Shown here: positions 1 through 64,000 of the stretch, piece after piece
How the letters are laid out: every line of letters begins with the position of its first letter
Numbering within the stretch: position 1 is the first letter of the stretch
NCBI RefSeq assembly: GCF_010119205.1
Contig: NZ_WRXM01000002.1
Span: 550,982-614,981, forward strand
Source: Haloarcula limicola
Lineage (GTDB): Archaea > Halobacteriota > Halobacteria > Halobacteriales > Haloarculaceae
Length of the DNA stretch: 64,000 nt
Direction of reading: 5' to 3'
Position numbers and translations under genes: made by a program
Notes under the pieces: generated by a model
What the model was told of the DNA's origin: nothing
Seen by the model: the letters and a program-made list of their open reading frames with translations, nothing else
Databases searched by the model: none

Positions 1-2
1 GT

Positions 3-227
3 GACGGCGGTGACGGCGGCGACGGCGGTGACGGCGGCGCTGCTACCGAGACAGAAGGCGGAATGGGCGAGGAGACGGAGACCGGAATGAGCGAGGAGAC
101 GGAGACCGGAATGGGCGGCGAGACCGAGACCGGAATGGGTGAGGAGACAGAAACCGGCATGGCCGGTGAGACAGAGACCGGGACCGGCATGGGGACTGAA
201 ACGGAGACGGCCTCTCCCGAGGAGTGA
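3..227 (+). CDS. C-terminal end of a low-complexity repeat protein (start outside window)
   Basis: This is an open frame from the left edge to a TGA at 225-227, with its start outside the window. It begins with four Asp-Gly-Gly triplets and continues with degenerate octapeptides of the form GMxxETET (GMGEETET, GMSEETET, GMGGETET, GMGEETET, GMAGETET), ending in ASPEE. The 24-bp unit is nearly perfect at DNA level, which suggests recent slippage or recombination. The fragment is acidic and Thr-rich, so it is probably a disordered tail or linker, perhaps of an exported protein. No domain is visible and no function can be assigned. The next gene lies on the opposite strand 45 bp away. Confidence 0.6.
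   Translation, partial: DGGDGGDGGDGGAATETEGGMGEETETGMSEETETGMGGETETGMGEETETGMAGETETGTGMGTETETASPEE
60..203 (+). repeat. Coding tandem repeat, 24-bp unit
   Basis: About six consecutive degenerate copies of a 24-bp unit encode GMxxETET inside the partial gene at the left edge. Copies differ mostly at the third and fourth residues and at synonymous positions. The repeat follows a shorter 9-bp (Asp-Gly-Gly) repeat at 3-38. Confidence 0.75.
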
Positions 228-272
228 CTACCGGACGGGAAAGTCAGGACGTCGAGAGGCGAACCGTCGCTC

Positions 273-2111
273 TCAGTCGTCGTCCTGTGCGATCGAGGGG
301 CCGCCGGTGAAGACGAACTGGTGTTCGGACTCCGTCTCGAAGCGGTCAAGGACGTCGTATAGCGGCCCGACGTAGCGGACGAGTTCGTCCGCGCGGGCGC
401 TGACTTCGTTGAGTTCAGCGGCCTGTTCCTCGGCGGCCCCGGCGACGTTCTCGGACTCGGCCATCGTGCTCTCGGTCGCGTCGGCGACGTCGTTGAGCGT
501 GCCGGCGACGGCTCCGAGTCGGTCGCGAGCGGTCGCGACGTCGCCGTCGTCGAGGGCGGCGACGGCGGCGTCGACCGCTTCGGTGGCCTGCCGAAGCTCC
601 TCGCGCTGCATGTGTGCGTCGTCCGAGATCATCTGGATGGACTCGGCCACCTGCTCCGCGGCGTCCCTGACGCTCGCGGCGCTGGTGCCGACGACCGTTC
701 CGGACTCTTCGACCTTGCCGGCGAAGCTCTTGAGCTGCCCCGTCGTCTTCTCGAGCTCCTCGATCATCTCGTTGAAGTCCTCGCCGACGGCGTCCATCGC
801 GTCGTGCTGGCCGTCGGTCTCCATGCGCTGGGTCAGGTCGCCCGCGGCGGCCTGCTCCATCACCTCGGAGTACTCCGCGGCCTTGCTCTGGAGGTAGGCG
901 TTGGTCTCGACGACCTCGTCGCGGGCGACTTCGGCGCGCTTTCGCTCGCGCTCGACCTCGTCTAAGCGTTCCCGTAGCGAGTCGCGCATCGCCCCGAACC
1001 CGGCGTAGAGCCGACCGACGGTGTCGACGCGTTCGGAGTGGATCTCCACGTCGAGATCGCCCTCCTGCATCCGTTCGGTCTTTCGGGTCAGCCTGTTGAG
1101 CGAACTGGCGGTGTTCCGACCGAGGACGGCACCGATGGCACCGATGGCCGCGACGCCGAGCGCCGTCGCGATGAGTCCGCGGTCGGCGACGCTCCGAACG
1201 GTTCCGTAGGCCACCGCTGTGTTGGTGTGGATCAGGACGACCCAGTCGGTGTTCAACACCTGCGCGTAGCCGACGACGTACTCCTCGCCGGCCATACTCG
1301 CAGAGCCGTTGAGCGCGCCCCGTGCTGGACCGGCCCGAATCGAACCCGGACTGGCCGGACCGCTCTCGCGGGCGGCGGCGGGCGCGTCGTTGTCCTCGCC
1401 GTAGGGTGTGAGGAGCAGGTCGTTGTTCTTCTGGTGGAACAGCACGCGGTCCGAGCCATCGACGACCATCCCGACGCTGCTACCGGTGCCCGAGAGTTCG
1501 CCCGTGCGGGTGTCGAGCGGAACGGTGTAGACGACGACGGCGTCGTCGTCGTTCTCTGCGGGCGTGACGTAGGCGATACGCGGCTGCGGCGAGCCGAGCG
1601 TCGGCGTGTCGGTGTAGGCGTCGGTGACCGCCGTGGTCGCCCCCTCCTCGATGGCCGCTCTGACCGTCTCGTTCAGGATGGCGACGTCCTCGCCTCGATA
1701 GTTCGACTTCGTCGACGCGGTGACGACGCCCGTCCCCGTATCGACGTAGTGGAGATTCGGCTGGTCGTCGCCGTCGAGCTCGCGCGCGCGCAACTCGGCG
1801 TCGAACGCCGACTGTATCTCGGAGACGTTGCCGGCCCGAACCGGCTGTGCGCGGGCCATCGTCTCGGCGAACAGCTGATTCTGTTCGTTCCACGCGGCGA
1901 GGCTGTCAGCCTCCTGTTTCGCGGTCGTCGCGTGTTCGTCGCGGACCTGCTGTTCGAACTCGCCGGTTATCTGTTGGGTTCCCACAGCGCCCACGGCCCC
2001 GACGAGTAAACCGATACACAGTAGCGCGATGAAGAACTTCAGCGCGAAACTCCGCCGAACGAACGACGGCGTTATCGTCCGAACGACGTCCATCGGTCCC
2101 CCGTTACTCAT
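273..2111 (-). CDS. Chemoreceptor-like HAMP protein lacking the signalling hairpin
   Basis: The 612-residue membrane protein is built like a haloarchaeal transducer (Htr). It has a first membrane helix at about 22-44, an extracytoplasmic Cache-like sensor at about 45-305, a second helix at about 312-331, a HAMP at about 332-384 and a second HAMP-like segment at about 410-458. The end is typical of Htr proteins (AGAAEEQAAELNEV near 557-570 and FETESEHQFVF near 591-601). The long coiled coil and its tip, which normally carries the Q-T-N-L-L-A-L-N-A-like motif contacting CheA and CheW, are absent: only about 150 residues follow the second HAMP. It could be a decoy or adaptor receptor, or act outside chemotaxis. 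The ligand cannot be read from the sequence. Confidence 0.8.
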   Translation of the reverse strand: MSNGGPMDVVRTITPSFVRRSFALKFFIALLCIGLLVGAVGAVGTQQITGEFEQQVRDEHATTAKQEADSLAAWNEQNQLFAETMARAQPVRAGNVSEIQSAFDAELRARELDGDDQPNLHYVDTGTGVVTASTKSNYRGEDVAILNETVRAAIEEGATTAVTDAYTDTPTLGSPQPRIAYVTPAENDDDAVVVYTVPLDTRTGELSGTGSSVGMVVDGSDRVLFHQKNNDLLLTPYGEDNDAPAAARESGPASPGSIRAGPARGALNGSASMAGEEYVVGYAQVLNTDWVVLIHTNTAVAYGTVRSVADRGLIATALGVAAIGAIGAVLGRNTASSLNRLTRKTERMQEGDLDVEIHSERVDTVGRLYAGFGAMRDSLRERLDEVERERKRAEVARDEVVETNAYLQSKAAEYSEVMEQAAAGDLTQRMETDGQHDAMDAVGEDFNEMIEELEKTTGQLKSFAGKVEESGTVVGTSAASVRDAAEQVAESIQMISDDAHMQREELRQATEAVDAAVAALDDGDVATARDRLGAVAGTLNDVADATESTMAESENVAGAAEEQAAELNEVSARADELVRYVGPLYDVLDRFETESEHQFVFTGGPSIAQDDD

Positions 2112-2441
2112 CTGCCACCATCCCCGTTATCGCCCCAGCGATCTGCATGACGTACACTTGTGAAATACTATTTCATAATACTTTTCACCATTTCAGTAGG
2201 TGAGCGGCGACCGAAGCGGGCGATGTTCGCCCCGGCGTATCGGCAGCATTCACCCGTATCGCCGACGCACCGCCGCGCGAATTCGGGGCGACCCCGCGAC
2301 GGCGGCGGGATCGAGTTCGGTCACGCGGAGGACTATCGGCAAGAATACCCGCATCGAGAGAGGTGGGGTCGTTTTCGCCGCCACGGGCGCGTTGAAGGAG
2401 GGCGGGGCTGTGTGTTCGCACGACCATGTGAGGTGGTCTCA
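2112..2441. other. 330-bp divergent intergenic region
   Basis: This lies between the divergent receptor-like gene and reductase operon. The left part is AT-rich and holds the palindrome at 2161-2175. The rest is G+C-rich. A frame runs through it into the reductase, but its translation has unusual composition and I read it as non-coding. A short inverted repeat, GTGTTC (2412-2417) and GAACAC (2444-2449), brackets the reductase start. Confidence 0.5.
2161..2175. promoter_or_regulatory. Perfect 15-bp inverted repeat upstream of the receptor gene
   Basis: TGAAAT-ACT-ATTTCA is a perfect 6+3+6 palindrome in an AT-rich island (2160-2195) about 50 bp upstream of the receptor-like gene's start. It is a good candidate operator with a TATA element for that leftward gene. 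The other neighbour, the reductase operon, starts about 270 bp away. Confidence 0.45.
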
Positions 2442-4190
2442 GTGAACACAGTCGAACGATGGAAACAGGAGAAACACCCGCTCGACGTCGTCGAAGACGT
2501 GAAGCGGTACGCGGCACGGGAGTTGAGCTTCGAGGAGATAGAGGAGAGAGCGGGCGACGGAGAGTGGGAGCGGCTGAAGTGGGCGGGCCTGTACGCGCAC
2601 GGGCGGCAGGACGGCTACTTCATGCTCCGGACGAAGGTGCCCGGCGGGCGACTGACGCCCGCACAGGCAGAGGTCGTCGGCGACGTCGCCGCCGAGTTCG
2701 CCACCGCCCCCGAAGCGTACGGCGGCGAGACCCAGAACCCGGTCTGGGGCGACGCGTTCCTCGACATCACGACGCGACAGGACGTCCAGATGCACTGGAT
2801 CGAGATCGAGGACGTCCCCGAGATCTGGGCGCGCTACGACGAGGTCGGACTGACGACGATCCAGGGCTGTGGCGACTCGGCGCGGAACGTGCTGGGCTGT
2901 CCGGCCGCCGGACTCGCCGACCACGAGTGTTTCGACGCCCAGCCGGTCGTCGACGCTGTCTCCGATTTCTTCACGGAGAACCGCGAGTACGCGAACCTCC
3001 CGCGGAAGTTCAAGATGACGATCACGGGCTGTCGTCACGACTGCGCCCAGTCCCAGATAAACGATGTGGGACTGACGCCGGCGAAGAAGGCGCTCGACGG
3101 CGACGCGGCGCGCGGCGAGCACTACGGCTTCCACGTCCGCGTCGGCGGCGGCCTCTCGGACGGCCCGCGAATGGCCTCGGCGCTCGACGTGTTCGTCCGA
3201 CCGGAGGACGCCGTCGAGTTCTGTCGCGCCGTCGCCCAGACGTTCAAGGAGTTGGGCGACCGGAACAACCGCGGCGTCTGTCGGATGCGCTATCTCGTCG
3301 AGCAGCTGGGTGCGGACGCGTTCGAGGAGGCCGTCCGGGACCGCTGTGCGGTCGCGTTGCCGACTCGCGGGACCGACCTCACCGAGGGGTACCGCGGCGA
3401 CCACGTCGGCGTCCACGACCAGCGCGACGCCGACCTGAGCTACGTCGGGTTCAACGTCGTCGCCGGGCGGATGGGCGGCGGGGAGTTCGCACAGGCCGCG
3501 CGCGCGGCCCGCGAGTACGGCACCGACGAGGCATCGATACGGCTGGCGACCGACCAGAACTTCCTGCTCACGCACGTTCCCGACGAGAGCGTCTCCGCGC
3601 TGCTCGCCGAGCCGTTCGCCGCCGACTATCAGCCCGATCCCGGCCCGTTCTCGCGGGGCGCGGTCGGCTGTACCGGCTCGGAGTTCTGCAACTACGGTAT
3701 CATCGAGACGAAACGACGGGTCCGCCGGTGGGCGAAGGAACTGGACGAGCGAATCGAGACGCCCGACGACCTCGACGTGATTCGGATGCACATGTCGGGC
3801 TGTTCGGCCTCGTGTGCCCAGCCGCAGATCGCGGACATCGGCTTTCGCGGCGAGACGGTCCAAGTGGCTGAATCGGAACGTAGCGTCAACGGCGAAGGTG
3901 ACGCTATCGTCGAGGGGATGGACTTCGGCCTCGGCGGGAGCCTCGGCGCGGACAACGCCTTCCTCGACTGGGTGGAGACCGCCGTCCCGGCCGACGCCGT
4001 GATTCCGGCACTCGAAGAACTGTTCGCCGTCTACGCCGCCGAGCGAGACGGCGGCGAGCGGTTCTACGAGTGGTGTCGTCGGGTCGGCAACGACCGGCTT
4101 CGCTCGATCATGCGGCGAGCCGACGCCGACGTCGCCGGCGGCGTCGCAGCCGACGATTCGGCCGGAAGAGGGGCGAGCGACGATGACTGA
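2442..4190 (+). CDS. Siroheme/[4Fe-4S] nitrite or sulfite reductase
   Basis: The 582-residue protein belongs to the assimilatory nitrite/sulfite reductase superfamily: two ferredoxin-like halves and two siroheme-binding halves. It carries the cofactor signature C-x5-C (C410, C416 in CTGSEFC) and C-x3-C (C454, C458 in CSASC), which hold the [4Fe-4S] cluster and siroheme. A degenerate first half has QGCGDSARNVLGCP and TGCRHDC. The reaction is the six-electron reduction of nitrite to ammonia or sulfite to sulfide; sequence alone does not decide which. I chose the GTG at 2442 because the homologous N-terminus (VERWKQEKHPLDVVEDV) follows at once and upstream codons look non-coding. It overlaps the next gene by 8 bp, which implies translational coupling with a likely electron donor. 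Confidence 0.88.
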   Translation: MNTVERWKQEKHPLDVVEDVKRYAARELSFEEIEERAGDGEWERLKWAGLYAHGRQDGYFMLRTKVPGGRLTPAQAEVVGDVAAEFATAPEAYGGETQNPVWGDAFLDITTRQDVQMHWIEIEDVPEIWARYDEVGLTTIQGCGDSARNVLGCPAAGLADHECFDAQPVVDAVSDFFTENREYANLPRKFKMTITGCRHDCAQSQINDVGLTPAKKALDGDAARGEHYGFHVRVGGGLSDGPRMASALDVFVRPEDAVEFCRAVAQTFKELGDRNNRGVCRMRYLVEQLGADAFEEAVRDRCAVALPTRGTDLTEGYRGDHVGVHDQRDADLSYVGFNVVAGRMGGGEFAQAARAAREYGTDEASIRLATDQNFLLTHVPDESVSALLAEPFAADYQPDPGPFSRGAVGCTGSEFCNYGIIETKRRVRRWAKELDERIETPDDLDVIRMHMSGCSASCAQPQIADIGFRGETVQVAESERSVNGEGDAIVEGMDFGLGGSLGADNAFLDWVETAVPADAVIPALEELFAVYAAERDGGERFYEWCRRVGNDRLRSIMRRADADVAGGVAADDSAGRGASDDD

Positions 4191-5802
4191 GGAGCGTCGC
4201 GAGCGCGGTATCGCGCCGGCCGACGCCGCCCCGGAACTCGTAGACGGCGAGTTCCGCTGCGGTGACGGCGATGCTGATCCACCGGTCGTCACCGACGGCG
4301 GCGACCCGCTCCCGGGCGTACCGGAGACGGGCGGAGACGAGTCGGACGACGCCTGCGGCTGCGGGAGTTCGTGTGGCTGTAGCGGCCACGGGAAGAGCGA
4401 CTCGGCGGGCCACGGAGTCGGACCGGACACCGATTCCACTGTCCGTCCCGACGGCGGGGCCGGGGCCGCCAACGTGGACGAGCGCGGCTCGCTGGGCGAC
4501 GTCTCGTTCACCGAGCCCGCATCGGGCGTCAGTCAGGACGTCGAGGACGGCCCCCCTGACGAGCGGGTGGGCGCCCCCGACGGCGTCGAGTTGGAGACGC
4601 CCGGCTACGGCGTCCGCGAGGAGATGAACGACATCGAGACGCCCGACGAGAAGACGTGGTTCATGGAACTCGACGAGGCGGTCATCGACGCCGACCGCTG
4701 TATCCAGTGTGGCACCTGCGTCGCCGCCTGCCCCAGCGACTCCATCGGCATCGGCGAGGACGACCTGCCGGAACTCGTCAAGATGTGTACCGGCTGTTCG
4801 CTGTGCTGGGACATGTGCCCCCGCGGCGGCCTGCGCTACGAGCGCCAGTGGAAGATCACCGGCGGCGACGACAACGTCTCCGGGGCCGGCGACCCCATCA
4901 CGGAGTTCTCCGCGCGCGTCCGCGAGGACTGGCGCGAAGGCGCACAGGACGGCGGCGTGGTCACCAGCGTCCTCTGTCACCTGCTGGAGGCGGGCGAGAT
5001 AGACGGCGCGCTGATCGCCACCGAGAGCGACGATGATCCGTGGAAGGCCGAGTCGTTCCTCGCCACCACGCCCGAGGAGTGCGTCGCGAACGCGGGGAGC
5101 TTCTACAACCAGACGCTCGCGCTGGGGAACTTGGACCTCTCGCGCTGGGAGCACAAGCTAGACGTCCCGCTTTCGGAGGCATCGCTCGCGCTCGTCGGCA
5201 CGCCCTGCGAGATAGAGGGTATCCGGGCGCTCCAGGACTTCGAGTGGGACTACGCCGCCCAGGAAGACGGCGTGCGGGCCGTCGACTACACCATCGCGCT
5301 GATGTGTACGAAGAACTTCAACTACTACTCGCTCGTCGGCGAGCGCATCGAGACCGAGCGGGGCATCGACCGCGAGGACATCGGGAAGATGGACGTCCTC
5401 CACGGGAAACTGATGGTGTACGGCCGCGACGGCGAGATGCTTCTAGAGGAGGACGTCGAGGAGTTCCACGACGCCGCGCTCAAGGGCTGTGACGAGTGCG
5501 CCGACTTCACGGGCTACTGCGCCGACCTCACCGTCGGCTCCGTCGGATCGAGCGACGCGTACTCCTCGGTCATCGTCCGCACCGAACGCGGACTGAAAGC
5601 GTGGGAACTGACCGAACCGGACCTCGACTACCACGACCTCGAGGACCGCTCGGCCGTCGGCGGCCTCCAGAGTTGGGATAAGAAGAAAGCCTTCGAGTCC
5701 TTAGAGCGACCCTTCGATCCCGATGCACCGCGCTTCATCGACTACACCGACCACGCCGAGCAGTACGGGACGGAGCCGAACCCCCACGAGGCCGACCACT
5801 GA
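4183..5802 (+). CDS. FrhB-like F420-binding iron-sulfur oxidoreductase subunit
   Basis: The 539-residue protein has three parts. The first is an acidic, Gly-rich N-terminal extension (about 1-150) with a Cys cluster C-x-C-x3-C-x-C at residues 58-66. Next is a two-cluster ferredoxin domain (C173, C176, C179, C183 and C202, C205, C208, C212). Last is a C-terminal FrhB/FdhB-type domain with GTPCEIEGIRAL and the CDECADF...GSVGSSDAYSSVIVRT region. FrhB-family proteins bind FAD, [4Fe-4S] and coenzyme F420, which haloarchaea make. It starts inside the end of the siroheme reductase gene (ATGACTGA overlap), so I infer that it passes electrons from reduced F420 to that reductase. The Cys-rich extension is unusual for the family and may bind a metal or another cluster. 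Confidence 0.85.
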   Translation: MTEERRERGIAPADAAPELVDGEFRCGDGDADPPVVTDGGDPLPGVPETGGDESDDACGCGSSCGCSGHGKSDSAGHGVGPDTDSTVRPDGGAGAANVDERGSLGDVSFTEPASGVSQDVEDGPPDERVGAPDGVELETPGYGVREEMNDIETPDEKTWFMELDEAVIDADRCIQCGTCVAACPSDSIGIGEDDLPELVKMCTGCSLCWDMCPRGGLRYERQWKITGGDDNVSGAGDPITEFSARVREDWREGAQDGGVVTSVLCHLLEAGEIDGALIATESDDDPWKAESFLATTPEECVANAGSFYNQTLALGNLDLSRWEHKLDVPLSEASLALVGTPCEIEGIRALQDFEWDYAAQEDGVRAVDYTIALMCTKNFNYYSLVGERIETERGIDREDIGKMDVLHGKLMVYGRDGEMLLEEDVEEFHDAALKGCDECADFTGYCADLTVGSVGSSDAYSSVIVRTERGLKAWELTEPDLDYHDLEDRSAVGGLQSWDKKKAFESLERPFDPDAPRFIDYTDHAEQYGTEPNPHEADH

Positions 5803-5819
5803 GCGGGTGGCGGACCCGC
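5803..5819 (+). terminator. Hairpin after the reductase operon
   Basis: GCGGGT-GGCGG-ACCCGC forms a 6-bp stem starting at the base after the TGA of the FrhB-like gene. No T-run follows closely, so it may act as a 3'-end or stability element rather than a classical terminator. Confidence 0.3.
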
Positions 5820-5946
5820 ACTCTCGGTCGCACTCGTCGGCCGTCGACGGTCGGCTTACCGCAGTTTACCGTCGATAGTTCGAACTTTCCGTGCGAATAG
5901 GACGCATAACGAAGTTCGCCCCGTCCCGAGCGAGAAGTGATCACAA

Positions 5947-6105
5947 ATGACAGAGCGAATCGCCTGCCGGGAAGCGGGGTTCGACTGCGACTTCACGATC
6001 GAATCGGAGAACGAGGCGGAACTCGTCGACTTCGTCCGCATCCACGCTCGTTCGACGCACGATAAGGACATCTCCGAGAACGAGATCCGCGAGATGTTCC
6101 AGTAG
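5947..6105 (+). CDS. DUF1059-like small protein
   Basis: The 52-residue protein begins MTERIACREAGFDCDFTIES and ends HDKDISENEIREMFQ. The spacing of its two N-terminal Cys and the F-x-I-x-S-E-N-E-A-E-L pattern match the DUF1059 family of small prokaryotic proteins with no assigned function. The frame shows strong haloarchaeal codon bias and starts with ATG. It stands alone between the reductase operon and the convergent KDPG aldolase gene. Confidence 0.7.
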   Translation: MTERIACREAGFDCDFTIESENEAELVDFVRIHARSTHDKDISENEIREMFQ

Positions 6106-6149
6106 CCGGCCGACGTGACGCCGAGGGTTTCGACGAGAGGCAGTTCGTC

Positions 6150-6800
6150 TCAGTCGCGCGCGTTCTCGACGGCTTCGACGAACTCGGCCGCGCTCTCGCG
6201 GACCTGGTCCATGTCGTCGTTCTCGATGGCCTCGTAATCGACCAGCGCGGAGCCCGCGCCGACGGCGACCGCGCCCGCGTCGAAGTACTCCGCGACGTTG
6301 TCCGTGGAGACGCCGCCGGTCGGCATGATGGGGATGTCGCCGAGCGGCCCCTGAATCGCGCCGATGTGGCCCGGGCCCACCGTGGAGGCGGGGAACATCT
6401 TCAGCATGTCCGCGCCGGCCTCCATCGCGTCGGCGGCCTCGCTGGGCGTCATCACGCCGGGGACGCAGACGATCCCCCCGCGGTTGCAGACGTCGATGAC
6501 GTCCTCGTTCAGGGTGGGCGTGAGGACGAACTCCGCGCCCGCCTCGATGACGTTGCGCGCCGCGGCGGCGTCCATGACGGTGCCCGCGCCGATGATGACG
6601 TCCGCGTCGTCGAGTTCCTTGTCGACGGCGGCGATCATGTCCGAACACCGCTTGGCGTCGGCGGTGAGTTCGAGCGCCGTGACGCCGCCCTCGTGGACGG
6701 CTCTCGCCACGTCGACCATCTTCTCCTCCGGAATGCCCCGAAGCACGGCCGTGACGCCGCTCGTTATGAGTTTCTGCTGGACCGCCTGTTTGCTCGTCAT
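6150..6800 (-). CDS. eda: 2-dehydro-3-deoxy-6-phosphogluconate (KDPG) aldolase
   Basis: The 216-residue class I aldolase of the bacterial KDPG/KHG family cleaves KDPG to pyruvate and glyceraldehyde 3-phosphate in the Entner-Doudoroff route, which haloarchaea use for glucose. The Schiff-base lysine is K134 in DMLKMFPAS; E44 in TALELT and R21 in AVLRG match other active-site positions. The ATG at 6800 fits the family N-terminus; an in-frame ATG nine codons upstream would add an atypical extension. It converges on the DUF1059 gene and lies just left of the cupin gene on the same strand. I cannot exclude activity on 4-hydroxy-2-oxoglutarate. Confidence 0.87.
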   Translation of the reverse strand: MTSKQAVQQKLITSGVTAVLRGIPEEKMVDVARAVHEGGVTALELTADAKRCSDMIAAVDKELDDADVIIGAGTVMDAAAARNVIEAGAEFVLTPTLNEDVIDVCNRGGIVCVPGVMTPSEAADAMEAGADMLKMFPASTVGPGHIGAIQGPLGDIPIMPTGGVSTDNVAEYFDAGAVAVGAGSALVDYEAIENDDMDQVRESAAEFVEAVENARD

Positions 6801-6851
6801 GCCGGGGAGTCGGCGTGCGAGGGACAAAAGCGTAGGTGAAAGCCGCCCGAC

Positions 6852-7226
6852 TCACTCCGCCGGATCGTACGGCAGCGCGATGTCCGTCTTCGGCGCGCCG
6901 ACGCCGAGCACCTTCACGGACTCCTCGGCGTCCTCGGGGTTGAACGCCCGATGGGGGCTCTCGGGTTCGGCGACGAACACCTCCTCTTCGGGGACGACGA
7001 ACTCGCCGTCCGGCGTTTCGACGTGTAACGTCCCCGAGCGCACGTAGAACAGCTCTTCGCGTCGCTCGTGATAGTGGTAGCTCCGGGGCAGCTGCTCGCC
7101 GGGAGCCATCTCGTAGGTGGCGGCGTGCAGCGCGTGCAACTCTGCGGCGTCGGAGATGCCGCGTCGGTCACAGGGGTAGTCCTCGGTCTCGGGGAGGTCC
7201 TCGGGGTCGAGGTGGTGGTAGGCCAT
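6852..7226 (-). CDS. Cupin-domain protein
   Basis: This 124-residue single-domain cupin carries a metal-binding pattern in the core, Y-H-Y-H-E-R-R-E-E-L-F-Y (first cupin motif) and P-E-S-P-H-R-A-F-N-P (second motif). The double-stranded beta-helix probably binds a metal, with the His and Glu residues as ligands. The substrate is unknown: such proteins include small isomerases, dioxygenases and sugar-binding proteins. The start MAYHHLDPEDL is preceded by non-coding-looking sequence, so longer in-frame versions were rejected. It lies about 50 bp upstream of the KDPG aldolase gene on the same strand and may be co-transcribed. Confidence 0.8.
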   Translation of the reverse strand: MAYHHLDPEDLPETEDYPCDRRGISDAAELHALHAATYEMAPGEQLPRSYHYHERREELFYVRSGTLHVETPDGEFVVPEEEVFVAEPESPHRAFNPEDAEESVKVLGVGAPKTDIALPYDPAE

Positions 7227-7374
7227 AGCGGTGGTTGCGCTCGGCCCGGCAAACCAGTACCGCTGGCGCTGTCTAGCAGATTCGAAGAGTGGACGAGTCC
7301 TCCCATCGCAGTCGGGAAAGCGAGTCAGCACGGAAGGACGAGATCGACAGCGTTCGCCGGACGGAGATGGCGTG

Positions 7375-7836
7375 TCATGGGGTCGAGTCCCCGAGGTCTC
7401 GCATCCGGTCGGTATAGTCCCAGCTGTACATCTCGTTGGGTTGGACTCGGATGCGCATCTCCTCGCGTGCGTCGTGCAACAGCCACTCGGCGAGGGCGGA
7501 CTCGGTGTCTCCGAGGTAGCGTTCGATGAGGGCTTCGAGTGTCGCCTTCGCTCTATCCGTAGACAGCGTGGCGGTGCCGTTCCCTCTGACGCCGCGATAC
7601 GGCGGCTGGTTCGTCGAGATATCGAACGCGACCTCGGGATCGCTCTCGAGATATCTGACGATGTGAGCGTTGGACCACGTCGCGCATTCGAGCGAGCCGT
7701 TCCGATACCGATACCAGAGTGCGACCATCCATAGGGACCCGTCCCCTCGGTGCGTCGCGAGGCGAATCGGGACCCGTGACTCCTCGAGGAAGTCTTCGAG
7801 TCGGATTTCGGACCAAGCACCGGTGATAGTGGTCAT
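7375..7836 (-). CDS. Pyridoxamine 5'-phosphate oxidase-like flavin-binding protein
   Basis: The 153-residue protein has the split-barrel fold pattern of the PNPOx-like family. It begins with a short helix (LEDFLEESRVPIRLATHRGDGSLWMVALWYRYRNG), continues with A-T-W-S-N-A-H-I-V-R-Y-L-E-S-D-P and an R-G-N-G-T-A strand, and ends with an Arg/Trp-rich tail (YSWDYTDRM). Members bind FMN, F420 or heme and reduce small molecules; which cofactor is used here is not visible. It is monocistronic by spacing (148 bp to the cupin gene, 70 bp to the transporter). Confidence 0.72.
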   Translation of the reverse strand: MTTITGAWSEIRLEDFLEESRVPIRLATHRGDGSLWMVALWYRYRNGSLECATWSNAHIVRYLESDPEVAFDISTNQPPYRGVRGNGTATLSTDRAKATLEALIERYLGDTESALAEWLLHDAREEMRIRVQPNEMYSWDYTDRMRDLGDSTP

Positions 7837-7906
7837 ACGAAACGCTACGGAACCGACCGAAAAAACGATAGCTCCCGTCCCTCGTTCCGTTCAGACGTCT
7901 CGGCCC

Positions 7907-8809
7907 TCAGACGACCGCCATCAGCGCGAACAGCGTCACGAGCGAGACGACAGTGGTGACGAAGACGTTGAGCGAGGCGAACTCGGCGTCGCCGCCCAGT
8001 TCCGTCGCGTAGACGAACGTGGAGACGGCCGTCGGCGTCCCGAGCATGAGGACGCTCGCGGTGAACACGGCCGGCGCGACGCCGAGCGCCGAGAACGTCA
8101 CCCACGCGACCAGCGGCATCACGCCGAGTTTCAGAGCGACGACACCCGCCGTCGCCGCGGGGTCGATACCGGCCGGGTCCACGTCCAGGGAGGCCCCCAC
8201 GAGGAGGAGCGCGAGGGGCAACGCGAGGTCGCCGACGGCCGACAGCGCCGTCACCGCCGATCCGGGAACGCCGAGACCGAACCACGCGACGGCGATGCCG
8301 AGGCCCAGCGAGACGAGGACCGGGTTGGTGACGAGCGCCCGTCCCTGCTCCAGCGGCGAGACGTCCGCGCCGTCGCTGACGAGGACGAGGACGGTCACGG
8401 GGACCTGCGCGAGCGTGACGAGTCCCAACAGGAGCGCCGCCGTCGCCCGCGTGTCCGGGCCGTAGGCCGCCGCCACCAGCGGAAAGCCCAGATACCCCAG
8501 GTTCGCGTGGTAGGACTGGACGACGGCGATGCCGCGCCGTTCGGGGGAAGTGACGCGACGGTGGGCCGCCCACGCCGCGCCGACGGTGACGACCATGACG
8601 ACGGCCACGCCGACGACCAGTTCCGGCGAGAGCAGCGACGACAGCGGCCGGTCGTACGTCGAGACGAAGATGAGCGCGGGGAGGACGAGGTAGAAGGCGA
8701 CGGCGTTGAGGCGTTCGGTCCGCCAGTCGTTCAGCACACCGACCCGCTGGAGGGCCACGCCGACGACCAGCATCCCGAGTAGATACGCGAAACGCCCCAC
8801 TGCGTCCAT
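7907..8809 (-). CDS. AEC-family transporter (auxin efflux carrier/malate permease type)
   Basis: The 300-residue integral membrane protein has about ten hydrophobic helices and the N-in start typical of AEC permeases (FAYLLGMLVVGVALQRVGVL...LNAVAFYLVLPALIF). The second half repeats the fold (VTFSALGVAPAVFTASVLMLGTPTAVSTFVYA). AEC carriers export or exchange carboxylates, amino acids or auxin-like compounds; the substrate cannot be read here. I chose the ATG at 8809 because the first membrane helix follows directly; an upstream start adds an Arg-rich, non-membrane stretch. It is divergent from the SRP54 gene. Confidence 0.78.
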   Translation of the reverse strand: MDAVGRFAYLLGMLVVGVALQRVGVLNDWRTERLNAVAFYLVLPALIFVSTYDRPLSSLLSPELVVGVAVVMVVTVGAAWAAHRRVTSPERRGIAVVQSYHANLGYLGFPLVAAAYGPDTRATAALLLGLVTLAQVPVTVLVLVSDGADVSPLEQGRALVTNPVLVSLGLGIAVAWFGLGVPGSAVTALSAVGDLALPLALLLVGASLDVDPAGIDPAATAGVVALKLGVMPLVAWVTFSALGVAPAVFTASVLMLGTPTAVSTFVYATELGGDAEFASLNVFVTTVVSLVTLFALMAVV

Positions 8810-8903
8810 ACCTACCGGTGACCGGTTGGGCGGTTTCAGCCTTCGGGTTCGCCGCTGGCCGGGACCGCTGTCGCGGGAGAACCGTCGTCGCGGGGACAAC
8901 AAG

Positions 8904-8910
8904 TCTTTAC
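8904..8910 (+). promoter_or_regulatory. Putative TATA element for the SRP54 gene
   Basis: TCTTTAC lies 29-35 bp upstream of the SRP54 ATG at 8939, the spacing expected for a leaderless or nearly leaderless haloarchaeal transcript. Confidence 0.35.
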
Positions 8911-8938
8911 CCGTCCGGTCGCGTACCTCGGGGCAACA

Positions 8939-10342
8939 ATGGTACTCGACGACTTGGGGAGTTCGCTCCGGGGGACTCTAGACGACCTCCGGGGGAAGTC
9001 CCGCATCTCCGAGGAGGACATCGAGGACGTCGTCAAGGAGATCCAGCGCTCGCTGTTGCAAGCCGACGTCGACGTCGCGCTCGTGAAGGAGCTCTCGAAC
9101 AATATCGAGCGTCGCGCCCTGGACGAGGAGCCGCCCGCCGGCACCACGCCGCGCGATTGGGTGCTCCGGATCGTCTACGAGGAACTGGTCGACCTCGTCG
9201 GCGAGTCCACCGACATCCCGCTCGAAGAGCAGACCATCATGCTCGCCGGCCTCTACGGCTCGGGGAAGACCACGACGGCCGCGAAGATGGCGTGGTGGTT
9301 CTCGACGAAGGGGCTCAGACCCGCGATCATCCAGACTGACACCGACCGCCCCGGCGCGTACGACCAGTCCAAGGAGATGGCCGACCGGGCGGAGGTCGAT
9401 TTCTACGGCGACCCCGACGAAGACGACCCCGTGAAGATCGCCCGCGACGGCCTCGAAGCCACCCAGGAGGCCGACGTGCGCATCGTCGACACGGCGGGTC
9501 GAGACGGCCTGAACGAGGAGCTCATCGAGCAGATAGAGCGCATCGAAGACGAAGTAAGGCCCGACCGGAACCTCCTCGTGCTCGACGCCGCGATGGGCCA
9601 GAGCGCGAAGAGCCAGGCCGCCGACTTCCAGGAGGCCATCGGCATCGACGGCGTCGTCATCACGAAGCTCGACGGGACGGCGAAAGGCGGGGGCGCGCTC
9701 GCCGCCGTCGACGAGACGGACTCGACCATCGCCTTCCTCGGCTCCGGCGAGACGGTCAAGGACATCGAGCGCTTCGAGCCCTCGGGATTCATCTCCCGCC
9801 TGCTCGGGATGGGCGACCTGAAGCAGCTCACCGAGCGCGTCGAGCGCGCGATGGAGGAGACCACGCAGGGCGAGGACGACGACTGGGAACCCGAGGACAT
9901 GATGGAAGGGTCGTTCACCCTCAAGGACATGCGAAAGCAGATGGAGGCGATGAACAACATGGGGCCGCTCGACCAGGTGATGGACATGATCCCCGGGCTG
10001 GGCGGCGGCCTGATGGACCAGTTGCCCGACGACGCGATGGACGTGACCCAAGAGCGGATGCGCGACTTCGAGGTCATCATGGACTCGATGACCGAGGAGG
10101 AACTGGAGAACCCCCGCGTCGTCGGCCAGAGCCGGACCGAACGTATCTCGCGCGGATCGGGCAAGCCCGAGGAACGCATCCGCGAACTGCTCCAGCAGCA
10201 CAAGCAGATGGATCAGATGCTGAAGCAGTTCCAGGGGATGGGCGACGGCGACATGGAACGGATGATGCAGCAGATGCAACAGCAGCAGGGCGGCGGTGGC
10301 GGCATGGGCGGCATGGGCGGCGGTGGCGGCCCGTTCGGCTGA
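8939..10342 (+). CDS. ffh: Signal recognition particle GTPase SRP54
   Basis: The 467-residue SRP54 protein has an N domain (about 1-95), a G domain with GLYGSGKTT (104-112), DTAGRDG (184-190) and TKLD (242-245), and a Met-rich M domain (about 300-450) that binds signal sequences and 7S RNA. With SRP19 and 7S RNA it targets nascent membrane and secreted proteins to the translocon through FtsY. The C-terminus ends in a Gly/Met tail ([15 protein letters not shown]), common in haloarchaeal Ffh. The gene stands alone here: no ftsY or prefoldin gene is next to it. A T-run follows at 10402. Confidence 0.95.
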
Positions 10343-10401
10343 GGCCGGGCCGACGCTCCCGCCGGTTCGTCGCCGCGTCGCCCGCTCGATAATCACCGCT
10401 C

Positions 10402-10406
10402 TTTTT
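10402..10406 (+). terminator. T-run after the SRP54 gene
   Basis: CTTTTTCC about 60 bp after the SRP54 stop is a plausible archaeal oligo-T terminator. It also sits just before the first MgtE-like gene. Confidence 0.35.
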
Positions 10407-10431
10407 CCGAGCGCGCGCTGTTCACTCGGTA

Positions 10432-11010
10432 ATGACCGTCCGCGAGGTCGCCGCCGAGGCGTACCGGGAGTCCCTCCCCGTGTTGGCTCTCAGCGCGGTC
10501 GGCGGTCTCTTCGCGGGCGTCGTGCTCGGCGGGATGGAGGCGGAACTGGAGCGAGTGGCGGGCCTGCTCGTCCTCGTCCCGGCGTTGCTCGCCACCCGCG
10601 GGAACGTCTACGGGTCGCTGGGCGCGCGCCTCGGCTCCGCGCTGCATCAGGGACTCGTCGAGCCGCGCTTCTCGCTGGCCGACGAGCGCGTGAACGCGGC
10701 CGTCGCCGCGGCGCTGGCGAACGGCGTCCTCGTCAGCGGTCTCGCGGCGGTCCTGACCGTCGCGTTGCTGGCCGGCATCGAACGGCCGGCAGCGCCGTTG
10801 ATGACCCTCGTGGGCATCGCGCTCGTGGCCGGCCTGGTCTCCGGACTCCTCCTCACGATCGCCGTCGTCTCCGTGGTCTTCGTCGGCTATCGGCGGGGGT
10901 TAAATCCCGACACGCTGGCCGGGCCGGTGGTGACGACGACCGGCGACGTGGTCGGCATCGCCACCCTGCTGGCGGCGACCCGCTTCGTCCTCGCGCTGGG
11001 AGGTGGCTGA
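10432..11010 (+). CDS. MgtE-like cation transporter, first half protein
   Basis: The 192-residue membrane protein equals one MgtE/SLC41 membrane domain: about five hydrophobic helices and the pore-helix pattern L-A-T-R-G-N-V-Y-G-S-L-G-A-R-L-G-S-A-L-H. It lacks the cytoplasmic MgtE_N and CBS domains that gate bacterial MgtE. A second, homologous gene overlaps its end by 8 bp, so the pair probably forms a hetero-oligomeric Mg2+ (or other divalent cation) channel. The expected V-T-T-T-G-D-V-V-G-I motif is near the C-terminus. Regulation by bound Mg2+ through CBS domains is not expected. Confidence 0.82.
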   Translation: MTVREVAAEAYRESLPVLALSAVGGLFAGVVLGGMEAELERVAGLLVLVPALLATRGNVYGSLGARLGSALHQGLVEPRFSLADERVNAAVAAALANGVLVSGLAAVLTVALLAGIERPAAPLMTLVGIALVAGLVSGLLLTIAVVSVVFVGYRRGLNPDTLAGPVVTTTGDVVGIATLLAATRFVLALGGG

Positions 11011-11578
11011 CGTGGCCGCCGACGAGTGGACCGTCCGTGGCATCGTCCGGCGGATGTTTCCCGTACTGGTCGTCCTGACCGCCATCGAACTCGGGAGCGG
11101 ACTCGTCCTCGATACCTTCGAGGGCACGCTGCTCCGATACCCGACGCTGCTCGTCCTCGTCCCCGTGACGATCGGGATGGCCGGCAACCTCGGGAGCATC
11201 CTCGCCTCGCGCCTCTCGACGGCGTTCCACCTCGGCCTGCTCTCCTTCGACGCGACCGACGACCGCCTCGCCGGCAACGCTCTCGCCACAGTCGGCCTCG
11301 CCGTCACCGTCTTCCCGCTCGTCGGTGGCGGCGCGTGGGCGGTCCAGGCCGCCGTCGGCGTGACGCGACTCGCCCCCGGAATAGTGGTCGCCGTCGCCCT
11401 CGCCAGCGGCGTCACGCTGGCGGTCTTGGCCGTCGTCGTCACCACGATAACGACCTACGCCGCCTACCGCTTCGAACTCGACCCCGACGACGTGGTCATC
11501 CCCGTCGTGACGAACGTCTGTGACGTGCTGGGCGTGCTGGTGCTGTTCGGCGTGGTTCGAGTGCTCGTGAGCGGATAA
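11003..11578 (+). CDS. MgtE-like cation transporter, second half protein
   Basis: The 191-residue partner of the preceding gene starts at a GTG inside it (8-bp overlap). It has the same domain: [20 protein letters not shown] as pore motif and V-V-T-N-V-C-D-V-L-G-V near the end. The coupling implies equal synthesis and a heterodimer resembling the two repeats of eukaryotic SLC41 transporters. The sequence differs enough from the first half that the duplication is old. The Gate-domain gene follows 72 bp later and may be in the same transcript. Confidence 0.82.
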   Translation: MADVAADEWTVRGIVRRMFPVLVVLTAIELGSGLVLDTFEGTLLRYPTLLVLVPVTIGMAGNLGSILASRLSTAFHLGLLSFDATDDRLAGNALATVGLAVTVFPLVGGGAWAVQAAVGVTRLAPGIVVAVALASGVTLAVLAVVVTTITTYAAYRFELDPDDVVIPVVTNVCDVLGVLVLFGVVRVLVSG

Positions 11579-11650
11579 CCGGGGGCCGGCGTCGATAGCG
11601 ATTCGCCGCCCATCGACGGACATTTGCCCCCGAAGTGCCGAAATACGCCC

Positions 11651-12727
11651 GTGCAGACAGCCGTCGCCGCGCTCCTCGGACACCCGGTCCTCGCGCTGCT
11701 GGCCGAGGTGGCCGTCCGGGTGCTCCGCATCGGCGCGTTCATCTCGTTGGGGGTGTTCCTCGCCAACCTGGCGGTGGCGTTCGGCCTCGTCGACCGCATC
11801 GCGGCCGTCTCGCGGTATCTGACCGCGCCGGCGAACCTCCCCGACGAGGTGGGGACGGCCATCCTGACGACGACGGCCTCGCCGACGGCGGGCTACGGCA
11901 TGCTCGCGGACTTCCGAGAGTCTGGCGTCCTCTCCGACAGAGCGACGCTCGTCGCGGTCACGATAAACACGTTCTTCGGGTTCGCCCAGCACATCGTCAC
12001 GTTCTACGCGCCGGTGCTGATCCCGATCCTCGGGGCGCGCGTCGGCGTCCTCTACGTCGCCACGCGGGGACTGGTGGCACTCGCGATCACGCTGACCGGT
12101 ATCGCCGCCGGAGCGGTCCTGCTGGATCGCTCGGACGCCGGCACGGCCGCTGAACAGCAGGAAGCCGCGCCCGACGGCGGCCGCACCGATGCGGGCCGCG
12201 GCGGTGCCGACCACGCCGACGCATCGGACGTACTGGACGACGGCCCCGAGAGCCGCGCGGCCGCGGTTCGGGACGCCGTCGGCGAGACGGTCGAGAAAGT
12301 CGGAGAGATCCTGCCCCGACTGGCGGCCATCTACCTCGTCGTCTCGCTGCTGGTCGCCTATTCCGAAGAACTGCTCGCGCTGTTCGGCGGCGGCGGGACC
12401 GCCGTGACCGCGGCCGCCGACGGGCTGGCGGGGCTGCTCGGGCTCCCGGGCGCGGCGGTACCGGTGGTCGCCGCGTTCGCGCTGGACACCACCTCCGGCG
12501 CGGTGGTCATCGCGCCGCTGGTCGAGAACGGGACGTTCACCGCGCGAACGGCCGTGGCGACGATGCTCGTCGGGGGCATCGTCTCCTTCGCCGTCTCGAC
12601 GTTCAAGCGGTCGATCCCCTTCCAGTACGGCATCTGGGGCCGCGAGTTCGGCTCGAAGGTCATCGCGGTCAACACCGCGCTGAAAGTCGTCTGGATCGCC
12701 CTCGCGCTGGTCGTCCTGCTGGTCTAG
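11651..12727 (+). CDS. Nucleoside-recognition (Gate) domain membrane protein
   Basis: The 358-residue membrane protein has two Gate-type modules, at about 15-140 and 220-358, joined by a hydrophilic linker (about 145-200) rich in Asp, Ala and Gly. The motif T-A-S-P-T-A-G-Y-G-M-L-A in the first half and the small-residue helices are typical of the nucleoside-recognition/SpmA-like family; the transported species is unknown. I chose the GTG at 11651 because the upstream TTG start would add only a short, non-membrane stretch. The stop TAG at 12725-12727 shares CTAG with the stop of the convergent acetyltransferase gene. Its position next to the MgtE pair hints at ion or metabolite transport. Confidence 0.72.
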   Translation: MQTAVAALLGHPVLALLAEVAVRVLRIGAFISLGVFLANLAVAFGLVDRIAAVSRYLTAPANLPDEVGTAILTTTASPTAGYGMLADFRESGVLSDRATLVAVTINTFFGFAQHIVTFYAPVLIPILGARVGVLYVATRGLVALAITLTGIAAGAVLLDRSDAGTAAEQQEAAPDGGRTDAGRGGADHADASDVLDDGPESRAAAVRDAVGETVEKVGEILPRLAAIYLVVSLLVAYSEELLALFGGGGTAVTAAADGLAGLLGLPGAAVPVVAAFALDTTSGAVVIAPLVENGTFTARTAVATMLVGGIVSFAVSTFKRSIPFQYGIWGREFGSKVIAVNTALKVVWIALALVVLLV

Positions 12728-13458
12728 TCGAACGTGTAGGCCATCATCACCTCGTCCACCTGCTCGTCGCCGACGGTGTAGTGGTTCCGGCGGATGCCCT
12801 CCGTGTTCCAGCCGTGGTCTTCGAGAAACGCCAGCGCGGGCTCCATCGTGGCCGGGACGCTGTTGTACAGTTTCCGGTAGCCATTGGCCCGCGCCCACTC
12901 GATTCCGCGCTCGATGAGTTGGCTGCCGATGTCCTGTCCGCGATACGCCGAGACGACGCCGACGGTCAACTGAGCGGTCTCCCTGAGCTTATCCAGCTGC
13001 GGGAGGTCGAGGTGACACCAGCCGACCACCTCGTCGTCGACCGTCGCCACGAAGAACACGCGCGACTGGACCGTGTTGTGCCGGGTGACCGCGTCCTCGT
13101 ACAGTAACTGCTCGGCGACGCTCTCGGCGACGACGTACGTACTCTCGTCGGAGACGTTCCGTATCGCCTCGACCAACCCCTCGAAGTCGTCCGGCCGAGC
13201 CGGCCGGATGGTGTAGGTGACCGAGCCGTTCTCGTACGTCTCGATGGAGCCCACGTCCAGCGCCAGCGAGAGCGTCCCGCCGTCGTCCGCCAGATACCCC
13301 TTCGAGAGGAGGTGCTCGACCGCCTCTCGGAACTCGTCGGTGTCCAACTCCGTCGCCGCCCGCGCCCGGTGGCGCGCCGCCGTCCCGTGTCGCTCGACGT
13401 ACTGGTACACGGACCTGGCCTCGTTCGTCTCGAACGTCGGCCGCTCGACTGCGTCCAT
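12724..13458 (-). CDS. Winged-helix plus GNAT acetyltransferase fusion
   Basis: The 244-residue protein has an N-terminal region (about 12-70) resembling a winged helix (SVYQYVERHG...FREAVEHLLSKGYLADDGG), followed by a GNAT domain from about residue 82. The acetyl-CoA loop is R-G-Q-D-I-G-S-Q-L at 173-181, and W-G-T-E-like and Y-N-S-V elements follow. It should transfer an acetyl group from acetyl-CoA to an amine, perhaps under control of the N-terminal domain. A perfect palindrome, TAACAATTGTTA, lies 27-38 bp upstream at the TATA position, a candidate autoregulatory operator. Confidence 0.75.
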   Translation of the reverse strand: MDAVERPTFETNEARSVYQYVERHGTAARHRARAATELDTDEFREAVEHLLSKGYLADDGGTLSLALDVGSIETYENGSVTYTIRPARPDDFEGLVEAIRNVSDESTYVVAESVAEQLLYEDAVTRHNTVQSRVFFVATVDDEVVGWCHLDLPQLDKLRETAQLTVGVVSAYRGQDIGSQLIERGIEWARANGYRKLYNSVPATMEPALAFLEDHGWNTEGIRRNHYTVGDEQVDEVMMAYTFD

Positions 13459-13484
13459 ACGTACGGGTCGGACCGGACAGCGTT

Positions 13485-13496
13485 TAACAATTGTTA
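13485..13496. promoter_or_regulatory. Perfect palindrome at the promoter of the HTH-GNAT gene
   Basis: TAACAATTGTTA is a perfect 12-bp palindrome 27-38 bp upstream of the ATG at 13458, exactly where a TATA box would lie for a leaderless transcript. A factor bound here would block TBP. The other side faces the 3' end of the CBS-MaoC gene, so the site belongs to the HTH-GNAT gene. Confidence 0.45.
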
Positions 13497-13518
13497 TCAG
13501 TTAACACGACACGTTTGG

Positions 13519-14412
13519 TCACCCCGTCTCGGGGATCGGATCGGAGATGACGACCGCGTCGCCCTCGACGACGCACTCGCCCTCTGAGTCGTCGACGGCC
13601 GTCGCCAGCCGGAAGCGGTCCTCCTTCAGCTGCTCGACGACCTCGCAGTGGGCGGTCACTCGCTCGCCGATGTCGACCGGGCCGCGGTAGCTGAGCTCCT
13701 GTGAGAGGTAGATGGTCAGCCCCGGCAGGCGGGCCAGCGCGGCGCTGATGAGCCCGGCGACGAGCGTCCCGTGGGCGATGCGACGGCCGAAGCGGGTCCC
13801 CTCCGCGAACCCGTCGTCTAAGTGGAGGCGATTCGTGTCCCCGCTGATCTCGGCGAAATGCTCGACGTCTTCCGCCGAGAGCGTCTTCGAGAAGCGGACG
13901 TGGTCGCCCACGTCGATGCCGTCGGCGGTGCCGTAGCTCTCGAACTCCCAGTCGTCGTTCTCGTACAGCGTATCGGGGCGGGTGAAGCGCCGGCGCTCCA
14001 TCGGCGGCTCCTTCGATGGCGAGGGGTGGGCGATGTGGGGGACGTAACTGGAGATGTCCGTCGTCGTGACGATGCCGACGAGCTCGCCGTCCTCGACGAC
14101 GGGGAGTTTCTTGATGCCGTGGGTGCGGAGGCGTTCGACGGCCGTCTCCACGTCGGCGTCCGCCTCGACGGTGACGAGCGCCGTCGACATCACGTCCTCG
14201 ACGGTCAGCGCGCGGGTGTCGCCCTCCTCCGCGGCGACGGCGACGACGTCGCTCTCGGTGATGATGCCGACGCAGTCGCCGTCGCGTTCGACGACGAGCG
14301 AACCGATGCCCTCGTCTCGCAGGCGCGTGGCGGCCTCGACGACCGGGCTCTCGGGGCTGATGGTCCGGGCGGGCGTCTGCATGACCTCCCTGACGGGCAG
14401 TGGGACGAGCAT
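13519..14412 (-). CDS. CBS-domain pair fused to a MaoC-like hydratase
   Basis: The 297-residue protein has two CBS motifs (about 8-62 and 72-125), a short linker and a MaoC/hot-dog hydratase domain (about 160-295). The hydratase catalytic signature D-x4-H is present as D192-T-N-R-L-H197, followed by the conserved R-I-A-H-G (H214). MaoC domains hydrate trans-2-enoyl-CoA to R-3-hydroxyacyl-CoA, as in PhaJ. CBS pairs bind adenosine nucleotides, so I infer energy-state control of the hydratase. The ATG at 14412 opens directly into the first CBS motif; the longer frame upstream is composition noise. It is divergent from the nuclease lipoprotein gene. Confidence 0.82.
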   Translation of the reverse strand: MLVPLPVREVMQTPARTISPESPVVEAATRLRDEGIGSLVVERDGDCVGIITESDVVAVAAEEGDTRALTVEDVMSTALVTVEADADVETAVERLRTHGIKKLPVVEDGELVGIVTTTDISSYVPHIAHPSPSKEPPMERRRFTRPDTLYENDDWEFESYGTADGIDVGDHVRFSKTLSAEDVEHFAEISGDTNRLHLDDGFAEGTRFGRRIAHGTLVAGLISAALARLPGLTIYLSQELSYRGPVDIGERVTAHCEVVEQLKEDRFRLATAVDDSEGECVVEGDAVVISDPIPETG

Positions 14413-14488
14413 GGTGTGGAACCTCTCCGTCCAGTACCAAGAAACTCGGCCCGGCAGACTTGTGAGGCTACGGGCCTTCCATCCGACG

Positions 14489-15505
14489 ATGCGACGACTC
14501 CCGCTCGTTGCCCTTCTCGCGCTGACAGTCGTATTAGCCGGTTGCGGCGGCTTCACGGTGCCCGCGGAACAGACGCCGACCGAGCGGGCGACTGCCGCGC
14601 AGTCACCCGCCGAGCGGACGGTCGCCGACACCGAGGGGGAGACCGCCGTCGGCGCGCCCTCGGCCGGCCCGCTCCCGGAGGACCGGACCCGAGTAACGGT
14701 CACCGCCGTCGTCGACGGCGACACCATCCGCGTCAGGTACGGCAACGGGACCGAAGACACCGTCCGGCTGGTCGGCGTCGACACGCCCGAAGTCAACGCG
14801 GAGAACGACCCCGCCGAGTTCGAGGGGATACCGCCGACCGCGGCCGGGTCCGAGTGCCTGCGCGGCGCGGGCATCGACGCCTCGAACTTCGCCAAGAGGC
14901 ACCTGCTCGGCGAAACGGTGGAGATCGCCTTCGACCCCGCCACCGAGCGCCGCGGCTACTACGACCGCTTACTGGCCTACGTGGTCGTCGACGACCGCCT
15001 GTTCAACTATCGACTGGTGACGACCGGTCACGCCCGGGTGTACGACGAGAGTCCCTTCACCCGCAAGGACCGGTTTCTCGAAGCCGAGTCGGCCGCCCGC
15101 GAGGCCCGCCTGGGACTCTGGCAGTGCGTCGACCCCGACTCGGTCGACCGCTCGACGCCGACGGCGACCGCGAGCGAGTCCGGGCTCGTCGTCGCCGGCA
15201 TCCACGCCGACGCCGAGGGCAACGACAACGAGAACCTGAACGGCGAGTACGTCGTCTTCGCGAACCGCGGCGACGACCCCATCTCCCTGTCGGGGTGGAC
15301 CGTCACCGACGGGGCCGGTCATCGCTACACCTTCGGCGACTACGCGCTCGCGCCCGGCGAGCGGGTCACGCTCTACACCGGCAGCGGGAGCGACACCCAG
15401 CGCGAGCGCTACTGGGGCGCGAGCGGCGCGGTCTGGAACAACGGCGGCGATACCATCACCGTCCGGGACGCCGGCGGGACCGTCGTCCTCGAACGATCGT
15501 ACTGA
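14489..15505 (+). CDS. Exported thermonuclease-like lipoprotein with lamin-tail domain
   Basis: The 338-residue protein has a lipoprotein signal (MRRLPLVALLALTVVLAGC, lipid site C19), a Thr/Ala/Pro-rich spacer, a staphylococcal-nuclease domain (about 68-215) and a lamin-tail (LTD) domain (about 232-338, N-G-E-Y-V-V-F-A-N-R...W-N-N-G-G-D-T-I-T-V). Nuclease residues are visible: D76/D78 in VVDGDT, R94 in VRLVGVDTPE, E101 and R160 in YDRLLAY, matching Asp21, Arg35, Glu43 and Arg87 of the staphylococcal enzyme. It should act outside the cell on DNA or RNA with Ca2+. The LTD may anchor it to the surface or to nucleic acid. ATG 14489 was chosen because the signal peptide starts there. Confidence 0.87.
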   Translation: MRRLPLVALLALTVVLAGCGGFTVPAEQTPTERATAAQSPAERTVADTEGETAVGAPSAGPLPEDRTRVTVTAVVDGDTIRVRYGNGTEDTVRLVGVDTPEVNAENDPAEFEGIPPTAAGSECLRGAGIDASNFAKRHLLGETVEIAFDPATERRGYYDRLLAYVVVDDRLFNYRLVTTGHARVYDESPFTRKDRFLEAESAAREARLGLWQCVDPDSVDRSTPTATASESGLVVAGIHADAEGNDNENLNGEYVVFANRGDDPISLSGWTVTDGAGHRYTFGDYALAPGERVTLYTGSGSDTQRERYWGASGAVWNNGGDTITVRDAGGTVVLERSY

Positions 15506-15532
15506 AAAGCGTTTCCGCGGCTATGCGTCCGT

Positions 15533-15751
15533 TTATCGGCGGGTTCGCGGCGTGAGGATCGGGGTGCCGGGCCGGCGTTCGACGCCGGCGAGGAGCGCCC
15601 CGCCCATCGCGACGAACAGCGCACCGAGCGTGAGTCCGGCCGCCGCGAACCCAGCGGTTGTGAGGAGGGCCGACCCGAGCAGGTCGCCGAGTAACAGCGC
15701 GAACAGCGAGAGTACGTGACTGCCGAGCAGTCGGTTCTGTAGCGTCTTCAT
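15533..15751 (-). CDS. Small two-helix membrane protein
   Basis: The 72-residue protein begins MKTLQNRLLGSHVLSLFALLLG and has two hydrophobic helices (about 10-30 and 35-58) with a basic tail (RRPGTPILTPRTRR). I chose the ATG at 15751; an upstream in-frame start would add an Arg-rich stretch. No family is recognised. It converges on the nuclease gene and diverges from the cytochrome/sulfite-oxidase gene. Confidence 0.5.
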   Translation of the reverse strand: MKTLQNRLLGSHVLSLFALLLGDLLGSALLTTAGFAAAGLTLGALFVAMGGALLAGVERRPGTPILTPRTRR

Positions 15752-15873
15752 TTCGTACCGACAGTTCGGCTTCGAGGGAGTTAAGCGGCGCGCGAGCCGT
15801 GTCTCCGGGGCTCTCAGTGACACACTACCAGTAAGAGCGTCCTACCGGCGATCGCAACCGATCCGACCGGCAG

Positions 15874-15879
15874 TATAAG
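15874..15879 (+). promoter_or_regulatory. TATA element for the cytochrome/sulfite-oxidase fusion gene
   Basis: TATAAG lies 24-29 bp upstream of the GTG at 15903, which is consistent with a leaderless transcript and supports that start. Confidence 0.45.
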
Positions 15880-15902
15880 CGCGTCGAGCGCTAACACCGG
15901 TC

Positions 15903-16958
15903 GTGAACGTCCGTCGGCTCACCCCCTCACCGCGAGCCGTCGACTGGGGCCTGTTCGCGGCCGTCGGGACGCTACTGGCGACCGGTGTAGCGACGATGTT
16001 CACCGGAACGCCCAGTACGGCGTGGGTCATCGACCTCCACGCCATCGCGGGCGTCGCCCTCGTCTGTCTGCTCCCGGTGAAACTGTGGCGGGTCCGTCGT
16101 CGCGTCGCTCCCGAGCGCCTCACCGGGCGGCGCGCCCTCTCGGTCGCCCTCACGCTCGACGCCGCCGGCGCGCTCGTCACCGGCGTCTGGTGGGTCTTCG
16201 GCGGGTCGCTCGACCTCGGTCCGTGGGGGCTGTTTCACCTCCACATAGCGCTCGGCCTACTGGTCCCGCCGCTACTGCTGTGGCACCTGCGCTATCGCTA
16301 TCACTCGCCGGCGGAGGTCACGCGGCACGGCCGCCGGGACGCGCTTCGATACGCCGGCCTCGTCACCGCCGGAGCGCTGCTCTGGCGACTGCAGGGACCG
16401 GTCAACGACCTGCTCGATACCGCGGGGGCCGACCGGCGCTATACGGGCTCGCGCGAGGAGGGGACCGGCGAGGGCAACCGCTTTCCCGTGACGAGTTGGG
16501 TCGCGGACGACCCCGACCCCGTAGACGCCGGCGAGTGGCAACTGACCGTCGGCGGTCGCGTCGAGCGCGAGCGGACCTACGCGCTCGCCGAGCTCCCGAC
16601 CGGCGCGAGCGAGGACGCCATTCTCGACTGCACGAGCGGGTGGTACTCCGACCACGAGTGGCGGGGCGTCCGAGTCGGCGCGCTGCTCGACGCCGCCGGA
16701 GCGGACGACGCCGGAGCGTGGGTGCAGTTCCGGTCGGTGACGGGCTACCGCTGGAGCCTGCCTATCGAGGAGGCCCGCGACGCGGTGCTGGCGACTCGCG
16801 TCGACGGCGAGCGCCTCTCGCACGGCCACGGCTTCCCGTTACGCCTCGTGGCACCGGGACGGCGCGGCTTCCAGTGGGTGAAGTGGGTCAGGGAAGTGCG
16901 CGTGGACAAACGGCGAGAGTTCGGCGAGTGGGTCGCTATCTTCGTCAGCGGACTGTGA
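15903..16958 (+). CDS. Membrane cytochrome b-like plus sulfite-oxidase (molybdopterin) fusion protein
   Basis: The 351-residue protein has four N-terminal membrane helices (about 12-135) with possible heme-ligand His residues H46, H112, H114 and H128. A basic stretch with twin Arg (R144-R145 in GRRDALRYAGLVTAGALLW) heads a fifth hydrophobic segment and resembles an internal Tat signal-anchor. A sulfite-oxidase/YedY-type molybdopterin domain follows (about 190-351), with the likely Mo ligand C243 in LDCTSGWYSDHEW. The layout resembles a one-chain MsrQ-MsrP: electrons would pass from membrane quinone through heme to an extracytoplasmic molybdenum site that reduces a sulfoxide or similar substrate. 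Oxidation of sulfite remains possible. GTG start supported by the TATA box. Confidence 0.8.
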   Translation: MNVRRLTPSPRAVDWGLFAAVGTLLATGVATMFTGTPSTAWVIDLHAIAGVALVCLLPVKLWRVRRRVAPERLTGRRALSVALTLDAAGALVTGVWWVFGGSLDLGPWGLFHLHIALGLLVPPLLLWHLRYRYHSPAEVTRHGRRDALRYAGLVTAGALLWRLQGPVNDLLDTAGADRRYTGSREEGTGEGNRFPVTSWVADDPDPVDAGEWQLTVGGRVERERTYALAELPTGASEDAILDCTSGWYSDHEWRGVRVGALLDAAGADDAGAWVQFRSVTGYRWSLPIEEARDAVLATRVDGERLSHGHGFPLRLVAPGRRGFQWVKWVREVRVDKRREFGEWVAIFVSGL

Positions 16959-17579
16959 CTACAGCAGCGCGTCGATAGTGGCCCACAGGTCCGGGCCGTC
17001 GTCCCCGTCCTCGTAATGAATCGGGACGAATCCCGCCGATCGCGCGCCCTCGACGTCCGCCTCGTAATCGTCGCCGACCATGACGTACTCGTCGGCGGGG
17101 AGCCGTTCGCGGAGCAGGTCGAACGGCGCGGAATCGGGTTTGTGCGCGCCGGCCTCGTAGGAGGTGACGACAGCGTCGAACGCGTCGAGCAGGCCGTGGT
17201 GTTCGAGCTTGCCGACCTGCCACTCCCGCGTGCCGTTCGTTATCACGCCGAGCGCCTCGTCCTCGCCGAGCGCCGAGAGGCTCTCGCGGGCCGCGTCGGG
17301 CACCTCGGTCGTCGCGTACGCTCGCTCTCGGAGCGTCTCGACCATCGTCTCGGGATCGCCGTCTCCGCCGGCCTCGGCGACGACGGCCCGCATCGACCGC
17401 TCGAAGGGGTTCGGTTCGAGGTCGCGCTTGGCCGCTCGAAACGTTTCCTCGGCAATCCGCACGAGCGCGTCGGTCGCGTCGAAGCCGTGGGCGTCGAGCG
17501 TCGCCCGCGTGACCGCCTCGTGGGGCTCCGTCCGGTGGACCAGCGTCCCGTCGAGGTCGAAACACAGCGCCGTCGTCAT
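16959..17579 (-). CDS. HAD-superfamily hydrolase
   Basis: The 206-residue HAD phosphatase has motif I F-D-L-D-G-T-L (nucleophile D8, D10), motif II V-I-T-N-G-T, motif III Lys in AHKPDSAPF and motif IV G-D-D-Y-E-A-D. A helical cap sits at about 15-85, as in the phosphoglycolate-phosphatase/YjjG-like group. The substrate is unknown; candidates are phosphoglycolate or a nucleotide monophosphate. Its ATG overlaps the stop of the UPF0201 gene (ATGA), so it is translated with that gene and UPF0200 from one transcript. Its stop abuts the stop of the convergent fusion gene. Confidence 0.82.
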   Translation of the reverse strand: MTTALCFDLDGTLVHRTEPHEAVTRATLDAHGFDATDALVRIAEETFRAAKRDLEPNPFERSMRAVVAEAGGDGDPETMVETLRERAYATTEVPDAARESLSALGEDEALGVITNGTREWQVGKLEHHGLLDAFDAVVTSYEAGAHKPDSAPFDLLRERLPADEYVMVGDDYEADVEGARSAGFVPIHYEDGDDGPDLWATIDALL

Positions 17580-17992
17580 TCGGGGTCGACCGGCTTGCCG
17601 TCCTCGGTCGGCGGCGCGACGGCGTCGATATACGACTCGGCGTCGGGTTCGCGTACCGTCACCTCGACGTGGATGTCGCCCAGTTCGGAGGCCTCGCCGA
17701 CGGCGAAGTTGACCCGCCCCTCGAAGGCCGCCTGTTTCTTCAGGTCGAACGAGAAGGTGTCGCCCGAGAGGGTGTCGAAGAAGACGGAGCGGGCGGTGTC
17801 GAGGATCTCGGCCTCGTGGAGCTTCTGGGAGAAGCCCTCCATCGTGTGGACCTCGGCGACGAGTCCGCCCTCGCGGTGGGCGGGGTCGGCCTCCGGGAAG
17901 AGGTTCCGGACGGCGTCGGCGACCCGGGCGGTGACCTCGGTGTCGTTGACCGGAACCGTGATCTCCACGTCGACGCTGTAGACGACGCTCAT
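17576..17992 (-). CDS. UPF0201 family protein (putative RNA-binding)
   Basis: The 138-residue protein opens with M-S-V-V-Y-S-V-D-V-E-I-T-V-P-V-N-D-T-E and matches the archaeal UPF0201 family (ribosomal L5-like fold, proposed RNA-binding). No catalytic residues are evident. It overlaps the UPF0200 gene before it and the HAD gene after it by 4 bp each (ATGA junctions). This three-gene chain suggests a shared task, plausibly nucleotide or RNA metabolism. Function remains unassigned. Confidence 0.75.
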   Translation of the reverse strand: MSVVYSVDVEITVPVNDTEVTARVADAVRNLFPEADPAHREGGLVAEVHTMEGFSQKLHEAEILDTARSVFFDTLSGDTFSFDLKKQAAFEGRVNFAVGEASELGDIHVEVTVREPDAESYIDAVAPPTEDGKPVDPE

Positions 17993-18552
17993 CGCTCGAT
18001 CTCCTCCGCGCCCTCGCGGAGCAGCGTGCGCACCTTCCGTTGGAACGCCGCGAGCGTCTCCGCGTTCTCGATGGTCACATCGGCCATCTCGATGGCCTTT
18101 CCCATGCCGAAGCCCAGTTCGCGCTCGTCTCTGTCGGTGAGCGACTCCCCGGTCTCGTCGTTCATGTCGTCGCGCCCGCGCAGGTCCAGTCGCTCCGCGC
18201 GCAGCTCGAAGGGCGCGTCGACCTCGATCAGCAGGAACGACTCGCCGAAGGCCTCGCGGAACGCCTCGACCTCCACGTCCGAACGGATGCCGTCGACGAG
18301 GACGGTGTCGCTCTCGGCCAGTTCGTCCTCGATGAGCGGCAGCGACCGCTCGGCGATGGCACCCGGGCCGTTCTCCTCGCGCAGCGCCTGTGCGATCCGC
18401 CCGTGGTCGCTCGCGGGGTCCAACCCCCGGTCGCGGCACTCCTGGCGGATGACGTCGCCCATCGTCACGACCGGCACCCCCATGTCGGCGGCGACGTTGG
18501 CCGCCTCGCTCTTGCCGCTGCCGGGGAGCCCGACGATCCCGATAACTGTCAT
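17989..18552 (-). CDS. UPF0200 family P-loop kinase-like protein
   Basis: The 187-residue protein has a Walker A motif, G-L-P-G-S-G-K-S (8-15), and a D-G-I-R-S-D segment, with a C-terminal LID-like region rich in charged residues (ERLDLRGRDDMNDETGES). It resembles adenylate or dephospho-CoA kinases and belongs to the archaeal UPF0200 family. It likely phosphorylates a small metabolite or nucleotide; the substrate is not established. It is the first gene of a translationally coupled trio with UPF0201 and HAD. The polyprenyl synthase gene upstream on the same strand ends 33 bp before it. Confidence 0.82.
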   Translation of the reverse strand: MTVIGIVGLPGSGKSEAANVAADMGVPVVTMGDVIRQECRDRGLDPASDHGRIAQALREENGPGAIAERSLPLIEDELAESDTVLVDGIRSDVEVEAFREAFGESFLLIEVDAPFELRAERLDLRGRDDMNDETGESLTDRDERELGFGMGKAIEMADVTIENAETLAAFQRKVRTLLREGAEEIER

Positions 18553-18585
18553 TGCCCGCGGCTTCGCCAGCGGCGGCCAAAAGCC

Positions 18586-19428
18586 CTACCGTTCGCGCAC
18601 GACCACGAACTCCGCGAGGTCGCGTAAGTACTCCATCGACTGCGAGTCCGGCGCGTTCGTCGTCTCCAAGGCCTCCAGCGCGGCGTCCGATTCCGCACGC
18701 GCTCGCTCGTTGGCCTCCTCGGCGGTCATCTCCGTTACCTCGACCAGCGACGGTCGCTCCATCTCGGCGTCGTGACCCGTCGGCTTGCCGAGCGTCTCGG
18801 CGTCGGCCGTCGCGTCCAGCACGTCGTCGCGCATCTGAAACGCCACGCCCACCCGCTCCGCGTACTCGCCCATCGCCTCGACGGTGTACGCGTCGGCGTC
18901 GGCCGCGATCGCGCCCAGTTCCGCGGCCGCCCGGAACAGCGCGCCGGTCTTCCGGCGAGCGAGTTCCATGTACTCCCGCTCGTTGGTCGGCTGAGCGACC
19001 AGTTCGGTCGCCTCGCCCTCGCCGAGTTCGACCATCGCCTCGGAGACCGTCTGCATCGCCCGCTCGTCCGCCGAGAACAGCGCGAACGCCTCCCCCAATA
19101 GGCCGTCGGAGGCGATGATAGCGGGGCCGTGGCCGAACGCCGTCCACGCCGCCGGCGTCCCGCGGCGCACCTCCGACTCGTCGATGATGTCGTCGATGAC
19201 CAGCGACGCGTTGTGGACCAGCTCGATGCCGACGCCGAAATCCAGCGCGTCGTCCGGTTCGCCGCCCAGCGCCTCACAGACCAGCACCGTGACCGTCGGT
19301 CGCACGCGTTTACCCCCCGAGAGCGCGACGTGTCGGACCTCCTCGGCCAACTGCTCGGGTTCGACGCCGTCGAGGACCGCCTCCAGCCGCTCCTCGACGC
19401 GGTCACGACGCCGCTCCAGATGCTCCAT
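18586..19428 (-). CDS. Polyprenyl diphosphate synthase (geranylgeranyl type)
   Basis: The 280-residue trans-prenyltransferase has G-G-K-R-V-R-P (38-44), a first Asp-rich motif D79-D-I-I-D83 and a second motif D201-D-V-L-D205. It should elongate dimethylallyl or farnesyl diphosphate with isopentenyl diphosphate toward C20 (or longer) chains for archaeal lipids, carotenoids or menaquinone. The region after the second motif is atypical: G-K-P-T-G-H-D is followed by ER where the usual G-K-x-T-L Lys lies (R225 instead of Lys). It may be one of several paralogues with altered chain length. The ATG at 19428 matches the family start. Confidence 0.82.
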   Translation of the reverse strand: MEHLERRRDRVEERLEAVLDGVEPEQLAEEVRHVALSGGKRVRPTVTVLVCEALGGEPDDALDFGVGIELVHNASLVIDDIIDESEVRRGTPAAWTAFGHGPAIIASDGLLGEAFALFSADERAMQTVSEAMVELGEGEATELVAQPTNEREYMELARRKTGALFRAAAELGAIAADADAYTVEAMGEYAERVGVAFQMRDDVLDATADAETLGKPTGHDAEMERPSLVEVTEMTAEEANERARAESDAALEALETTNAPDSQSMEYLRDLAEFVVVRER

Positions 19429-19470
19429 CGTTCGCCTTTGAGGACCAGGACACAAAGTACCTGACGACCC

Positions 19471-19648
19471 ACCTTTTTCGACGGGGGGTTCGGGCGCTTC
19501 GCGCCCTCAACCCCCGCCCAAAAATCTGGACCAAAAAGGCTGAACGCTCGGCTTCGCCTCGCGTTCAGTGAAACCGCTCGCCGGTGGCGAGCGGTATGCT
19601 ACGCTCGGCAGCCTGCCCTTCCCCGTAGCGCGCGATGAAACGCGCGCT
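19471..19648. repeat. Structured intergenic element, copy 1 (A-tract module plus hairpins)
   Basis: CCTTTTT (19472-19478) and AAAAAGG (19533-19539) bracket an inner hairpin: six G plus TT (19483-19490), GGGCGC-TTC-GCGCCC (19492-19506) and AACCCCC (19509-19515). Between the arms lies AAAAATCTGGACCAAAAAGG (19520-19539). Three more hairpins follow: CTGAACGC/GCGTTCAG (19540-19568), ACCGCTCGCC/GGCGAGCGGT (19573-19595) and AGCGCGCG/CGCGCGCT (19627-19648). It fills the gap between etfA's stop and the polyprenyl synthase start, both leftward. A second copy lies at 40622-40724. Confidence 0.75.
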
Positions 19649-19663
19649 CGGCCCACGCCGTTG

Positions 19664-20617
19664 CTATCCCTCGAACTGCTCGATGAGCGCGGGCACCACC
19701 TCGAAGAGGTCGTCGACGATGCCGTAGTCGGCGATGTCGAAGATGGGCGCGTTGGGGTCGGAGTTGATGGCGACGATGGTGTCGCTCCCCTTCATCCCGG
19801 CGACGTGCTGGACCGCCCCGGAGATGCCGATGGCGATGTAGACGTCGGGCGTGACGACCTTCCCCGACTGGCCGACCTGCCTGTTCTTCTCCAGCCAGCC
19901 GTTGTCGATGATGGGCCGAGAAGCGGATACCGTTGCGTCGAGCGCCTCGGCGAGGTCGCGGATCATGTCGAGGTTCTCCTCCTCCTCGATGCCGCGACCC
20001 ACCGAGACGAGCACGTCCGCGTCGCTGATGTCGACGTCGCCGCCGCTCACCTCCTCGAACCCGGTGACCGTCGAGCGGACGGCCGACTCGTCGATGTCCA
20101 CGTCGAAGGACTCGACAGTGGCGTCGCCGGTCCCCGTCGCTGCCGGCCACTCGGCGGGGCGGACGGTCACTGCGGGAGTCTCGCTGTGGACGTCGATAGT
20201 CGTCTCGACCTTCGAACCGTACAGTTCCCGCGTCGCCGTGAGTTCGCCGTCGTATTCGAGGTCGACGACGTCGGTCACCAGCGGTCTGTCGAGGCGACTG
20301 GCGACGGCGGGCGCGTAGTCCAAGCCGTTGACGGTGTTCGGGAGCAGCAGGAACTGTGGGGAGACGGCGTCCGCCAGCTGTGCCACCGCCTGCACGTACA
20401 CGTCGTGGTTGAACTCCTCGCTCTCGTCGATCGTGTGTATCGTCTCGACGCCCTCGCGGTTCAACCGGTCGGCGAAGGCCTCGACGTCGCCGCCGACGAC
20501 CGCGGTGTGGAGCTCGACGCCGGCCTCGTCTGCGAGTTCTCGTCCGGCCGTCAGCGCTTCGAGGCTCACGTCTCGGAGTTCGCCCCGGCGGTGTTCGGCG
20601 ACGGTGAGGACCGTCAC
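19664..20617 (-). CDS. etfA: Electron transfer flavoprotein alpha subunit
   Basis: The 317-residue ETF alpha chain has an N-terminal nucleotide-binding-like domain (1-185) and a C-terminal FAD domain carrying the ETF-alpha signature: V-S-V-G-R-G-I near 205-212, [31 protein letters not shown] and [10 protein letters not shown]. With EtfB it accepts electrons from acyl-CoA dehydrogenases (or other donors) and passes them to the membrane quinone pool. Its start overlaps the end of etfB by 4 bp. No Fix-type ferredoxin or ETF:quinone oxidoreductase gene is adjacent. Confidence 0.93.
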
Positions 20618-21405
20618 TGGCCCACCCCCCTCTCGCGGAGCACGCCGGCGAGTTCGGCGGCCGTCTCCTCGGCGCTTCCCTCGAACACCGTCGCGTCGCT
20701 CTCGCTTTCCGGTTCGTAGAGGGCGGTCTGTTCCAGCGGACTCTCGACATCGGCCGCCGAGAGCCCGAGGTCAGAGAGGCCGTACTCGGCCAGTTCCTTG
20801 CTCTGGGCCTGTCGAATCCCGCGAAGGCTGGCGTAGCGCGGCTCGTTGATCCCCGTCTGGATGGTCAGGACCGCCGGGAGCGAGACGTCGGTCAGTTCGT
20901 CGACGCCGCCCTCCAGTTCGCGGTGGACGTGGGCGACGCCCGCCTTCCGATCCAAGTCCAGCGCGTTGACGACGGCGGCCCACTCGAACCCTATCTTCTC
21001 GGCCAGCGTCACGCCGGTCGCGCCGAACCCGTCGTCGGCCGACTGCACGCCGGTCAACACGAGGTCCGGGTCCTCCTCCTCGGCGACGGCCGCGAGCAGC
21101 CGCGCCTTCGTCTCGGGGTCGAGCAGTCCCGCCTCGGCCAGCGCGTCGTCCCAGACGCGTATCGCGCGGTCGGCCCCCTTCGCCAGCGCCTGCCGGATGG
21201 TGTCCTCGGTGTCGGCGTCGCCGATCGTCACGGCGACGACCTCCACGTCCTCGCCCGCCTCCCGTATCTGGACGGCCGCCTCGACGGCGTAGTCGTCCCA
21301 CTCGTTGAGGTCGTCGGTGACGTAGCGGTCGTCGATGGACAGCCCGTCTATCTCGAACTCGTCTTCGACGACGGCCACCTGTTTCACCGTGACAAGGATT
21401 TTCAT
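20614..21405 (-). CDS. etfB: Electron transfer flavoprotein beta subunit
   Basis: The 263-residue ETF beta chain begins M-K-I-L-V-T-V-K-Q-V. It has the adenine-nucleotide-binding pattern (V-A-V-T-I-G-D-A-D-T-E-D-T-I-R-Q-A-L-A-K-G-A-D near 58-80) and L-V-L-T-G-V-Q-S-A-D-D-G-F-G-A-T-G near 116-132. It pairs with EtfA, overlapping its start by 4 bp. The ATG at 21405 gives the canonical N-terminus, so upstream in-frame starts were rejected. The gene probably starts the etfBA transcript; the membrane HTH gene upstream on the same strand ends about 67 bp earlier. Confidence 0.93.
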   Translation of the reverse strand: MKILVTVKQVAVVEDEFEIDGLSIDDRYVTDDLNEWDDYAVEAAVQIREAGEDVEVVAVTIGDADTEDTIRQALAKGADRAIRVWDDALAEAGLLDPETKARLLAAVAEEEDPDLVLTGVQSADDGFGATGVTLAEKIGFEWAAVVNALDLDRKAGVAHVHRELEGGVDELTDVSLPAVLTIQTGINEPRYASLRGIRQAQSKELAEYGLSDLGLSAADVESPLEQTALYEPESESDATVFEGSAEETAAELAGVLRERGVGQ

Positions 21406-21472
21406 ACCACGCACTGCGGCCGGACGGCGAATAAACGTTTCCGAACCAGAAACCACCCCGGGGATGTTTACC

Positions 21473-22633
21473 CTACTCGTCGATCTCGGTGACGTCCTCG
21501 TCGGGGAAGGAGATGAGGTTCTCCCGCCCGATCCGGAGCTTGTCGATACGGCCGTCCTCGTCCATCGCGGAGAGCAACTGGGAGACCTTGGCGTTCGACC
21601 AGCCGGTCTCCTTGACGATGCGGGCCTGCTTCATCCGCCCGCCGTTCCGGTCGAGCAGGCGCTCGACGCGCTCCTCGTCGCTCAAGAGCGTGACGTCGGT
21701 CTCCTCGTCGCCGTCGTCGGACGCAGCGGCGGCGCCCGACTCGTCGGCCCCGTCGGTCGCCACCCCGCTCGCGACGGCCCCGGCCGCGCCACCGCCGTCA
21801 CCGCCGCCAGTATCTGTCCCGCTCGCGCCCGCGGGCGGAAGGTCGAGGTTACCCTGCCAGTTGATGTACCCGACCGCGACGACGAGTCCGACGACGAGCA
21901 TGAGGACGGCCCCGAACCAGAAGGGGACGTTCCCGAAGAGGCCGGCCGGCCGTTCGGGCGTGTCGGTCGGGGAGCGGTCGGGGTTGCCGGTGTAGACGAT
22001 CTCGAGATAATCCGGTTCGAACGTCCGCGGTCCCTCGAATCGGAGTTCGCCGTCGATGACGGCCGTTCGCGGCGGCGAGTTCTGGACGCCGTACCCCGCC
22101 GGGGCCGAGATGACGAGTCGCTGGTTCTCGCCGAGGCTCCTGAACCACGTCCCCTCGGGCGTCTCGAACGCGTCGCCGACGACGAGTCGCCCCCGTTCGA
22201 CGGTGGCGAAGTCCGTCCACGTAAATTCGAGAATGAGCGTCCCTCGTCGCTCGTTGACGACGTAGTCCCGGCTCATCCCGGTGATGTTCATCTCCCGGCC
22301 CGTCGCCGCCGTCGCCCGCTCGTTGGCCTCGCGGAACGCCGCTTCCCACCGGGTGTCCGTCTCACCGTCTACGTACTCCTGGGCCAGCGATTCGAAGGCG
22401 TCCGTGTCGTTCTGGTCTTCCAACGCGTACGTATCCGTGACGGTCCAGCGGGCGTCGCCGTTGGGCTGTATCTGGACGTAAAACGTCGTGTTCTCGGTGA
22501 CCGGCGTCGGCGTCTCGGTCGGCGTCGTCTGCTGTGCCGGCCGCGTGGGGGCGACCACCGACGCCGCGACCGGCGTCGCTACCGACGCCACGACGAGGAG
22601 GACGAGGAAGACAGCGGGGGCCCGCGGGACCAT
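21473..22633 (-). CDS. Membrane-tethered winged-helix protein
   Basis: The protein is about 386 residues with a signal peptide (about 1-25), a Thr/Pro-rich spacer, an extracytoplasmic beta-rich domain (about 47-218), one membrane helix (about 236-257), a Gly/Ala/Asp-rich cytoplasmic linker and a C-terminal winged helix (about 318-378, E-R-V-E-R-L-L-D-R-N-G-G-R-M-K-Q-A-R-I). It looks like a one-component regulator: an outside domain sensing a signal and a DNA-binding domain inside. Such HTH proteins are common in haloarchaea with unknown ligands. It is divergent from an exported coiled-coil protein gene, a likely target. An in-frame ATG six codons upstream is also possible. Confidence 0.75.
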   Translation of the reverse strand: MVPRAPAVFLVLLVVASVATPVAASVVAPTRPAQQTTPTETPTPVTENTTFYVQIQPNGDARWTVTDTYALEDQNDTDAFESLAQEYVDGETDTRWEAAFREANERATAATGREMNITGMSRDYVVNERRGTLILEFTWTDFATVERGRLVVGDAFETPEGTWFRSLGENQRLVISAPAGYGVQNSPPRTAVIDGELRFEGPRTFEPDYLEIVYTGNPDRSPTDTPERPAGLFGNVPFWFGAVLMLVVGLVVAVGYINWQGNLDLPPAGASGTDTGGGDGGGAAGAVASGVATDGADESGAAAASDDGDEETDVTLLSDEERVERLLDRNGGRMKQARIVKETGWSNAKVSQLLSAMDEDGRIDKLRIGRENLISFPDEDVTEIDE

Positions 22634-22787
22634 TTCCACACGAGAATCCACAGTCCGTCGGCAAAACCCTTTCCATCCGACTATAAAACGTCAGACGCGC
22701 CTTTGAAACGTCTCGGGCCTTCTCAGCCAGCTATTCGAGGTGTAGTAATAGAGGGATTTTTGTACGGTGGGGCTGTATCCGGGGGTG

Positions 22788-24023
22788 ATGCGAACCCTCT
22801 CCGCCCTCCTCGTCGCACTCCTGTTCGTCGGTGCGGCGGTCGCTCCTGCCGCCGGCTGGAGCGCGTCGGCGACACAGTCACAGACGGCCGTGCCCCCGGC
22901 CCCGCGTGTCGCCACCATCGAGAACACCACCAACCACCTGACGATCCCCGACAGCGAGGTCAGGACGTCGTCGTTCAACGAGAGCGGCATCGACGTCGGC
23001 ACGGCCGTCGCCGCCGGGTCGACGTCGCTCCATCAGCGCCACGAGGCCGCGGCGTTCGAGTCGCGCTTCGGACGCCTCGATTCGGAGTTCGAGCGCACCC
23101 AACACATCCGTCGGGCGCTGTCGAACATCGAGTCCGAGGAAGCCGAGCTCGACCGCAGACAGCAGACGGCGATCCGACGGTACGCCAACGGGGAGATAAC
23201 CGCGACCGAGTTCCTCCGGGTCCGATCGATGGTCGATACGGAGTCGAGAGAACTCACGCAGCGACTCAACCGCGTCAAGAGCACCGCGGAAATAGCGCCG
23301 GATTACTCGACGAGCGACGGGATGACGACCCGGATAAACGACGTCCTCGGGAACCTGCGGACGCTGCAGGGACCGGTCGGCGAGCAGTTGACCGAGTCGA
23401 TGTCCGGTGCCGACGGCGCGGACGTCGTCTATCTCGAATCCTCGACGGACGCGTACATGCTCGCCACCATCGACGGGAGCCAGTACGTCCGCGAGACGCG
23501 TCTGGGAAGCCAGCGAGCGCCGAACCTGACCGACACGTTCGCGGAAGCCGACGGCGATCGCCTCGTGGCCGCGGTCGAGCGCGGACGGGAGCTGTATCCG
23601 TGGACGTACCAGCGACAACTCCCCAGCGTCAACGCCTACGGCGACACCGGGATCTACCGGCTGGCCGCCCAGACCAGCAACGGTCAGCTGACGTTCTTCC
23701 TAGACGGCGGGACCACAAACGTCTTCTACGAACTCCAGCACCGCGACCTGAATAGCGTGCGAACGTCGAGTACCGAGACGGCCTTCGAGGAGGGCCTCCG
23801 GGTGACCATCGACCAGTCCTACGAGACCGGCCCCCTGGTCATGTCGGTAGTCGAAGAGGATTCCTCGGAACCCGTCGACGGGACGGTCGAGATCAACGGA
23901 CAGCCGGTCGGTCGAACCGGGTCGAACGGTCACCTCTGGACGGTACAGCCTCGCGGCTCGTACACGATCAACGTGACTACAGAGAACGGAACGGAGATCT
24001 CGGTGCCCGTGTTTCCGGAGTGA
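22788..24023 (+). CDS. Exported haloarchaeal protein with helical N-terminal half
   Basis: The 411-residue protein has a signal peptide (MRTLSALLVALLFVGAAVAPAAGWSA). A charged helical stretch follows (about 75-165, E-F-E-R-T-Q-H-I-R-R-A-L-S-N-I-E-S and R-Y-A-N-G-E-I-T-A-T-E-F). The C-terminal part is beta-rich with a PEGA/Ig-like look (EPVDGTVEINGQPVGRTGSNG). No catalytic motif is visible. Related proteins occur in many haloarchaea, often beside membrane-HTH genes as here, with a 154-bp divergent gap. It is probably a cell-surface or secreted factor; the function is unassigned. ATG 22788 was chosen because the signal peptide begins there. Confidence 0.72.
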   Translation: MRTLSALLVALLFVGAAVAPAAGWSASATQSQTAVPPAPRVATIENTTNHLTIPDSEVRTSSFNESGIDVGTAVAAGSTSLHQRHEAAAFESRFGRLDSEFERTQHIRRALSNIESEEAELDRRQQTAIRRYANGEITATEFLRVRSMVDTESRELTQRLNRVKSTAEIAPDYSTSDGMTTRINDVLGNLRTLQGPVGEQLTESMSGADGADVVYLESSTDAYMLATIDGSQYVRETRLGSQRAPNLTDTFAEADGDRLVAAVERGRELYPWTYQRQLPSVNAYGDTGIYRLAAQTSNGQLTFFLDGGTTNVFYELQHRDLNSVRTSSTETAFEEGLRVTIDQSYETGPLVMSVVEEDSSEPVDGTVEINGQPVGRTGSNGHLWTVQPRGSYTINVTTENGTEISVPVFPE

Positions 24024-24031
24024 GGAGCCCT

Positions 24032-24652
24032 CTACTCGGGCACTTGCGCGATCGTCGTGATCGCCCGCGGGCTCCCGGGACGGGACTGTTGAATGTGGTG
24101 TTCGAACGCCTCGTAGCCGGCGGCTTCGAACATCCGCGTGGCCTCGCTCTCGTCGTAAAACAGCATGATGGCGTCGGCCAACTTCTGGAAGATCGTGGAG
24201 TTGGGGTAGTCCGGACCGACGATGAGCACCTGTCCGCCGGGTTTCGTGATACGACGGCACTCCCGCAGCGCGACGACGGGATTCGGCCAGTACTCGATGG
24301 AACCGGACGACCAGACGACGTCGAAGGCGTCGTCTCTGAACGGAAGTCGCTCCGCGTCGCCCAAGTGAAAGCGAACGTCGCCGCGCTTGCCGAACTTCTG
24401 GTAGGCCTTCGATAACTGGTGGGGGCTCTGGTCCAGTCCGTAGACGGTGTCGACGTGTTCGAGGAGTCCTTCGGTGGCGAAACCGGTGCCACAGCCGACG
24501 TCGAGCACCCGATCGTCGGCGGAGAGTCCCAGCATCTCGATGGCTTCGTCGCGCATCCGCTCGTCCCAGATGAAGGGGTTGATCTGGTCGTACACCTTCG
24601 AGAGATACTTGTAAAACGTCCGCGCGCGGGCCTTGTTTTCGAGGACTCCCAT
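24032..24652 (-). CDS. SAM-dependent methyltransferase (quinone-biosynthesis type)
   Basis: The 206-residue class I methyltransferase has motif I V-L-D-V-G-C-G-T-G (49-57) and the post-I acidic L-D-Q-S-P. A later D-V-V-W-S-S-G-S-I-E-Y-W-P-N-P segment resembles 2-methyl-6-phytylbenzoquinol and UbiE/MenG-like methyltransferases. Haloarchaea make methylated menaquinones, so a role in menaquinone methylation is reasonable but inferred. It converges on the exported-protein gene (8 bp between stops) and diverges from the ATP synthase operon. Confidence 0.78.
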   Translation of the reverse strand: MGVLENKARARTFYKYLSKVYDQINPFIWDERMRDEAIEMLGLSADDRVLDVGCGTGFATEGLLEHVDTVYGLDQSPHQLSKAYQKFGKRGDVRFHLGDAERLPFRDDAFDVVWSSGSIEYWPNPVVALRECRRITKPGGQVLIVGPDYPNSTIFQKLADAIMLFYDESEATRMFEAAGYEAFEHHIQQSRPGSPRAITTIAQVPE

Positions 24653-24806
24653 TGTCGGCCGTTAGAATCTCGCGGTCATAATTCCCCGGATTTCGGCCAG
24701 GGAACGGATGCGCCGGCGATTCGCTGGGTGGCTGTGGTTCACACGCACGCGCAGAAACTTCGCAACTACCAAATAGCCGCTCTAGCAACGGTCACACGAT
24801 TAGCAA

Positions 24807-25139
24807 ATGCCACGGCCAGAAGTTCTAGATAGGATAAAGGAGGCCGAGCAGGAGGCCGACGAGATCGTCGCCGAGGCCGAGGAGGACCGGGACGAACGAC
24901 TCGCCGAGGCCCGCGAACGGGCCGAGGAGATACGCGAACAGGCTCGCGAAGAGGCCGAATCCGACGCGGACGCCCGTCTCGAAGCGGCTCGAAAGGAGAT
25001 CGAAGAGGAGCGAGCGGAACTCATCGCCGAGGGTGAGAACGCCCGCGAGGAACTCGAAGCGGAGGCCGCTGGGCGGGAGGACGAGGTGGTCGAATACGTC
25101 ACAGACCTCTTCGAGGAGGCGGTACATGTTCAGACCTGA
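24807..25139 (+). CDS. atpH: A-type ATP synthase subunit H (peripheral stalk)
   Basis: The 110-residue, almost fully helical, highly charged protein carries E-A-E-Q-E-A-D-E-I-V-A-E-A-E-E-D-R-style heptads along most of its length. Subunits H and E form the coiled-coil peripheral stalks that hold the A1 head to subunit I. It is the first gene of the ATP synthase locus, as in other haloarchaea, and overlaps the next gene by 14 bp. No clear TATA box could be assigned upstream; CCAAATAGCC near 24769 is a weak candidate. Confidence 0.9.
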   Translation: MPRPEVLDRIKEAEQEADEIVAEAEEDRDERLAEARERAEEIREQAREEAESDADARLEAARKEIEEERAELIAEGENAREELEAEAAGREDEVVEYVTDLFEEAVHVQT

Positions 25140-27387
25140 GAAGATGTGTCGCGTCTCGGTGACGGGATCGAAGCGCGTCATGGAGGAGGTCATCGAGTCG
25201 GTCCACGACCTCAGCATGCTCCACGTCACCGAGTACGACGGGTCCTGGGAGGGGTTCGAACCCGGCAACCCCGTCGACGGGGCCGACGAGGCCTCCGATC
25301 AGCTCGTGACGGTCCGCTCGCTCGAGTCCATCCTCGACATCGACGAGGAGGACGCCGGACCGAAGCGGCTCGTCACCGACGACGCGCTCGAAGAGGACCT
25401 GGAGGAGGTCCGAACGAAGGTCAACGAACTCGACGACCGACGCGGCGACGTCCGCGACGACCTCCGTGACGTCGAAGAGCGCATCAGCACGATGGAGCCG
25501 TTCGTCACGCTGGGCATCGACCTGGACCTGCTCCGTGGCTACGAGACGCTCTCCGTCGCCGTCGGTGAGGGCGACGCGGACGAGGTGAAGGTCGCCTTGG
25601 CCGACAGCGACGTCGATACCTTCCAAGTGTTCGACGAGGACAGCGTCGTCGCCGTCTTCGCCCGGACCGACGAGAGCGAACTGCAGGACGCGCTGGTCGG
25701 TGCGACCTTCTCACAGCTGCAGATCCCCGAGGGCGACGGCGAACCGTCGGAGTACTTAGAGGAACTCCACCACCGGCAACAGCAACTCGAATCCAAGCTC
25801 GCGACCGTCGAGGACGAGCTCGGCGACCTGCGACTGGACTACGGCGGGTTCCTGCTGGCGGCCGAGGAGAAGCTCACCATCGAGGTCCAGAAGGCCGAAG
25901 CGCCGCTGACCTTCGCCACGACGGAGAACGCCTTCATCGCCGAGGGGTGGATCCCCGACGAGCGCTACGCGGCGTTCGAGAGCGCGATCGAGTCCGACGT
26001 GAGCGAGGCCGTGGACGTCGAGAAGCTCGAAGTCGCCGAGTACGACGACGGTCACGCCCACGCTCGCGAGGAGATCGAACACGAGGGCGGCGGTGGCGGC
26101 GACGCGACGGTGGGCCAGACCGTGACGGCCCCCGAAGCCGAAGAAGAGGAAGAGGGCCAACAGCAGGAAGTCGCCGCCGACGGCGGCCTCGTCACGATGG
26201 ACGACGACGAGCCGCCGGTGATTCAGGACAACGCGGCTCCCGCTCGCCCGTTCGAGGCGCTCGTCGAGGTCGTCAACCGCCCGAAGTACGGGGAGTTCGA
26301 CCCGACGGTCGCGTTCTTCCTGACGTTCCCGGCGTTCTACGGGTTCATGATCGGCGACCTCGGCTACGGGATCCTGTACTTCCTCGCGGGGTACGGGCTC
26401 TACTCGAAGATGGACGGCGACGTGATGAAGAGCCTCGGCGGCGTCGCGATGTGGGCCGGCGGGTTCACGATGCTGTTCGGCGTCCTCTACGGCGAGTTCT
26501 TCGGTCTCCACCAGCTCGGTGAGATAGTGTGGGGCGGCAACCCGCCGATGCACAAGGGCCTCCAGCCCGTCTACGGGAACTACGCCATCGCGTGGCTGAC
26601 GATCAGCCTGCTCGTCGGCATGGTTCACCTCGCCGTCGGCTGGATCTTCGACTTCGTCGAGAACCTGGAGCACGGCCTCTGGGACGCGCTCACCGAGAGC
26701 GGCTCGTGGCTCCTGATGCTGTTCGGTCTCTGGGCGTGGGTCTTCTCCGGCGCCAACGGTGCCGCACCGAACTTCCTCTACACCGCGGAGGAGGGCATCT
26801 TCGCCGGTCATCCGTTCGCGTTCGGCTTCGCCGGTCTCCCGCCCGTCAACCTGTTCACCATCCCGGTGCTCGATGCGCCGTTCTCGGCGTGGCTGGTCCT
26901 GTTCTTCGCGGGCCTCGTCCTGCTCGCGCTCGCCGACCTCATCGAGGTCGTCGAGTTCCTCAACGTGCTCGTGAACGTCCTCTCGTACACCCGACTGGCC
27001 GCGGTGCTGCTGGCCAAGGCAGGGATGGCCTTCGTGGTCAACCTGCTGTTCTTCGGCGTGTACGTCGTCGAGACGGACCACGGCGCGGAGTGGCACTTCG
27101 GGATCGGCCACTCGCCGGCACACATGCTCGAACAGGGGACCTACCACGGTCACGAGGTCACGAGCGTGATGTTCCCCGGTCTGATGCACTCGGGCGTCGC
27201 CGCGCTCGTCGGCGGGCTCCTCGTCCTCGTACTGGGGCACCTGCTCGTCCTCATCCTCGGGGTCACGAGCGCCGGCCTGCAGGGCGTGCGTCTCGAGTAC
27301 GTCGAGTTCTTCGGGAAGTTCTTCGAGGGCGGCGGCAAGAAGTACAACCCGTTCGGTTACGAGCGGACCTACAGCAACGACGACTGA
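25126..27387 (+). CDS. atpI: A-type ATP synthase subunit I (a-type stator, Ao)
   Basis: The 753-residue protein has a soluble N-terminal arm (about 1-390) and about eight membrane helices. The conserved stator Arg of the proton or sodium channel is R623 in V-L-S-Y-T-R-L-A, facing the proteolipid ring carboxylate. The arm contains a Glu/Gln-rich acidic insertion (about 320-360, with EEEEEGQQQE). I chose the ATG at 25126 (MFRPEKMCRVSVTGS) since it matches the usual haloarchaeal start and gives a 14-bp overlap with atpH; the ATG at 25144 is the alternative. It transports ions across the membrane to drive ATP synthesis. Confidence 0.95.
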   Translation: MFRPEKMCRVSVTGSKRVMEEVIESVHDLSMLHVTEYDGSWEGFEPGNPVDGADEASDQLVTVRSLESILDIDEEDAGPKRLVTDDALEEDLEEVRTKVNELDDRRGDVRDDLRDVEERISTMEPFVTLGIDLDLLRGYETLSVAVGEGDADEVKVALADSDVDTFQVFDEDSVVAVFARTDESELQDALVGATFSQLQIPEGDGEPSEYLEELHHRQQQLESKLATVEDELGDLRLDYGGFLLAAEEKLTIEVQKAEAPLTFATTENAFIAEGWIPDERYAAFESAIESDVSEAVDVEKLEVAEYDDGHAHAREEIEHEGGGGGDATVGQTVTAPEAEEEEEGQQQEVAADGGLVTMDDDEPPVIQDNAAPARPFEALVEVVNRPKYGEFDPTVAFFLTFPAFYGFMIGDLGYGILYFLAGYGLYSKMDGDVMKSLGGVAMWAGGFTMLFGVLYGEFFGLHQLGEIVWGGNPPMHKGLQPVYGNYAIAWLTISLLVGMVHLAVGWIFDFVENLEHGLWDALTESGSWLLMLFGLWAWVFSGANGAAPNFLYTAEEGIFAGHPFAFGFAGLPPVNLFTIPVLDAPFSAWLVLFFAGLVLLALADLIEVVEFLNVLVNVLSYTRLAAVLLAKAGMAFVVNLLFFGVYVVETDHGAEWHFGIGHSPAHMLEQGTYHGHEVTSVMFPGLMHSGVAALVGGLLVLVLGHLLVLILGVTSAGLQGVRLEYVEFFGKFFEGGGKKYNPFGYERTYSNDD

Positions 27388-27552
27388 CCGACGCCCGCGC
27401 GTCGGCCTCGCTCTCGATCTTCCCAGTTTCACACCCACGAGGGCATTCTCCGTCGCTCACAGCGCCCAGCGGTGGCTGGTACCAGCTCACATCCCCACCG
27501 TCCTGAGCGCCTAAATCGCCCGGACAGCACGCTGACGAAGCGTTTTGGGAAG

Positions 27553-27560
27553 CTTTATGA
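27553..27560 (+). promoter_or_regulatory. Putative internal TATA element upstream of atpK
   Basis: CTTTATGA in an AT-richer patch lies about 58-65 bp upstream of the atpK ATG, inside a 230-bp gap after atpI. It may give extra transcription of K through B, matching the higher stoichiometry of the proteolipid and catalytic subunits. Confidence 0.4.
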
Positions 27561-27617
27561 ACTCCGTGGGGTCACATACGCCTGTTCGGACACGAGCACC
27601 CAAAAGGACTTCAACAC

Positions 27618-27881
27618 ATGATTGAGAGCATCCCACTCGTTGTCAACGCTGTACTGCAGGAAGGTACCACTGGCGCCGCCCCGGCGATCCCGGCTTCCGC
27701 CGCCGCCGCCCTCGCCGTCGGGCTGGCCGCACTCGGTTCGGGGTACGCGGAGCGCGGTATCGGTGCCGCCGCGGTCGGCGCCATCGCGGAGGACGACGGC
27801 ATGTTCGGTCGTGGCCTCATCCTGACGGTCCTGCCGGAGACACTCGTCATCCTCGCGCTGGTCGTCGTCTTCGTCGTCTAA
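27618..27881 (+). CDS. atpK: A-type ATP synthase proteolipid subunit K (c-type)
   Basis: The 87-residue membrane protein has two helices (about 25-54 and 65-87). The ion-carrying carboxylate is E74 in L-T-V-L-P-E-T-L-V-I-L, and G-S-G-Y-A-E-R-G is the loop facing the central stalk. An N-terminal hydrophobic segment (MIESIPLVVNAVLQEG) may be a cleaved leader, as seen in some archaeal proteolipids. It forms the rotor ring. It sits between I and E with a 230-bp gap before it and 22 bp after it. Confidence 0.93.
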   Translation: MIESIPLVVNAVLQEGTTGAAPAIPASAAAALAVGLAALGSGYAERGIGAAAVGAIAEDDGMFGRGLILTVLPETLVILALVVVFVV

Positions 27882-27903
27882 ACCACATCCCCCTTTTCCA
27901 ACA

Positions 27904-28488
27904 ATGAGCCTTGATACAGTCGTAGAGGACATCCGAGACGAGGCCCGCGCGCGTGCAGAGGAGATTCGGGAAGAGGCCGACGAGCGCGCCGAGGAGATCG
28001 TCGCCGAGGCCGAGGCCGACGCCGAGCAGATCCACGAGGAGCGCGAAGCCGAAGTCCAGCGAGAGATCGAGCAGTTGCGCGAACAGCGCCTCTCCTCGGC
28101 GAAGCTCGAGGCCAAGCAGGCCCGGCTGGAAGCGCGCCGTGACGTCCTAGAGGACGTACACGAGGACGTCGAGCAGGCCGTCGCCGACATCGACGGCGAG
28201 CGGCGCGAGGAGCTGACGCGGTCGCTGCTCTCGGGCGCTGCCTCCGAGTTCGACGACGGCGCGACGCTTCGCGTCTACGGCCGCGCCGACGACCAGGCCC
28301 TCATCGAGGATATCCTCACCGACTACGACGACGCAGAGTTCGCCGGGGAACACGACTGCCTCGGCGGTGTGGTTGTCGAGAGCGAGGCCTCCCGCGTCCG
28401 TGTGAACAACACGTTCGACTCCGTGCTGGAGAGCGTCTGGGAGGACAACCTGAAAGCAATCAGCGATCGGCTCTTCGATTCACAATGA
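27904..28488 (+). CDS. atpE: A-type ATP synthase subunit E
   Basis: The 194-residue protein has a long N-terminal coiled coil (about 10-110, R-D-E-A-R-A-R-A-E-E-I-R-E-E-A-D) and a globular C-terminal domain (about 115-194, L-R-V-Y-G-R-A-D-D...G-E-H-D-C-L-G-G-V-V-V). It pairs with subunit H as peripheral stalk. The start of subunit C overlaps its end by 4 bp (ATGA). Confidence 0.92.
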   Translation: MSLDTVVEDIRDEARARAEEIREEADERAEEIVAEAEADAEQIHEEREAEVQREIEQLREQRLSSAKLEAKQARLEARRDVLEDVHEDVEQAVADIDGERREELTRSLLSGAASEFDDGATLRVYGRADDQALIEDILTDYDDAEFAGEHDCLGGVVVESEASRVRVNNTFDSVLESVWEDNLKAISDRLFDSQ

Positions 28489-29561
28489 GCAGCAACGGGG
28501 CGGCAAACCGCGGCCGGAGCTCGAATTACGAGTACGTCATCGCTCGGGTTCGCTCGCGTCGTGCCTCGCTGTTCGACGACGACGACTATCGGAAACTGGT
28601 CCGCATGGGGACGAGCGAGATCGCTCGTTTCATGGAGGAGACCGAGTACGAGACGGAGATGAACGCGCTCGGCTCCCGGTACTCCGGCGTCGACCTCGTC
28701 GAATACGCGCTGAATCGAAACCTCGCGAAGCACTTCGACGACCTGCTGGAGTGGGCCGAGGGGGCGCTGTACGACTACATCGCCCGCTACCTGCGGAAGT
28801 TCGACGTCTGGAACGTCAAGACGATCATCCGCGGGCTGTACGCCGGCACGGGGTCGACCGAGGTCGAAGACGACCTCATCCGCGCCGGCGAGTTCAGCGA
28901 GCGGCGAGTCGACCAGTTGCTCGCCGCCGGCTCCATCGAGGAGGTCGTCGAACTGCTCGACGACACGATATTCGGCGAGGCGATGGCCGAGGCCTACCCG
29001 GTCTACGAGGAGAGCGACGTCCTCGTGCCGCTCGAGAACGCGCTCGACCGCGCCTTCTACGAAACCCTGCTCGAAGGGCTTCCCAGCAACCCCGAGATCG
29101 ACAGCCCGACCGGGCTGTACGTCGAGTTCCTGCAGGCCGAGGTGGACTTCCGGAACCTCCGGAACGCCCTCCGCCTCGCTCGCAGCGGTGCCGACGCCGA
29201 CCCGACGGAGTACTACATCGAGGGCGGGAAGCTCTTCGACGAGCAGACCCTCTCACAGCTCTCGGCGAACGTCGAGGGCATCGTCGCGGCCGTCCGCGAG
29301 AGCACGTACGGCGACGAACTTGATACGGCGCTTTCCGCGCTGGAGGAGGCCGACAACCTCATCGAGTTCGAGCGGGCGCTGGACGCGGCGCTCTTAGAGT
29401 ACGCCGACCGCCTCTCGAACCGGTATCCGCTGTCGGTCTGTCCGGTGCTGTCCTACATCCTCGCCAAGGAGCGCGAGGTCGACAACATCCGGGCCATCGC
29501 CCGCGGCCGGGAAGCGGGCCTCGAACCCGACGAGATCGAACAGGAGCTGGTGATACTATGA
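28485..29561 (+). CDS. atpC: A-type ATP synthase subunit C
   Basis: The 358-residue helical protein belongs to the V/A-ATPase C/d family: three-fold helical repeats with R-V-R-S-R-R-A-S-L-F-D, W-N-V-K-T-I-I-R-G-L-Y-A and K-E-R-E-V-D-N-I-R-A-I-A-R-G. It caps the rotor ring and links it to central-stalk subunits D and F. It overlaps E (before) and F (after) by 4 bp each. Confidence 0.93.
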   Translation: MSSNGAANRGRSSNYEYVIARVRSRRASLFDDDDYRKLVRMGTSEIARFMEETEYETEMNALGSRYSGVDLVEYALNRNLAKHFDDLLEWAEGALYDYIARYLRKFDVWNVKTIIRGLYAGTGSTEVEDDLIRAGEFSERRVDQLLAAGSIEEVVELLDDTIFGEAMAEAYPVYEESDVLVPLENALDRAFYETLLEGLPSNPEIDSPTGLYVEFLQAEVDFRNLRNALRLARSGADADPTEYYIEGGKLFDEQTLSQLSANVEGIVAAVRESTYGDELDTALSALEEADNLIEFERALDAALLEYADRLSNRYPLSVCPVLSYILAKEREVDNIRAIARGREAGLEPDEIEQELVIL

Positions 29562-29881
29562 GCCAGGAGATAGGCGTCATCGGCAGCCCCGAGTTCACGA
29601 CGGGGTTCCGACTGGCGGGGGTCCGCAAGTTCGCGGACGTCCCCCAGGACGAGAAAGACGAGCAACTGGACGACGCCGTCGAGGAGATGCTCGGCGACGA
29701 CGACGTCGGCATCGTCGTGATGCACGACGACGACCTGGAGCATCTCTCGCGGGGCGTTCGACAGAACGCCGAGACGAGCGTCGAGCCGGTACTGGTGACA
29801 CTCGGCGGTGGCACCGGTAGCGGCGGACTACGTGACCAGATCAAGCGAGCCATCGGTATCGACCTGATGGACGAAGACTAA
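29558..29881 (+). CDS. atpF: A-type ATP synthase subunit F
   Basis: The 107-residue Rossmann-like small subunit of the central stalk begins M-S-Q-E-I-G-V-I-G-S-P-E-F-T-T-G-F-R-L-A-G-V and ends in a Gly-rich stretch and a short helix (GGTGSGGLRDQIKRAIG). It rotates with subunit D. The next gene, atpA, starts 3 bp after its stop. Confidence 0.92.
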   Translation: MSQEIGVIGSPEFTTGFRLAGVRKFADVPQDEKDEQLDDAVEEMLGDDDVGIVVMHDDDLEHLSRGVRQNAETSVEPVLVTLGGGTGSGGLRDQIKRAIGIDLMDED

Positions 29882-29884
29882 ACA

Positions 29885-31645
29885 ATGAGTCAAGCAACAG
29901 AATCCGACGTCCGCGAGGACGGCATCATCGAAAGCGTCTCGGGACCGGTCGTAACGGCTCGAGACCTCGACGCCCGGATGAACGACGTCGTTTACGTCGG
30001 TTCGGAAGGGCTGATGGGCGAGGTCATCGAGATCGAAGGCAACATCACCACCATCCAGGTGTACGAGGAGACCTCCGGGGTCTCTCCGGGCCAACCCGTC
30101 GAGGGGACCGGAGCGCCCCTGTCTGTCGACCTCGGACCGGGCATGCTCGACGCCATCTACGACGGCGTCCAGCGCCCGCTCGACGTGCTCGAAGAGAAGA
30201 TGGACTCGGCGTACTTAGACCGCGGGGTCGACGCGCCGGGGATCGACTTAGAGAAGACCTGGGAGTTCGAACCGACCGTCGAAGAAGGCGACGAGGTCGA
30301 ATCCGGCGACATCGTCGGGACCGTCCCCGAGACGCCCAGCATCGACCACAAAGTGATGGTCCCGCCGGACTACGAGGGCGGCGAAGTCGTCTCCGCCGAG
30401 TCGGGCAACTTCACCGTCACCGAACCGGTCGTCGAACTGGACAACGGCGAGGAGATCCAGATGCGCCAGGAGTGGCCGGTCCGCACGCAGCGTCCGGCCG
30501 ACGAGAAGGAGACGCCGACCGAACCCCTCATCTCGGGCCAGCGCGTGCTGGACGGCCTCTTCCCCATCGCCAAAGGTGGGACGGCCGCGATTCCGGGGCC
30601 GTTCGGTTCCGGCAAGACGGTCACCCAGCACCAGCTCGCGAAGTGGGCCGACGCGGACATCGTCGTCTACGTCGGCTGCGGCGAGCGCGGCAACGAGATG
30701 ACCGAAGTGATCGAGGACTTCCCGGAACTGGAAGACCCCATCACGGGCAACGCCCTGATGGACCGGACCTGCCTCATCGCGAACACGTCGAACATGCCCG
30801 TCGCGGCGCGTGAGTCCTGTGTCTACACGGGAATCACCATCGCCGAGTACTTCCGTGACATGGGGTACGACGTGGCGCTGATGGCCGACTCCACCTCCCG
30901 GTGGGCCGAGGCCATGCGCGAGATCTCCTCCCGACTGGAGGAGATGCCCGGCGAGGAGGGGTACCCCGCGTACCTCTCGGCTCGCCTGAGCGAGTTCTAC
31001 GAGCGCGCCGGCTACTTCCAGAACATCAACGACACCGAGGGGTCCGTCTCGGTCATCGGAGCCGTCTCGCCGCCGGGCGGGGACTTCTCGGAACCGGTCA
31101 CGCAGAACACGCTGCGTATCGTCAAGACGTTCTGGGCGCTGGACGCCGACCTCGCCGAGCGGCGACACTTCCCGTCTATCAACTGGAACGAGTCCTACTC
31201 CCTATACCGGGACCAGCTCGACCCGTGGTTCGTCGAGAACGTGCGCAACGACTGGCCCGAAACGCGTCAGTGGGCCATCGACGTCCTCGACGAGGAGGCC
31301 GAGCTCCAGGAGATCGTCCAGCTCGTCGGGAAGGACGCCCTGCCGGAGGACCAGCAGCTCACGCTCGAGATCGCGCGATACCTGCGTGAGGCGTGGCTCC
31401 AGCAGAACGCCTTCCACGACGTGGACACTTACTGCGAGCCGGAGAAGACCTACCGGATCATGGACGTCATCCAGTCGTACAACGACGCGGCCTTCGAGGC
31501 GCTCGAAGCCGGTGTCCCCGTCGAGGAGATCACCGACATCGACGCCGCGCCGCGCATCAACCGCATCGGCGTGCAGGAAGACTACAACGAGTACGTCGAC
31601 CAACTGGAGGAGGACATCAAGTCCCAGCTCCGGGAGAAGTACTAA
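29885..31645 (+). CDS. atpA: A-type ATP synthase catalytic subunit A
   Basis: The 586-residue catalytic subunit has a beta-barrel N-terminal domain (about 10-75), the A-type non-homologous region (about 110-190), and the nucleotide-binding core with P-loop G-P-F-G-S-G-K-T (238-245, K244). [11 protein letters not shown] carries the catalytic-Glu region and Y-P-A-Y-L-S-A-R-L is conserved. Three A and three B subunits form the ATP-making hexamer. No intein interrupts the P-loop region. atpB follows 2 bp later. Confidence 0.96.
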
Positions 31646-31647
31646 CG

Positions 31648-33075
31648 ATGAAAGAGTATCAGACAATCACGGAAATCAGCGGCCCGCTGGTGTTCGTCGA
31701 GACCGACGAGCCGGTCGGGTACGACGAGATCGTCGAGATCGAGACCGGCGACGGCCAGACCCGCCGCGGCCAGGTGCTCGAATCCGCGAGCGACTACGTC
31801 GCCATCCAGGTGTTCGAGGGCACGGAGGGTATCGACCGCGACGCCTCCGTCCGCTTCCTCGGCGAGACGATGAAGATGCCCGTCACCGAGGACTTGCTGG
31901 GACGGGTCATGGACGGGACCGGCCAGCCGATCGACGGCGGCCCGGAGATCGTCCCCGACGACCGACAGGACATCGTCGGCGCGGCGATCAACCCCTACTC
32001 CCGGGAGTACCCCGAGGAGTTCATCCAGACTGGCGTCTCGGCTATCGACGGCATGAACACGCTCGTCCGCGGGCAGAAGCTCCCCATCTTCTCGGCGTCG
32101 GGGCTGCCCCACAACGACCTCGCGCTGCAGATCGCCCGACAGGCCAGCGTGCCCGAAGAGGAAGAGGGCGACGACGAAGAGGGGTCGGAGTTCGCAGTCA
32201 TCTTCGGCGCGATGGGTATCACGGCCGAAGAGGCCAACGAGTTCATGGACGACTTCGAGCGCACCGGCGCGCTGGAACGCTCGGTCGTCTTCATGAACCT
32301 CGCGGACGACCCCGCCGTCGAGCGGACGATCACGCCGCGACTCGCGCTCACTACGGCCGAGTACCTCGCCTTCGAGAAGGACTACCACGTGCTGGTCATC
32401 CTGACGGACATGACCAACTACTGCGAGGCGCTGCGCGAGATCGGCGCCGCGCGTGAGGAGGTCCCCGGTCGGCGTGGTTACCCCGGTTACATGTACACCG
32501 ACCTCGCGCAACTCTACGAGCGGGCCGGTCGTATCGAGGGCCGCGAGGGCTCTGTCACGCAGATTCCGATCCTCACGATGCCCGGCGACGACGACACACA
32601 CCCGATCCCGGACCTGACCGGTTACATCACGGAGGGCCAGATCTACATCGACCGCGACCTCAACAGTCAGGGCGTCCAGCCGCCGATCAACGTCCTGCCG
32701 AGCCTCTCGCGGCTGATGGACGACGGTATCGGCGAGGGCCTGACCCGCGCCGACCACGCCGACGTGAAAGACCAGATCTTCGCCGCGTACGCGGAGGGTG
32801 AGGACCTGCGCGACCTCGTGAACATCGTCGGCCGCGAGGCGCTGTCGGAACTGGACAACAAGTACCTGGACTTCGCCGACCGCTTCGAGGACGAGTTCGT
32901 CGATCAGGGCTTCGACACCAACCGCGACATCGACGACACGCTCGAACTCGGCTGGGACCTGCTCTCGATGCTCCCGAAGGACGCGCTCAACCGCATCGAC
33001 GAGGAGCTCATCGAGGAACACTACCGCGAGGACGAGACCGCAGAGAGCGCCGACGAAGAGGCCGTCGAAGCCTAA
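31648..33075 (+). CDS. atpB: A-type ATP synthase regulatory subunit B
   Basis: The 475-residue non-catalytic subunit has the ATPase fold without a P-loop: [16 protein letters not shown] replaces it. A beta-barrel start ([26 protein letters not shown]) and an acidic C-terminal tail ([15 protein letters not shown]) are present. I chose the ATG at 31648 because the barrel begins there and it follows atpA by 2 bp. It completes the A3B3 hexamer. A T-run lies about 30 bp after the stop. Confidence 0.95.
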
Positions 33076-33103
33076 CTCGGCCGGTTCTCGTTTCGGCTCG
33101 CGC

Positions 33104-33108
33104 TTTTT
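33104..33108 (+). terminator. T-run after atpB
   Basis: CTTTTTCC about 30 bp after the atpB stop, in the 157-bp gap before atpD, is a candidate oligo-T terminator or attenuation point separating atpD from the main operon. Confidence 0.35.
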
Positions 33109-33232
33109 CCGACCCGCTACGATTCCGTAGTTACGGCTGTATCGACCCGCTCCGCGTCGAACCGCGATATCGGCCGAACCGTCGCGCGACGACTGAAAAC
33201 GGTTAACTGCCTAGGCCCGATAGAGCCCCACA

Positions 33233-33925
33233 ATGGCTAAAGACGTCAAACCCACTCGGAAGAACTTGATGCAGATAGAGGACCGCATCGAGCTCTCCGA
33301 ACGCGGACACGACACGCTGGAGAAGAAGCGTGACGGCCTCATCATGGAGTTCATGGACATCCTCGATCAGGCACAAGACGTCCGAAACGACTTAGACGAC
33401 TCCTACGAGCGCGCCCAGCGCGCCATCAACATGGCCCGCGCGATGGAGGGTGACGTCGCCGTCCGCGGGGCCGCGGCCGCGCTGAAGGAACATCCCGAGC
33501 TGACGACCCAGTCGAAGAACATCATGGGCGTCGTCGTCCCGCAGATCGAGTCCAGCAAGGTCAGTAAGTCGCTGGACGAGCGCGGCTACGGCGTGATGGG
33601 GACCTCCGCGCGCATCGACGAGGCCGCCGACGCCTACGAGGAACTGCTCGAACAGATCATCCTCGCGGCCGAGGTCGAGACGGCGATGAAGAAGATGCTC
33701 GAGGAGATCGAGACGACCAAGCGCCGCGTCAACGCGCTGGAGTTCAAACTGCTGCCGGACCTCCACGACAACAAGGAGTACATCGAGCAGAAACTCGAAG
33801 AGCAAGAGCGCGAGGAGATCTTCCGCATGAAGAAGATCAAGGCGAAGAAAGAGGAAGAGGAAGACGAGATCGCCGCCGAGGAGTCCGAAGCCGAGTCCGT
33901 CGATCCGCTCACCGCCGACGACTGA
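33233..33925 (+). CDS. atpD: A-type ATP synthase subunit D (central rotor shaft)
   Basis: The 230-residue protein has two long helices (about 5-80 and 110-200) as in V/A-ATPase [19 protein letters not shown]-x-like V-V-P-Q-I-E-S-S, and a C-terminal Lys/Glu-rich tail. It forms the rotor shaft inside A3B3 with subunit F. Unlike the other subunits it is 157 bp from its neighbour, with a T-run and a small AT-rich patch (GGTTAAC near 33202) between, so it may have its own promoter. Confidence 0.93.
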
Positions 33926-33971
33926 GCCCGGCAGCCGATATCCCTTTCTCCCCGTCGTCCTTGTTTTCTCC

Positions 33972-34364
33972 ATGTCCTGTTCCGAGTGCGGCGGCGAGAC
34001 GCTCGCCGTCCCGGTTCCGCCCGAGCTGCGGGAGTATCTACCGGGCAACGCTATCGGTACGACCGTCTGTCGGGCCTGTCTGGCGATGGGACCGGCCGAC
34101 GACCCGCCGGAGGCGATACCCGACCTGACCGTCCTCGACGACGCGATGCCGTCGAACCCGGACGCGGCGGTGCCGATGGTCCTCGTACTCGGGCTACTGG
34201 ACTCGCTGGCGTTGCACCGCCAAGAGATCACGGCGCTGCTCGAACGGGTCGAACGCGCCGGGACCGACCCGTTGCTCGTCGTGGACCGACTCGCGGCGAG
34301 CTACGGCGCGGACGCCCACGTCGACCTCGCTCGTAGGCGACACCAACTCGAACAGTTACTGTAG
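33972..34364 (+). CDS. DUF6276-like haloarchaeal zinc-binding protein
   Basis: The 130-residue protein begins M-S-C-S-E-C-G-G-E and has a second Cys pair, C-R-A-C, about 25 residues later, so C-x2-C plus C-x2-C likely binds one Zn2+. The rest is helical, with no enzyme motif. The length and pattern fit the haloarchaeal family DUF6276, which has no known function. It lies 46 bp after atpD on the same strand, so it may be cotranscribed with the rotor subunit gene. Confidence 0.7.
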   Translation: MSCSECGGETLAVPVPPELREYLPGNAIGTTVCRACLAMGPADDPPEAIPDLTVLDDAMPSNPDAAVPMVLVLGLLDSLALHRQEITALLERVERAGTDPLLVVDRLAASYGADAHVDLARRRHQLEQLL

Positions 34365-34380
34365 GTGCCGACTCGGAACG

Positions 34381-34410
34381 CTAACTAGTTAGGTACAGAT
34401 AGTATGTACC
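34381..34410. promoter_or_regulatory. Two adjacent perfect inverted repeats between convergent genes
   Basis: CTAACTAGTTAG (34381-34392) is a perfect 12-bp palindrome. It shares its last base with the inverted repeat GGTACA-N7-TGTACC (34392-34410). They lie 17 bp after the DUF6276 stop, downstream also of convergent aRF1, so they are more likely a 3'-end structure than a promoter. No protein-coding reading of 34365-34531 looks real. Confidence 0.4.
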
Positions 34411-34531
34411 AACGCCTTCGTTACACAGACGCGGAGTCGGAACGTGTGTCCGTTCGTGGATTACCCCGTCCAAGACCCACACCGACCCCACTACCCCGTA
34501 CCCCCCTTCTGGACGTATCGTCGCTATCCGA

Positions 34532-35785
34532 TTAGACGCCGGTCGAGTAGCGCAGCAGGCCGGCGATGCCACCGAAGGCGGTCAGCAACTGTTCGCCCTT
34601 CTCGAAGTCCGTCGAGATGAACACGGTCTCGGTGCCGCGCTGTTCGCCCAGTTCCATCAGGTGGTCGATCGCGTCTTCGCGTTCGCCGGCCTCGGCGTCG
34701 ACCGACGCGCCGCACCGCGTGCAGTCGTGCTCGGGCGTCGTCGCGTTGCTATTGATGAGTTCGTACTCGTCGTGGCCGTTCTCACAGGTGTAGGCGACCA
34801 CGTCCTTCCGGAGGTCCTCGGAGATGAGCAGCTGTTCGACCGCACCCATGTTGAGGTTCTTCCGGGTCTGGTCGAACCCGTAGGTCGCGAGGTCGCCGTC
34901 GTGGAGCTGCTTGAAGAACTCCTCCATGACCTGCTTGTCCTGCAGCATCTCGTGTTCGGCCAGCACGTCCTCGGCGGCGTCGACGAGATCGTACAGTCCC
35001 GACTCGTCGGTGTAGGCCACGTCGAACTTCCCGAGCACCATGTCCTGCAGTTCGTGGTGGAGGTAATCGCCGTCGAGGAACTCGTCTTTGGTCGGCGAGG
35101 GGCCGCCGACGAGGACGCCGTCCATCTCGTGACGCTCGGGGACGAACAGGTCGTTGGCCATGCCCGCGACCTCCTGATAGAAGTTGTCGATGGCTTCGAG
35201 ACGCAGGCGGGCGAACCGCTGGGCGGACTGACCACCTTTTCGCTGCTTGCCCGGCACGAGCGAGGACGCCGACTTGACCGGTTCGACCCGCTTGCCCTTC
35301 AACCAGCCGACGTTGGCCTCGCGTCGGTCGAGGACGACCAGTCCGAACAGGCCCTTATCGGCCAGCATCTCCTCGAGCGGTTCGGTGAGGAAGTCCGAAT
35401 CGCAGTGATAGCGAAAGGACTCGATCGGGTCCGGCGGGCTCTCTAAGACCTTCGTCACCATGTCGGTTCGACCGCCGCCGGTGTCGATGGCCCCCGAAAA
35501 CAGCACCATGCCGTTTTCGGGCGGATGCGTCTCGTAGTAGCGGAGGCGGTCCTTGATGGACGTCAGCGCGTCCTGGACGGCTGTCCGGGTGTCCTTCGAC
35601 TTGATGTTCGACGCCTCGGAGTGTTCCTGCGTGACGTGGGCGACGACGTCGCTCAGGAGTTTGTCCTCGGGAACGTAGATAGAGACGAGCTGTGTTCCCG
35701 ACCCCTGATAGCCCTTGAGTTCCTCGATTACCTTTCGGAACTCGTACTTCTGTTTGTCCGACTGCTCCTGTTCCTGCTCACTCAT
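34532..35785 (-). CDS. prf1: Peptide chain release factor aRF1
   Basis: The 417-residue archaeal/eukaryotic-type release factor has the stop-codon-reading N-I-K-S motif (60-63) and the peptidyl-tRNA hydrolysis G-G-Q motif (184-186). The C-terminal domain has a zinc-like Cys pattern (YTCENGHDEYE and CTRCGASV). It reads all three stop codons and releases the nascent chain. The ATG at 35785 begins MSEQEQEQSDKQKYEF, as in other haloarchaea; the upstream frame is repetitive non-coding sequence. Confidence 0.96.
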   Translation of the reverse strand: MSEQEQEQSDKQKYEFRKVIEELKGYQGSGTQLVSIYVPEDKLLSDVVAHVTQEHSEASNIKSKDTRTAVQDALTSIKDRLRYYETHPPENGMVLFSGAIDTGGGRTDMVTKVLESPPDPIESFRYHCDSDFLTEPLEEMLADKGLFGLVVLDRREANVGWLKGKRVEPVKSASSLVPGKQRKGGQSAQRFARLRLEAIDNFYQEVAGMANDLFVPERHEMDGVLVGGPSPTKDEFLDGDYLHHELQDMVLGKFDVAYTDESGLYDLVDAAEDVLAEHEMLQDKQVMEEFFKQLHDGDLATYGFDQTRKNLNMGAVEQLLISEDLRKDVVAYTCENGHDEYELINSNATTPEHDCTRCGASVDAEAGEREDAIDHLMELGEQRGTETVFISTDFEKGEQLLTAFGGIAGLLRYSTGV

Positions 35786-36138
35786 TACTTCGTGTTGGTT
35801 CAGGCGGTGTAAGAACCTGTTGACAGCGAGGGGCGCGCGGCTGAAAGGAGCGCGGTCCTCGAAGCGGAGCGAAAGCGTCAGCGACACGCGAGCAGCGAGA
35901 GCCCGACCGAAGGGAGGGTCTCGAAGCGAAACGGAGAGGGACCGGAAGTCCCTCAAGCAGTCGGGCGGCAACGCCACCCGACGACGGCGAGCGATAGCGA
36001 GCCGTGGAGCGGGAGCGTGGTTCAGAGAGCGACGCGATCGAGGACCGCGATAGCGAAGCGGACATTGTCCCGTGCCACCGTGAGACGGGGACACCCGGCT
36101 TTATATGAGTGCCAGTCTAGGGGACAGACAATCAGATT
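35786..36138. other. 353-bp hairpin-rich divergent intergenic region
   Basis: This lies between divergent prf1 and the MinD gene. The central part (about 35821-36058) is a cluster of short imperfect hairpins with GAA- or GATA-type loops, for example AGGGAC-CGGAA-GTCCCT (35937-35953), TCGGGCGGC-AAC-GCCACCCGA (35960-35980) and CGGC-GAGCGATAGCGA-GCCG (35985-36004). A TATA box for the MinD gene is at 36100. No gene is seen; frames through this stretch have uniform repetitive composition. Confidence 0.5.
36100..36106 (+). promoter_or_regulatory. TATA element for the MinD gene
   Basis: TTTATAT stands out of a G+C-rich context 33-39 bp upstream of the ATG at 36139, giving a predicted transcript with a leader of about 10 bases. 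Confidence 0.45.
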
Positions 36139-36954
36139 ATGGCGGGGTACGTGTGTACGATCGCGGGCGGCAAGGGCGGCGTCGGGAAGACGACGACCGC
36201 GGTCAACGTCGGCGCGGGGCTGCAGGAGATGGGCTACGACGTCGCCGTCGTCGACGCGGACCTCGGAATGGCGAACCTCGGCGCGATGCTGACGGTCGAA
36301 CCCGAGAAGAGCCTCCACGAGATTCTCGCGGGCGACGCCGCCGTCAGCGAGGCGCTCACCGACGCGCCCGGCGGACTGACAGTCATCCCCGGCGAGCAGT
36401 CTCTGGAGGCCTTCGCCGACGCGGACCCGGCGAAGCTTCGGAAGGTCATCAAGACGCTTCGGAACGCCTACGACGTGGTGCTCATCGACACCGGTGCCGG
36501 CCTGAGCCACGAGGTGGCCGTGCCGCTGGGACTCGCCGACGGCATCGTCCTCGTGACGACGCCCGACGACGTCGCTATCGGCGACACGGTCAAGACGGCG
36601 GAACTCGCCGACCGCATCGACGGCGAGGTCGTCGGCGCGATAATCAACCGCGTTACTCGCCACACCGACGTCGCCGACATCGCCGATCGCTTCCAGTTCC
36701 CGCTGTTGGCCGTCGTCCCGGACGACCCGCAGGCGACGACCGACGAACCGCTGGTGCTCAACCGGCCGGAGAGTCACGCGGCGGAGGCGTACCTCCGACT
36801 GACCGACGCGCTCGAACGGCTCTTCTTCCAGGGCGAGACGGTCGCGGGGGACATCGAGACCATCGTCGACGACAGCTGGTTCGTCGAGGAAGCGGACGAA
36901 GACGGGGACGCCGAGGACGAGGGTTCGGGCGGCGTCTTCGGCCTGTTCAACTGA
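36139..36954 (+). CDS. minD: MinD/ParA-family ATPase
   Basis: The 271-residue P-loop ATPase has the deviant Walker A motif K-G-G-V-G-K-T-T (12-19), V-V-D-A-D-L-G near 38-44 and V-L-I-D-T-G-A-G near 114-121. A short Asp/Glu-rich segment precedes a C-terminal F-G-L-F-N that could be a membrane-targeting tip. Haloarchaea have several MinD paralogues that position surface structures (archaella, chemosensory arrays) rather than the division ring. No MinC or MinE partner is present, so the cargo is unknown. Confidence 0.88.
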   Translation: MAGYVCTIAGGKGGVGKTTTAVNVGAGLQEMGYDVAVVDADLGMANLGAMLTVEPEKSLHEILAGDAAVSEALTDAPGGLTVIPGEQSLEAFADADPAKLRKVIKTLRNAYDVVLIDTGAGLSHEVAVPLGLADGIVLVTTPDDVAIGDTVKTAELADRIDGEVVGAIINRVTRHTDVADIADRFQFPLLAVVPDDPQATTDEPLVLNRPESHAAEAYLRLTDALERLFFQGETVAGDIETIVDDSWFVEEADEDGDAEDEGSGGVFGLFN

Positions 36955-36957
36955 TTG

Positions 36958-38751
36958 TCACATCGAGGTCGGCGCTTCGACGCCGACGGCGTCGAGCGAG
37001 TTCGCGACGGCGTGACGCGTGGCCGCGACGAGCGCCAGCCGCGCCGCTCGCGTCTCGGGGTCGGCGTCTAAGACCGGACACTCGCGGTAGAACGCGTTGA
37101 ACGTCTCGGCGAGGTCGCGCGTGTACGTGGCGACGGAGTGTGGTTGCAGGTCCTCAGCGGCTTCCTCGATGACCGCCGGGAAGCGGGCGACGACTCGGAG
37201 GAGGTCGCGCTCTTCGGGTTCGTCGAGGTGCTCGAAGCCCGTCGAGGGGGCGAGTTCGTCGTCCTCGACCTCGTCGTCTCGCGGCTCCACCGCTCGACTG
37301 TCCGAGGCGCGGTTCCGCGCCTCGCTCAGTATGCCGCAACACCGCGCGTGGACGTACTGGACGTAGGGGGCGGACTGGGCCTCGAAGTCGAGCGCGCGGT
37401 CCCACTCGAAGGTGATCCCCTTCGTCGGCTGCTTCGAGACGATGTCGTAACGCACCGCGCCGATGCCGACCTGGTGGGCGATGCGCTCGATATCGTCCTC
37501 GTCCAACTCGCCGCGCGAGCGGTCGTCCAAACGGGACTCGACCTCCTCGCGGGCGCGGTCGATGGCCTCGTCCAGCAGGTCGTCCAAGTCGATGCCGGTC
37601 CCCTCTCGGGTGCTCATACCGCCCTCGGGGAGATTGACCCACGAGTAGAACACCTGTCTGAGCTGTTCGGTGTCGTTGCCCAGCAGTTCGAGCGCGGCCG
37701 AGAGCTGGTCGGCCTGCAGTTTGTGGTCCTCGCCGAGCACCGTGACGGCGCGGTCGTAGTTGTCGAACTTCCACTCGTGGTGGGCCAGGTCGCGGGTCGT
37801 GTACAGCGAGGTGCCGTCGGAGCGCAGGAAGACGAGGTTCTTCTCGAAGTCGGGGAGGTCGAGCTGCCACGCGTCGTCCTCGTAGACGGCACAGTCCAGT
37901 TCCTGCAGTCGATCGACCAGTTCGTCCGTCGAGTCGTCGCGCATGAACCGCGTCTCCTTGACGAACTCGTCGAACTCGGCGGGGAGGCGGGCGAGCGTGC
38001 GGCGCATCCCCCCGAGGACGGTGTCGACCACTTCGGCCACGCGTTCGAACGTCGACTCGTCGCCTTCCTCTAAGCCCTGGAGAATCGCCTGAATCTCGGC
38101 TTCGGCTTCTTCGACCTTCTCGGGATCGGCGTCTTCGAGGAAGGCGTTGCCCTTCCGGTAGTAGCGGACCATCTCGTACTCGGGGGAGTCCCGTTCGGGG
38201 TCGGGCAGGTCCGACTCGTCGAACGTCTCGTAGGCCCACGTGAACACCGCTATCTGGCGGCCGGCGTCGTTGACGTAGTAGTGGCGCTCGACGTCGTAGC
38301 CGGCGTAATCGAGCACGCGAGCGACGGCGTCGCCGATGATTGGGTTGCGCGCCCGGCCGACGTGGACCGGGCCGGTCGGGTTCGCGGAGGTGTGTTCGAC
38401 GACGACGCTGGTGTCGCGGTCCGGCAGGCGACCGTAGTCTTCGTCGGCCGCCGCCTCCAGCGTCTCGGCGAAGTACGCCTCGCTCGGGAGGAAGTTGACG
38501 TACGGTCCCTGCGTGGTGACCTCGCTGACGTACGTGAGGGGGTCGGCGTCGATAGCATCGGCGACGTCGGCGGCGACCTTCGGCGGCGGTGCGCCGACCT
38601 CGCCGGCCAGTCGGAACGCCGCGCTGGACGCGAGAACGGCGTCGACGTCTTCCGGCGGCTCCTCGATGCCGAGGTCGTCGGTCGGCAGACCTAACTCCGT
38701 GAGCGCGGCGTCAAGGGCGTCCTCGACCTCCGCGCGGAGCGCGATAAACAT
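36958..38751 (-). CDS. argS: Arginyl-tRNA synthetase
   Basis: The 597-residue class I synthetase charges tRNA-Arg. It has the N-terminal tRNA-D-loop-binding domain (about 1-110), the active site with [15 protein letters not shown] (HIGH-equivalent H130-V-G-R133), and the C-terminal anticodon-binding helical domain (from about 470). The usual second His of HIGH is Arg here, and a canonical KMSK is absent (M-S-T-R-E-G-T near the equivalent position), which is common in ArgRS. It converges on the MinD gene with 3 bp between stops. Confidence 0.95.
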
Positions 38752-38811
38752 ACGGCCAACTCTCGCGGCGGACAGTAAATGGGTAACGAAAGTCGGTTCG
38801 ACCGACGGCGT

Positions 38812-40578
38812 TCAGGCGAAGAAGCGCGGCCCGAACACCATCAGGACCAACCCGGCGATCATCGACACCGTCACCGCGACGGTCACCGCCGTCGTCGCCC
38901 GGCGGCGGTCGGGGACCGGCAGTCGAGAGACCACCGACTCCGTCGTCGCCCTGAGGATGTGCCCACCGTCCAGCGGGAACGTCGGCACGCAGTTGAACTG
39001 GCCGATGACGAGGTTGATCCAGCCGGTCCAGAACAGGGCGTTCGCCAGGAGGAACACCGGCGTCGTCCCGAGCGCAGCGAGCGGCCCCTGCACCGTGTAG
39101 AAGTTCGCGGCGATACCGGTGAAGCCGGCGAAGTTGTAGCCGAAGCCGCCCGCGACGCCGATGAAGGGCAGGAGGAGGATGGCGAAGACGCGCTGGACGA
39201 ACGAGAAGCCCCGCTCGGCGTTCGGGTTCTCGGGGTCGCCGCCGATGAACTCCAGGAACGTCGCGGCGGGGTACTGGTCGATGCCGAAGTCGTTAACCTC
39301 GAAGCCGCTGATGCCCGCGCGGAACGAACTCGTGAGGACGCCGCTGTCGACGCCGTCGCGTTCGGCCAGCGTCACGGTGTACTCCCGTCGCTGTCCGTCG
39401 ACGTAGCCGACGACAGTCACTTCGTCGCCAGGGCTGGTCTGTGAGAGCGCCTCGCCGAGCGCGCTCGCGCTCTGGGTGCGCTGGCCGTCGAGCGACGTGA
39501 CGATTATCGACGCGTTGGCGGGCGCGCCCGCCGCCTCAAGCGGGCTGCCAGCGCTGACGCGACCGTAGGCTCCGAGCGGCGTCGTCACCGTCTCCCCGTC
39601 TTCGGTCTGAATCGCGGCGACCGTGTGGTTGCGTGCCGCTCGATCGAGGTCGCCCCGCGTGTACACCTCGGTGCCGTTGACGGCGGTGATCGTCGTCCCG
39701 ACGCCGAGCGGCGCGCTCTGGACCGCGCCGACGACGATGGGGGCGCGCTCTACCGTCGTCGTCGAGCCGTCGTCGAGCGAGACGGCAACGCTCCGCCGGT
39801 CGTTCTCGGCGAGTACCGCCTGGAGCTCCCGGGAGTTGCTCACCGACTGCCCGTCGATCGCCGTGATGACGTCGCCGGAGTCGATGCCGGCCTCGTCGGC
39901 AGCCGACCCGGGCAGCGAGTCTCCAACGGGCACCCCGTCGACGACGGCCAGCGAGCCGGCTATCGGTCCGAAGAGGAGAAGTAGGGCCACGAGCGACAGC
40001 GCGAAGTTGTTCGTCACGCCGGCGGCGTACATCCGGATCTGCGACCCCCGGTCCGACCGGAGCAGTTCGTCCTCGTCGGGTTCGACGAACGCGCCGACCG
40101 GAATCACCGCGATGAGCGCGAGCCCCATCGACTCGATGTCGATGTCCTCGACTCGACAGAACAGGCCGTGACCGCCCTCGTGGACGACCAGACCGAGAAG
40201 CAGGCCCAAGAGTATCTCGGGCGCGACCGACAGCGGGAGGAAGTCGTTGACGCCCGGGATCGCCAGCGCGTTCCGGGGTTCGTTCAGCGCCGAGGGCTGC
40301 GGGTCGACGATCGCCTGATACGCCCCGAAGATGACCAACAGGAACGACCCGGCCATCACGACGAGCGCGATCCCGACGCCGAGGTTCCCCCACGCCCGCC
40401 AGAACCGCTTGGGGCGGGCCAGTTTATCGAGGAGTATCTTCCCTCGTTGGGTGTGGATCGTGGTTATCGGTCCACTGAAACGGACGAAATCGGGGACCAC
40501 GCCGCGGGCTTTGAGCGCCATCGCCAACAGCGTGTAGGCGACGAGTCCGGCGAGAACCCACGTCAGCGTGCTTACCAT
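38812..40578 (-). CDS. Site-2-protease-type membrane metalloprotease with PDZ domains
   Basis: The 588-residue M50-family protein has the zinc motif H133-E-G-G-H137 in the third helix region (L-L-G-L-V-V-H-E-G-G-H-G-L-F). The second catalytic motif, F-P-L-D-G-G-H, lies near the C-terminus. Between them are PDZ-like modules (SAADEAGIDSGDVITAIDG, and a segment with TITAVNGTEVYTRGDLD). It should cut substrates within the membrane, such as anti-sigma-like or membrane-tethered regulators; none is identified here. The ATG at 40578 starts the first helix. Confidence 0.85.
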   Translation of the reverse strand: MVSTLTWVLAGLVAYTLLAMALKARGVVPDFVRFSGPITTIHTQRGKILLDKLARPKRFWRAWGNLGVGIALVVMAGSFLLVIFGAYQAIVDPQPSALNEPRNALAIPGVNDFLPLSVAPEILLGLLLGLVVHEGGHGLFCRVEDIDIESMGLALIAVIPVGAFVEPDEDELLRSDRGSQIRMYAAGVTNNFALSLVALLLLFGPIAGSLAVVDGVPVGDSLPGSAADEAGIDSGDVITAIDGQSVSNSRELQAVLAENDRRSVAVSLDDGSTTTVERAPIVVGAVQSAPLGVGTTITAVNGTEVYTRGDLDRAARNHTVAAIQTEDGETVTTPLGAYGRVSAGSPLEAAGAPANASIIVTSLDGQRTQSASALGEALSQTSPGDEVTVVGYVDGQRREYTVTLAERDGVDSGVLTSSFRAGISGFEVNDFGIDQYPAATFLEFIGGDPENPNAERGFSFVQRVFAILLLPFIGVAGGFGYNFAGFTGIAANFYTVQGPLAALGTTPVFLLANALFWTGWINLVIGQFNCVPTFPLDGGHILRATTESVVSRLPVPDRRRATTAVTVAVTVSMIAGLVLMVFGPRFFA

Positions 40579-40621
40579 CTATCGGTACGTGGAGCCAGCA
40601 AAGCAAGAGAGTTCGGATTCG

Positions 40622-40724
40622 ACCTTTTTACTGCGGGGGGTTTCCTCGGCCGCTTCGCGGCCTGTGGGAACCCCCACTTGCAAAAACGTCGATGAAAAAG
40701 GCCGGTCGCGCTCCGCGCGACCGG
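40622..40724. repeat. Structured intergenic element, copy 2
   Basis: This copy has the same architecture as 19471-19648 with different stem bases. CCTTTTT (40623-40629) and AAAAAGG (40695-40701) bracket six G plus TT (40635-40642), GGCCGC-TTC-GCGGCC (40648-40662) and AACCCCC (40669-40675). The A-tract module is AAAAACGTCGATGAAAAAGG (40682-40701). An adjacent hairpin, CCGGTCGCGC-TCC-GCGCGACCGG (40702-40724), follows. It lies between the start of the protease gene and the stop of the 37-residue gene, both leftward. Confidence 0.75.
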
Positions 40725-40737
40725 TGAACCGCCTGAC

Positions 40738-40851
40738 TCAGCGAAACCAGTCGGTATTGAGTTCCCGGCTATCGGTCAAGAAATAGCGAACGGCGGTGTA
40801 TCCGACGCCGAGAAATACGGTGATGGCGAGCGCTGATGCTACGTTGACCAT
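40738..40851 (-). CDS. Small single-helix membrane protein (37 residues)
   Basis: The protein starts MVNVASALAITVFLGVGYTAV and ends with the basic/acidic tail RYFLTDSRELNTDWFR: one membrane helix and a short charged cytoplasmic or outside tail. Codon use is haloarchaeal and it starts with ATG. It sits between the LysRS gene and the repeat element, all leftward. Small membrane proteins of this size may regulate larger complexes; no family was recognised. Confidence 0.5.
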   Translation of the reverse strand: MVNVASALAITVFLGVGYTAVRYFLTDSRELNTDWFR

Positions 40852-40921
40852 ACAGTAGGATTCACCTTGACGACATGAATTTTCGCTGGGCTTCGAGCGC
40901 GGTTTTCGACCGGAAGCGGAC

Positions 40922-42562
40922 CTACCCCTCTCGTCGCAACCGCTCGACGACGAACTCCCGGTCCAACTTCGAGATGAACGGGCCGAGTTGCGGGCCTTCG
41001 GTGTCGTCGAACAGCAGGCGGTAGCCCGCCGAGAAGAAGTCGCCGATCTCGATGTCGTGGCGCTTCGCCGTCTCGTAGATCTCGCCCTGTATCTCCTCGC
41101 CGTCGTGGCCCTCGGCGACGAAGTCCGCCAGTTCGTCGAGGGCGGCTTCGGTCTCCGAGTCGAACTCCGTCGCGGGGAGTTCGGTCCGCTTGAGTTCGTA
41201 GTCGAACTCGTTGCTCGTCCGGCGCGCCCAGCTGCGAGCGCGCTCGACGCGGGCGAGCGCGTTGGCGACGGCCCACTCCGGCGCGTCGTCGGGGATATGC
41301 CCCTCCTTGCGGGCGATCTGCTCGCGCAGGTCGGGGTCGTCGGTCATCCCCAGCACCGCGGCGAAGGTGTAGGGGATGCGGACGCGCTCTTCGCGCGGAT
41401 CGTCTACCACCATCGGATAGGCCCGCTCGGCGACCTCCCGCTCCTCCTCGTCGCGCGGTTCGATTTCGTCGAAGTACAGCGCCTCGAAGCGGTCGAACTC
41501 GTCGACCAGTTGGTCGACGTTCTCGACGGAGAAGTCCCGCTGTTTGCGCGGGTTCTTCGTGAAGAAGTACTTGAACACCTCCGGTTCGAGGATCTCGAGC
41601 ACCTCGTCGACGGTGACGACGTTACCCGAAGAGGAGGAGAGGGGTTCGCCCTCCAGCGTGAACCACTCGTAGACCATCGGCACGGGCGGATCGATGTCGA
41701 GTACGTTCTCGGCGATGTCCTCGCCGGAGGGCCACGAGCCCTCGGCGTGGTCCTTCCCGAACGGTTCGAAATCGACGCCCAGAATCTCCCACTGGGCGGG
41801 CCACTCGAAGCGCCACGGGAGCTTGCCGCCGCGCAGGGTGGCGACGCCCTCGTGTCCGCAGCCCTCGATGGTCTGGTCGCCGGCCTCGACGTCCGTACAG
41901 ACGTAGTGCACCTCGCCGGCCTCCAGGTCGACCTCAGTGACGCCTTCGGTGAGCTTCTCGCAGTTCTCACACTGGGGGACGAACGGGACGTAGTCGTCGT
42001 CGACCTTGTTCTGGTAGTCGGCAAGTACCTCGCGAGCGCGGTCGGCCCGTTCGAGGACGCGCCGGGTAACTGCCTCGAACTCGCCGTCTTCGTACATCTC
42101 GGTGTTCGAGACGAACTCCACGTCCACGCCGACGAGTTCCGCGCTCCTCTTCAGCAGGTTGGTGAAGTGCGCGCCGTAGGAGTCACAGCAGCCGAAGGGG
42201 TCGGGGATGTCCGTGTAGGGCTTGCCCAGATTGCGACCGAGCGCGCCCGCGTTCACCTCGCCCAGCCCCACGACGTTCCACTCCAGGTCGGCGAGTTGTC
42301 GGGGGACCTTCCGCAGTCGGTCCCTGTCGTCGGCGGTGAAGACCTGCCTGACCTCGTGGCCCCGGTCGCGCAGGGCCTCGGCCACGAAGTACCCCCGCAT
42401 TATCTCGTTGAAGTGGCCGATGTGCGGGACGCCCGAGGGAGAGACGCCACCCTTGATGACGATCGGGTCCTCGGGGTCGCGCGCCTCGACGACGTCCGCG
42501 ACCGAGTCCGCCCAGAACGCTCGCTCGCCGCCGCTACCGACTTCGTAGGGGTCTTCGGCCAT
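40922..42562 (-). CDS. lysS: Lysyl-tRNA synthetase, class I
   Basis: The 546-residue class I LysRS, the archaeal type unrelated to the class II enzyme of most bacteria and eukaryotes, attaches Lys to tRNA-Lys. It has G-V-S-P-S-G-V-P-H-I-G-H-F-N-E (HIGH) near 36-50, a zinc-like Cys set (C-E-N-C-E-K, C-T-D-V, C-G-H), and the KMSKS-equivalent L-S-S-S-S-G-N-V-V-T. Its ATG overlaps the stop of pyrH by one base (TAATG), so the two are translationally coupled. Confidence 0.95.
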   Translation of the reverse strand: MAEDPYEVGSGGERAFWADSVADVVEARDPEDPIVIKGGVSPSGVPHIGHFNEIMRGYFVAEALRDRGHEVRQVFTADDRDRLRKVPRQLADLEWNVVGLGEVNAGALGRNLGKPYTDIPDPFGCCDSYGAHFTNLLKRSAELVGVDVEFVSNTEMYEDGEFEAVTRRVLERADRAREVLADYQNKVDDDYVPFVPQCENCEKLTEGVTEVDLEAGEVHYVCTDVEAGDQTIEGCGHEGVATLRGGKLPWRFEWPAQWEILGVDFEPFGKDHAEGSWPSGEDIAENVLDIDPPVPMVYEWFTLEGEPLSSSSGNVVTVDEVLEILEPEVFKYFFTKNPRKQRDFSVENVDQLVDEFDRFEALYFDEIEPRDEEEREVAERAYPMVVDDPREERVRIPYTFAAVLGMTDDPDLREQIARKEGHIPDDAPEWAVANALARVERARSWARRTSNEFDYELKRTELPATEFDSETEAALDELADFVAEGHDGEEIQGEIYETAKRHDIEIGDFFSAGYRLLFDDTEGPQLGPFISKLDREFVVERLRREG

Positions 42563-43248
42563 TATGCCTCCGGGACGATCTCCGTGCCGTCGAACTCGCG
42601 GTCGGCGACGGCCGCTCGGATTCGTTCCGGATCGGTGCCGTCTAAGACGACCGTCGGGATGCCCGCGCGCTCGATGACCTTCGCGGCGAGTAAGTCGACC
42701 GGGGCGTTGCTCCCGGCGGCCATCTCCATCCCGGCGATGATGTCGACGAGTTCGGACGCCGTGAGGTGGTCGAAGCGCGTCGCCTCGGGGTCTTCCTTGG
42801 GGTCGTCGTCGTAGACGCCCGCGACGGAGGTGGCGTACACCAGCAGGTCGGCGTCGACGTACTCGGCGAAGGCGGCGGCCACGGCGTCGGTGGTCTGGGC
42901 GGCGACGATACCGCCGAGGACGGGGATGTCACCGCGGCGGATGGCCTCCCGTCCCGATTCGTAGCTTTCGGCCGGGGTCGGTGCCGCCCGGTCGTCCAGC
43001 GCCGCGATGAGCAGGCGGCCGTTCAGGCGCGTGACGGCGATCCCCAGCTGGTCGAGTTCGATCTCGTTTGCCCCCAGCTCGCGGGCGCTCTCGATGTAGT
43101 CCCGAGCGGTCGGGCCGCCGCCGACGACCGCGCCGAGCGTGTGTCCCGCTTCGTCGAGTGTCTGGAGCGTGGCGGCGTACTCGGCCACGCGGTCCGGTTC
43201 GAGATTCGGAGCGAGGACGCTCCCACCGATAGAGACGACGACTTTCAT
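42562..43248 (-). CDS. pyrH: Uridylate kinase (amino-acid-kinase family)
   Basis: The 228-residue archaeal UMP kinase begins M-K-V-V-V-S-I-G-G-S-V-L-A-P and has G-G-G-P-T-A-R (43-49), and N-G-R-L-L-I-A-A-L and D-I-P-V-L-G-G elements. It turns UMP into UDP for pyrimidine nucleotide synthesis. The first gene of a two-gene operon with lysS, it is preceded by a palindrome and TATA box at 43274-43291. Confidence 0.92.
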   Translation of the reverse strand: MKVVVSIGGSVLAPNLEPDRVAEYAATLQTLDEAGHTLGAVVGGGPTARDYIESARELGANEIELDQLGIAVTRLNGRLLIAALDDRAAPTPAESYESGREAIRRGDIPVLGGIVAAQTTDAVAAAFAEYVDADLLVYATSVAGVYDDDPKEDPEATRFDHLTASELVDIIAGMEMAAGSNAPVDLLAAKVIERAGIPTVVLDGTDPERIRAAVADREFDGTEIVPEA

Positions 43249-43273
43249 TGGCCCGGCGTAACCGCGAAACGCT

Positions 43274-43291
43274 CTTAAGGGTTGTCAACCC
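43274..43291 (-). promoter_or_regulatory. Promoter and palindrome of pyrH-lysS
   Basis: Read on the minus strand, CTTAAG (43274-43279) lies 26-31 bp upstream of the pyrH ATG as a TATA-like box. It is immediately preceded by a perfect inverted repeat, GGGTTG-T-CAACCC on the plus strand (43279-43291). The palindrome overlaps the BRE position and is a candidate operator. Confidence 0.45.
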
Positions 43292-43559
43292 CAGTCGAAT
43301 ACCGCCGTCACAGCACACCACACCCTCAGACGGTGGCTGACACACGTCAGACGTAAAACCGGCAATAGTTGCTGTAAAGTGTGCCGGAAATACGTGATAA
43401 TACCGGGTTCGCGGCTCTGAAAAATGGCGTTCTCGACCCTCGAGACTAAGCATTTAAATCGCTCCATAAAACGTCTAAGTCCCTCTGAAACGGTTATAAA
43501 ATATGCATTTCACGGTGATTTTTCCTGAAAGGCCCCGAAGTGACGCGAAGCTTCCTTTC

Positions 43560-43567
43560 TTTATATA
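43560..43567 (+). promoter_or_regulatory. TATA element for the DUF7123-like gene
   Basis: TTTATATA lies 37-44 bp upstream of the chosen ATG at 43604 (28-35 bp upstream of the alternative GTG at 43595). Confidence 0.5.
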
Positions 43568-43603
43568 CTCTCTCCGGCAGAAGATGGAGTCGAGGTGACA
43601 CAG

Positions 43604-43852
43604 ATGAGCGCAACTGCATCCCCCTCCAACGAGGAAGAGCCCTCCAAAGAACAGCGCCTGAAGTCCTTCCTCGCAGAGAAGGCCGCCGACGGCGAGATGT
43701 ACTTCAAGAGCAAATTCATCGCCGACGAAGTCGGTCTCTCGCCGAAGGAGATCGGCGCGCTGATGGTCAAGCTCAAGGACAGCGCCACGGAGATCCACGT
43801 CGAGAAGTGGTCGTACACGAGCGCGACGACGTGGCGCGTCGAACCCGCGTAA
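43604..43852 (+). CDS. DUF7123-like haloarchaeal small protein
   Basis: The 82-residue protein has an N-terminal acidic tail (ASPSNEEEPSKEQRLKSFLAEKA) and a compact winged-helix-like part (MYFKSKFIADEVGLSPKEIGALMVKLKDS). Its pattern fits a conserved haloarchaeal family (DUF7123-type) whose fold suggests nucleic-acid binding, but its function is unknown. The ATG at 43604 is chosen; a GTG at 43595 in frame is possible and better spaced from the TATA box. Highly expressed by its strong TATA box, I infer. Confidence 0.68.
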   Translation: MSATASPSNEEEPSKEQRLKSFLAEKAADGEMYFKSKFIADEVGLSPKEIGALMVKLKDSATEIHVEKWSYTSATTWRVEPA

Positions 43853-43939
43853 GTCCGCCATCGCTCCCGGTTCCGGTCCCCTCCCCGCTTCTCCTGTCGG
43901 GCAGAGTATATTAGTGTCCGCACGCTCTACGCATGAACG

Positions 43940-45121
43940 ATGAGTCGTCCCGCCGACGAATCCCCGTCGCCCGCCGAGCTAGCGGCCGTCTTCCACGTCG
44001 CGACCGTCCATCGGGACGGAGAGACGCTCCGATACTTCGGCGACCCGCTCGTTCCTCCCCGTAGCGTCGCCGACGAACTCGCGCCCGTATTCGCCGAGTA
44101 CGGCTACGACGTCGAGTTAGAGCGACAGGCGTCCGCGAAACCGACCGACGGCGGGACGCCGCTCGATACGCACGGCCAGCAGTACGCGCTGGTCGCGGAA
44201 CCGACTGAAGCGAGTCACGACGGCGTTCCGTGGCTCAACGTCGCGCTCTTGCTCGCGACGATCGCCTCGACCCTGTACGTCGGCGCGAGCGGGTGGTACT
44301 ACATCCCCGTCGCGGAAGAGCCGCTCCGCATCGTCGAGGCGTGGCCGTTCGTCGTGTCGATGTTGGGCGTCCTGGGCATCCACGAACTGGGCCACTACGC
44401 CGCCGCTCGGTATCACGGCGTGGACGTGACGCTCCCCTATTTCATCCCGTTCCCCTCGCTGCTCGGGACGATGGGGGCCGTCATCAACATCCGCGGTCGC
44501 ATCCCGAGCCGGCGCGCGCTGTTCGACATCGGCGTCGCCGGGCCGCTCGCGGGACTGGTCGCCACGGTCGTCGTCACGGTGATCGGTCTCACGCTCGACC
44601 CGATCACCGTCCCCCAGAGCGTCCTCGACGGCGGTGCCGAGTACGGTATCAACTTCCACGACCCGCTCCTGCTCCAGGGGTTACAAGAACTCGTCGTCGT
44701 ACTCGGTATCGGCGTCGAGTACGGCCCCCGGCAGGCCGTCCACCCCGTCGTCTTCGCCGGGTGGGCGGGGATGTTCTTCACGTTCCTCAACCTGCTCCCG
44801 GTCGGGCAACTGGACGGCGGGCACATCGTCCGCGCGATCGTCGGCCGCCGTCAGGAGACCATCGCCGCGGCGGTGCCCGGCGCGCTGTTCGCGCTCTCGG
44901 GATACCTCTATCTCACCCGCGACGCGCCCCCCATCGGCTTCGGCGTCTGGACGCTGTGGGCGTTCTGGGGCGTCTTCGCGACCGGCCTCGCCTACGCGGG
45001 ACCGGCGGAGCCGACGGTCGACGAACCGCTGGACCGCCGCCGCGTCGCGCTCGGCGTCGCGACGTTCGTCCTCGGAGTCGCCTGCTTCACGCCCATTCCG
45101 TTCGAGATAGTCACCGCGTAG
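43940..45121 (+). CDS. Site-2-protease-type membrane metalloprotease
   Basis: The 393-residue M50-family protein has an N-terminal soluble region (about 1-95), H148-E-L-G-H152 in a membrane helix (G-V-L-G-I-H-E-L-G-H-Y-A-A-A-R), and the second motif N-L-L-P-V-G-Q-L-D-G-G-H near 285-297. No PDZ domain is present, unlike the protease at 38812-40578. It is predicted to cleave membrane-embedded substrates. It is separated from the DUF7123-like gene by 87 bp. Confidence 0.87.
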   Translation: MSRPADESPSPAELAAVFHVATVHRDGETLRYFGDPLVPPRSVADELAPVFAEYGYDVELERQASAKPTDGGTPLDTHGQQYALVAEPTEASHDGVPWLNVALLLATIASTLYVGASGWYYIPVAEEPLRIVEAWPFVVSMLGVLGIHELGHYAAARYHGVDVTLPYFIPFPSLLGTMGAVINIRGRIPSRRALFDIGVAGPLAGLVATVVVTVIGLTLDPITVPQSVLDGGAEYGINFHDPLLLQGLQELVVVLGIGVEYGPRQAVHPVVFAGWAGMFFTFLNLLPVGQLDGGHIVRAIVGRRQETIAAAVPGALFALSGYLYLTRDAPPIGFGVWTLWAFWGVFATGLAYAGPAEPTVDEPLDRRRVALGVATFVLGVACFTPIPFEIVTA

Positions 45122-45295
45122 TCACTCTTTCGTCGTACGGATGGGACTGTTTCACAGCCATCCCGAAGGAACGCAGAGAAGCCGCGCTTTCGGCAGTTTC
45201 AGAGGGTCTTACCGCTCGTCTGGCGGTCAAAAACGGTGGCTATAACGTCCCGAACTGTTGTGAGAAACTGCTGAACGGCGGCGAACGGTCTCGTG

Positions 45296-45301
45296 TTTAT
45301 A
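45296..45301 (+). promoter_or_regulatory. TATA element upstream of the 46-residue gene
   Basis: TTTATA lies 32-37 bp upstream of the ATG at 45333, followed by the short inverted repeat GGGAC-GT-GTCCC (45304-45315). Confidence 0.4.
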
Positions 45302-45332
45302 CGGGGACGTGTCCCGTACGCCCATCCATAGC

Positions 45333-45473
45333 ATGACCACCGACCCCGGCGTGGCCGACGACGCTGACGGCGACCGAGACGGGAGCGAACTCACGCACGA
45401 CGAACGAGCGACCGCCGCGGCGGCGGCCGTCGAACAGGTCGAGACGGCGCTCGCCGCGGACGACCGATTTTAG
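45333..45473 (+). CDS. Small acidic protein (46 residues)
   Basis: The sequence begins MTTDPGVADDADGDRDGSEL and ends VETALAADDRF: an acidic, Ala-rich peptide with a helical second half (T-H-D-E-R-A-T-A-A-A-A-A-V-E-Q-V-E-T). A TATA box at the right distance and ATG start support expression. It converges on thiL with 7 bp between stops. No homologous family was recognised. Confidence 0.5.
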   Translation: MTTDPGVADDADGDRDGSELTHDERATAAAAAVEQVETALAADDRF

Positions 45474-45480
45474 CGGGCTC

Positions 45481-46347
45481 TCAGTGTGAGTACCCCCGGT
45501 CGGGGAGCGTCTCGCCGTCGAGCGTCACGCCGTCGTCGGTGACGGTACCGACCCGGTGGAGCGGACAGGGAACCGCTTCGCGTGCGGCCGCGAGACTTCT
45601 CTCGGGAATCGCACACACCAGTTCGAAGTCCTCGCCGAAGAACGCGCCCAGTTCTCGCCGGTCGTCGTCGCCCGACGCGACCGCGTCGACCCGTTCGTCG
45701 ATCGGTAGCGGCGTTTCGAGCGCCGCCCCGCAGTCGCTGGCCCCACAGAGCTGGTGGACCGACCGAGCCAGACCGTCGCTCGAATCCAGCATCGCCGTCG
45801 CGTAGGGGCGGAGCGCGACGCCCGCCCGCACGCGCGGTTCGAACCGAAACAGGTCGTTGGCCGCCTCGCCGTCGCCGCGTTCGAACAGCCGCAGCGCGGC
45901 GGCCGAGCGGCCGAGCGTGCCGGTCACGCAGACCGCTTCGCCCGGCGACGCACCCGAGCGCAAGACCGGATCGTTCGTGTCGCCGAGCGCCGTCGTCGCC
46001 ACGGTGAACTCCTCGTGGCCGTCCAGGTCGCCGCCGACGTACTCCGCGCCGACCGACTCGCAGACGTCTACCGCGCCATCGACGAACGCCAGCAGTTCCT
46101 CGTCGTCGAACTCCGGCGCGGCGTAGACGGCCACCGCCGCCGTCGCCTCGGCCCCCATCGACGCCACGTCCGACAGCGACGCGCCGACGGCCCGCCACCC
46201 GGCGGTGTAGCGGGTCGTCCCGTCGGGGAAGTCCGTCCGCTCGTGGAGCATGTCCGTGGTGATGACCTGCCCGTCGAGGACGGCGCAGTCGTCGCCCGCC
46301 GCCGGGAGGCGGTCGCCGATGAGCGCGAGGGCCGCCTGTTCGTCCAT
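45481..46347 (-). CDS. thiL: Thiamine-monophosphate kinase
   Basis: The 288-residue PurM/AIR-synthase-like kinase phosphorylates thiamine monophosphate to the diphosphate cofactor. Conserved blocks are A-G-D-D-C-A-V-L (residues 17-24), T-T-D-M-L-H-E-R-T-D-F, S-L-S-D-V-A-S-M-G-A, G-G-D-L and M-L-D-S-S-D-G-L-A. The ATG at 46347 (MDEQAALALIGDRL) is the normal start; longer frames upstream are noise. It is divergent from the flippase-like gene with a 135-bp gap. Confidence 0.92.
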   Translation of the reverse strand: MDEQAALALIGDRLPAAGDDCAVLDGQVITTDMLHERTDFPDGTTRYTAGWRAVGASLSDVASMGAEATAAVAVYAAPEFDDEELLAFVDGAVDVCESVGAEYVGGDLDGHEEFTVATTALGDTNDPVLRSGASPGEAVCVTGTLGRSAAALRLFERGDGEAANDLFRFEPRVRAGVALRPYATAMLDSSDGLARSVHQLCGASDCGAALETPLPIDERVDAVASGDDDRRELGAFFGEDFELVCAIPERSLAAAREAVPCPLHRVGTVTDDGVTLDGETLPDRGYSH

Positions 46348-46482
46348 ATGCACGCGTCGGTCCCCGGGCGCAAAACGACACGGGATACGCCCGCGGGAAC
46401 GGCCGCTGTCTCGCGCGTCGCCGGGCCGCTCCGTCGCGCACACGTCGGTACGTTCAAATCGCCGACGCGCGACGGCTCCGGT

Positions 46483-47520
46483 ATGGACGGCAACCGCTGG
46501 GCGACGGCCGCCGGGTTCGTCGGCGCACTCGGCGTCCTCGCGGTTCTCGTGTGGGTCGTCGGCGTCGACCGGACGCTGGCGGCGCTGCTGCGGGCCGACC
46601 CCGCCGTGTTGCTCGCCGTCGTCGGCATCGCCGTCGTCTGGATGACCGCGTGGGGCTTGGCGCTGTGGTCGGTGCTGGACGCGCTCGGAACCCCCGTCGC
46701 TCCCGCCACCGCGGTGCTGGTCTACACGGCGGCCGTCTTCTCGAACAACGTCACGCCGTTCGGCCAGGCGGGCGGCGAGCCCCTCTCGGCGCTGCTCATC
46801 TCCTCGGCGGCCGACAGCGAGTACGAGACGGGACTGGCCGCCATCGCCACCGTCGACACCGTCCACTTCGTCCCCTCCATCGGCTACGCTATCGTCGGCT
46901 TCACGTTCGTCGCGGCCGGCGCGGTCCGTCTCGGCCGCAACCTCGTGTTCGCCGCCGTCGCCGTCGCCGTGCTTGCGGTCGGGTTGCCCGTCGGCGCGTA
47001 CGTCGGCTGGCGCTATCGCTACGAACTCGAAGCCGAGGTTGTCCGCGTGTTCACGCCGGTCGTTCGGACGGTCGGTCGAGTCGTCCCGCGACGGTCGCCG
47101 CCGACGGCCGGCGTCATCGAGGCGCGCATCGAGGGCTTCTTCGGGGCCATCGAGCGCATCGCCACCGACGGGCGGACCGTCCTCCAGACGCTCGGCCTCT
47201 CGGCCGTCGGATGGGGATGTCTGGCCGCGTCGCTGTGGACGTCGCTGTACGCCATCGGTTACGCCGTCCCGGTAGCGACGGTGCTCCTGGTCGTGCCGCT
47301 GGGAAGCATCGCCAGCGTCGCCCCGCTTCCCGGCGGGTCGGGCGCGATCGAGACGGTCCTGGTGACGCTGCTGGTCTCCACCGCCGGCGTCCCGGCGGCG
47401 GCGGCGGCGTCGGCGGTGCTCGTCCACCGGGGCGCGACGTACCTGCTCCCGACGCTCGTCGGGGCCGGCGTCGCCAGCGCGCTCGGCGCGAACCACGCGG
47501 CCGCCAGCCCCGGGGAGTGA
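46483..47520 (+). CDS. Flippase-like membrane protein (LPG synthase transmembrane family, UPF0104)
   Basis: The 345-residue protein has about eight membrane helices in the lysylphosphatidylglycerol synthase TM/UPF0104 pattern: S-N-N-V-T-P-F-G-Q-A-G-G-E-P near 87-100 and P-L-P-G-G-S-G-A-I-E near 284-293. Relatives flip or transfer lipid-linked molecules; the substrate here is unknown. ATG 46483 begins the first helix. It is 62 bp upstream of the S19e gene, which has its own TATA box. Confidence 0.78.
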   Translation: MDGNRWATAAGFVGALGVLAVLVWVVGVDRTLAALLRADPAVLLAVVGIAVVWMTAWGLALWSVLDALGTPVAPATAVLVYTAAVFSNNVTPFGQAGGEPLSALLISSAADSEYETGLAAIATVDTVHFVPSIGYAIVGFTFVAAGAVRLGRNLVFAAVAVAVLAVGLPVGAYVGWRYRYELEAEVVRVFTPVVRTVGRVVPRRSPPTAGVIEARIEGFFGAIERIATDGRTVLQTLGLSAVGWGCLAASLWTSLYAIGYAVPVATVLLVVPLGSIASVAPLPGGSGAIETVLVTLLVSTAGVPAAAAASAVLVHRGATYLLPTLVGAGVASALGANHAAASPGE

Positions 47521-47551
47521 ACGGTTCACGCCCGCAGGCGCGAACGATGCG

Positions 47552-47559
47552 CTTAAATG
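47552..47559 (+). promoter_or_regulatory. TATA element for the S19e operon
   Basis: CTTAAATG lies 24-31 bp upstream of the S19e ATG (47583), which fits a leaderless transcript. Confidence 0.45.
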
Positions 47560-47582
47560 ACGCGGACGGAAAGCAAGGGCCA

Positions 47583-48044
47583 ATGACGACACTCTACGAC
47601 GCGCCCGCCGAGGACCTCATCGAGGCCCTCACCGAGCAGTTCGAGGACGAAGACGACATCGAGGCCCCCGAGTGGGTCACCTTCACCAAGACCGGCGTCG
47701 ACCGCGAACTCCCGCCCGAACAGGACAACTTCTGGGAGCGCCGCGCCGCCAGCCTGCTCCGGAAGGTCGCCGTCGACGGTCCCGTCGGGGTCAACGCGCT
47801 CCGCGCCGAGTACGGCAAGTCCAAGCAGGGCTCGACGCGTTACCGCGTCCGCCCCAAGCAGAAGGCCAAGGGCTCGGGCAACATCATCCGCACCGCGCTC
47901 CAGCAGCTCGAAGACGCCGGCTACGTCGAGACCAGCGAGAACGACGGCCGCCGCGTCACCGGCGACGGGCGCGCGCTCTTAGACGACACCGCGGGCGAAG
48001 TCCTCACGGACATCGACCGTCCGGAACTCGAACGCTACGCGTAA
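47583..48044 (+). CDS. rps19e: Ribosomal protein S19e
   Basis: The 153-residue small-subunit protein S19e, found in archaea and eukaryotes, helps pre-rRNA processing and 30S assembly. The conserved V-D-R-E-L-P-P-E-Q-D-N-F-W-E-R-R and Y-G-K-S-K-Q-G-S-T-R-Y-R-V-R-P segments are intact, followed by a winged-helix C-terminus (ALQQLEDAGYVE). It is the first gene of a likely operon with PDCD5 and the PP-loop protein. Confidence 0.96.
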   Translation: MTTLYDAPAEDLIEALTEQFEDEDDIEAPEWVTFTKTGVDRELPPEQDNFWERRAASLLRKVAVDGPVGVNALRAEYGKSKQGSTRYRVRPKQKAKGSGNIIRTALQQLEDAGYVETSENDGRRVTGDGRALLDDTAGEVLTDIDRPELERYA

Positions 48045-48121
48045 CCGGTTTCTCCCTCTTCCGGCGCGTAGTCGGGTCTCCGAAATCGTTTTCCCGCCGA
48101 CACCGATAGTTCCCACTAGCT

Positions 48122-48469
48122 ATGAGCGGCGACCCCAGCGAGGAAGACCTGGAAGAACTCCGCAAGGAGAAGATGGAACAGCTCAAAGAACAGCAAGAGG
48201 GCGGCGACGCCGAGGCGCAGCAGGCCGCACAGGAGCAGGCCGAGGCCCAGAAGAAGGCCGTCCTGCGCCAGCACCTCACCGACGGCGCTCGCAAGCGCCT
48301 CAACACCGTCAAGATGTCGAAACCCGACATCGGCGACCAGATCGAACAGCAGGTCGTCGCGCTGGCCCGCAGCGGCCGCGTACAGGGCCAGATCGACGAA
48401 GAGCAGATGAAGGAGCTGCTCTCGGAACTCACCCCCGACTCGAAGAGCTTCGACATCAAGCGCCGGTAG
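48122..48469 (+). CDS. PDCD5-family DNA-binding protein
   Basis: The 115-residue protein has a charged N-terminal helix ([16 protein letters not shown]) and a three-helix core ([18 protein letters not shown]), ending in S-F-D-I-K-R-R. It is the archaeal homologue of the eukaryotic programmed-cell-death-5 protein. In archaea it is linked to the ribosome operon with S19e, as here, and its role may be in translation or nucleic-acid binding. Its stop is directly followed by the start of the next gene. Confidence 0.9.
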
Positions 48470-49069
48470 ATGCGCTGCGGACTGCTGTACAGCGCTGGCA
48501 AGGACTCAACGCTTTCGGCGCTCCTCTTAGCCCCCTTCTACGACGTGACCCTCGTCACCGGGACGTTCGGCGTCGCCGACCCGGCCCCGGCCCGCGAGGC
48601 CGCCGAGGCCGTCGGGTTCACCCACGAGACGGTCGACCTCGACCCCGAAGTAGCCCGCGCCGCCGTTTCCCGAATGCACGACGACGGCTACCCGCGAAAC
48701 GGCATCCAGCGGGTCCACGAACACGCCGTCGAGACGCTGGCGGCGGGCGAGTGGACCGAGTCGCTTGCCGCCGTCGCCGACGGCACGCGACGCGACGACC
48801 GCGTCCCGACGATCGACCGCCCGCTGGCCCAGAGCGTCGAGGACCGCTTCGGCGTCGACTACCTCGCGCCGCTCGCGGGGGTCGGCCGCGGCGCGATCGA
48901 CGCGATGGCCGCCCAGAAACTGGACGTCGAGACCGGGCCGAGCGCGCAGGTTCCCAAGGCCGACTACGAGGTCGAACTGCGGGCGCTGCTGGCCGAGGAG
49001 TACGGCGAGTCGGCCGTCGACGAAGTGTTTCCCGAGCACACGCAGTCGCGGGTTCGCGGACTCCGGTGA
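48470..49069 (+). CDS. PP-loop ATPase (N-type ATP pyrophosphatase) family protein
   Basis: The 199-residue protein begins M-R-C-G-L-L-Y-S-A-G-K-D-S-T, an S-A-G-K-D-S variant of the PP-loop used to adenylate substrates in tRNA thiolation, diphthamide amidation and similar reactions. No separate thiolation Cys pair (C-x2-C) is seen. Relatives of this architecture are conserved in haloarchaea with unknown role. It starts at the base after the PDCD5 stop and shares an operon with S19e, so a tRNA, rRNA or translation-factor modification is likely but not shown. Confidence 0.78.
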   Translation: MRCGLLYSAGKDSTLSALLLAPFYDVTLVTGTFGVADPAPAREAAEAVGFTHETVDLDPEVARAAVSRMHDDGYPRNGIQRVHEHAVETLAAGEWTESLAAVADGTRRDDRVPTIDRPLAQSVEDRFGVDYLAPLAGVGRGAIDAMAAQKLDVETGPSAQVPKADYEVELRALLAEEYGESAVDEVFPEHTQSRVRGLR

Positions 49070-49184
49070 GTCGTTTCAGCGGTGGTAGGAGATTCGGACA
49101 GCCGGGGAGTTTCGCCCCGTGAAACAATCAACCGGATGGAACTGACTGGGGGGCTTTCTGGCTGTTTTCGATACCGGTTTCGGT

Positions 49185-49208
49185 GGTTCGACTCGAACCC
49201 GAATATAC
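49185..49208 (+). promoter_or_regulatory. Palindrome and TATA element of hisS
   Basis: GGTTCGA-C-TCGAACC (49185-49199) is a perfect 15-bp palindrome. It directly precedes AATATAC (49202-49208), a TATA-like box 49-55 bp upstream of the chosen ATG (43-49 bp upstream of the GTG). The palindrome occupies the BRE position and resembles a tRNA T-arm by chance. Confidence 0.45.
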
Positions 49209-49256
49209 TGGCCGAGAACGGACAGGTTCAAGCGCGCCCTCGCTGTATGCGTGGAC

Positions 49257-50555
49257 ATGTACGACCGCGTCAAGGGCTTTCGCGACTTCTACCCCGAGGA
49301 GATGCAGGCGCGCCGGTGGGCGATGGACGCCGTCGAGGACGTCGCCCGCCGGTACGGCTTCCGCGAGATAGGCACCCCCGCGCTCGAAGCGACCGAGATG
49401 TACGTCGACAAGAGCGGCGAGGAGATCGTCGAGGAACTGTACAGTTTCGAGGACAAGGGCGGCCGGGAGGTGGCGCTGACGCCAGAGCTGACCCCCTCGG
49501 TCGCGCGGATGGTCGTCGCCAAGCAGCAGGCGCTCTCGAAGCCGATCAAGTGGGTCTCGACGCGGCCGTTCTGGCGCTACGAACAGGTCCAGCAGGGCCG
49601 CTTCCGGGAGTTCTATCAGACCAACGTCGACATCTTCGGGTCGGCGGAGCCGGCGGCCGACGCCGAGATCCTGGCCGTCGCCGTCGACATGCTCACCGAC
49701 CTCGGCCTGACGAGCGAGGACTTCGAGATCCGCGTCTCCCACCGCGATATCCTCTCCGGACTCCTCGAATCGTTCGACGCCGACGTGGACACCCGCGAGG
49801 CCATCCGCACCGTCGACAAGCGCGCGAAGCTCGACCGCGAGGAGTACCTCGACGCACTGTACGAGGCGGGGCTGAGCCACGACCAGGCCGAGGAGTTCGA
49901 CGGCCTGTTGCAGTCCGGCGAGGACGAACTCGACGCGCTCGCGGAGCGTTCTGAGGCCGTCGCCGACGCCACGGAGAACCTGCGGGAAGTGCTCGACGCC
50001 ACCGCGGACTTCGGCGTCCGCGAGCACGTCACGCTCTCGCTCTCGACCGCCCGCGGCCTCGATTACTACACCGGCGTCGTCTTCGAGTGCTTCGACTCCA
50101 CGGGCGAGGTGTCCCGCGCGGTGTTCGGCGGCGGCCGCTACGACGACCTCATCGAGGGGTTCGGCGGCCAGCCGACACCCGCGGTCGGGTTCGCGCCCGG
50201 CCACGCGACGCTCCAACTGCTCTGTGAACGGGCCGGCGTCTGGCCCGCCGAGGAGCTGACGACGGACTACTACGTCCTGCAGGTGGGAGACACCCGCCCG
50301 ACGGCGGCCCGCATCGCTCGGGACCTGCGCGAGCGGGGCAACGTCGTCGAGAGCGACGTGGCCGACCGCTCCTTCGGCGCGCAGATGGGCTACGCGGACG
50401 ACGTGAACGCCGAGACGGTCGTTATCGTCGGCGAGCAGGACCTGGAGAACGACGAAGTGACGCTCAAGGAGATGGACGGGGGCGAACAGGTCAGCGTCCC
50501 CGTCGACTCGTTCCCCGGCGAGCACGACCGACCGACGTTCGAGGACTTCGCCTAG
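49257..50555 (+). CDS. hisS: Histidyl-tRNA synthetase
   Basis: The 432-residue class II enzyme charges tRNA-His. Motif 2 lies in R-P-F-W-R-Y-E-Q-V-Q-Q-G-R-F-R-E-F, the histidine-binding A-R-G-L-D-Y-Y-T-G-V-V-F-E is present, and the C-terminal anticodon domain (about 330-432) follows. The start MYDRVKGFRDFYPEEM is typical; a GTG two codons upstream is the alternative. The stop TAG shares CTAG with the stop of the convergent acetyltransferase gene. Confidence 0.95.
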   Translation: MYDRVKGFRDFYPEEMQARRWAMDAVEDVARRYGFREIGTPALEATEMYVDKSGEEIVEELYSFEDKGGREVALTPELTPSVARMVVAKQQALSKPIKWVSTRPFWRYEQVQQGRFREFYQTNVDIFGSAEPAADAEILAVAVDMLTDLGLTSEDFEIRVSHRDILSGLLESFDADVDTREAIRTVDKRAKLDREEYLDALYEAGLSHDQAEEFDGLLQSGEDELDALAERSEAVADATENLREVLDATADFGVREHVTLSLSTARGLDYYTGVVFECFDSTGEVSRAVFGGGRYDDLIEGFGGQPTPAVGFAPGHATLQLLCERAGVWPAEELTTDYYVLQVGDTRPTAARIARDLRERGNVVESDVADRSFGAQMGYADDVNAETVVIVGEQDLENDEVTLKEMDGGEQVSVPVDSFPGEHDRPTFEDFA

Positions 50556-51058
50556 AGCGGCCGTTCCATCTCGTGTTCGGCCCGGTCGCGCAATCGCGTC
50601 TCGAACCCGACCCCGTCGTACAGTTTCATCGCGACGTGGTTCGTCCGTGCGACGGCCAGCCAGACGTGGTCGAGCCCGTTCTCCTGCCCGTGACCCAGCA
50701 GTACCTCGATGAGGCGCGTCCCGATGCCCGCCGACTGGTAGTCGGGGCGGACGAAGATGGCCAGTTCCGAGGACTCGCCTTCGGGAATGAGGACGGCGTG
50801 GCCGACCGCCGACTGGTTGTGCCAGACGACGACGTTCAGCCCCTCGTCTAACAGCGTCTCGACCCAGTCCCGTGTCTGTTTCTCCCCCCGCGGCGGGACC
50901 CCCTGCGCGCGGGACTCGGCGTCGAACCGTGCGTACATCGCCACCAGCGGCGACGGATCGCCGTCGTACGCCTCGATATCGACCGTTCGGGAGCGCTGGT
51001 CGGTGAACGTGACGGGTGGGCGGGGAAACCGGCGAACCTCGTCGGCGGACGTAGCCAT
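50552..51058 (-). CDS. GNAT family acetyltransferase
   Basis: The 168-residue protein has the GNAT acetyl-CoA pattern Q-S-A-G-I-G-T-R-L-I near 115-124, preceded by beta strands (LIPEGESSELAIFVRPDY). The C-terminus has A-R-T-N-H-V-A-M-K-L-Y-D-G-V-G-F-E. The substrate cannot be predicted. The stop overlaps hisS's stop in CTAG. It diverges from truA across a 275-bp gap containing a 32-bp palindrome. Confidence 0.8.
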   Translation of the reverse strand: MATSADEVRRFPRPPVTFTDQRSRTVDIEAYDGDPSPLVAMYARFDAESRAQGVPPRGEKQTRDWVETLLDEGLNVVVWHNQSAVGHAVLIPEGESSELAIFVRPDYQSAGIGTRLIEVLLGHGQENGLDHVWLAVARTNHVAMKLYDGVGFETRLRDRAEHEMERPL

Positions 51059-51113
51059 TACTCGGAACTAGGAGCAGGACACTTCTAAACTCATCCCTCC
51101 GATTCTCAGTAGC

Positions 51114-51128
51114 TGAGAGTCGACCCGG
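51114..51128. other. 15-bp inverted repeat in the GNAT-truA gap
   Basis: TCTCAG-TAG-CTGAGA is a perfect 6+3+6 palindrome 56-70 bp upstream of the GNAT gene start, plausible as a regulatory site of that leftward gene. Confidence 0.35.
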
Positions 51129-51204
51129 GGCTCGCGACGGCGAGACAGTCGTCGACGGGGCGAGCGAGCACCGGTGCGGCCGGTTGGGTCGGGCGAAGCG
51201 GGTC

Positions 51205-51236
51205 GCACGCGGACCGTCGGCCGACGGTCCGCGTGC
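51205..51236. repeat. Perfect 32-bp palindrome
   Basis: The left half GCACGCGGACCGTCGG and its exact reverse complement abut with no spacer. It lies near the middle of the 275-bp gap between divergent GNAT and truA. In DNA it could extrude as a cruciform; in RNA it would form a 16-bp stem. It is about 100 bp from the truA start. Confidence 0.85.
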
Positions 51237-51333
51237 CGAGGGTCTGCGCGAGCTGACAGCTCTCGATGCAGTTGCCGCCACCTCGAATGTCGGCAATCGG
51301 ACAGTACAAGTGCACCGCCGTCGAGCATCGGGT

Positions 51334-52137
51334 ATGCGCGCCTATCGAATCGCCTACGACGGTCGCCCCTACAACGGGTTCCAGCGCCAGCCCGACGTGG
51401 CGACGGTCGAGGACGCGCTGTTCGACGCGCTCTCGCGGCTCGGCGTTCGCGACCGGGCCAAGGGGCCGCCCGAGGGCTACGCGGCGGCCGGTCGCACCGA
51501 CGCCGGCGTCTCCGCCGTCGCCCAGACCGTCGCGTTCGACGCGCCCGCGTGGCTCTCACCGAAGGCGTTCAACAGTGAGCTCCCGGCGAGCATCCGCGCG
51601 TGGGCCAGTAGCGACGTTTCCGGAGATTTCCACGCCACCCACGACGCGAGCGAGCGCACCTACACGTACCACCTCTACGCGCCCGACGCCGCCGAAGTGA
51701 TGGCGCGGGCGGCCCTCGACGGGCTCCGGGGCGAACACGACTTCCACAACCTCACGCCGGACGAGACGGGCACGGTCCGGACCCTCGACGGGTCGCTGAC
51801 CCGCGACGGCGACTTCTTCGTCCTCGAACTGCGAGCCGGCGGGTTCTGTCGCCAGCTCGTGCGGCGCGTCGTCGGGCTGATCGCCGAGGTCGCCCGCGGC
51901 GAGTCGTCGTTTCCGAAGGTCGAGCGAGTTCTCGGTCCCGAACCCGTCGAGGGACCCGAGGGCGTCGCTCCCGCGCCGGCGTATCCGCTCGTGTTGACCG
52001 ACGTGACCTACCCCGGCGTCGGGTTCGACGCCGATCCCGACGCCCGCGCGAGCGCCCGAGAGATCTTCGACGGGTTGCGGGCCGAGCGGCGGACGACGGC
52101 GAGGGTCGCCGGGACCGTCCGCGACGGTCTCTCGTAG
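51334..52137 (+). CDS. truA: tRNA pseudouridine synthase TruA
   Basis: The 267-residue TruA-family enzyme makes pseudouridine at positions 38-40 of tRNA anticodon stems. The catalytic Asp lies in A-A-G-R-T-D-A-G-V-S-A, with Y-T-Y-H-L-Y and R-A-G-G-F-C-R-Q-L-V-R-R also conserved. The ATG at 51334 begins M-R-A-Y-R-I-A-Y-D-G-R-P-Y, the normal start; frames extending upstream cross the palindrome and are noise. Confidence 0.93.
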   Translation: MRAYRIAYDGRPYNGFQRQPDVATVEDALFDALSRLGVRDRAKGPPEGYAAAGRTDAGVSAVAQTVAFDAPAWLSPKAFNSELPASIRAWASSDVSGDFHATHDASERTYTYHLYAPDAAEVMARAALDGLRGEHDFHNLTPDETGTVRTLDGSLTRDGDFFVLELRAGGFCRQLVRRVVGLIAEVARGESSFPKVERVLGPEPVEGPEGVAPAPAYPLVLTDVTYPGVGFDADPDARASAREIFDGLRAERRTTARVAGTVRDGLS

Positions 52138-52219
52138 CCGGATGGACGGTCCCCGGAGTCAGACCGGCGTCGGTCCGTAGCTGAAAAGGCTTACCCGGCC
52201 CCCCTGCTTAGACCGGGAC

Positions 52220-54010
52220 ATGAGTTCGGTACCCGCACGCGGCGACATCGACGAGGCGTACAAGTGGGACCTAGAGTCCCTCTACGCGACGGACGACGAC
52301 TGGGAAGCCGCGTACGAGGAGGCCGAGGAACGCATCGAGGACCTCGCGGCCTACGAGGGGCAGGTAACCGACGACGCCGAGACGCTCCTGTCGGTGCTGG
52401 AGACGTACGAGGAACTGATGCGCGTCGTCGCCAACGTCACCGCCTACGCGCGGATGCGCCGCGACGAGGACACGACCGACGACACCTATCAGGCGCTGAC
52501 CGCCCGCAGTCAGTCGCTCTCCTCGGAAGCCAGCAGCGCGGCTTCCTTCATCGAACCCGAGCTACAGGAACTGAACCGGAGCGACGTCGAGTCGATGATG
52601 GACGAGGAGCCCGACCTCGACGCCTACGGCCACTACTTCGACGACGTGCTCCGGATGAAACCGCACACCCGCTCGGCCGAGGTCGAGAACCTGCTGGCCG
52701 AACTGGGCGAGGTGACCGGCGCGCCCGGCGAGGTCTATAACATGCTCGCCAACGCCGACATGGAGTTCCCGACGGTCGAGGACCCCGACGGCGAGACCCG
52801 AGCGGTCACGCTCAACAACTTCACCACGCTCCAGAAACACCCGGACAGGGACTTCCGCCAGCGCGTCTACGAGGCCTTCTACGACGAGTGGGAGGGCGTC
52901 AGGAACGCCGTCGGCACGGCCTACAAGAACTCGGTCAAGACCGACGTGAAGATGGCACAGGCGCGCAACTACGACAGCGCCCGCGGAGCCGCCCTGAACG
53001 GTCCGAACGTCCCCGTCGAAGTCTACGACACGCTGGTCGACACCGTCCACGACAACCTGGACCACCTCCACCGCCACGCGGAGTTGAAACGGGAGGCCAT
53101 CGGCGCGGACGAACTGCAGATGTGGGACCTCTACGTTCCACTCGTGCAGGAGGAGTCGCCCGAGATCGAGTACGAGCGGGCCTGTGAGTACGTCACCGAG
53201 GCCGTCGCGCCGCTGGGCGAGGAGTACCAGTCCCGCCTCGCCGACGGACTGGAGTCGCGCTGGGTCGACGTCTACGAGACCGAGCACAAGCAGTCGGGGG
53301 CGTACTCCGGGGGCACCTACGACTCCCAGCCGTTCATCCTGATGAACTATCAGGACGACGTGGAATCGATGTACACGCTGGCCCACGAGCTCGGCCACTC
53401 GATGCACTCCGAGTTCACCAGCGAGGAGCAGCCGTACGTCTACTCGGGCTACGAGATCTTCGTCGCCGAGGTCGCCAGCACGGTCAACGAGACGTTGCTG
53501 ACCCACCACCTGCTGGAGACGGTCGAGGACGAGCGACTGCGTCGACACGTCCTCAACGAGTACCTAGAGCGGTTCCGCTCGACGCTGTATCGACAGACCA
53601 TGTTCGCGGAGTTCGAACACCGCACCCACGAGATGAGCGAGTCGGGCGAGCCGCTCACGCCCGACCGGCTGGACGACCTCTACGCCGACCTCAAGGGCGA
53701 CTACTACGACCCGGCGACCCTCGACGACCGCATCGCCCGCGAGTGGATGCGAATCCCGCACTTCTATCGGGCGTTCTACGTCTACCAGTACGCCACCGGC
53801 ATCTCCGCGGCCGTCGCGCTGGTCGAGAACATCCTCGAAGGGGACGACGACGCCGCGGAGCGCTACGTCGACTTCCTGCGCAGCGGGTCGCGGGAGTATC
53901 CGCTGGAACTGCTCCGGAACGCCGGCGTGGACATGGCCAGCCCCGAGCCGGTCGATTCGGCGCTCTCGACGTACGGCGAGTACCTGGACGAGTTCGCCAG
54001 CCTCCTGTAG
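52220..54010 (+). CDS. pepF: Oligoendopeptidase F
   Basis: The 596-residue M3B zinc peptidase has H389-E-L-G-H393 with the following S-M-H-S, and E in Y-E-I-F-V-A-E-V-A-S as third metal ligand. The helical N-terminal lobe covers about 1-200. It degrades short peptides in the cytosol after the proteasome and other proteases act. An oligo-AT-poor leader precedes it; PAN follows on the same strand 150 bp later, a functional match in protein turnover. Confidence 0.93.
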   Translation: MSSVPARGDIDEAYKWDLESLYATDDDWEAAYEEAEERIEDLAAYEGQVTDDAETLLSVLETYEELMRVVANVTAYARMRRDEDTTDDTYQALTARSQSLSSEASSAASFIEPELQELNRSDVESMMDEEPDLDAYGHYFDDVLRMKPHTRSAEVENLLAELGEVTGAPGEVYNMLANADMEFPTVEDPDGETRAVTLNNFTTLQKHPDRDFRQRVYEAFYDEWEGVRNAVGTAYKNSVKTDVKMAQARNYDSARGAALNGPNVPVEVYDTLVDTVHDNLDHLHRHAELKREAIGADELQMWDLYVPLVQEESPEIEYERACEYVTEAVAPLGEEYQSRLADGLESRWVDVYETEHKQSGAYSGGTYDSQPFILMNYQDDVESMYTLAHELGHSMHSEFTSEEQPYVYSGYEIFVAEVASTVNETLLTHHLLETVEDERLRRHVLNEYLERFRSTLYRQTMFAEFEHRTHEMSESGEPLTPDRLDDLYADLKGDYYDPATLDDRIAREWMRIPHFYRAFYVYQYATGISAAVALVENILEGDDDAAERYVDFLRSGSREYPLELLRNAGVDMASPEPVDSALSTYGEYLDEFASLL

Positions 54011-54160
54011 CTCACCGATCACTCCCATCGTGCGCGGCGACCGTTCGCCGTCTCAACCGTCTGTCGTTCGACAGCGGGACCTGAAGCGTTCGCGTCCCCC
54101 GCGTACCGCGGTTGACCCAAAGGCACTTTGTGTCTCAACCGTGTAGTACCGGGCACCCAA

Positions 54161-55381
54161 ATGTCGCGTAGCCCCTCGCTTCCGGACAGGCCACGGCTCG
54201 ACCTCGATCCAGACATGACGCCCGAGGAGCGTCTCGAGGCCCTCCGGGACCACTTCGAAGAGATCGTCCGCATCAACGAACAGCTCACCGACCAGCTCGA
54301 CGACGCCCGCGGTCGGCAGACCTCGCTCACCGACGAGGTGGACCAGCTCGAGCGCGAGAACGAGATGCTGAAGACCTCGTCGCTGTACATCGCCACCGTC
54401 GAGGAGCTGACCGACGACGGCGTCGTCGTCAAGCAGCACGGCAACAACCAGGAGGTCCTGACGGAGGTCTCCCCGTCGATGCGCGAGAGCCTGGAGGCCG
54501 GCGACCGCGTCGCCATCAACGACTCGTTCGGCGTCAAGGAGATCCTCGACCCCGAGACGGACGCGCGCGCACAGGCGATGCAAGTCGAGGCGTCGCCGGA
54601 CGTTTCCTACGAGGACATCGGAGGCCTAGAGGAGCAAATCCGAGAGGTCCGCGAGGCCGTCGAGGAACCGCTGATCAACGCCGAACAGTTCCACGAAGTC
54701 GGCATCGACCCGCCGAGCGGGGTCCTGCTGCACGGCCCGCCCGGCACGGGCAAGACGATGCTGGCGAAGGCCGTCGCCAACGAGACCGACGCCACCTTCA
54801 TCAAGATGGCCGGCTCCGAACTCGTTCGGAAGTTCATCGGCGAGGGCGCACGGCTCGTCCGTGACCTCTTCGAACTGGCCAGCGAGCGCCAGCCGGCCAT
54901 CATCTTCATCGACGAGATAGACGCGATCGCCGCCAAGCGAACCGAATCGAAGACCAGCGGCGACGCCGAGGTCCAGCGGACGATGATGCAACTGCTCTCG
55001 GAGATGGACGGCTTCGACGACCGCGGCGAGATCCGCATCATCGCCGCCACCAACCGCTTCGACATGCTCGACCGCGCCATCCTCCGGCCCGGTCGGTTCG
55101 ACCGCCTCATCGAAGTCCCCAACCCCGACGTCGAGGGCCGCGAGCGCATCCTCGAGATCCACACCGAGCGGATGAACCTCGACTCGGAGGTGGACCTGCG
55201 AGCGCTCGCTCGCGAGGCCGACGGGCTCTCCGGTGCGGAACTGGCCTCGCTGGCGACCGAAGCCGGGATGTTCGCCATCCGCGACGACCGAACGACCGTC
55301 GAACAGGCGGACTTCCGCGCCGCCCGAGAGAAGCTCGACCAAGAGGAGGAGTCCGGCAGTCAGCCGGTCGCGTTCGCCTGA
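54161..55381 (+). CDS. pan: Proteasome-activating nucleotidase (PAN)
   Basis: The 406-residue AAA ATPase unfolds substrates for the 20S proteasome. It has an N-terminal coiled coil (about 24-75), an OB-like domain, Walker A G-P-P-G-T-G-K-T (192-199), Walker B I-I-F-I-D-E (247-252), pore loop K-F-I-G (224-227) and the SRH arginines in R-P-G-R-F-D-R. The C-terminus ends P-V-A-F-A: the HbYX docking Tyr is replaced by Phe. ATG 54161 was chosen; an in-frame start 11 codons upstream has a poor context. A T-run follows. Confidence 0.95.
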   Translation: MSRSPSLPDRPRLDLDPDMTPEERLEALRDHFEEIVRINEQLTDQLDDARGRQTSLTDEVDQLERENEMLKTSSLYIATVEELTDDGVVVKQHGNNQEVLTEVSPSMRESLEAGDRVAINDSFGVKEILDPETDARAQAMQVEASPDVSYEDIGGLEEQIREVREAVEEPLINAEQFHEVGIDPPSGVLLHGPPGTGKTMLAKAVANETDATFIKMAGSELVRKFIGEGARLVRDLFELASERQPAIIFIDEIDAIAAKRTESKTSGDAEVQRTMMQLLSEMDGFDDRGEIRIIAATNRFDMLDRAILRPGRFDRLIEVPNPDVEGRERILEIHTERMNLDSEVDLRALAREADGLSGAELASLATEAGMFAIRDDRTTVEQADFRAAREKLDQEEESGSQPVAFA

Positions 55382-55404
55382 GCGGGCTCCAACTCGAAAC
55401 GGAA

Positions 55405-55414
55405 CCCCTCTTTT
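55405..55414 (+). terminator. Pyrimidine/T-run after PAN
   Basis: CCCCTCTTTT, about 25-33 bp after the PAN stop, fits an archaeal U-rich terminator. Confidence 0.35.
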
Positions 55415-55495
55415 CCTGCACGCTTCCGTTCGGTTATCCGACAGTATAGCGGTCGTATCCGTCCGTTAGTCGGCGATTAGTAAGGGAAGTGGCCC

Positions 55496-55876
55496 GTGAA
55501 ACGGCGGACAACGGTGACATCGGACCACTCACTGACCGACGGCGAGCTAGCGCGTTGGATCCCCATCGGCGGCGAGCTGTCGGTGTCACACGCGGTGCTG
55601 TGGACGGTCATCCTCCTCACGTCGCTGTTCGACATTGTGACGACGACGGTGGGACTCGAACTCGGTCTCCGGGAGGGGAACGCCGTCGCGCGGGCGCTCA
55701 TCGAGAGCTACGGCGTCGTCGGTCTCGCAATCTTGAAAATCGGGGCACTCGTCGTCGTCGCCCTCGTCTGGGCCGCCCTCGACGAACGCCGCTCGACGGC
55801 GGCGCTCGTCGGGTTCGCGCTCGTCTCCTCGTTCGTCGTCGCCCTGAATACGGTCGCGCTCGTCACCGTCCTCTGA
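55496..55876 (+). CDS. DUF5658-like small membrane protein
   Basis: The 126-residue protein has a charged N-terminus (MKRRTTVTSDHSLTDGELARW) and three membrane helices (about 32-54, 70-92 and 100-125) with F-D-I-V-T-T-T-V-G-L-E at the first loop, a pattern of DUF5658-type proteins. No function is known. It begins with GTG at 55496. It converges on the zinc-ribbon gene. Confidence 0.65.
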   Translation: MKRRTTVTSDHSLTDGELARWIPIGGELSVSHAVLWTVILLTSLFDIVTTTVGLELGLREGNAVARALIESYGVVGLAILKIGALVVVALVWAALDERRSTAALVGFALVSSFVVALNTVALVTVL

Positions 55877-55905
55877 ACGGGTAGCGTCGAGCCGATGTGT
55901 CCCGC

Positions 55906-56040
55906 TCACTCCTCGCCGCGGTCGGCGATCATATCGCCCCCGCACTCCGGACAGGACGACCGAAGCACGTCTGTACTGTATCCGCACTTTCGACACACGA
56001 GCAGTTTCGCCCGCTCGGCGTCCTCGGATCGCTGAGCCAT
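55906..56040 (-). CDS. Small zinc-ribbon protein (44 residues)
   Basis: The protein begins MAQRSEDAERAKLLVCRKCG and has C-R-K-C and C-P-E-C pairs spaced by about ten residues, a minimal zinc ribbon of the type in RNA-polymerase-related or ribosomal proteins. The tail is GGDMIADRGEE. It is divergent from the next zinc-binding gene, the two starts lying 125 bp apart. Its partner is unknown. Confidence 0.68.
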   Translation of the reverse strand: MAQRSEDAERAKLLVCRKCGYSTDVLRSSCPECGGDMIADRGEE

Positions 56041-56164
56041 ACGAGTCTGTTTCGACCAGAAGGTGTTAACTATTGTCACGACTTGTGAACCATCGAGCGA
56101 GAGACGACCGCCGGGCGCTCGAACCGTCCGAGAACTTACTGCCGGTCGGGACCAACGGCGACCC

Positions 56165-56329
56165 ATGAGCGGAACGACGCATCAGTGCCTCTGCGGGGCG
56201 ACGCTTCGATTCCGGCAGGACTTGACGCGTGAGCGAACCGGCACTACGCCGACGTGGACCTGTTCAGATTGTGGCACGCAGGTTCCCGGCGTCGTCGCGG
56301 AGAAGCTCTCTCACCAACATCCGTCCTGA
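56165..56329 (+). CDS. Small Cys-pair protein (54 residues), probable zinc-binding
   Basis: The sequence begins MSGTTHQCLCGATLRFRQDL; it has C-L-C and, about 20 residues later, C-S-D-C, then a hydrophilic tail (VVAEKLSHQHPS). The C-x-C...C-x2-C pattern suggests a zinc ribbon. The ATG at 56165 is chosen; upstream in-frame codons have poor coding quality. No family was recognised. Confidence 0.6.
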   Translation: MSGTTHQCLCGATLRFRQDLTRERTGTTPTWTCSDCGTQVPGVVAEKLSHQHPS

Positions 56330-56374
56330 GAGCGATCCCGGTCGCCGGAGAACGGGTTCGGAGAGAAACGGCGG

Positions 56375-57040
56375 TCAGTCGATGTAGCCGAGCGCCGCGT
56401 CGATGCGGCCCAGCTCCGGTCCGGAGGTGTCCGAACCACAGACGTAGCCGTAGTCGTTGGCGACCAGTCCCGACCCGACGAGCGGGCCGCCGTAGTTGAC
56501 GGTGCCGATGTCGGCGGGGACGCCCAACAGCTCCTCCAGGGCGTCTAGTTCGCCATCGGTCGCCTTCGGGTGACAGAGCACGCCCTCGTTGGTGGCGACG
56601 GCGGCGGTGCCGACGGTGTTGACGCCGGCGATGACGCCGCGCTCTACGGGGACGCCCAGTCCGTCGCTGACCGTCTCGACGGCTTCCTCGGAGAGGTCCG
56701 GGTGGACGTACGCGCCCGTGTCGTTACAGCAGACGACGTTGCCGGCGGCGTTGATTCGCCCCGGCAGTTTCGTCACCGGCACGTCGACGACGTCCTGAAT
56801 CTCCTCGATTTCGCGGTCTCGGACGCGAGCGGAGACGAGGAGGCCGTTCCCGTTGCCGGTCGCCAGCGCGCCGACGGTCCCCGACTGACCGATGGTCGTC
56901 GGAACCACGGGCACCTCCAGCTCTTCGCCTAAGTCCTCGCGCAGCGATTCGTCTACGTCGGGGCGGACCAGCACGCAGTCGTCGGTCGCACGGGCGAAGA
57001 CACCGACGTACGACGACCCGGAGAACGCGGCGCGGAGCAA
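56375..57040 (-). CDS. eif6: Translation initiation factor aIF6
   Basis: The 221-residue pentein-fold protein prevents premature joining of the ribosomal subunits by binding the 50S. The start is a TTG at 57040 ([17 protein letters not shown]), two bases after the L31e stop. No ATG or GTG in frame gives this conserved N-terminus, and the residue before it is V-N from the L31e region. The fivefold repeat is seen in [20 protein letters not shown] and G-V-N-T-V-G-T-A-A. It is the last gene of the L39e-L31e-aIF6 operon. Confidence 0.94.
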
Positions 57041-57042
57041 GT

Positions 57043-57321
57043 TTACTCTGCGGTCTCGGCTTCGACGACTGCCTCGCCCTCTTCCTCGAAGCGGGCGGCG
57101 CGCACGCGAAGCTTGCTCGGCGGGTTCGACCGTCCCTTGGCCCACGTGGCCTCGTTGATCGAGGTGTCGATGCGGACGGCGTCCTCCTCGACCGAGAAGT
57201 GCTTCGCGAGATGCTCGCGGATGAGCGTCATCGCCTTGTCGGCGGCCTGGTGGTTCGGTTCCGCGCGAGCGTCGCGGAGCGGGATCGTGACGACGCGCTC
57301 CTCGAAGTCACTGGAACTCAT
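57043..57321 (-). CDS. rpl31e: Ribosomal protein L31e
   Basis: The 92-residue large-subunit protein at the exit-tunnel rim begins [17 protein letters not shown], and [17 protein letters not shown] is typical. Its start overlaps the stop of L39e by one base and its stop is two bases before the TTG of aIF6. Confidence 0.95.
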
Positions 57322-57473
57322 TATTCGTCGGTGTCGTTACGCCGCCAGTGGCGGCGCTTGGGGTTGCGCTGCACTTCGCGGTCGGTCTTGAGCATGACCC
57401 AAGCCGGGACGCGACTGTTCTGGTTGTCGAGCTTGGCCAGCCGCTTCTTCTTGGCCTTCGACTTCTTACTCAT
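57321..57473 (-). CDS. rpl39e: Ribosomal protein L39e
   Basis: The 50-residue, very basic protein begins [20 protein letters not shown] and ends [15 protein letters not shown], lining the ribosomal exit tunnel. It is the first gene of the operon; TTTAAG lies about 30 bp upstream on the minus strand (57500-57507). The TAATG overlap with L31e implies coupling. Confidence 0.95.
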
Positions 57474-57499
57474 GGTGTCCCGTGTGTTCCGCCCCGTGA

Positions 57500-57507
57500 C
57501 TTAAATT
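57500..57507 (-). promoter_or_regulatory. TATA element for the L39e operon
   Basis: On the minus strand AATTTAAG lies 27-34 bp upstream of the L39e ATG (57473), a fit for a leaderless transcript. Confidence 0.45.
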
Positions 57508-57621
57508 CCTTCCTTTTCCGCCCGCGTCCGTCGGCAGCGAGGACCGACCGCCGTCCGGCGTTATCAGGGTTTGTAAGCGGACACGTAGAACTAAGTAGGA
57601 ATATCGGCAGAAAATCACTCG

Positions 57622-58137
57622 ATGAAGCGCCGGGCGGTCCTTCGGACGTTGGGAACAGGGGTGACAGCCCTCGGCAGCGGCTGTCTGGGTGGCGGCGGAG
57701 AGGTCATCGTCAGTATTCAACGGGACGTCACCGTCGATCCACAGAACGCGTGGATAGAGAAAGACATCCCGGACCTCTCGGATTCCGGTGGCGCTATCGA
57801 GTACATCGTTCGGTCGGAGACGCCGTTCGACGTGTACTTCTTCGCCGACGGCGATGGCTTCTCTCAGTACGATTCCTATATCAAGGGGCACGAACCCGAC
57901 AGTACGCCGTCGGGACACCCCGCCTTCAGCCAGACGGCGCTCCCGAAGGAGGGGGCGGACCTCTACGAAGCGTCGACGGCCGACGGCGGGAACCGCGAAC
58001 CCGTCGAGATGGCGGGGCCGTACCACTTCGCCGTCGACCACTCGAACTACCGGATGGAGACCCGCGTCGAGGAGTACGACGACCCGCTGACGGCGTTCGT
58101 CGACCTGAAGGTGATCCGGAGTCGGTCACCGCTCTAG
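57622..58137 (+). CDS. Exported Tat-type lipoprotein of unknown function
   Basis: The 171-residue protein begins MKRRAVLRTLGTGVTALGSGC: twin Arg, hydrophobic stretch and lipobox L-G-S-G-C (C21) typical of haloarchaeal Tat lipoproteins. The mature part is beta-rich (EVIVSIQRDVTVDP, YIVRSETPFDVYFFADGDG, PYHFAVDHSNYRM) like a small ligand-binding or CARDB-type domain. No catalytic motif is visible. The stop shares CTAG with that of the convergent ZIP transporter gene. Confidence 0.72.
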   Translation: MKRRAVLRTLGTGVTALGSGCLGGGGEVIVSIQRDVTVDPQNAWIEKDIPDLSDSGGAIEYIVRSETPFDVYFFADGDGFSQYDSYIKGHEPDSTPSGHPAFSQTALPKEGADLYEASTADGGNREPVEMAGPYHFAVDHSNYRMETRVEEYDDPLTAFVDLKVIRSRSPL

Positions 58138-58946
58138 ACGAACGCGAGGGGGACCATCGCCAGGACGCCGACCGCACCGCCGGCGACCAGTTCCCGCTTG
58201 CCGCCGCCGGCGAGACCCTCGCCGTAGTCGAGCGCCTCGGGGACGAACTCGGTGGCGACGAGATACACCATCGCGCCGGCCGCGAAGCCGAAGCCCAGGG
58301 GGAGGAATTCCTTCGCGAGCGTCACGAAGTAGTAGGCGACGACGGCACCGAGCGGTTGAGGCAGCGAGGAAAACACCGCCCACCAGACCATCCGCCACTC
58401 GCCGACCCCGAGCGACCGCAGCGGAATGGCGATCGCGGTGCCCTCGGGGACGTTGTGAATGGAGATGGCGATCGTCATGAACACCGCGAGCACCGGCACG
58501 GCGGTGCCGGCGACGAGGACCGAGTTCGCCGGCGACGCGCCCTCCAGTCCGAGTTCGGCGAAGGAGACGCCGACGGCGACGCCCTCCGGGAAACTGTGGA
58601 CGGTCAGGATGCCGAGGATGAGCAAGAGCTTCTTGAAGTCGGCCCGTTCGAACTGCTTCGGCCCGTGTTCGACGCCGTCGAGCACACGGTCGGCGGCTTC
58701 CACGAGAGCGACGCCCGCGAGCAGCCCCGGAACCAGGAGTATCGGCGACCCGTAGGCCAACCCCTCGCGCACGAGGCCGAACAGCGACGCCGCGACCATG
58801 ATGCCCGAGGCGAGTCCCCAGAGGAGGACGTTCCACCGATCCGAGAACTCCTCGACCAGAAAGAACGGAATCGCGCCCAGCCCGGTCGCCAACGCGGTGA
58901 GCGAGCCGGCGACGAAGACGAACGCCGCGTTCTCGACGGCGACCAT
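58134..58946 (-). CDS. ZIP-family divalent metal transporter
   Basis: The 270-residue membrane protein has eight helices with ZIP metal motifs H-S-F-P-E-G in helix 4 and H-N-V-P-E-G in helix 5. It imports Zn2+, Fe2+ or Mn2+; which one cannot be decided. The start MVAVENAAFVFVAGSL follows a minus-strand TATA box (58969-58977) at leaderless spacing. It is 81 bp from the thpR stop on the same strand. Confidence 0.86.
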   Translation of the reverse strand: MVAVENAAFVFVAGSLTALATGLGAIPFFLVEEFSDRWNVLLWGLASGIMVAASLFGLVREGLAYGSPILLVPGLLAGVALVEAADRVLDGVEHGPKQFERADFKKLLLILGILTVHSFPEGVAVGVSFAELGLEGASPANSVLVAGTAVPVLAVFMTIAISIHNVPEGTAIAIPLRSLGVGEWRMVWWAVFSSLPQPLGAVVAYYFVTLAKEFLPLGFGFAAGAMVYLVATEFVPEALDYGEGLAGGGKRELVAGGAVGVLAMVPLAFV

Positions 58947-58968
58947 AGCAGCCCTACGCGACTGGACG

Positions 58969-58977
58969 CTATAAAAA
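58969..58977 (-). promoter_or_regulatory. TATA element for the ZIP transporter gene
   Basis: On the minus strand TTTTTATAG lies 23-31 bp upstream of the ATG at 58946. Confidence 0.5.
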
Positions 58978-59027
58978 TTATCACTAGACTGACTTTTTTC
59001 GGCCGGCCTAGAGCCGCCGAGATGGTG

Positions 59028-59591
59028 CTATAACGTAACTGATTCGATAGTTCGATAGGCGGGCCCGTCGTCGCCGAGGACGCTCTCGGTGAGGCGTATC
59101 TCCTCGACCGACAACCGCCCGACTTCGGGGTCGCTCTCTTCGACGACGCGTTGGACCCGCTCTTTCCCGCCGGCGTGGTCCATCCGAGCGATCGTCGCGT
59201 GCGGAGTGAACTCGTGGTCCTCCGGATCGAACCCCATCTCGGTGGTCCGCGCCTCGATGGCCTCGTGCAGCGCCGTCAGTTCCGCGTCCCCGCGGCCCTC
59301 GCGGACGCCGACCCAGACGACGCTGATGTAGTCGAGCGACGGGAAGACGCCGAGTCCGCCGAAGCGCGCTTCGAACGGTTCGACGCCGCTGTCGTCGACG
59401 GCGGCTTCGAGTTCGGTCACGAGGTCCCCGATTCGATCCGGGTCGGTGTCGCCGAGGAACTTCAGCGTGACGTGAGTCTGTCCGGGGTCGGTGAGTCGGA
59501 GTCCCGACGCGCCCTCGAATCGCTCCTGCACCGCTCGAACCGCGTCTTCGAGGCCGTCTAGGTCGACGCTGACGAACAGTCGCTTGCTCAT
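59028..59591 (-). CDS. thpR: RNA 2',3'-cyclic phosphodiesterase (2H family)
   Basis: The 187-residue 2H phosphoesterase has two H-x-T-x motifs, T-H-V-T-L-K-F near 41-47 and P-H-A-T-I-A-R near 130-136. Members hydrolyse 2',3'-cyclic phosphates of RNA ends and can ligate 2'-5' bonds in vitro. The protein begins MSKRLFVSVDLDG. It is transcribed toward the ZIP transporter gene. Confidence 0.9.
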   Translation of the reverse strand: MSKRLFVSVDLDGLEDAVRAVQERFEGASGLRLTDPGQTHVTLKFLGDTDPDRIGDLVTELEAAVDDSGVEPFEARFGGLGVFPSLDYISVVWVGVREGRGDAELTALHEAIEARTTEMGFDPEDHEFTPHATIARMDHAGGKERVQRVVEESDPEVGRLSVEEIRLTESVLGDDGPAYRTIESVTL

Positions 59592-59661
59592 GGCCGGGGC
59601 TACGGCGTCGAGCGCAAGAAAGCCCCGGCGAGTCTCGGAGTCGGAGGCGTCGCGGGCGAGG

Positions 59662-60051
59662 TTACGCCGTCGCCGCCGACCCTGATAGCGTTCGAGTCAG
59701 CGCGCGAACGAGTCCGACGGCGGCCGTCGTCACCGCGGCACCGAAGATCACGTCGAGTGGTAACAGGGGTAACACGAAGAACCGAAAGAACACCAGCGCC
59801 ATCACCGAGAGGGCGAAGAGAGCGCGTCTCCGCGGCGTCTCGGCCGGTTCGGACCACCAGGAATCGGGAGCGTCTATGCGCGAGGCGAACCGGCGGGCGA
59901 GGAGCGCCGCGGTAAGCGTGACCGCGACGCCGGAAGCAGCCACTGGGACGGCCAGCGAGCCGCCGTCGGCGTGTATCACCGCGCCCGTCAGAACCGCCAC
60001 GCTGCCACCGAAGACGACGAGGAGGGCGTCCAGCGCCAGCGGGTCGCGCAT
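59662..60051 (-). CDS. Four-helix membrane protein of unknown function
   Basis: The 129-residue protein has about four membrane helices (MRDPLALDALLVVFGGSVAV, SLAVPVAASGVAVTLTAALL, RALFALSVMALVFFRFFVL, VIFGAAVTTAAVGLVRAL) and a polar loop (IDAPDSWWSEPAETPRRR). ATG 60051 is chosen; an upstream in-frame ATG adds a basic, non-membrane leader. It diverges from the TPR gene. No family was recognised. Confidence 0.6.
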   Translation of the reverse strand: MRDPLALDALLVVFGGSVAVLTGAVIHADGGSLAVPVAASGVAVTLTAALLARRFASRIDAPDSWWSEPAETPRRRALFALSVMALVFFRFFVLPLLPLDVIFGAAVTTAAVGLVRALTRTLSGSAATA

Positions 60052-60136
60052 GGCCGATAGCTCGTCCGGGGCCGACTTGAATCGTGGCGTCCCGCTGACG
60101 TAGCCCTTAACCCGCCGCACCGCCAAACCGAGTCCA

Positions 60137-60868
60137 ATGACAGACCGCGAGCCCGACGACCACGAGTTCTCCGAGGGGCAGGGGTTCGACGACCCCTACG
60201 ACGGCTTCGACCTCGAACCGCCGGAGTTCGAAGTCGACCCGGACAAGGTAGACCCCGTCGACTCCCGCGTCGTCACCGACATGCTCGACCGGCGGCAGGT
60301 GCCGGCCGACGACGTCGACGCCGAGCAACTGCTCGACGTCGGCCTGGAGTACATGCACATCAACCGCCACGAACAGGCCGCTGAGACGTTCCAGCGGGTC
60401 GCTCAATACACCGACGACGAGCGGCTCGAACAGGAAGCCTGGACGAACAAGGGGGCCGCCCACGCCGAACTGGAAGAGTGGGACGCCGCCATCGGCGCGT
60501 ATCGTGAAGCGCTGGACGGCGACGAGGAGTCCGACCACGCGGCCACCGCCGAGACGAATCTGGCGTACGCGCTCTGGGAGTCCGGCCGCTCCGAGCAGGC
60601 GCTCGAACACGCCGAGCGGGCCGTCGAGATCGACCCGCGGTTCGAGCAGGCGTGGTACAACCGCGGCTTCTTCCTCTTAGAGCGGGGTCTGGCCGAGGAC
60701 GCCGTCGAGGCGTTCGACAACGCTATCCGCCTGGGCTTTCGCAACGCCGACGTCCTCGAGGAGAAGGCCCGCGCGCTCGAGGAGATGGGCGAGCACGACC
60801 GCGCCGAGGAACTGGCCGACGAGGTCGAGGAGATGCGCGAGAACGCCGAACAGCAGCTGCTGGAATGA
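60137..60868 (+). CDS. Tetratricopeptide-repeat protein
   Basis: The 243-residue protein has an acidic N-terminal region (about 1-60) followed by four to five TPR helix pairs (Y-M-H-I-N-R-H-E-Q-A-A-E-T-F-Q-R-V-A, A-W-T-N-K-G-A-A-H-A-E-L, N-L-A-Y-A-L-W-E-S-G-R-S-E-Q-A-L, W-Y-N-R-G-F-F-L-L-E-R-G). TPR scaffolds bind other proteins; the partner is unknown. The ATG of the DUF424 gene overlaps its stop (ATGA), so they likely work together. Confidence 0.84.
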   Translation: MTDREPDDHEFSEGQGFDDPYDGFDLEPPEFEVDPDKVDPVDSRVVTDMLDRRQVPADDVDAEQLLDVGLEYMHINRHEQAAETFQRVAQYTDDERLEQEAWTNKGAAHAELEEWDAAIGAYREALDGDEESDHAATAETNLAYALWESGRSEQALEHAERAVEIDPRFEQAWYNRGFFLLERGLAEDAVEAFDNAIRLGFRNADVLEEKARALEEMGEHDRAEELADEVEEMRENAEQQLLE

Positions 60869-61155
60869 TACTCAACGAGCGCGACACCGACGAGGGCCTG
60901 CTCGTCTCCGTCTGTGACCCGGACATCATGGGCGAGACGTTCGAGGACGGGCCGGTCTCGATCACCGTCGAGGAGGGCTTTTACGGCGGAGAGACCGTCT
61001 CCGAAGACGAGGTCGTCGACAGCCTGACTCGGTGTAGCGTCGCGAACATCGTCGGCGAGGACAGCGTCGAAGTGGCCGTCGAACACGGCTTTATCGACGA
61101 GGAGAACGTCCTCGACGTCGACGGGACCCGGCACGCGCAGCTGCTCTGGCTCTAA
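60865..61155 (+). CDS. DUF424 family protein
   Basis: The 96-residue protein begins M-I-L-N-E-R-D-T-D-E-G-L-L-V-S-V-C-D-P-D-I-M-G-E-T-F and has S-V-A-N-I-V-G-E near 57-64, the signature of the archaeal DUF424 family. Its function is unknown; conservation across Archaea suggests a role in translation or RNA handling. It overlaps the TPR gene by 4 bp. Confidence 0.82.
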   Translation: MILNERDTDEGLLVSVCDPDIMGETFEDGPVSITVEEGFYGGETVSEDEVVDSLTRCSVANIVGEDSVEVAVEHGFIDEENVLDVDGTRHAQLLWL

Positions 61156-61192
61156 CTCTCTCCGCGCTGCCCTCTCGTCCGTTATCGCGCCG

Positions 61193-61729
61193 CTACTCGA
61201 TCTGCAGGCCGTCGAGTTTCCAGCCGCCCTCGAGGACCACGACGCGGAGCGTGTGGACGCCGCGGGGCAGGTCGAGTTGCGTCGTCACGGTGCCCCACTG
61301 CTCCCAGCCGCCCGTCGCGTCGAACGCGATGCGTACTCGGGGGTCGTCGTCCACGACGAAACCCACCGCGCCGCCGCCGAATCCGTCGGCCGCGGCGACT
61401 CGGAGCGCGACTTCGTGTGGACCCGCCTCGCGGGCGTCCACGTCGTAGGTCAGCCACTCGTCGGTGACGAGGAGGTCGCGGCCGTCCTCGGGCGAGAGAG
61501 GGACGTCTTCGGACTCCCATCGGCCGTTGTGACGATAGCTTCGGTACGCACCGACGGGGATAGTACCGGGCAGCTCGTGCCGTCGCGCGTCGGGCCGGTG
61601 GTGAACGCCGTCTCGGCTGTCCAACCGCTCCTCTCGCTGCGGTTGGTCGCGCTTAACGTGGGTAACCGGTCCATTCTCGCCTGTCTCCTGGTCCCCCAGC
61701 ATACCCTGAATCATACGGGGGACCACCAT
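61193..61729 (-). CDS. Orphan CBM6-like carbohydrate-binding module protein
   Basis: The 178-residue protein has a polar N-terminal part (about 1-52) and a C-terminal beta-sandwich domain of CBM6 type. L-P-G-T-I-P-V-G-A-Y opens the domain, L-T-Y-D-V-D-A-R-E-A-G-P-H-E-V-A-L-R-V-A-A-A-D-G forms a strand pair, and G-G-W-E-Q-W-G-T-V-T-T-Q-L-D-L-P-R-G-V-H-T-L-R and G-W-K-L-D-G-L-Q-I-E end it. Such modules bind sugars in glycoside hydrolases, but no catalytic domain or clear signal peptide is present. It may be the remnant of a larger enzyme or a free lectin-like protein. The ATG at 61729 is uncertain. Confidence 0.6.
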   Translation of the reverse strand: MVVPRMIQGMLGDQETGENGPVTHVKRDQPQREERLDSRDGVHHRPDARRHELPGTIPVGAYRSYRHNGRWESEDVPLSPEDGRDLLVTDEWLTYDVDAREAGPHEVALRVAAADGFGGGAVGFVVDDDPRVRIAFDATGGWEQWGTVTTQLDLPRGVHTLRVVVLEGGWKLDGLQIE

Positions 61730-61835
61730 TGTTTTGTATACGCTAACCGGACGTTAGATGGTTACTAAACGCTCCGATGCGGCGGATTTAGGCGAACCGA
61801 AGGAATGTTGCCCGTCGAGTCCCTCTGTCTACCCA

Positions 61836-63083
61836 ATGAGTCAAACCGACATCGAGCCGCTCGACGTCGAGCGCATCCGGGAGGAGTACCCCGTCCTCCA
61901 GCGGGAGTTCGACGGCGAGCAGGTCGTCTACCTCGACAACGCGGCGACGACGCAGACGCCCGACCGGGTCGTCGACACCATCGCCGACTATTACCGCCAG
62001 ACGAACGCCAACGTCCACCGCGGGCTCCACCAGCTGAGCCAGGAGGCCAGCATCGCCTACGAGGACGCCCACGACAGGGTCGCCGAGTTCATCGGGGCCT
62101 CTGGCGAGCGCGAGGAGATCGTCTTCACGAAGAACACCACCGAGAGCGAGAACCTCGTCGCCTACGCGTGGGGCCTGAACGAACTCGGTCCCGAGGACGA
62201 GATCGTCCTGACGGAGATGGAACACCACGCCTCGCTGGTGACCTGGCAGCAGATCGCGAAGAAGACGGGCGCGACCTGCCGGTACATCCGCGTCCAGGAG
62301 GACGGCACGCTCGACATGGACCACGCGCGCGAGCTCGTCGGCGACGACACCGCGATGGTCAGCGTCGTCCACGTCTCGAACACGCTCGGGACCGTCAACC
62401 CCGTCTCGGAACTGGCCGACATCGCCCACGACCACGACGCCTACGTCTTCGTCGACGGCGCGCAGTCGGTGCCGAACCGGCCGGTCGACGTCGAGGCCAT
62501 CGACGCCGACTTCTTCGCGTTCTCCGGGCACAAGATGGCCGGCCCGACCGGGATCGGCGTCCTCTACGGGAAGAAGCACCTCCTGGAGGAGATGGAGCCG
62601 TACCTCTACGGCGGGTCGATGATAAAGAAGGTCACCTACGAGGACTCGAAGTGGAACGACCTCCCCTGGAAGTTCGAGGCCGGGACGCCCCCCATCTGTC
62701 AGGGCATCGCCCTCGCGGAGGCCTGTGATTACCTCGACGACATCGGCATGGAGCGCATCCAGCACCACGAGGAGCAACTCGCCGACTACGCCGTCGAGCG
62801 GCTGGAAGACGAGGGCGACGTGGAGGTCTACGGCCCGCCCGCGGGCGAGAAGCGCGGCGGCCTCGTCTCCTTTAACGTCGAGTCCGTCCACGCCCACGAC
62901 CTCTCCTCGATCCTGAACGACTCCGCCGTCGCGATCCGCGCCGGCGACCACTGTACCCAGCCGCTACACGACAAGCTGGGCGTCGCCGCCTCCGCGCGCG
63001 CCTCCTTCTACGTCTACAACACGCGCGAGGAGGTCGACAAACTGGTCGAGGCCGTCGACGACGCGCGGCAGTTGTTCGCCTAG
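61836..63083 (+). CDS. sufS: SufS-type cysteine desulfurase
   Basis: The 415-residue PLP enzyme takes sulfur from Cys for iron-sulfur cluster assembly. PLP Lys K233 lies in S-G-H-K-M-A-G, D207 in F-V-D-G-A-Q, and the persulfide Cys C373 in A-G-D-H-C-T-Q. The ATG at 61836 (MSQTDIEPLDVERI) is the SufS-like start; a frame further upstream is noise. SufBCD/SufE genes are not next to it. The last 30 bases of the gene with 10 bases of flank occur again at 63196-63225. Confidence 0.93.
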   Translation: MSQTDIEPLDVERIREEYPVLQREFDGEQVVYLDNAATTQTPDRVVDTIADYYRQTNANVHRGLHQLSQEASIAYEDAHDRVAEFIGASGEREEIVFTKNTTESENLVAYAWGLNELGPEDEIVLTEMEHHASLVTWQQIAKKTGATCRYIRVQEDGTLDMDHARELVGDDTAMVSVVHVSNTLGTVNPVSELADIAHDHDAYVFVDGAQSVPNRPVDVEAIDADFFAFSGHKMAGPTGIGVLYGKKHLLEEMEPYLYGGSMIKKVTYEDSKWNDLPWKFEAGTPPICQGIALAEACDYLDDIGMERIQHHEEQLADYAVERLEDEGDVEVYGPPAGEKRGGLVSFNVESVHAHDLSSILNDSAVAIRAGDHCTQPLHDKLGVAASARASFYVYNTREEVDKLVEAVDDARQLFA

Positions 63084-63225
63084 CGGGGCGCTCCGCGCCT
63101 CGAAGAGTCGACAAGTTGGTCAGGGCCGTCGACGACGTTCTGCGCGAACGAAGTGAGCGCAGAGCCAGCGAGACGAGCGAAGCGAGTCTCGCCCGGCGCG
63201 GCAGTTGTTCGCCTAGCGGGGCGCT
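63033..63225. repeat. Degraded duplication of the sufS 3' end with inserted hairpins
   Basis: Bases 63033-63062 of sufS recur with three differences at 63107-63136. Bases 63063-63092, which include the TAG stop and the next 10 bases, recur without change at 63196-63225. In the second copy these halves are separated by about 59 bases holding TCTGCGC/GCGCAGA (63139-63163) and GAGAC/GTCTC (63170-63190) hairpins. A third, weaker trace (CGGCGCGGCAGCCG) is near 63279. The duplication lies in non-coding sequence before the rubredoxin-like gene. Confidence 0.8.
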
Positions 63226-63356
63226 CACGCCTCGAATAGCGGAGCGACCCGCAAGACGAGTGAAACGAGTCGCCGCCCGGCGCGGCAGCCGCCCGCCCGA
63301 GAGGCGATCCGAAACGCGGGGCGAGCCTTGAAGCCTGTCGAAATCCTAACACCTGT

Positions 63357-63695
63357 ATGAGCGGACGAGGCGAAACCCCCGACGAGGAGGAAGCCGACGA
63401 ACCAGAGGAGCAGGCGGAATCGGCCACGTTCGGAGAGACCGTCTACAACGCCGACGGAGCCGAACTCGGGACGATCCGCGGGATAGAGGAGGGCGGATTC
63501 TTCGTCTCGACCCGCGAAGGCGTCGAGAGCCTGAGCGTCGAACACGCCCGCTCCGGCCACGATTTCGGGGAGGCCGAACTCATGTGGCGGTGCACGGTCT
63601 GCGGGGAGATGGGCGAGATCGACGAGGGGCTGCCCGACACCTGTCCCAACTGCGGAAGCGAAAAGGAAGCGCTCATGTACTGGACCGAGGACTGA
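63357..63695 (+). CDS. DUF7130-like rubredoxin-type zinc/iron-ribbon protein
   Basis: The 112-residue protein has an acidic start (DEEEADEPEEQAESATFG), a PRC-barrel-like middle (V-Y-N-A-D-G-A-E-L-G-T-I-R-G-I) and a C-terminal ribbon with C-T-V-C and, 16 residues later, C-P-N-C, rubredoxin-like. It probably binds one Fe or Zn and acts in electron transfer or regulation. The 273-bp gap before it holds the duplicated sufS end. Confidence 0.75.
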   Translation: MSGRGETPDEEEADEPEEQAESATFGETVYNADGAELGTIRGIEEGGFFVSTREGVESLSVEHARSGHDFGEAELMWRCTVCGEMGEIDEGLPDTCPNCGSEKEALMYWTED

Positions 63696-63768
63696 GCGCC
63701 GGGAGACACCGGCCAAGGCCACCGCCGCCCGACCATTGAAGCGGCCGCCGCTCGAACGCCTTTGAGAC

Positions 63769-64000
63769 ATGGCACTCGAAGACGTGGACCTCGACTACGT
63801 TCGACTCGGTGAGACCGGGCTGTCGGTCAGCGAACTGGCCTTCGGCACGTGGCGCTTCGGCCGCGAGACCGACGAGGGGACCGTCGAAATCGACGAGGAG
63901 CGCGCCCACGAGCTGCTCGACGCCTACGAGACCGCCGGCGGGCGCTTCATCGACACCGCCGACGTCTACGGCGGCGGCGACAGCGAGGACTGGATCGGCG
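63769..64000 (+). CDS. Aldo/keto reductase, N-terminal part (cut by window edge)
   Basis: The first 77 codons run to the right edge. M-A-L-E-D-V-D-L-D-Y-V-R-L-G-E-T-G-L-S-V-S-E-L-A-F-G-T-W and F-I-D-T-A-D-V-Y-G-G-G are the TIM-barrel beta1 and catalytic Asp/Tyr region of the aldo/keto reductase superfamily. It should reduce an aldehyde or ketone with NADPH; the substrate needs the rest of the gene. Confidence 0.85.
   Translation, partial: MALEDVDLDYVRLGETGLSVSELAFGTWRFGRETDEGTVEIDEERAHELLDAYETAGGRFIDTADVYGGGDSEDWIG

Follow-up and report, generated by a model that had tools for sequence, protein, structure and literature searches.

The analysed haloarchaeal DNA (the window, 64,000 nucleotides, part of a 3.9-Mb genome) possesses two overlapping genes, alpha and beta, whose products we regard, with moderate confidence, as the subunits of an F420H2-driven sulfite reductase (aFsr). 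The two genes are conserved together, carry complete cofactor-ligand motifs and a sulfite-type anion site, combine an assimilatory-type siroheme reductase with a protein of the FrhB/Fsr fold, and occur in a genome containing F420 biosynthesis genes. Judged from sequence, the pair is a real, widespread and previously predicted enzyme. Susanti and Mukhopadhyay predicted it in 2012 from a few genomes (with genes of Hbor, Huta, HacJB3 and Htur named) and called it aFsr, with the subunits aFsr-alpha and aFsr-beta, a putative F420H2-dependent assimilatory-type sulfite reductase (PMC3448663); the name was later repeated, again as putative (PMC9295563). The idea of an F420-linked two-gene reductase is therefore not new here; that study provides independent support for the same assignment (PMC3448663). 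The novel elements of this work are the quantified co-conservation, a residue split with its linkage to NasA, and the connection of rhodanese-reductase fusions to FrhB.

The gene of alpha (aFsr-alpha type; positions 2442–4190, plus strand) is an open reading frame of 582 codons with a GTG start at 2442 and a TGA stop at 4188–4190. It encodes a siroheme/[4Fe-4S] oxyanion reductase of the four-domain assimilatory NirA/aSir type. The gene of beta (aFsr-beta type; 4183–5802, plus strand) runs from an ATG at 4183 to a TGA ending at 5802 in a different reading frame, and encodes a 539 aa homologue of the N-terminal half of Fsr, with two ferredoxin-type [4Fe-4S] clusters and an FrhB F420/FAD domain. 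The alpha stop and the beta start overlap by 8 bp (ATGACTGA; 4183–4190, plus strand), which is consistent with translational coupling, and orthologous pairs likewise overlap or abut. The nearest named relative of beta belongs to Haloarcula amylovorans (89% identity). The initial annotation of this DNA had reported these coordinates, strands, overlap and motifs, including the alpha cysteines 410/416 (C-x5-C) and 454/458 (C-x3-C), and it agrees with the open reading frames and the sequence at every point.

The only Pfam domains matched by alpha are NIR_SIR and NIR_SIR_ferr, both above cut-off. Its predicted siroheme-[4Fe-4S] ligands C410, C416, C454 and C458 (3669–3815, plus strand) follow the aligned pattern CX5C-Xn-CX3C. 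Both profile searches and sequence comparison with a structure database show NirA to be a much better fit than DsrA/B or Fsr, and the closest solved structures are ferredoxin-nitrite reductases. On the ferredoxin-nitrite reductase equivalog model NF007125, alpha scores 379.5 bits, below the curated cut-off of 594. It is about 44–45% identical to each of the two other siroheme reductases of the window genome.

Four alpha residues are predicted from the alignment to bind the anion: R112 (2775–2777), R148 (2883–2885), K189 (3006–3008) and K191 (3012–3014), together spanning 2775–3014 of the plus strand. Conserved motifs, together with what is generally known of this fold, lead us to take them as the equivalents of the Fsr anion site. 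In plant nitrite reductases, the fourth residue of this site is Asn. In Fsr, two Arg and two Lys hold sulfite (PMC10229431). The alignment places R-R-K-K in 27/27 alphas of the window's kind (type A), in 8/8 alphas of a second kind described below (type B) and in 22 Sir-class enzymes. The nitrate-linked haloarchaeal class possesses R-R-K-N instead, with Asn in every member examined, and this Asn is absent from alpha. The anion site of alpha is thus predicted to follow the sulfite-reductase pattern.

Beta contains a 4Fe-4S dicluster domain followed by FrhB_FdhB_N and FrhB_FdhB_C, all scoring above cut-off. The two ferredoxin-type [4Fe-4S] motifs (C173/176/179/183 and C202/205/208/212; 4699–4818, plus strand) are kept in 106–107 of 107 type-A and 8/8 type-B betas. 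The FrhB_FdhB N and C domains (aa 242–476; 4906–5610, plus strand) hold the predicted FAD and F420 site. C342, C375, C436 and C439 (5206–5499, plus strand), invariant in the 107 type-A and 8 type-B betas, form a third [4Fe-4S] site by the FAD, so that all 12 cysteines of the three clusters are conserved in these sets. The third motif reads PC-x32-C-x60-C-x2-C; its counterpart in Fsr, where the FAD-adjacent cluster was first discovered, reads PCX40CX54CX2C (PMC10229431). Across type-A betas, the QDGGVV start of the FAD-binding helix is conserved, and the F420 loop of the FrhB domain has an invariant glycine. The window beta has a lysine directly after it (GK), but 43 of 107 type-A orthologues carry another residue there and other FrhB family members vary too; this lysine was rejected as a decisive F420 marker. 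With an invariant glycine but a variable lysine, the site favours F420, short of proof.

In sequence comparisons with solved structures, beta comes closest to Fsr halves and to subunits of F420-reducing dehydrogenases, including that of F420-reducing CODH (E 1e-39 to 1e-41). The match to HCAR, a plant chlorophyll reductase that has the FrhB fold and does not use F420, reaches E 7e-4. An AlphaFold model of beta built from a 12-sequence alignment (mean pLDDT 53) was replaced by one built from 36 sequences (mean 72), in which residues 161–530 lie mostly above 83, with lower values in a few loops. This model matches the folds of F420-reducing CODH (Z 40.3), F420-reducing formylmethanofuran dehydrogenase (Z 38.8), Fsr (Z 36.0 over 319 residues at 33% identity), HCAR (Z 30.5) and FrhB (Z about 30).

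When 117 genomes of the order were searched with alpha and beta separately, full-length orthologues of alpha (77–82% identity) and of beta (72–80%) were found in the same 27 genomes. In 27/27 of them, the type-A genes are direct neighbours with the same orientation, overlapping or close; this count leaves out a small number of beta fragments from fragmentary draft assemblies. The pair was not found in the sampled genomes of the family taken to be that of Haloferax volcanii. A scan of species genomes placed alpha directly upstream of beta at 78 of 80 named loci or contigs; the exceptions are L155, a contig that opens immediately before beta, and L176, an additional beta copy that stands alone. 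Because some species occur in both samples, these are not fully independent. Taken together, these counts reject the possibility of chance neighbours and bear out the conserved adjacency that the initial annotation had proposed to look for. Orthologues were also retrieved from Halogeometricum, Halorhabdus, Halalkalicoccus and Haloterrigena, the genera to which the genes named in 2012 belong.

The distances of alpha and beta are correlated (r 0.70), which adds little beyond shared descent. Apart from housekeeping SRP genes, the surroundings of the type-A pair vary, and no gene of sulfur or nitrogen metabolism recurs throughout. In 12 of 27 loci, and also in the window, the pair has ftsY and/or ffh, which encode SRP GTPases, close by, suggesting an old, mostly vertically inherited position. 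Beyond Halobacteriales, no FrhB homologue was found up to about 5 kb on each side of 14 distant NirA-type loci (25–35% identity) from a sample of 197 genomes of the phylum.

A second, diverged pair (type B) is present at 8 loci, with identities of 44–52% for alpha and 38–47% for beta, and with the two genes adjacent in 8/8. Type-B alpha is about 800 aa long and carries a tandem rhodanese N-terminal to the reductase. The second rhodanese domain contains the cysteine loop LYCNTARR in 8/8 proteins; no matching loop was found in the first domain of these eight. In a maximum-likelihood tree, type A and type B each form one group (support 100 and 99), and a split with support 99 separates the two together from the Sir and NasD classes, all values being SH-aLRT from a quick search with no outgroup. 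This grouping agrees with a single origin of FrhB coupling. Of 529 halobacterial proteins in a 2024 survey, 19 were rhodanese-NirA fusions, for which a sulfur-related function was suggested; its available text makes no mention of an FrhB partner (PMC11237513). By their sequences, the fusions examined here represent the reductase partners in a second type of aFsr, an assignment that is new.

We hypothesize that alpha and beta together form a soluble F420H2:sulfite oxidoreductase. Beta would transfer a hydride from F420H2 to FAD, and then single electrons from FAD through the FAD-proximal cluster (C342/375/436/439) to the two ferredoxin clusters and onward to alpha with its siroheme-[4Fe-4S] centre. 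Beta may dock on alpha at the site that ordinary NirA/Sir enzymes use for ferredoxin. At the siroheme centre, sulfite would be reduced to sulfide with six electrons, possibly for assimilation or detoxification. By our own, mutually dependent estimates, a physical complex of alpha and beta is highly likely, and F420H2 as the donor and sulfite as the main substrate are both likely, to a similar degree. The initial annotation had proposed a two-subunit Fsr-like enzyme on an assimilatory-type scaffold, which the adjacency, the matching folds and the full cofactor motifs support well.

The choice of donor depends on how beta is read. Targeted searches, by which the content of the window genome was assessed, detected CofD (344.7 bits, above the equivalog cut-off of 257) and a CofE-family ligase, also above cut-off. 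Beta could instead be a FAD/Fe-S adaptor fed by ferredoxin or another donor, comparable to HCAR, whose fold it shares at Z 30.5; the missing F420-loop lysine in part of the orthologues would suit such a role, as would the dependence of haloarchaeal nitrate assimilation on a 2Fe-2S ferredoxin (cited in PMC8305020). However, beta is far closer by sequence to F420-active enzymes than to HCAR, and the genome is equipped with F420 biosynthesis genes. Moreover, a ferredoxin-driven reductase would need no flavin adaptor, and both other siroheme reductases of the genome lack an FrhB partner. We therefore consider an adaptor fed by another donor rather improbable and retain F420H2 as the likely donor.

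The same two reductases bear on the substrate: one (L002) is of the Sir class with Lys at the fourth anion-site position, and the other (L003) belongs to the nitrate-linked Asn class. All 20 genomes from which Asn-class reductases were taken have haloarchaeal NasA above cut-off, and in several the reductase gene is located close beside NasA. For 11 of the 27 type-A genomes, NasA does not reach its cut-off; in four of these (G026, G038, G087 and G088), alpha is the sole siroheme reductase of its kind that was found. Sulfite is consequently likelier than nitrite, given R-R-K-K rather than R-R-K-N, the 11 genomes lacking NasA above cut-off and the rhodanese fusion of the sister type. The initial annotation had named nitrite or sulfite; the sulfite half of that proposal is strengthened on these grounds, and nitrite becomes the less likely of the two. 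In one genome (G025), the Sir-class gene adjoins a strong PAPS reductase. The PAPS-reductase family PF01507 matches nearly every genome and proved useless as a marker of sulfate assimilation.

Nitrite could still be the physiological substrate of the same F420H2-driven two-subunit enzyme, in detoxification or assimilation, and the sulfite-type residues are compatible with this, since in vitro MtFsr shows a preference for nitrite over sulfite (PMC10229431). With F420H2 as the donor, nitrite but not sulfite is a substrate of Fsr group II from ANME archaea (PMC9295563). The solved relatives of alpha point in the same direction, and type A co-occurs with NasA more often than average (16 of 27 type-A genomes against 18 of 90 others; Fisher p 0.0002, not corrected for phylogeny). 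On the other hand, alpha lacks the Asn of the nitrate-linked class, which is already present in the window genome and the 20 NasA genomes, the pair occurs where NasA stays below cut-off, the score of alpha on the ferredoxin-nitrite reductase model is below the curated value, and the sister type is fused to a sulfur-transfer domain; we thus consider nitrite unlikely. A further candidate is another oxyanion or sulfur species, such as selenite or local sulfite derived from thiosulfate, with plain sulfite assimilation left to a separate Sir-class enzyme. MtFsr also reduces selenite (PMC10229431), the Sir-class L002 makes one of two enzymes redundant for plain sulfite assimilation, and the type-B fusion points to sulfite from thiosulfate. 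Yet some genomes hold the alpha-type reductase alone and no neighbouring gene indicates a different substrate, so this option appears very improbable and sulfite remains our preferred substrate.

Among known systems, the aFsr proposed in 2012 has the same subunits, haloarchaeal hosts and proposed reaction as the window pair, with no essential difference (PMC3448663). The window pair shows the features by which aFsr was described: an aSir/NirA-type subunit, a free-standing FrhB domain after two ferredoxin-type [4Fe-4S] motifs, and neighbouring genes. The nitrite/sulfite residue split and the rhodanese-fused variant are not described in the available text of that paper (PMC3448663).

The N-terminal half of methanogen Fsr (group I; PDB 7NP8, 7NPA) corresponds to beta in its fold, its clusters and its FAD site, and Fsr shares with alpha the anion-site Arg/Arg/Lys/Lys and the CX5C-Xn-CX3C motif. 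However, Fsr is one polypeptide and the window pair comprises two open reading frames; the C-terminal half of Fsr resembles Dsr and contains a ferredoxin domain as an insert, which is missing from alpha, a protein of the four-domain NirA/aSir type. The second ferredoxin motif of Fsr is one cysteine short (PMC9295563) and one of its clusters has a glutamate ligand (PMC10229431), while the second motif of beta is complete and classical. FNiR, or Fsr group II, of ANME archaea also joins an F420H2-oxidising half to a siroheme reductase but, unlike the window pair, it is fused, Dsr-like and nitrite-reducing, with altered sulfite-binding residues (PMC9295563). The ferredoxin-dependent NirA/NasD and Sir enzymes of haloarchaea are homologues of alpha but lack an FrhB partner, and the NasD class, linked to NasA, has Asn in place of K191. 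FrhB, FpoF/FqoF and the F420-reducing CODH beta subunit (PDB 8RIU) share the FrhB domain and the FAD-adjacent cluster with beta, and most of them also carry a ferredoxin domain, but their partner enzymes differ from alpha. Beta itself shows the family features, namely the FrhB_FdhB N and C domains and the four FAD-proximal cluster cysteines.

In the open-access literature, to which our search was confined, no experiment on a haloarchaeal pair, whether biochemical or genetic, was found, in line with the initial annotation, which knew of no experimental description. A 2021 review states that halophilic archaea make F420 and that its role there is undetermined (PMC8498797), and 'enigmatic' is the word used for its importance in a review of haloarchaeal annotation from the same year (PMC8305020). 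The widespread pair described here probably consumes F420H2, as its sequence suggests, and makes the haloarchaeal role of F420 directly addressable by genetics and biochemistry. If this is true, F420 would gain a job in haloarchaea, and siroheme reductases of two different kinds would have been combined with the FrhB module for electron input. We tentatively speculate that F420H2-driven sulfite reduction on a NirA-type scaffold arose in haloarchaea apart from the Dsr-based Fsr of methanogens and represents a physiological job of F420, with the rhodanese-fused form acting as an F420H2-driven thiosulfate reductase. In that form, sulfite freed from thiosulfate by the rhodanese would be reduced on the spot by the siroheme domain attached to it. 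The residue and synteny rule also allows sulfite and nitrite reductases to be separated in haloarchaeal annotation.

The disordered N-terminal extension of beta bears a cysteine motif, CGCGSSCGC (aa 58–66; 4354–4380, plus strand), that is confined to type A, where similar motifs are present in 89 of 107 betas.

A second type of aFsr, the putative F420H2-dependent sulfite reductase, is found at eight loci of the sampled genomes (L060–L067). In all eight, the siroheme reductase carries a fused tandem rhodanese and is followed by a gene encoding an FrhB-type beta protein, an arrangement suggesting that this diverged pair (type B) is an F420-linked thiosulfate/sulfite enzyme.

The beta protein of the window (4183–5802, forward strand) possesses an N-terminal extension that is acidic and disordered apart from a cysteine motif, CGCGSSCGC (4354–4380; residues 58–66). 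Among window-like (type A) betas, 89 of 107 contain a cysteine motif in this extension, such as CGCGSSCGC or, in others, CSPDTCTC; none is present in the type B betas. Our guess is that the motif provides an extra metal site or acts as a sulfur carrier.

The window genome encodes three siroheme reductases of the alpha family: a Sir-class enzyme, an Asn/NasD-class (nitrate-linked) enzyme and the aFsr alpha itself. Two genes of the NasA class, the haloarchaeal assimilatory nitrate reductase, lie above the cut-off in the same genome.

A gene for a small DUF1059 protein (5947–6105) is located on the same strand as beta, approximately 145 bp downstream of it. The SRP GTPase gene ffh (8939–10342) also lies near the pair, and ftsY and/or ffh occur in the vicinity of the pair at 12 of the 27 sampled type A loci, including L035, L039 and L041. 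Halorubrum laminariae possesses two copies of the pair (L117 and L118) on one scaffold, separated by about 41 kb. Another locus, L176, holds a solitary type A beta with no adjoining alpha; a normal pair (L165) is encoded elsewhere in the genome that carries L176.
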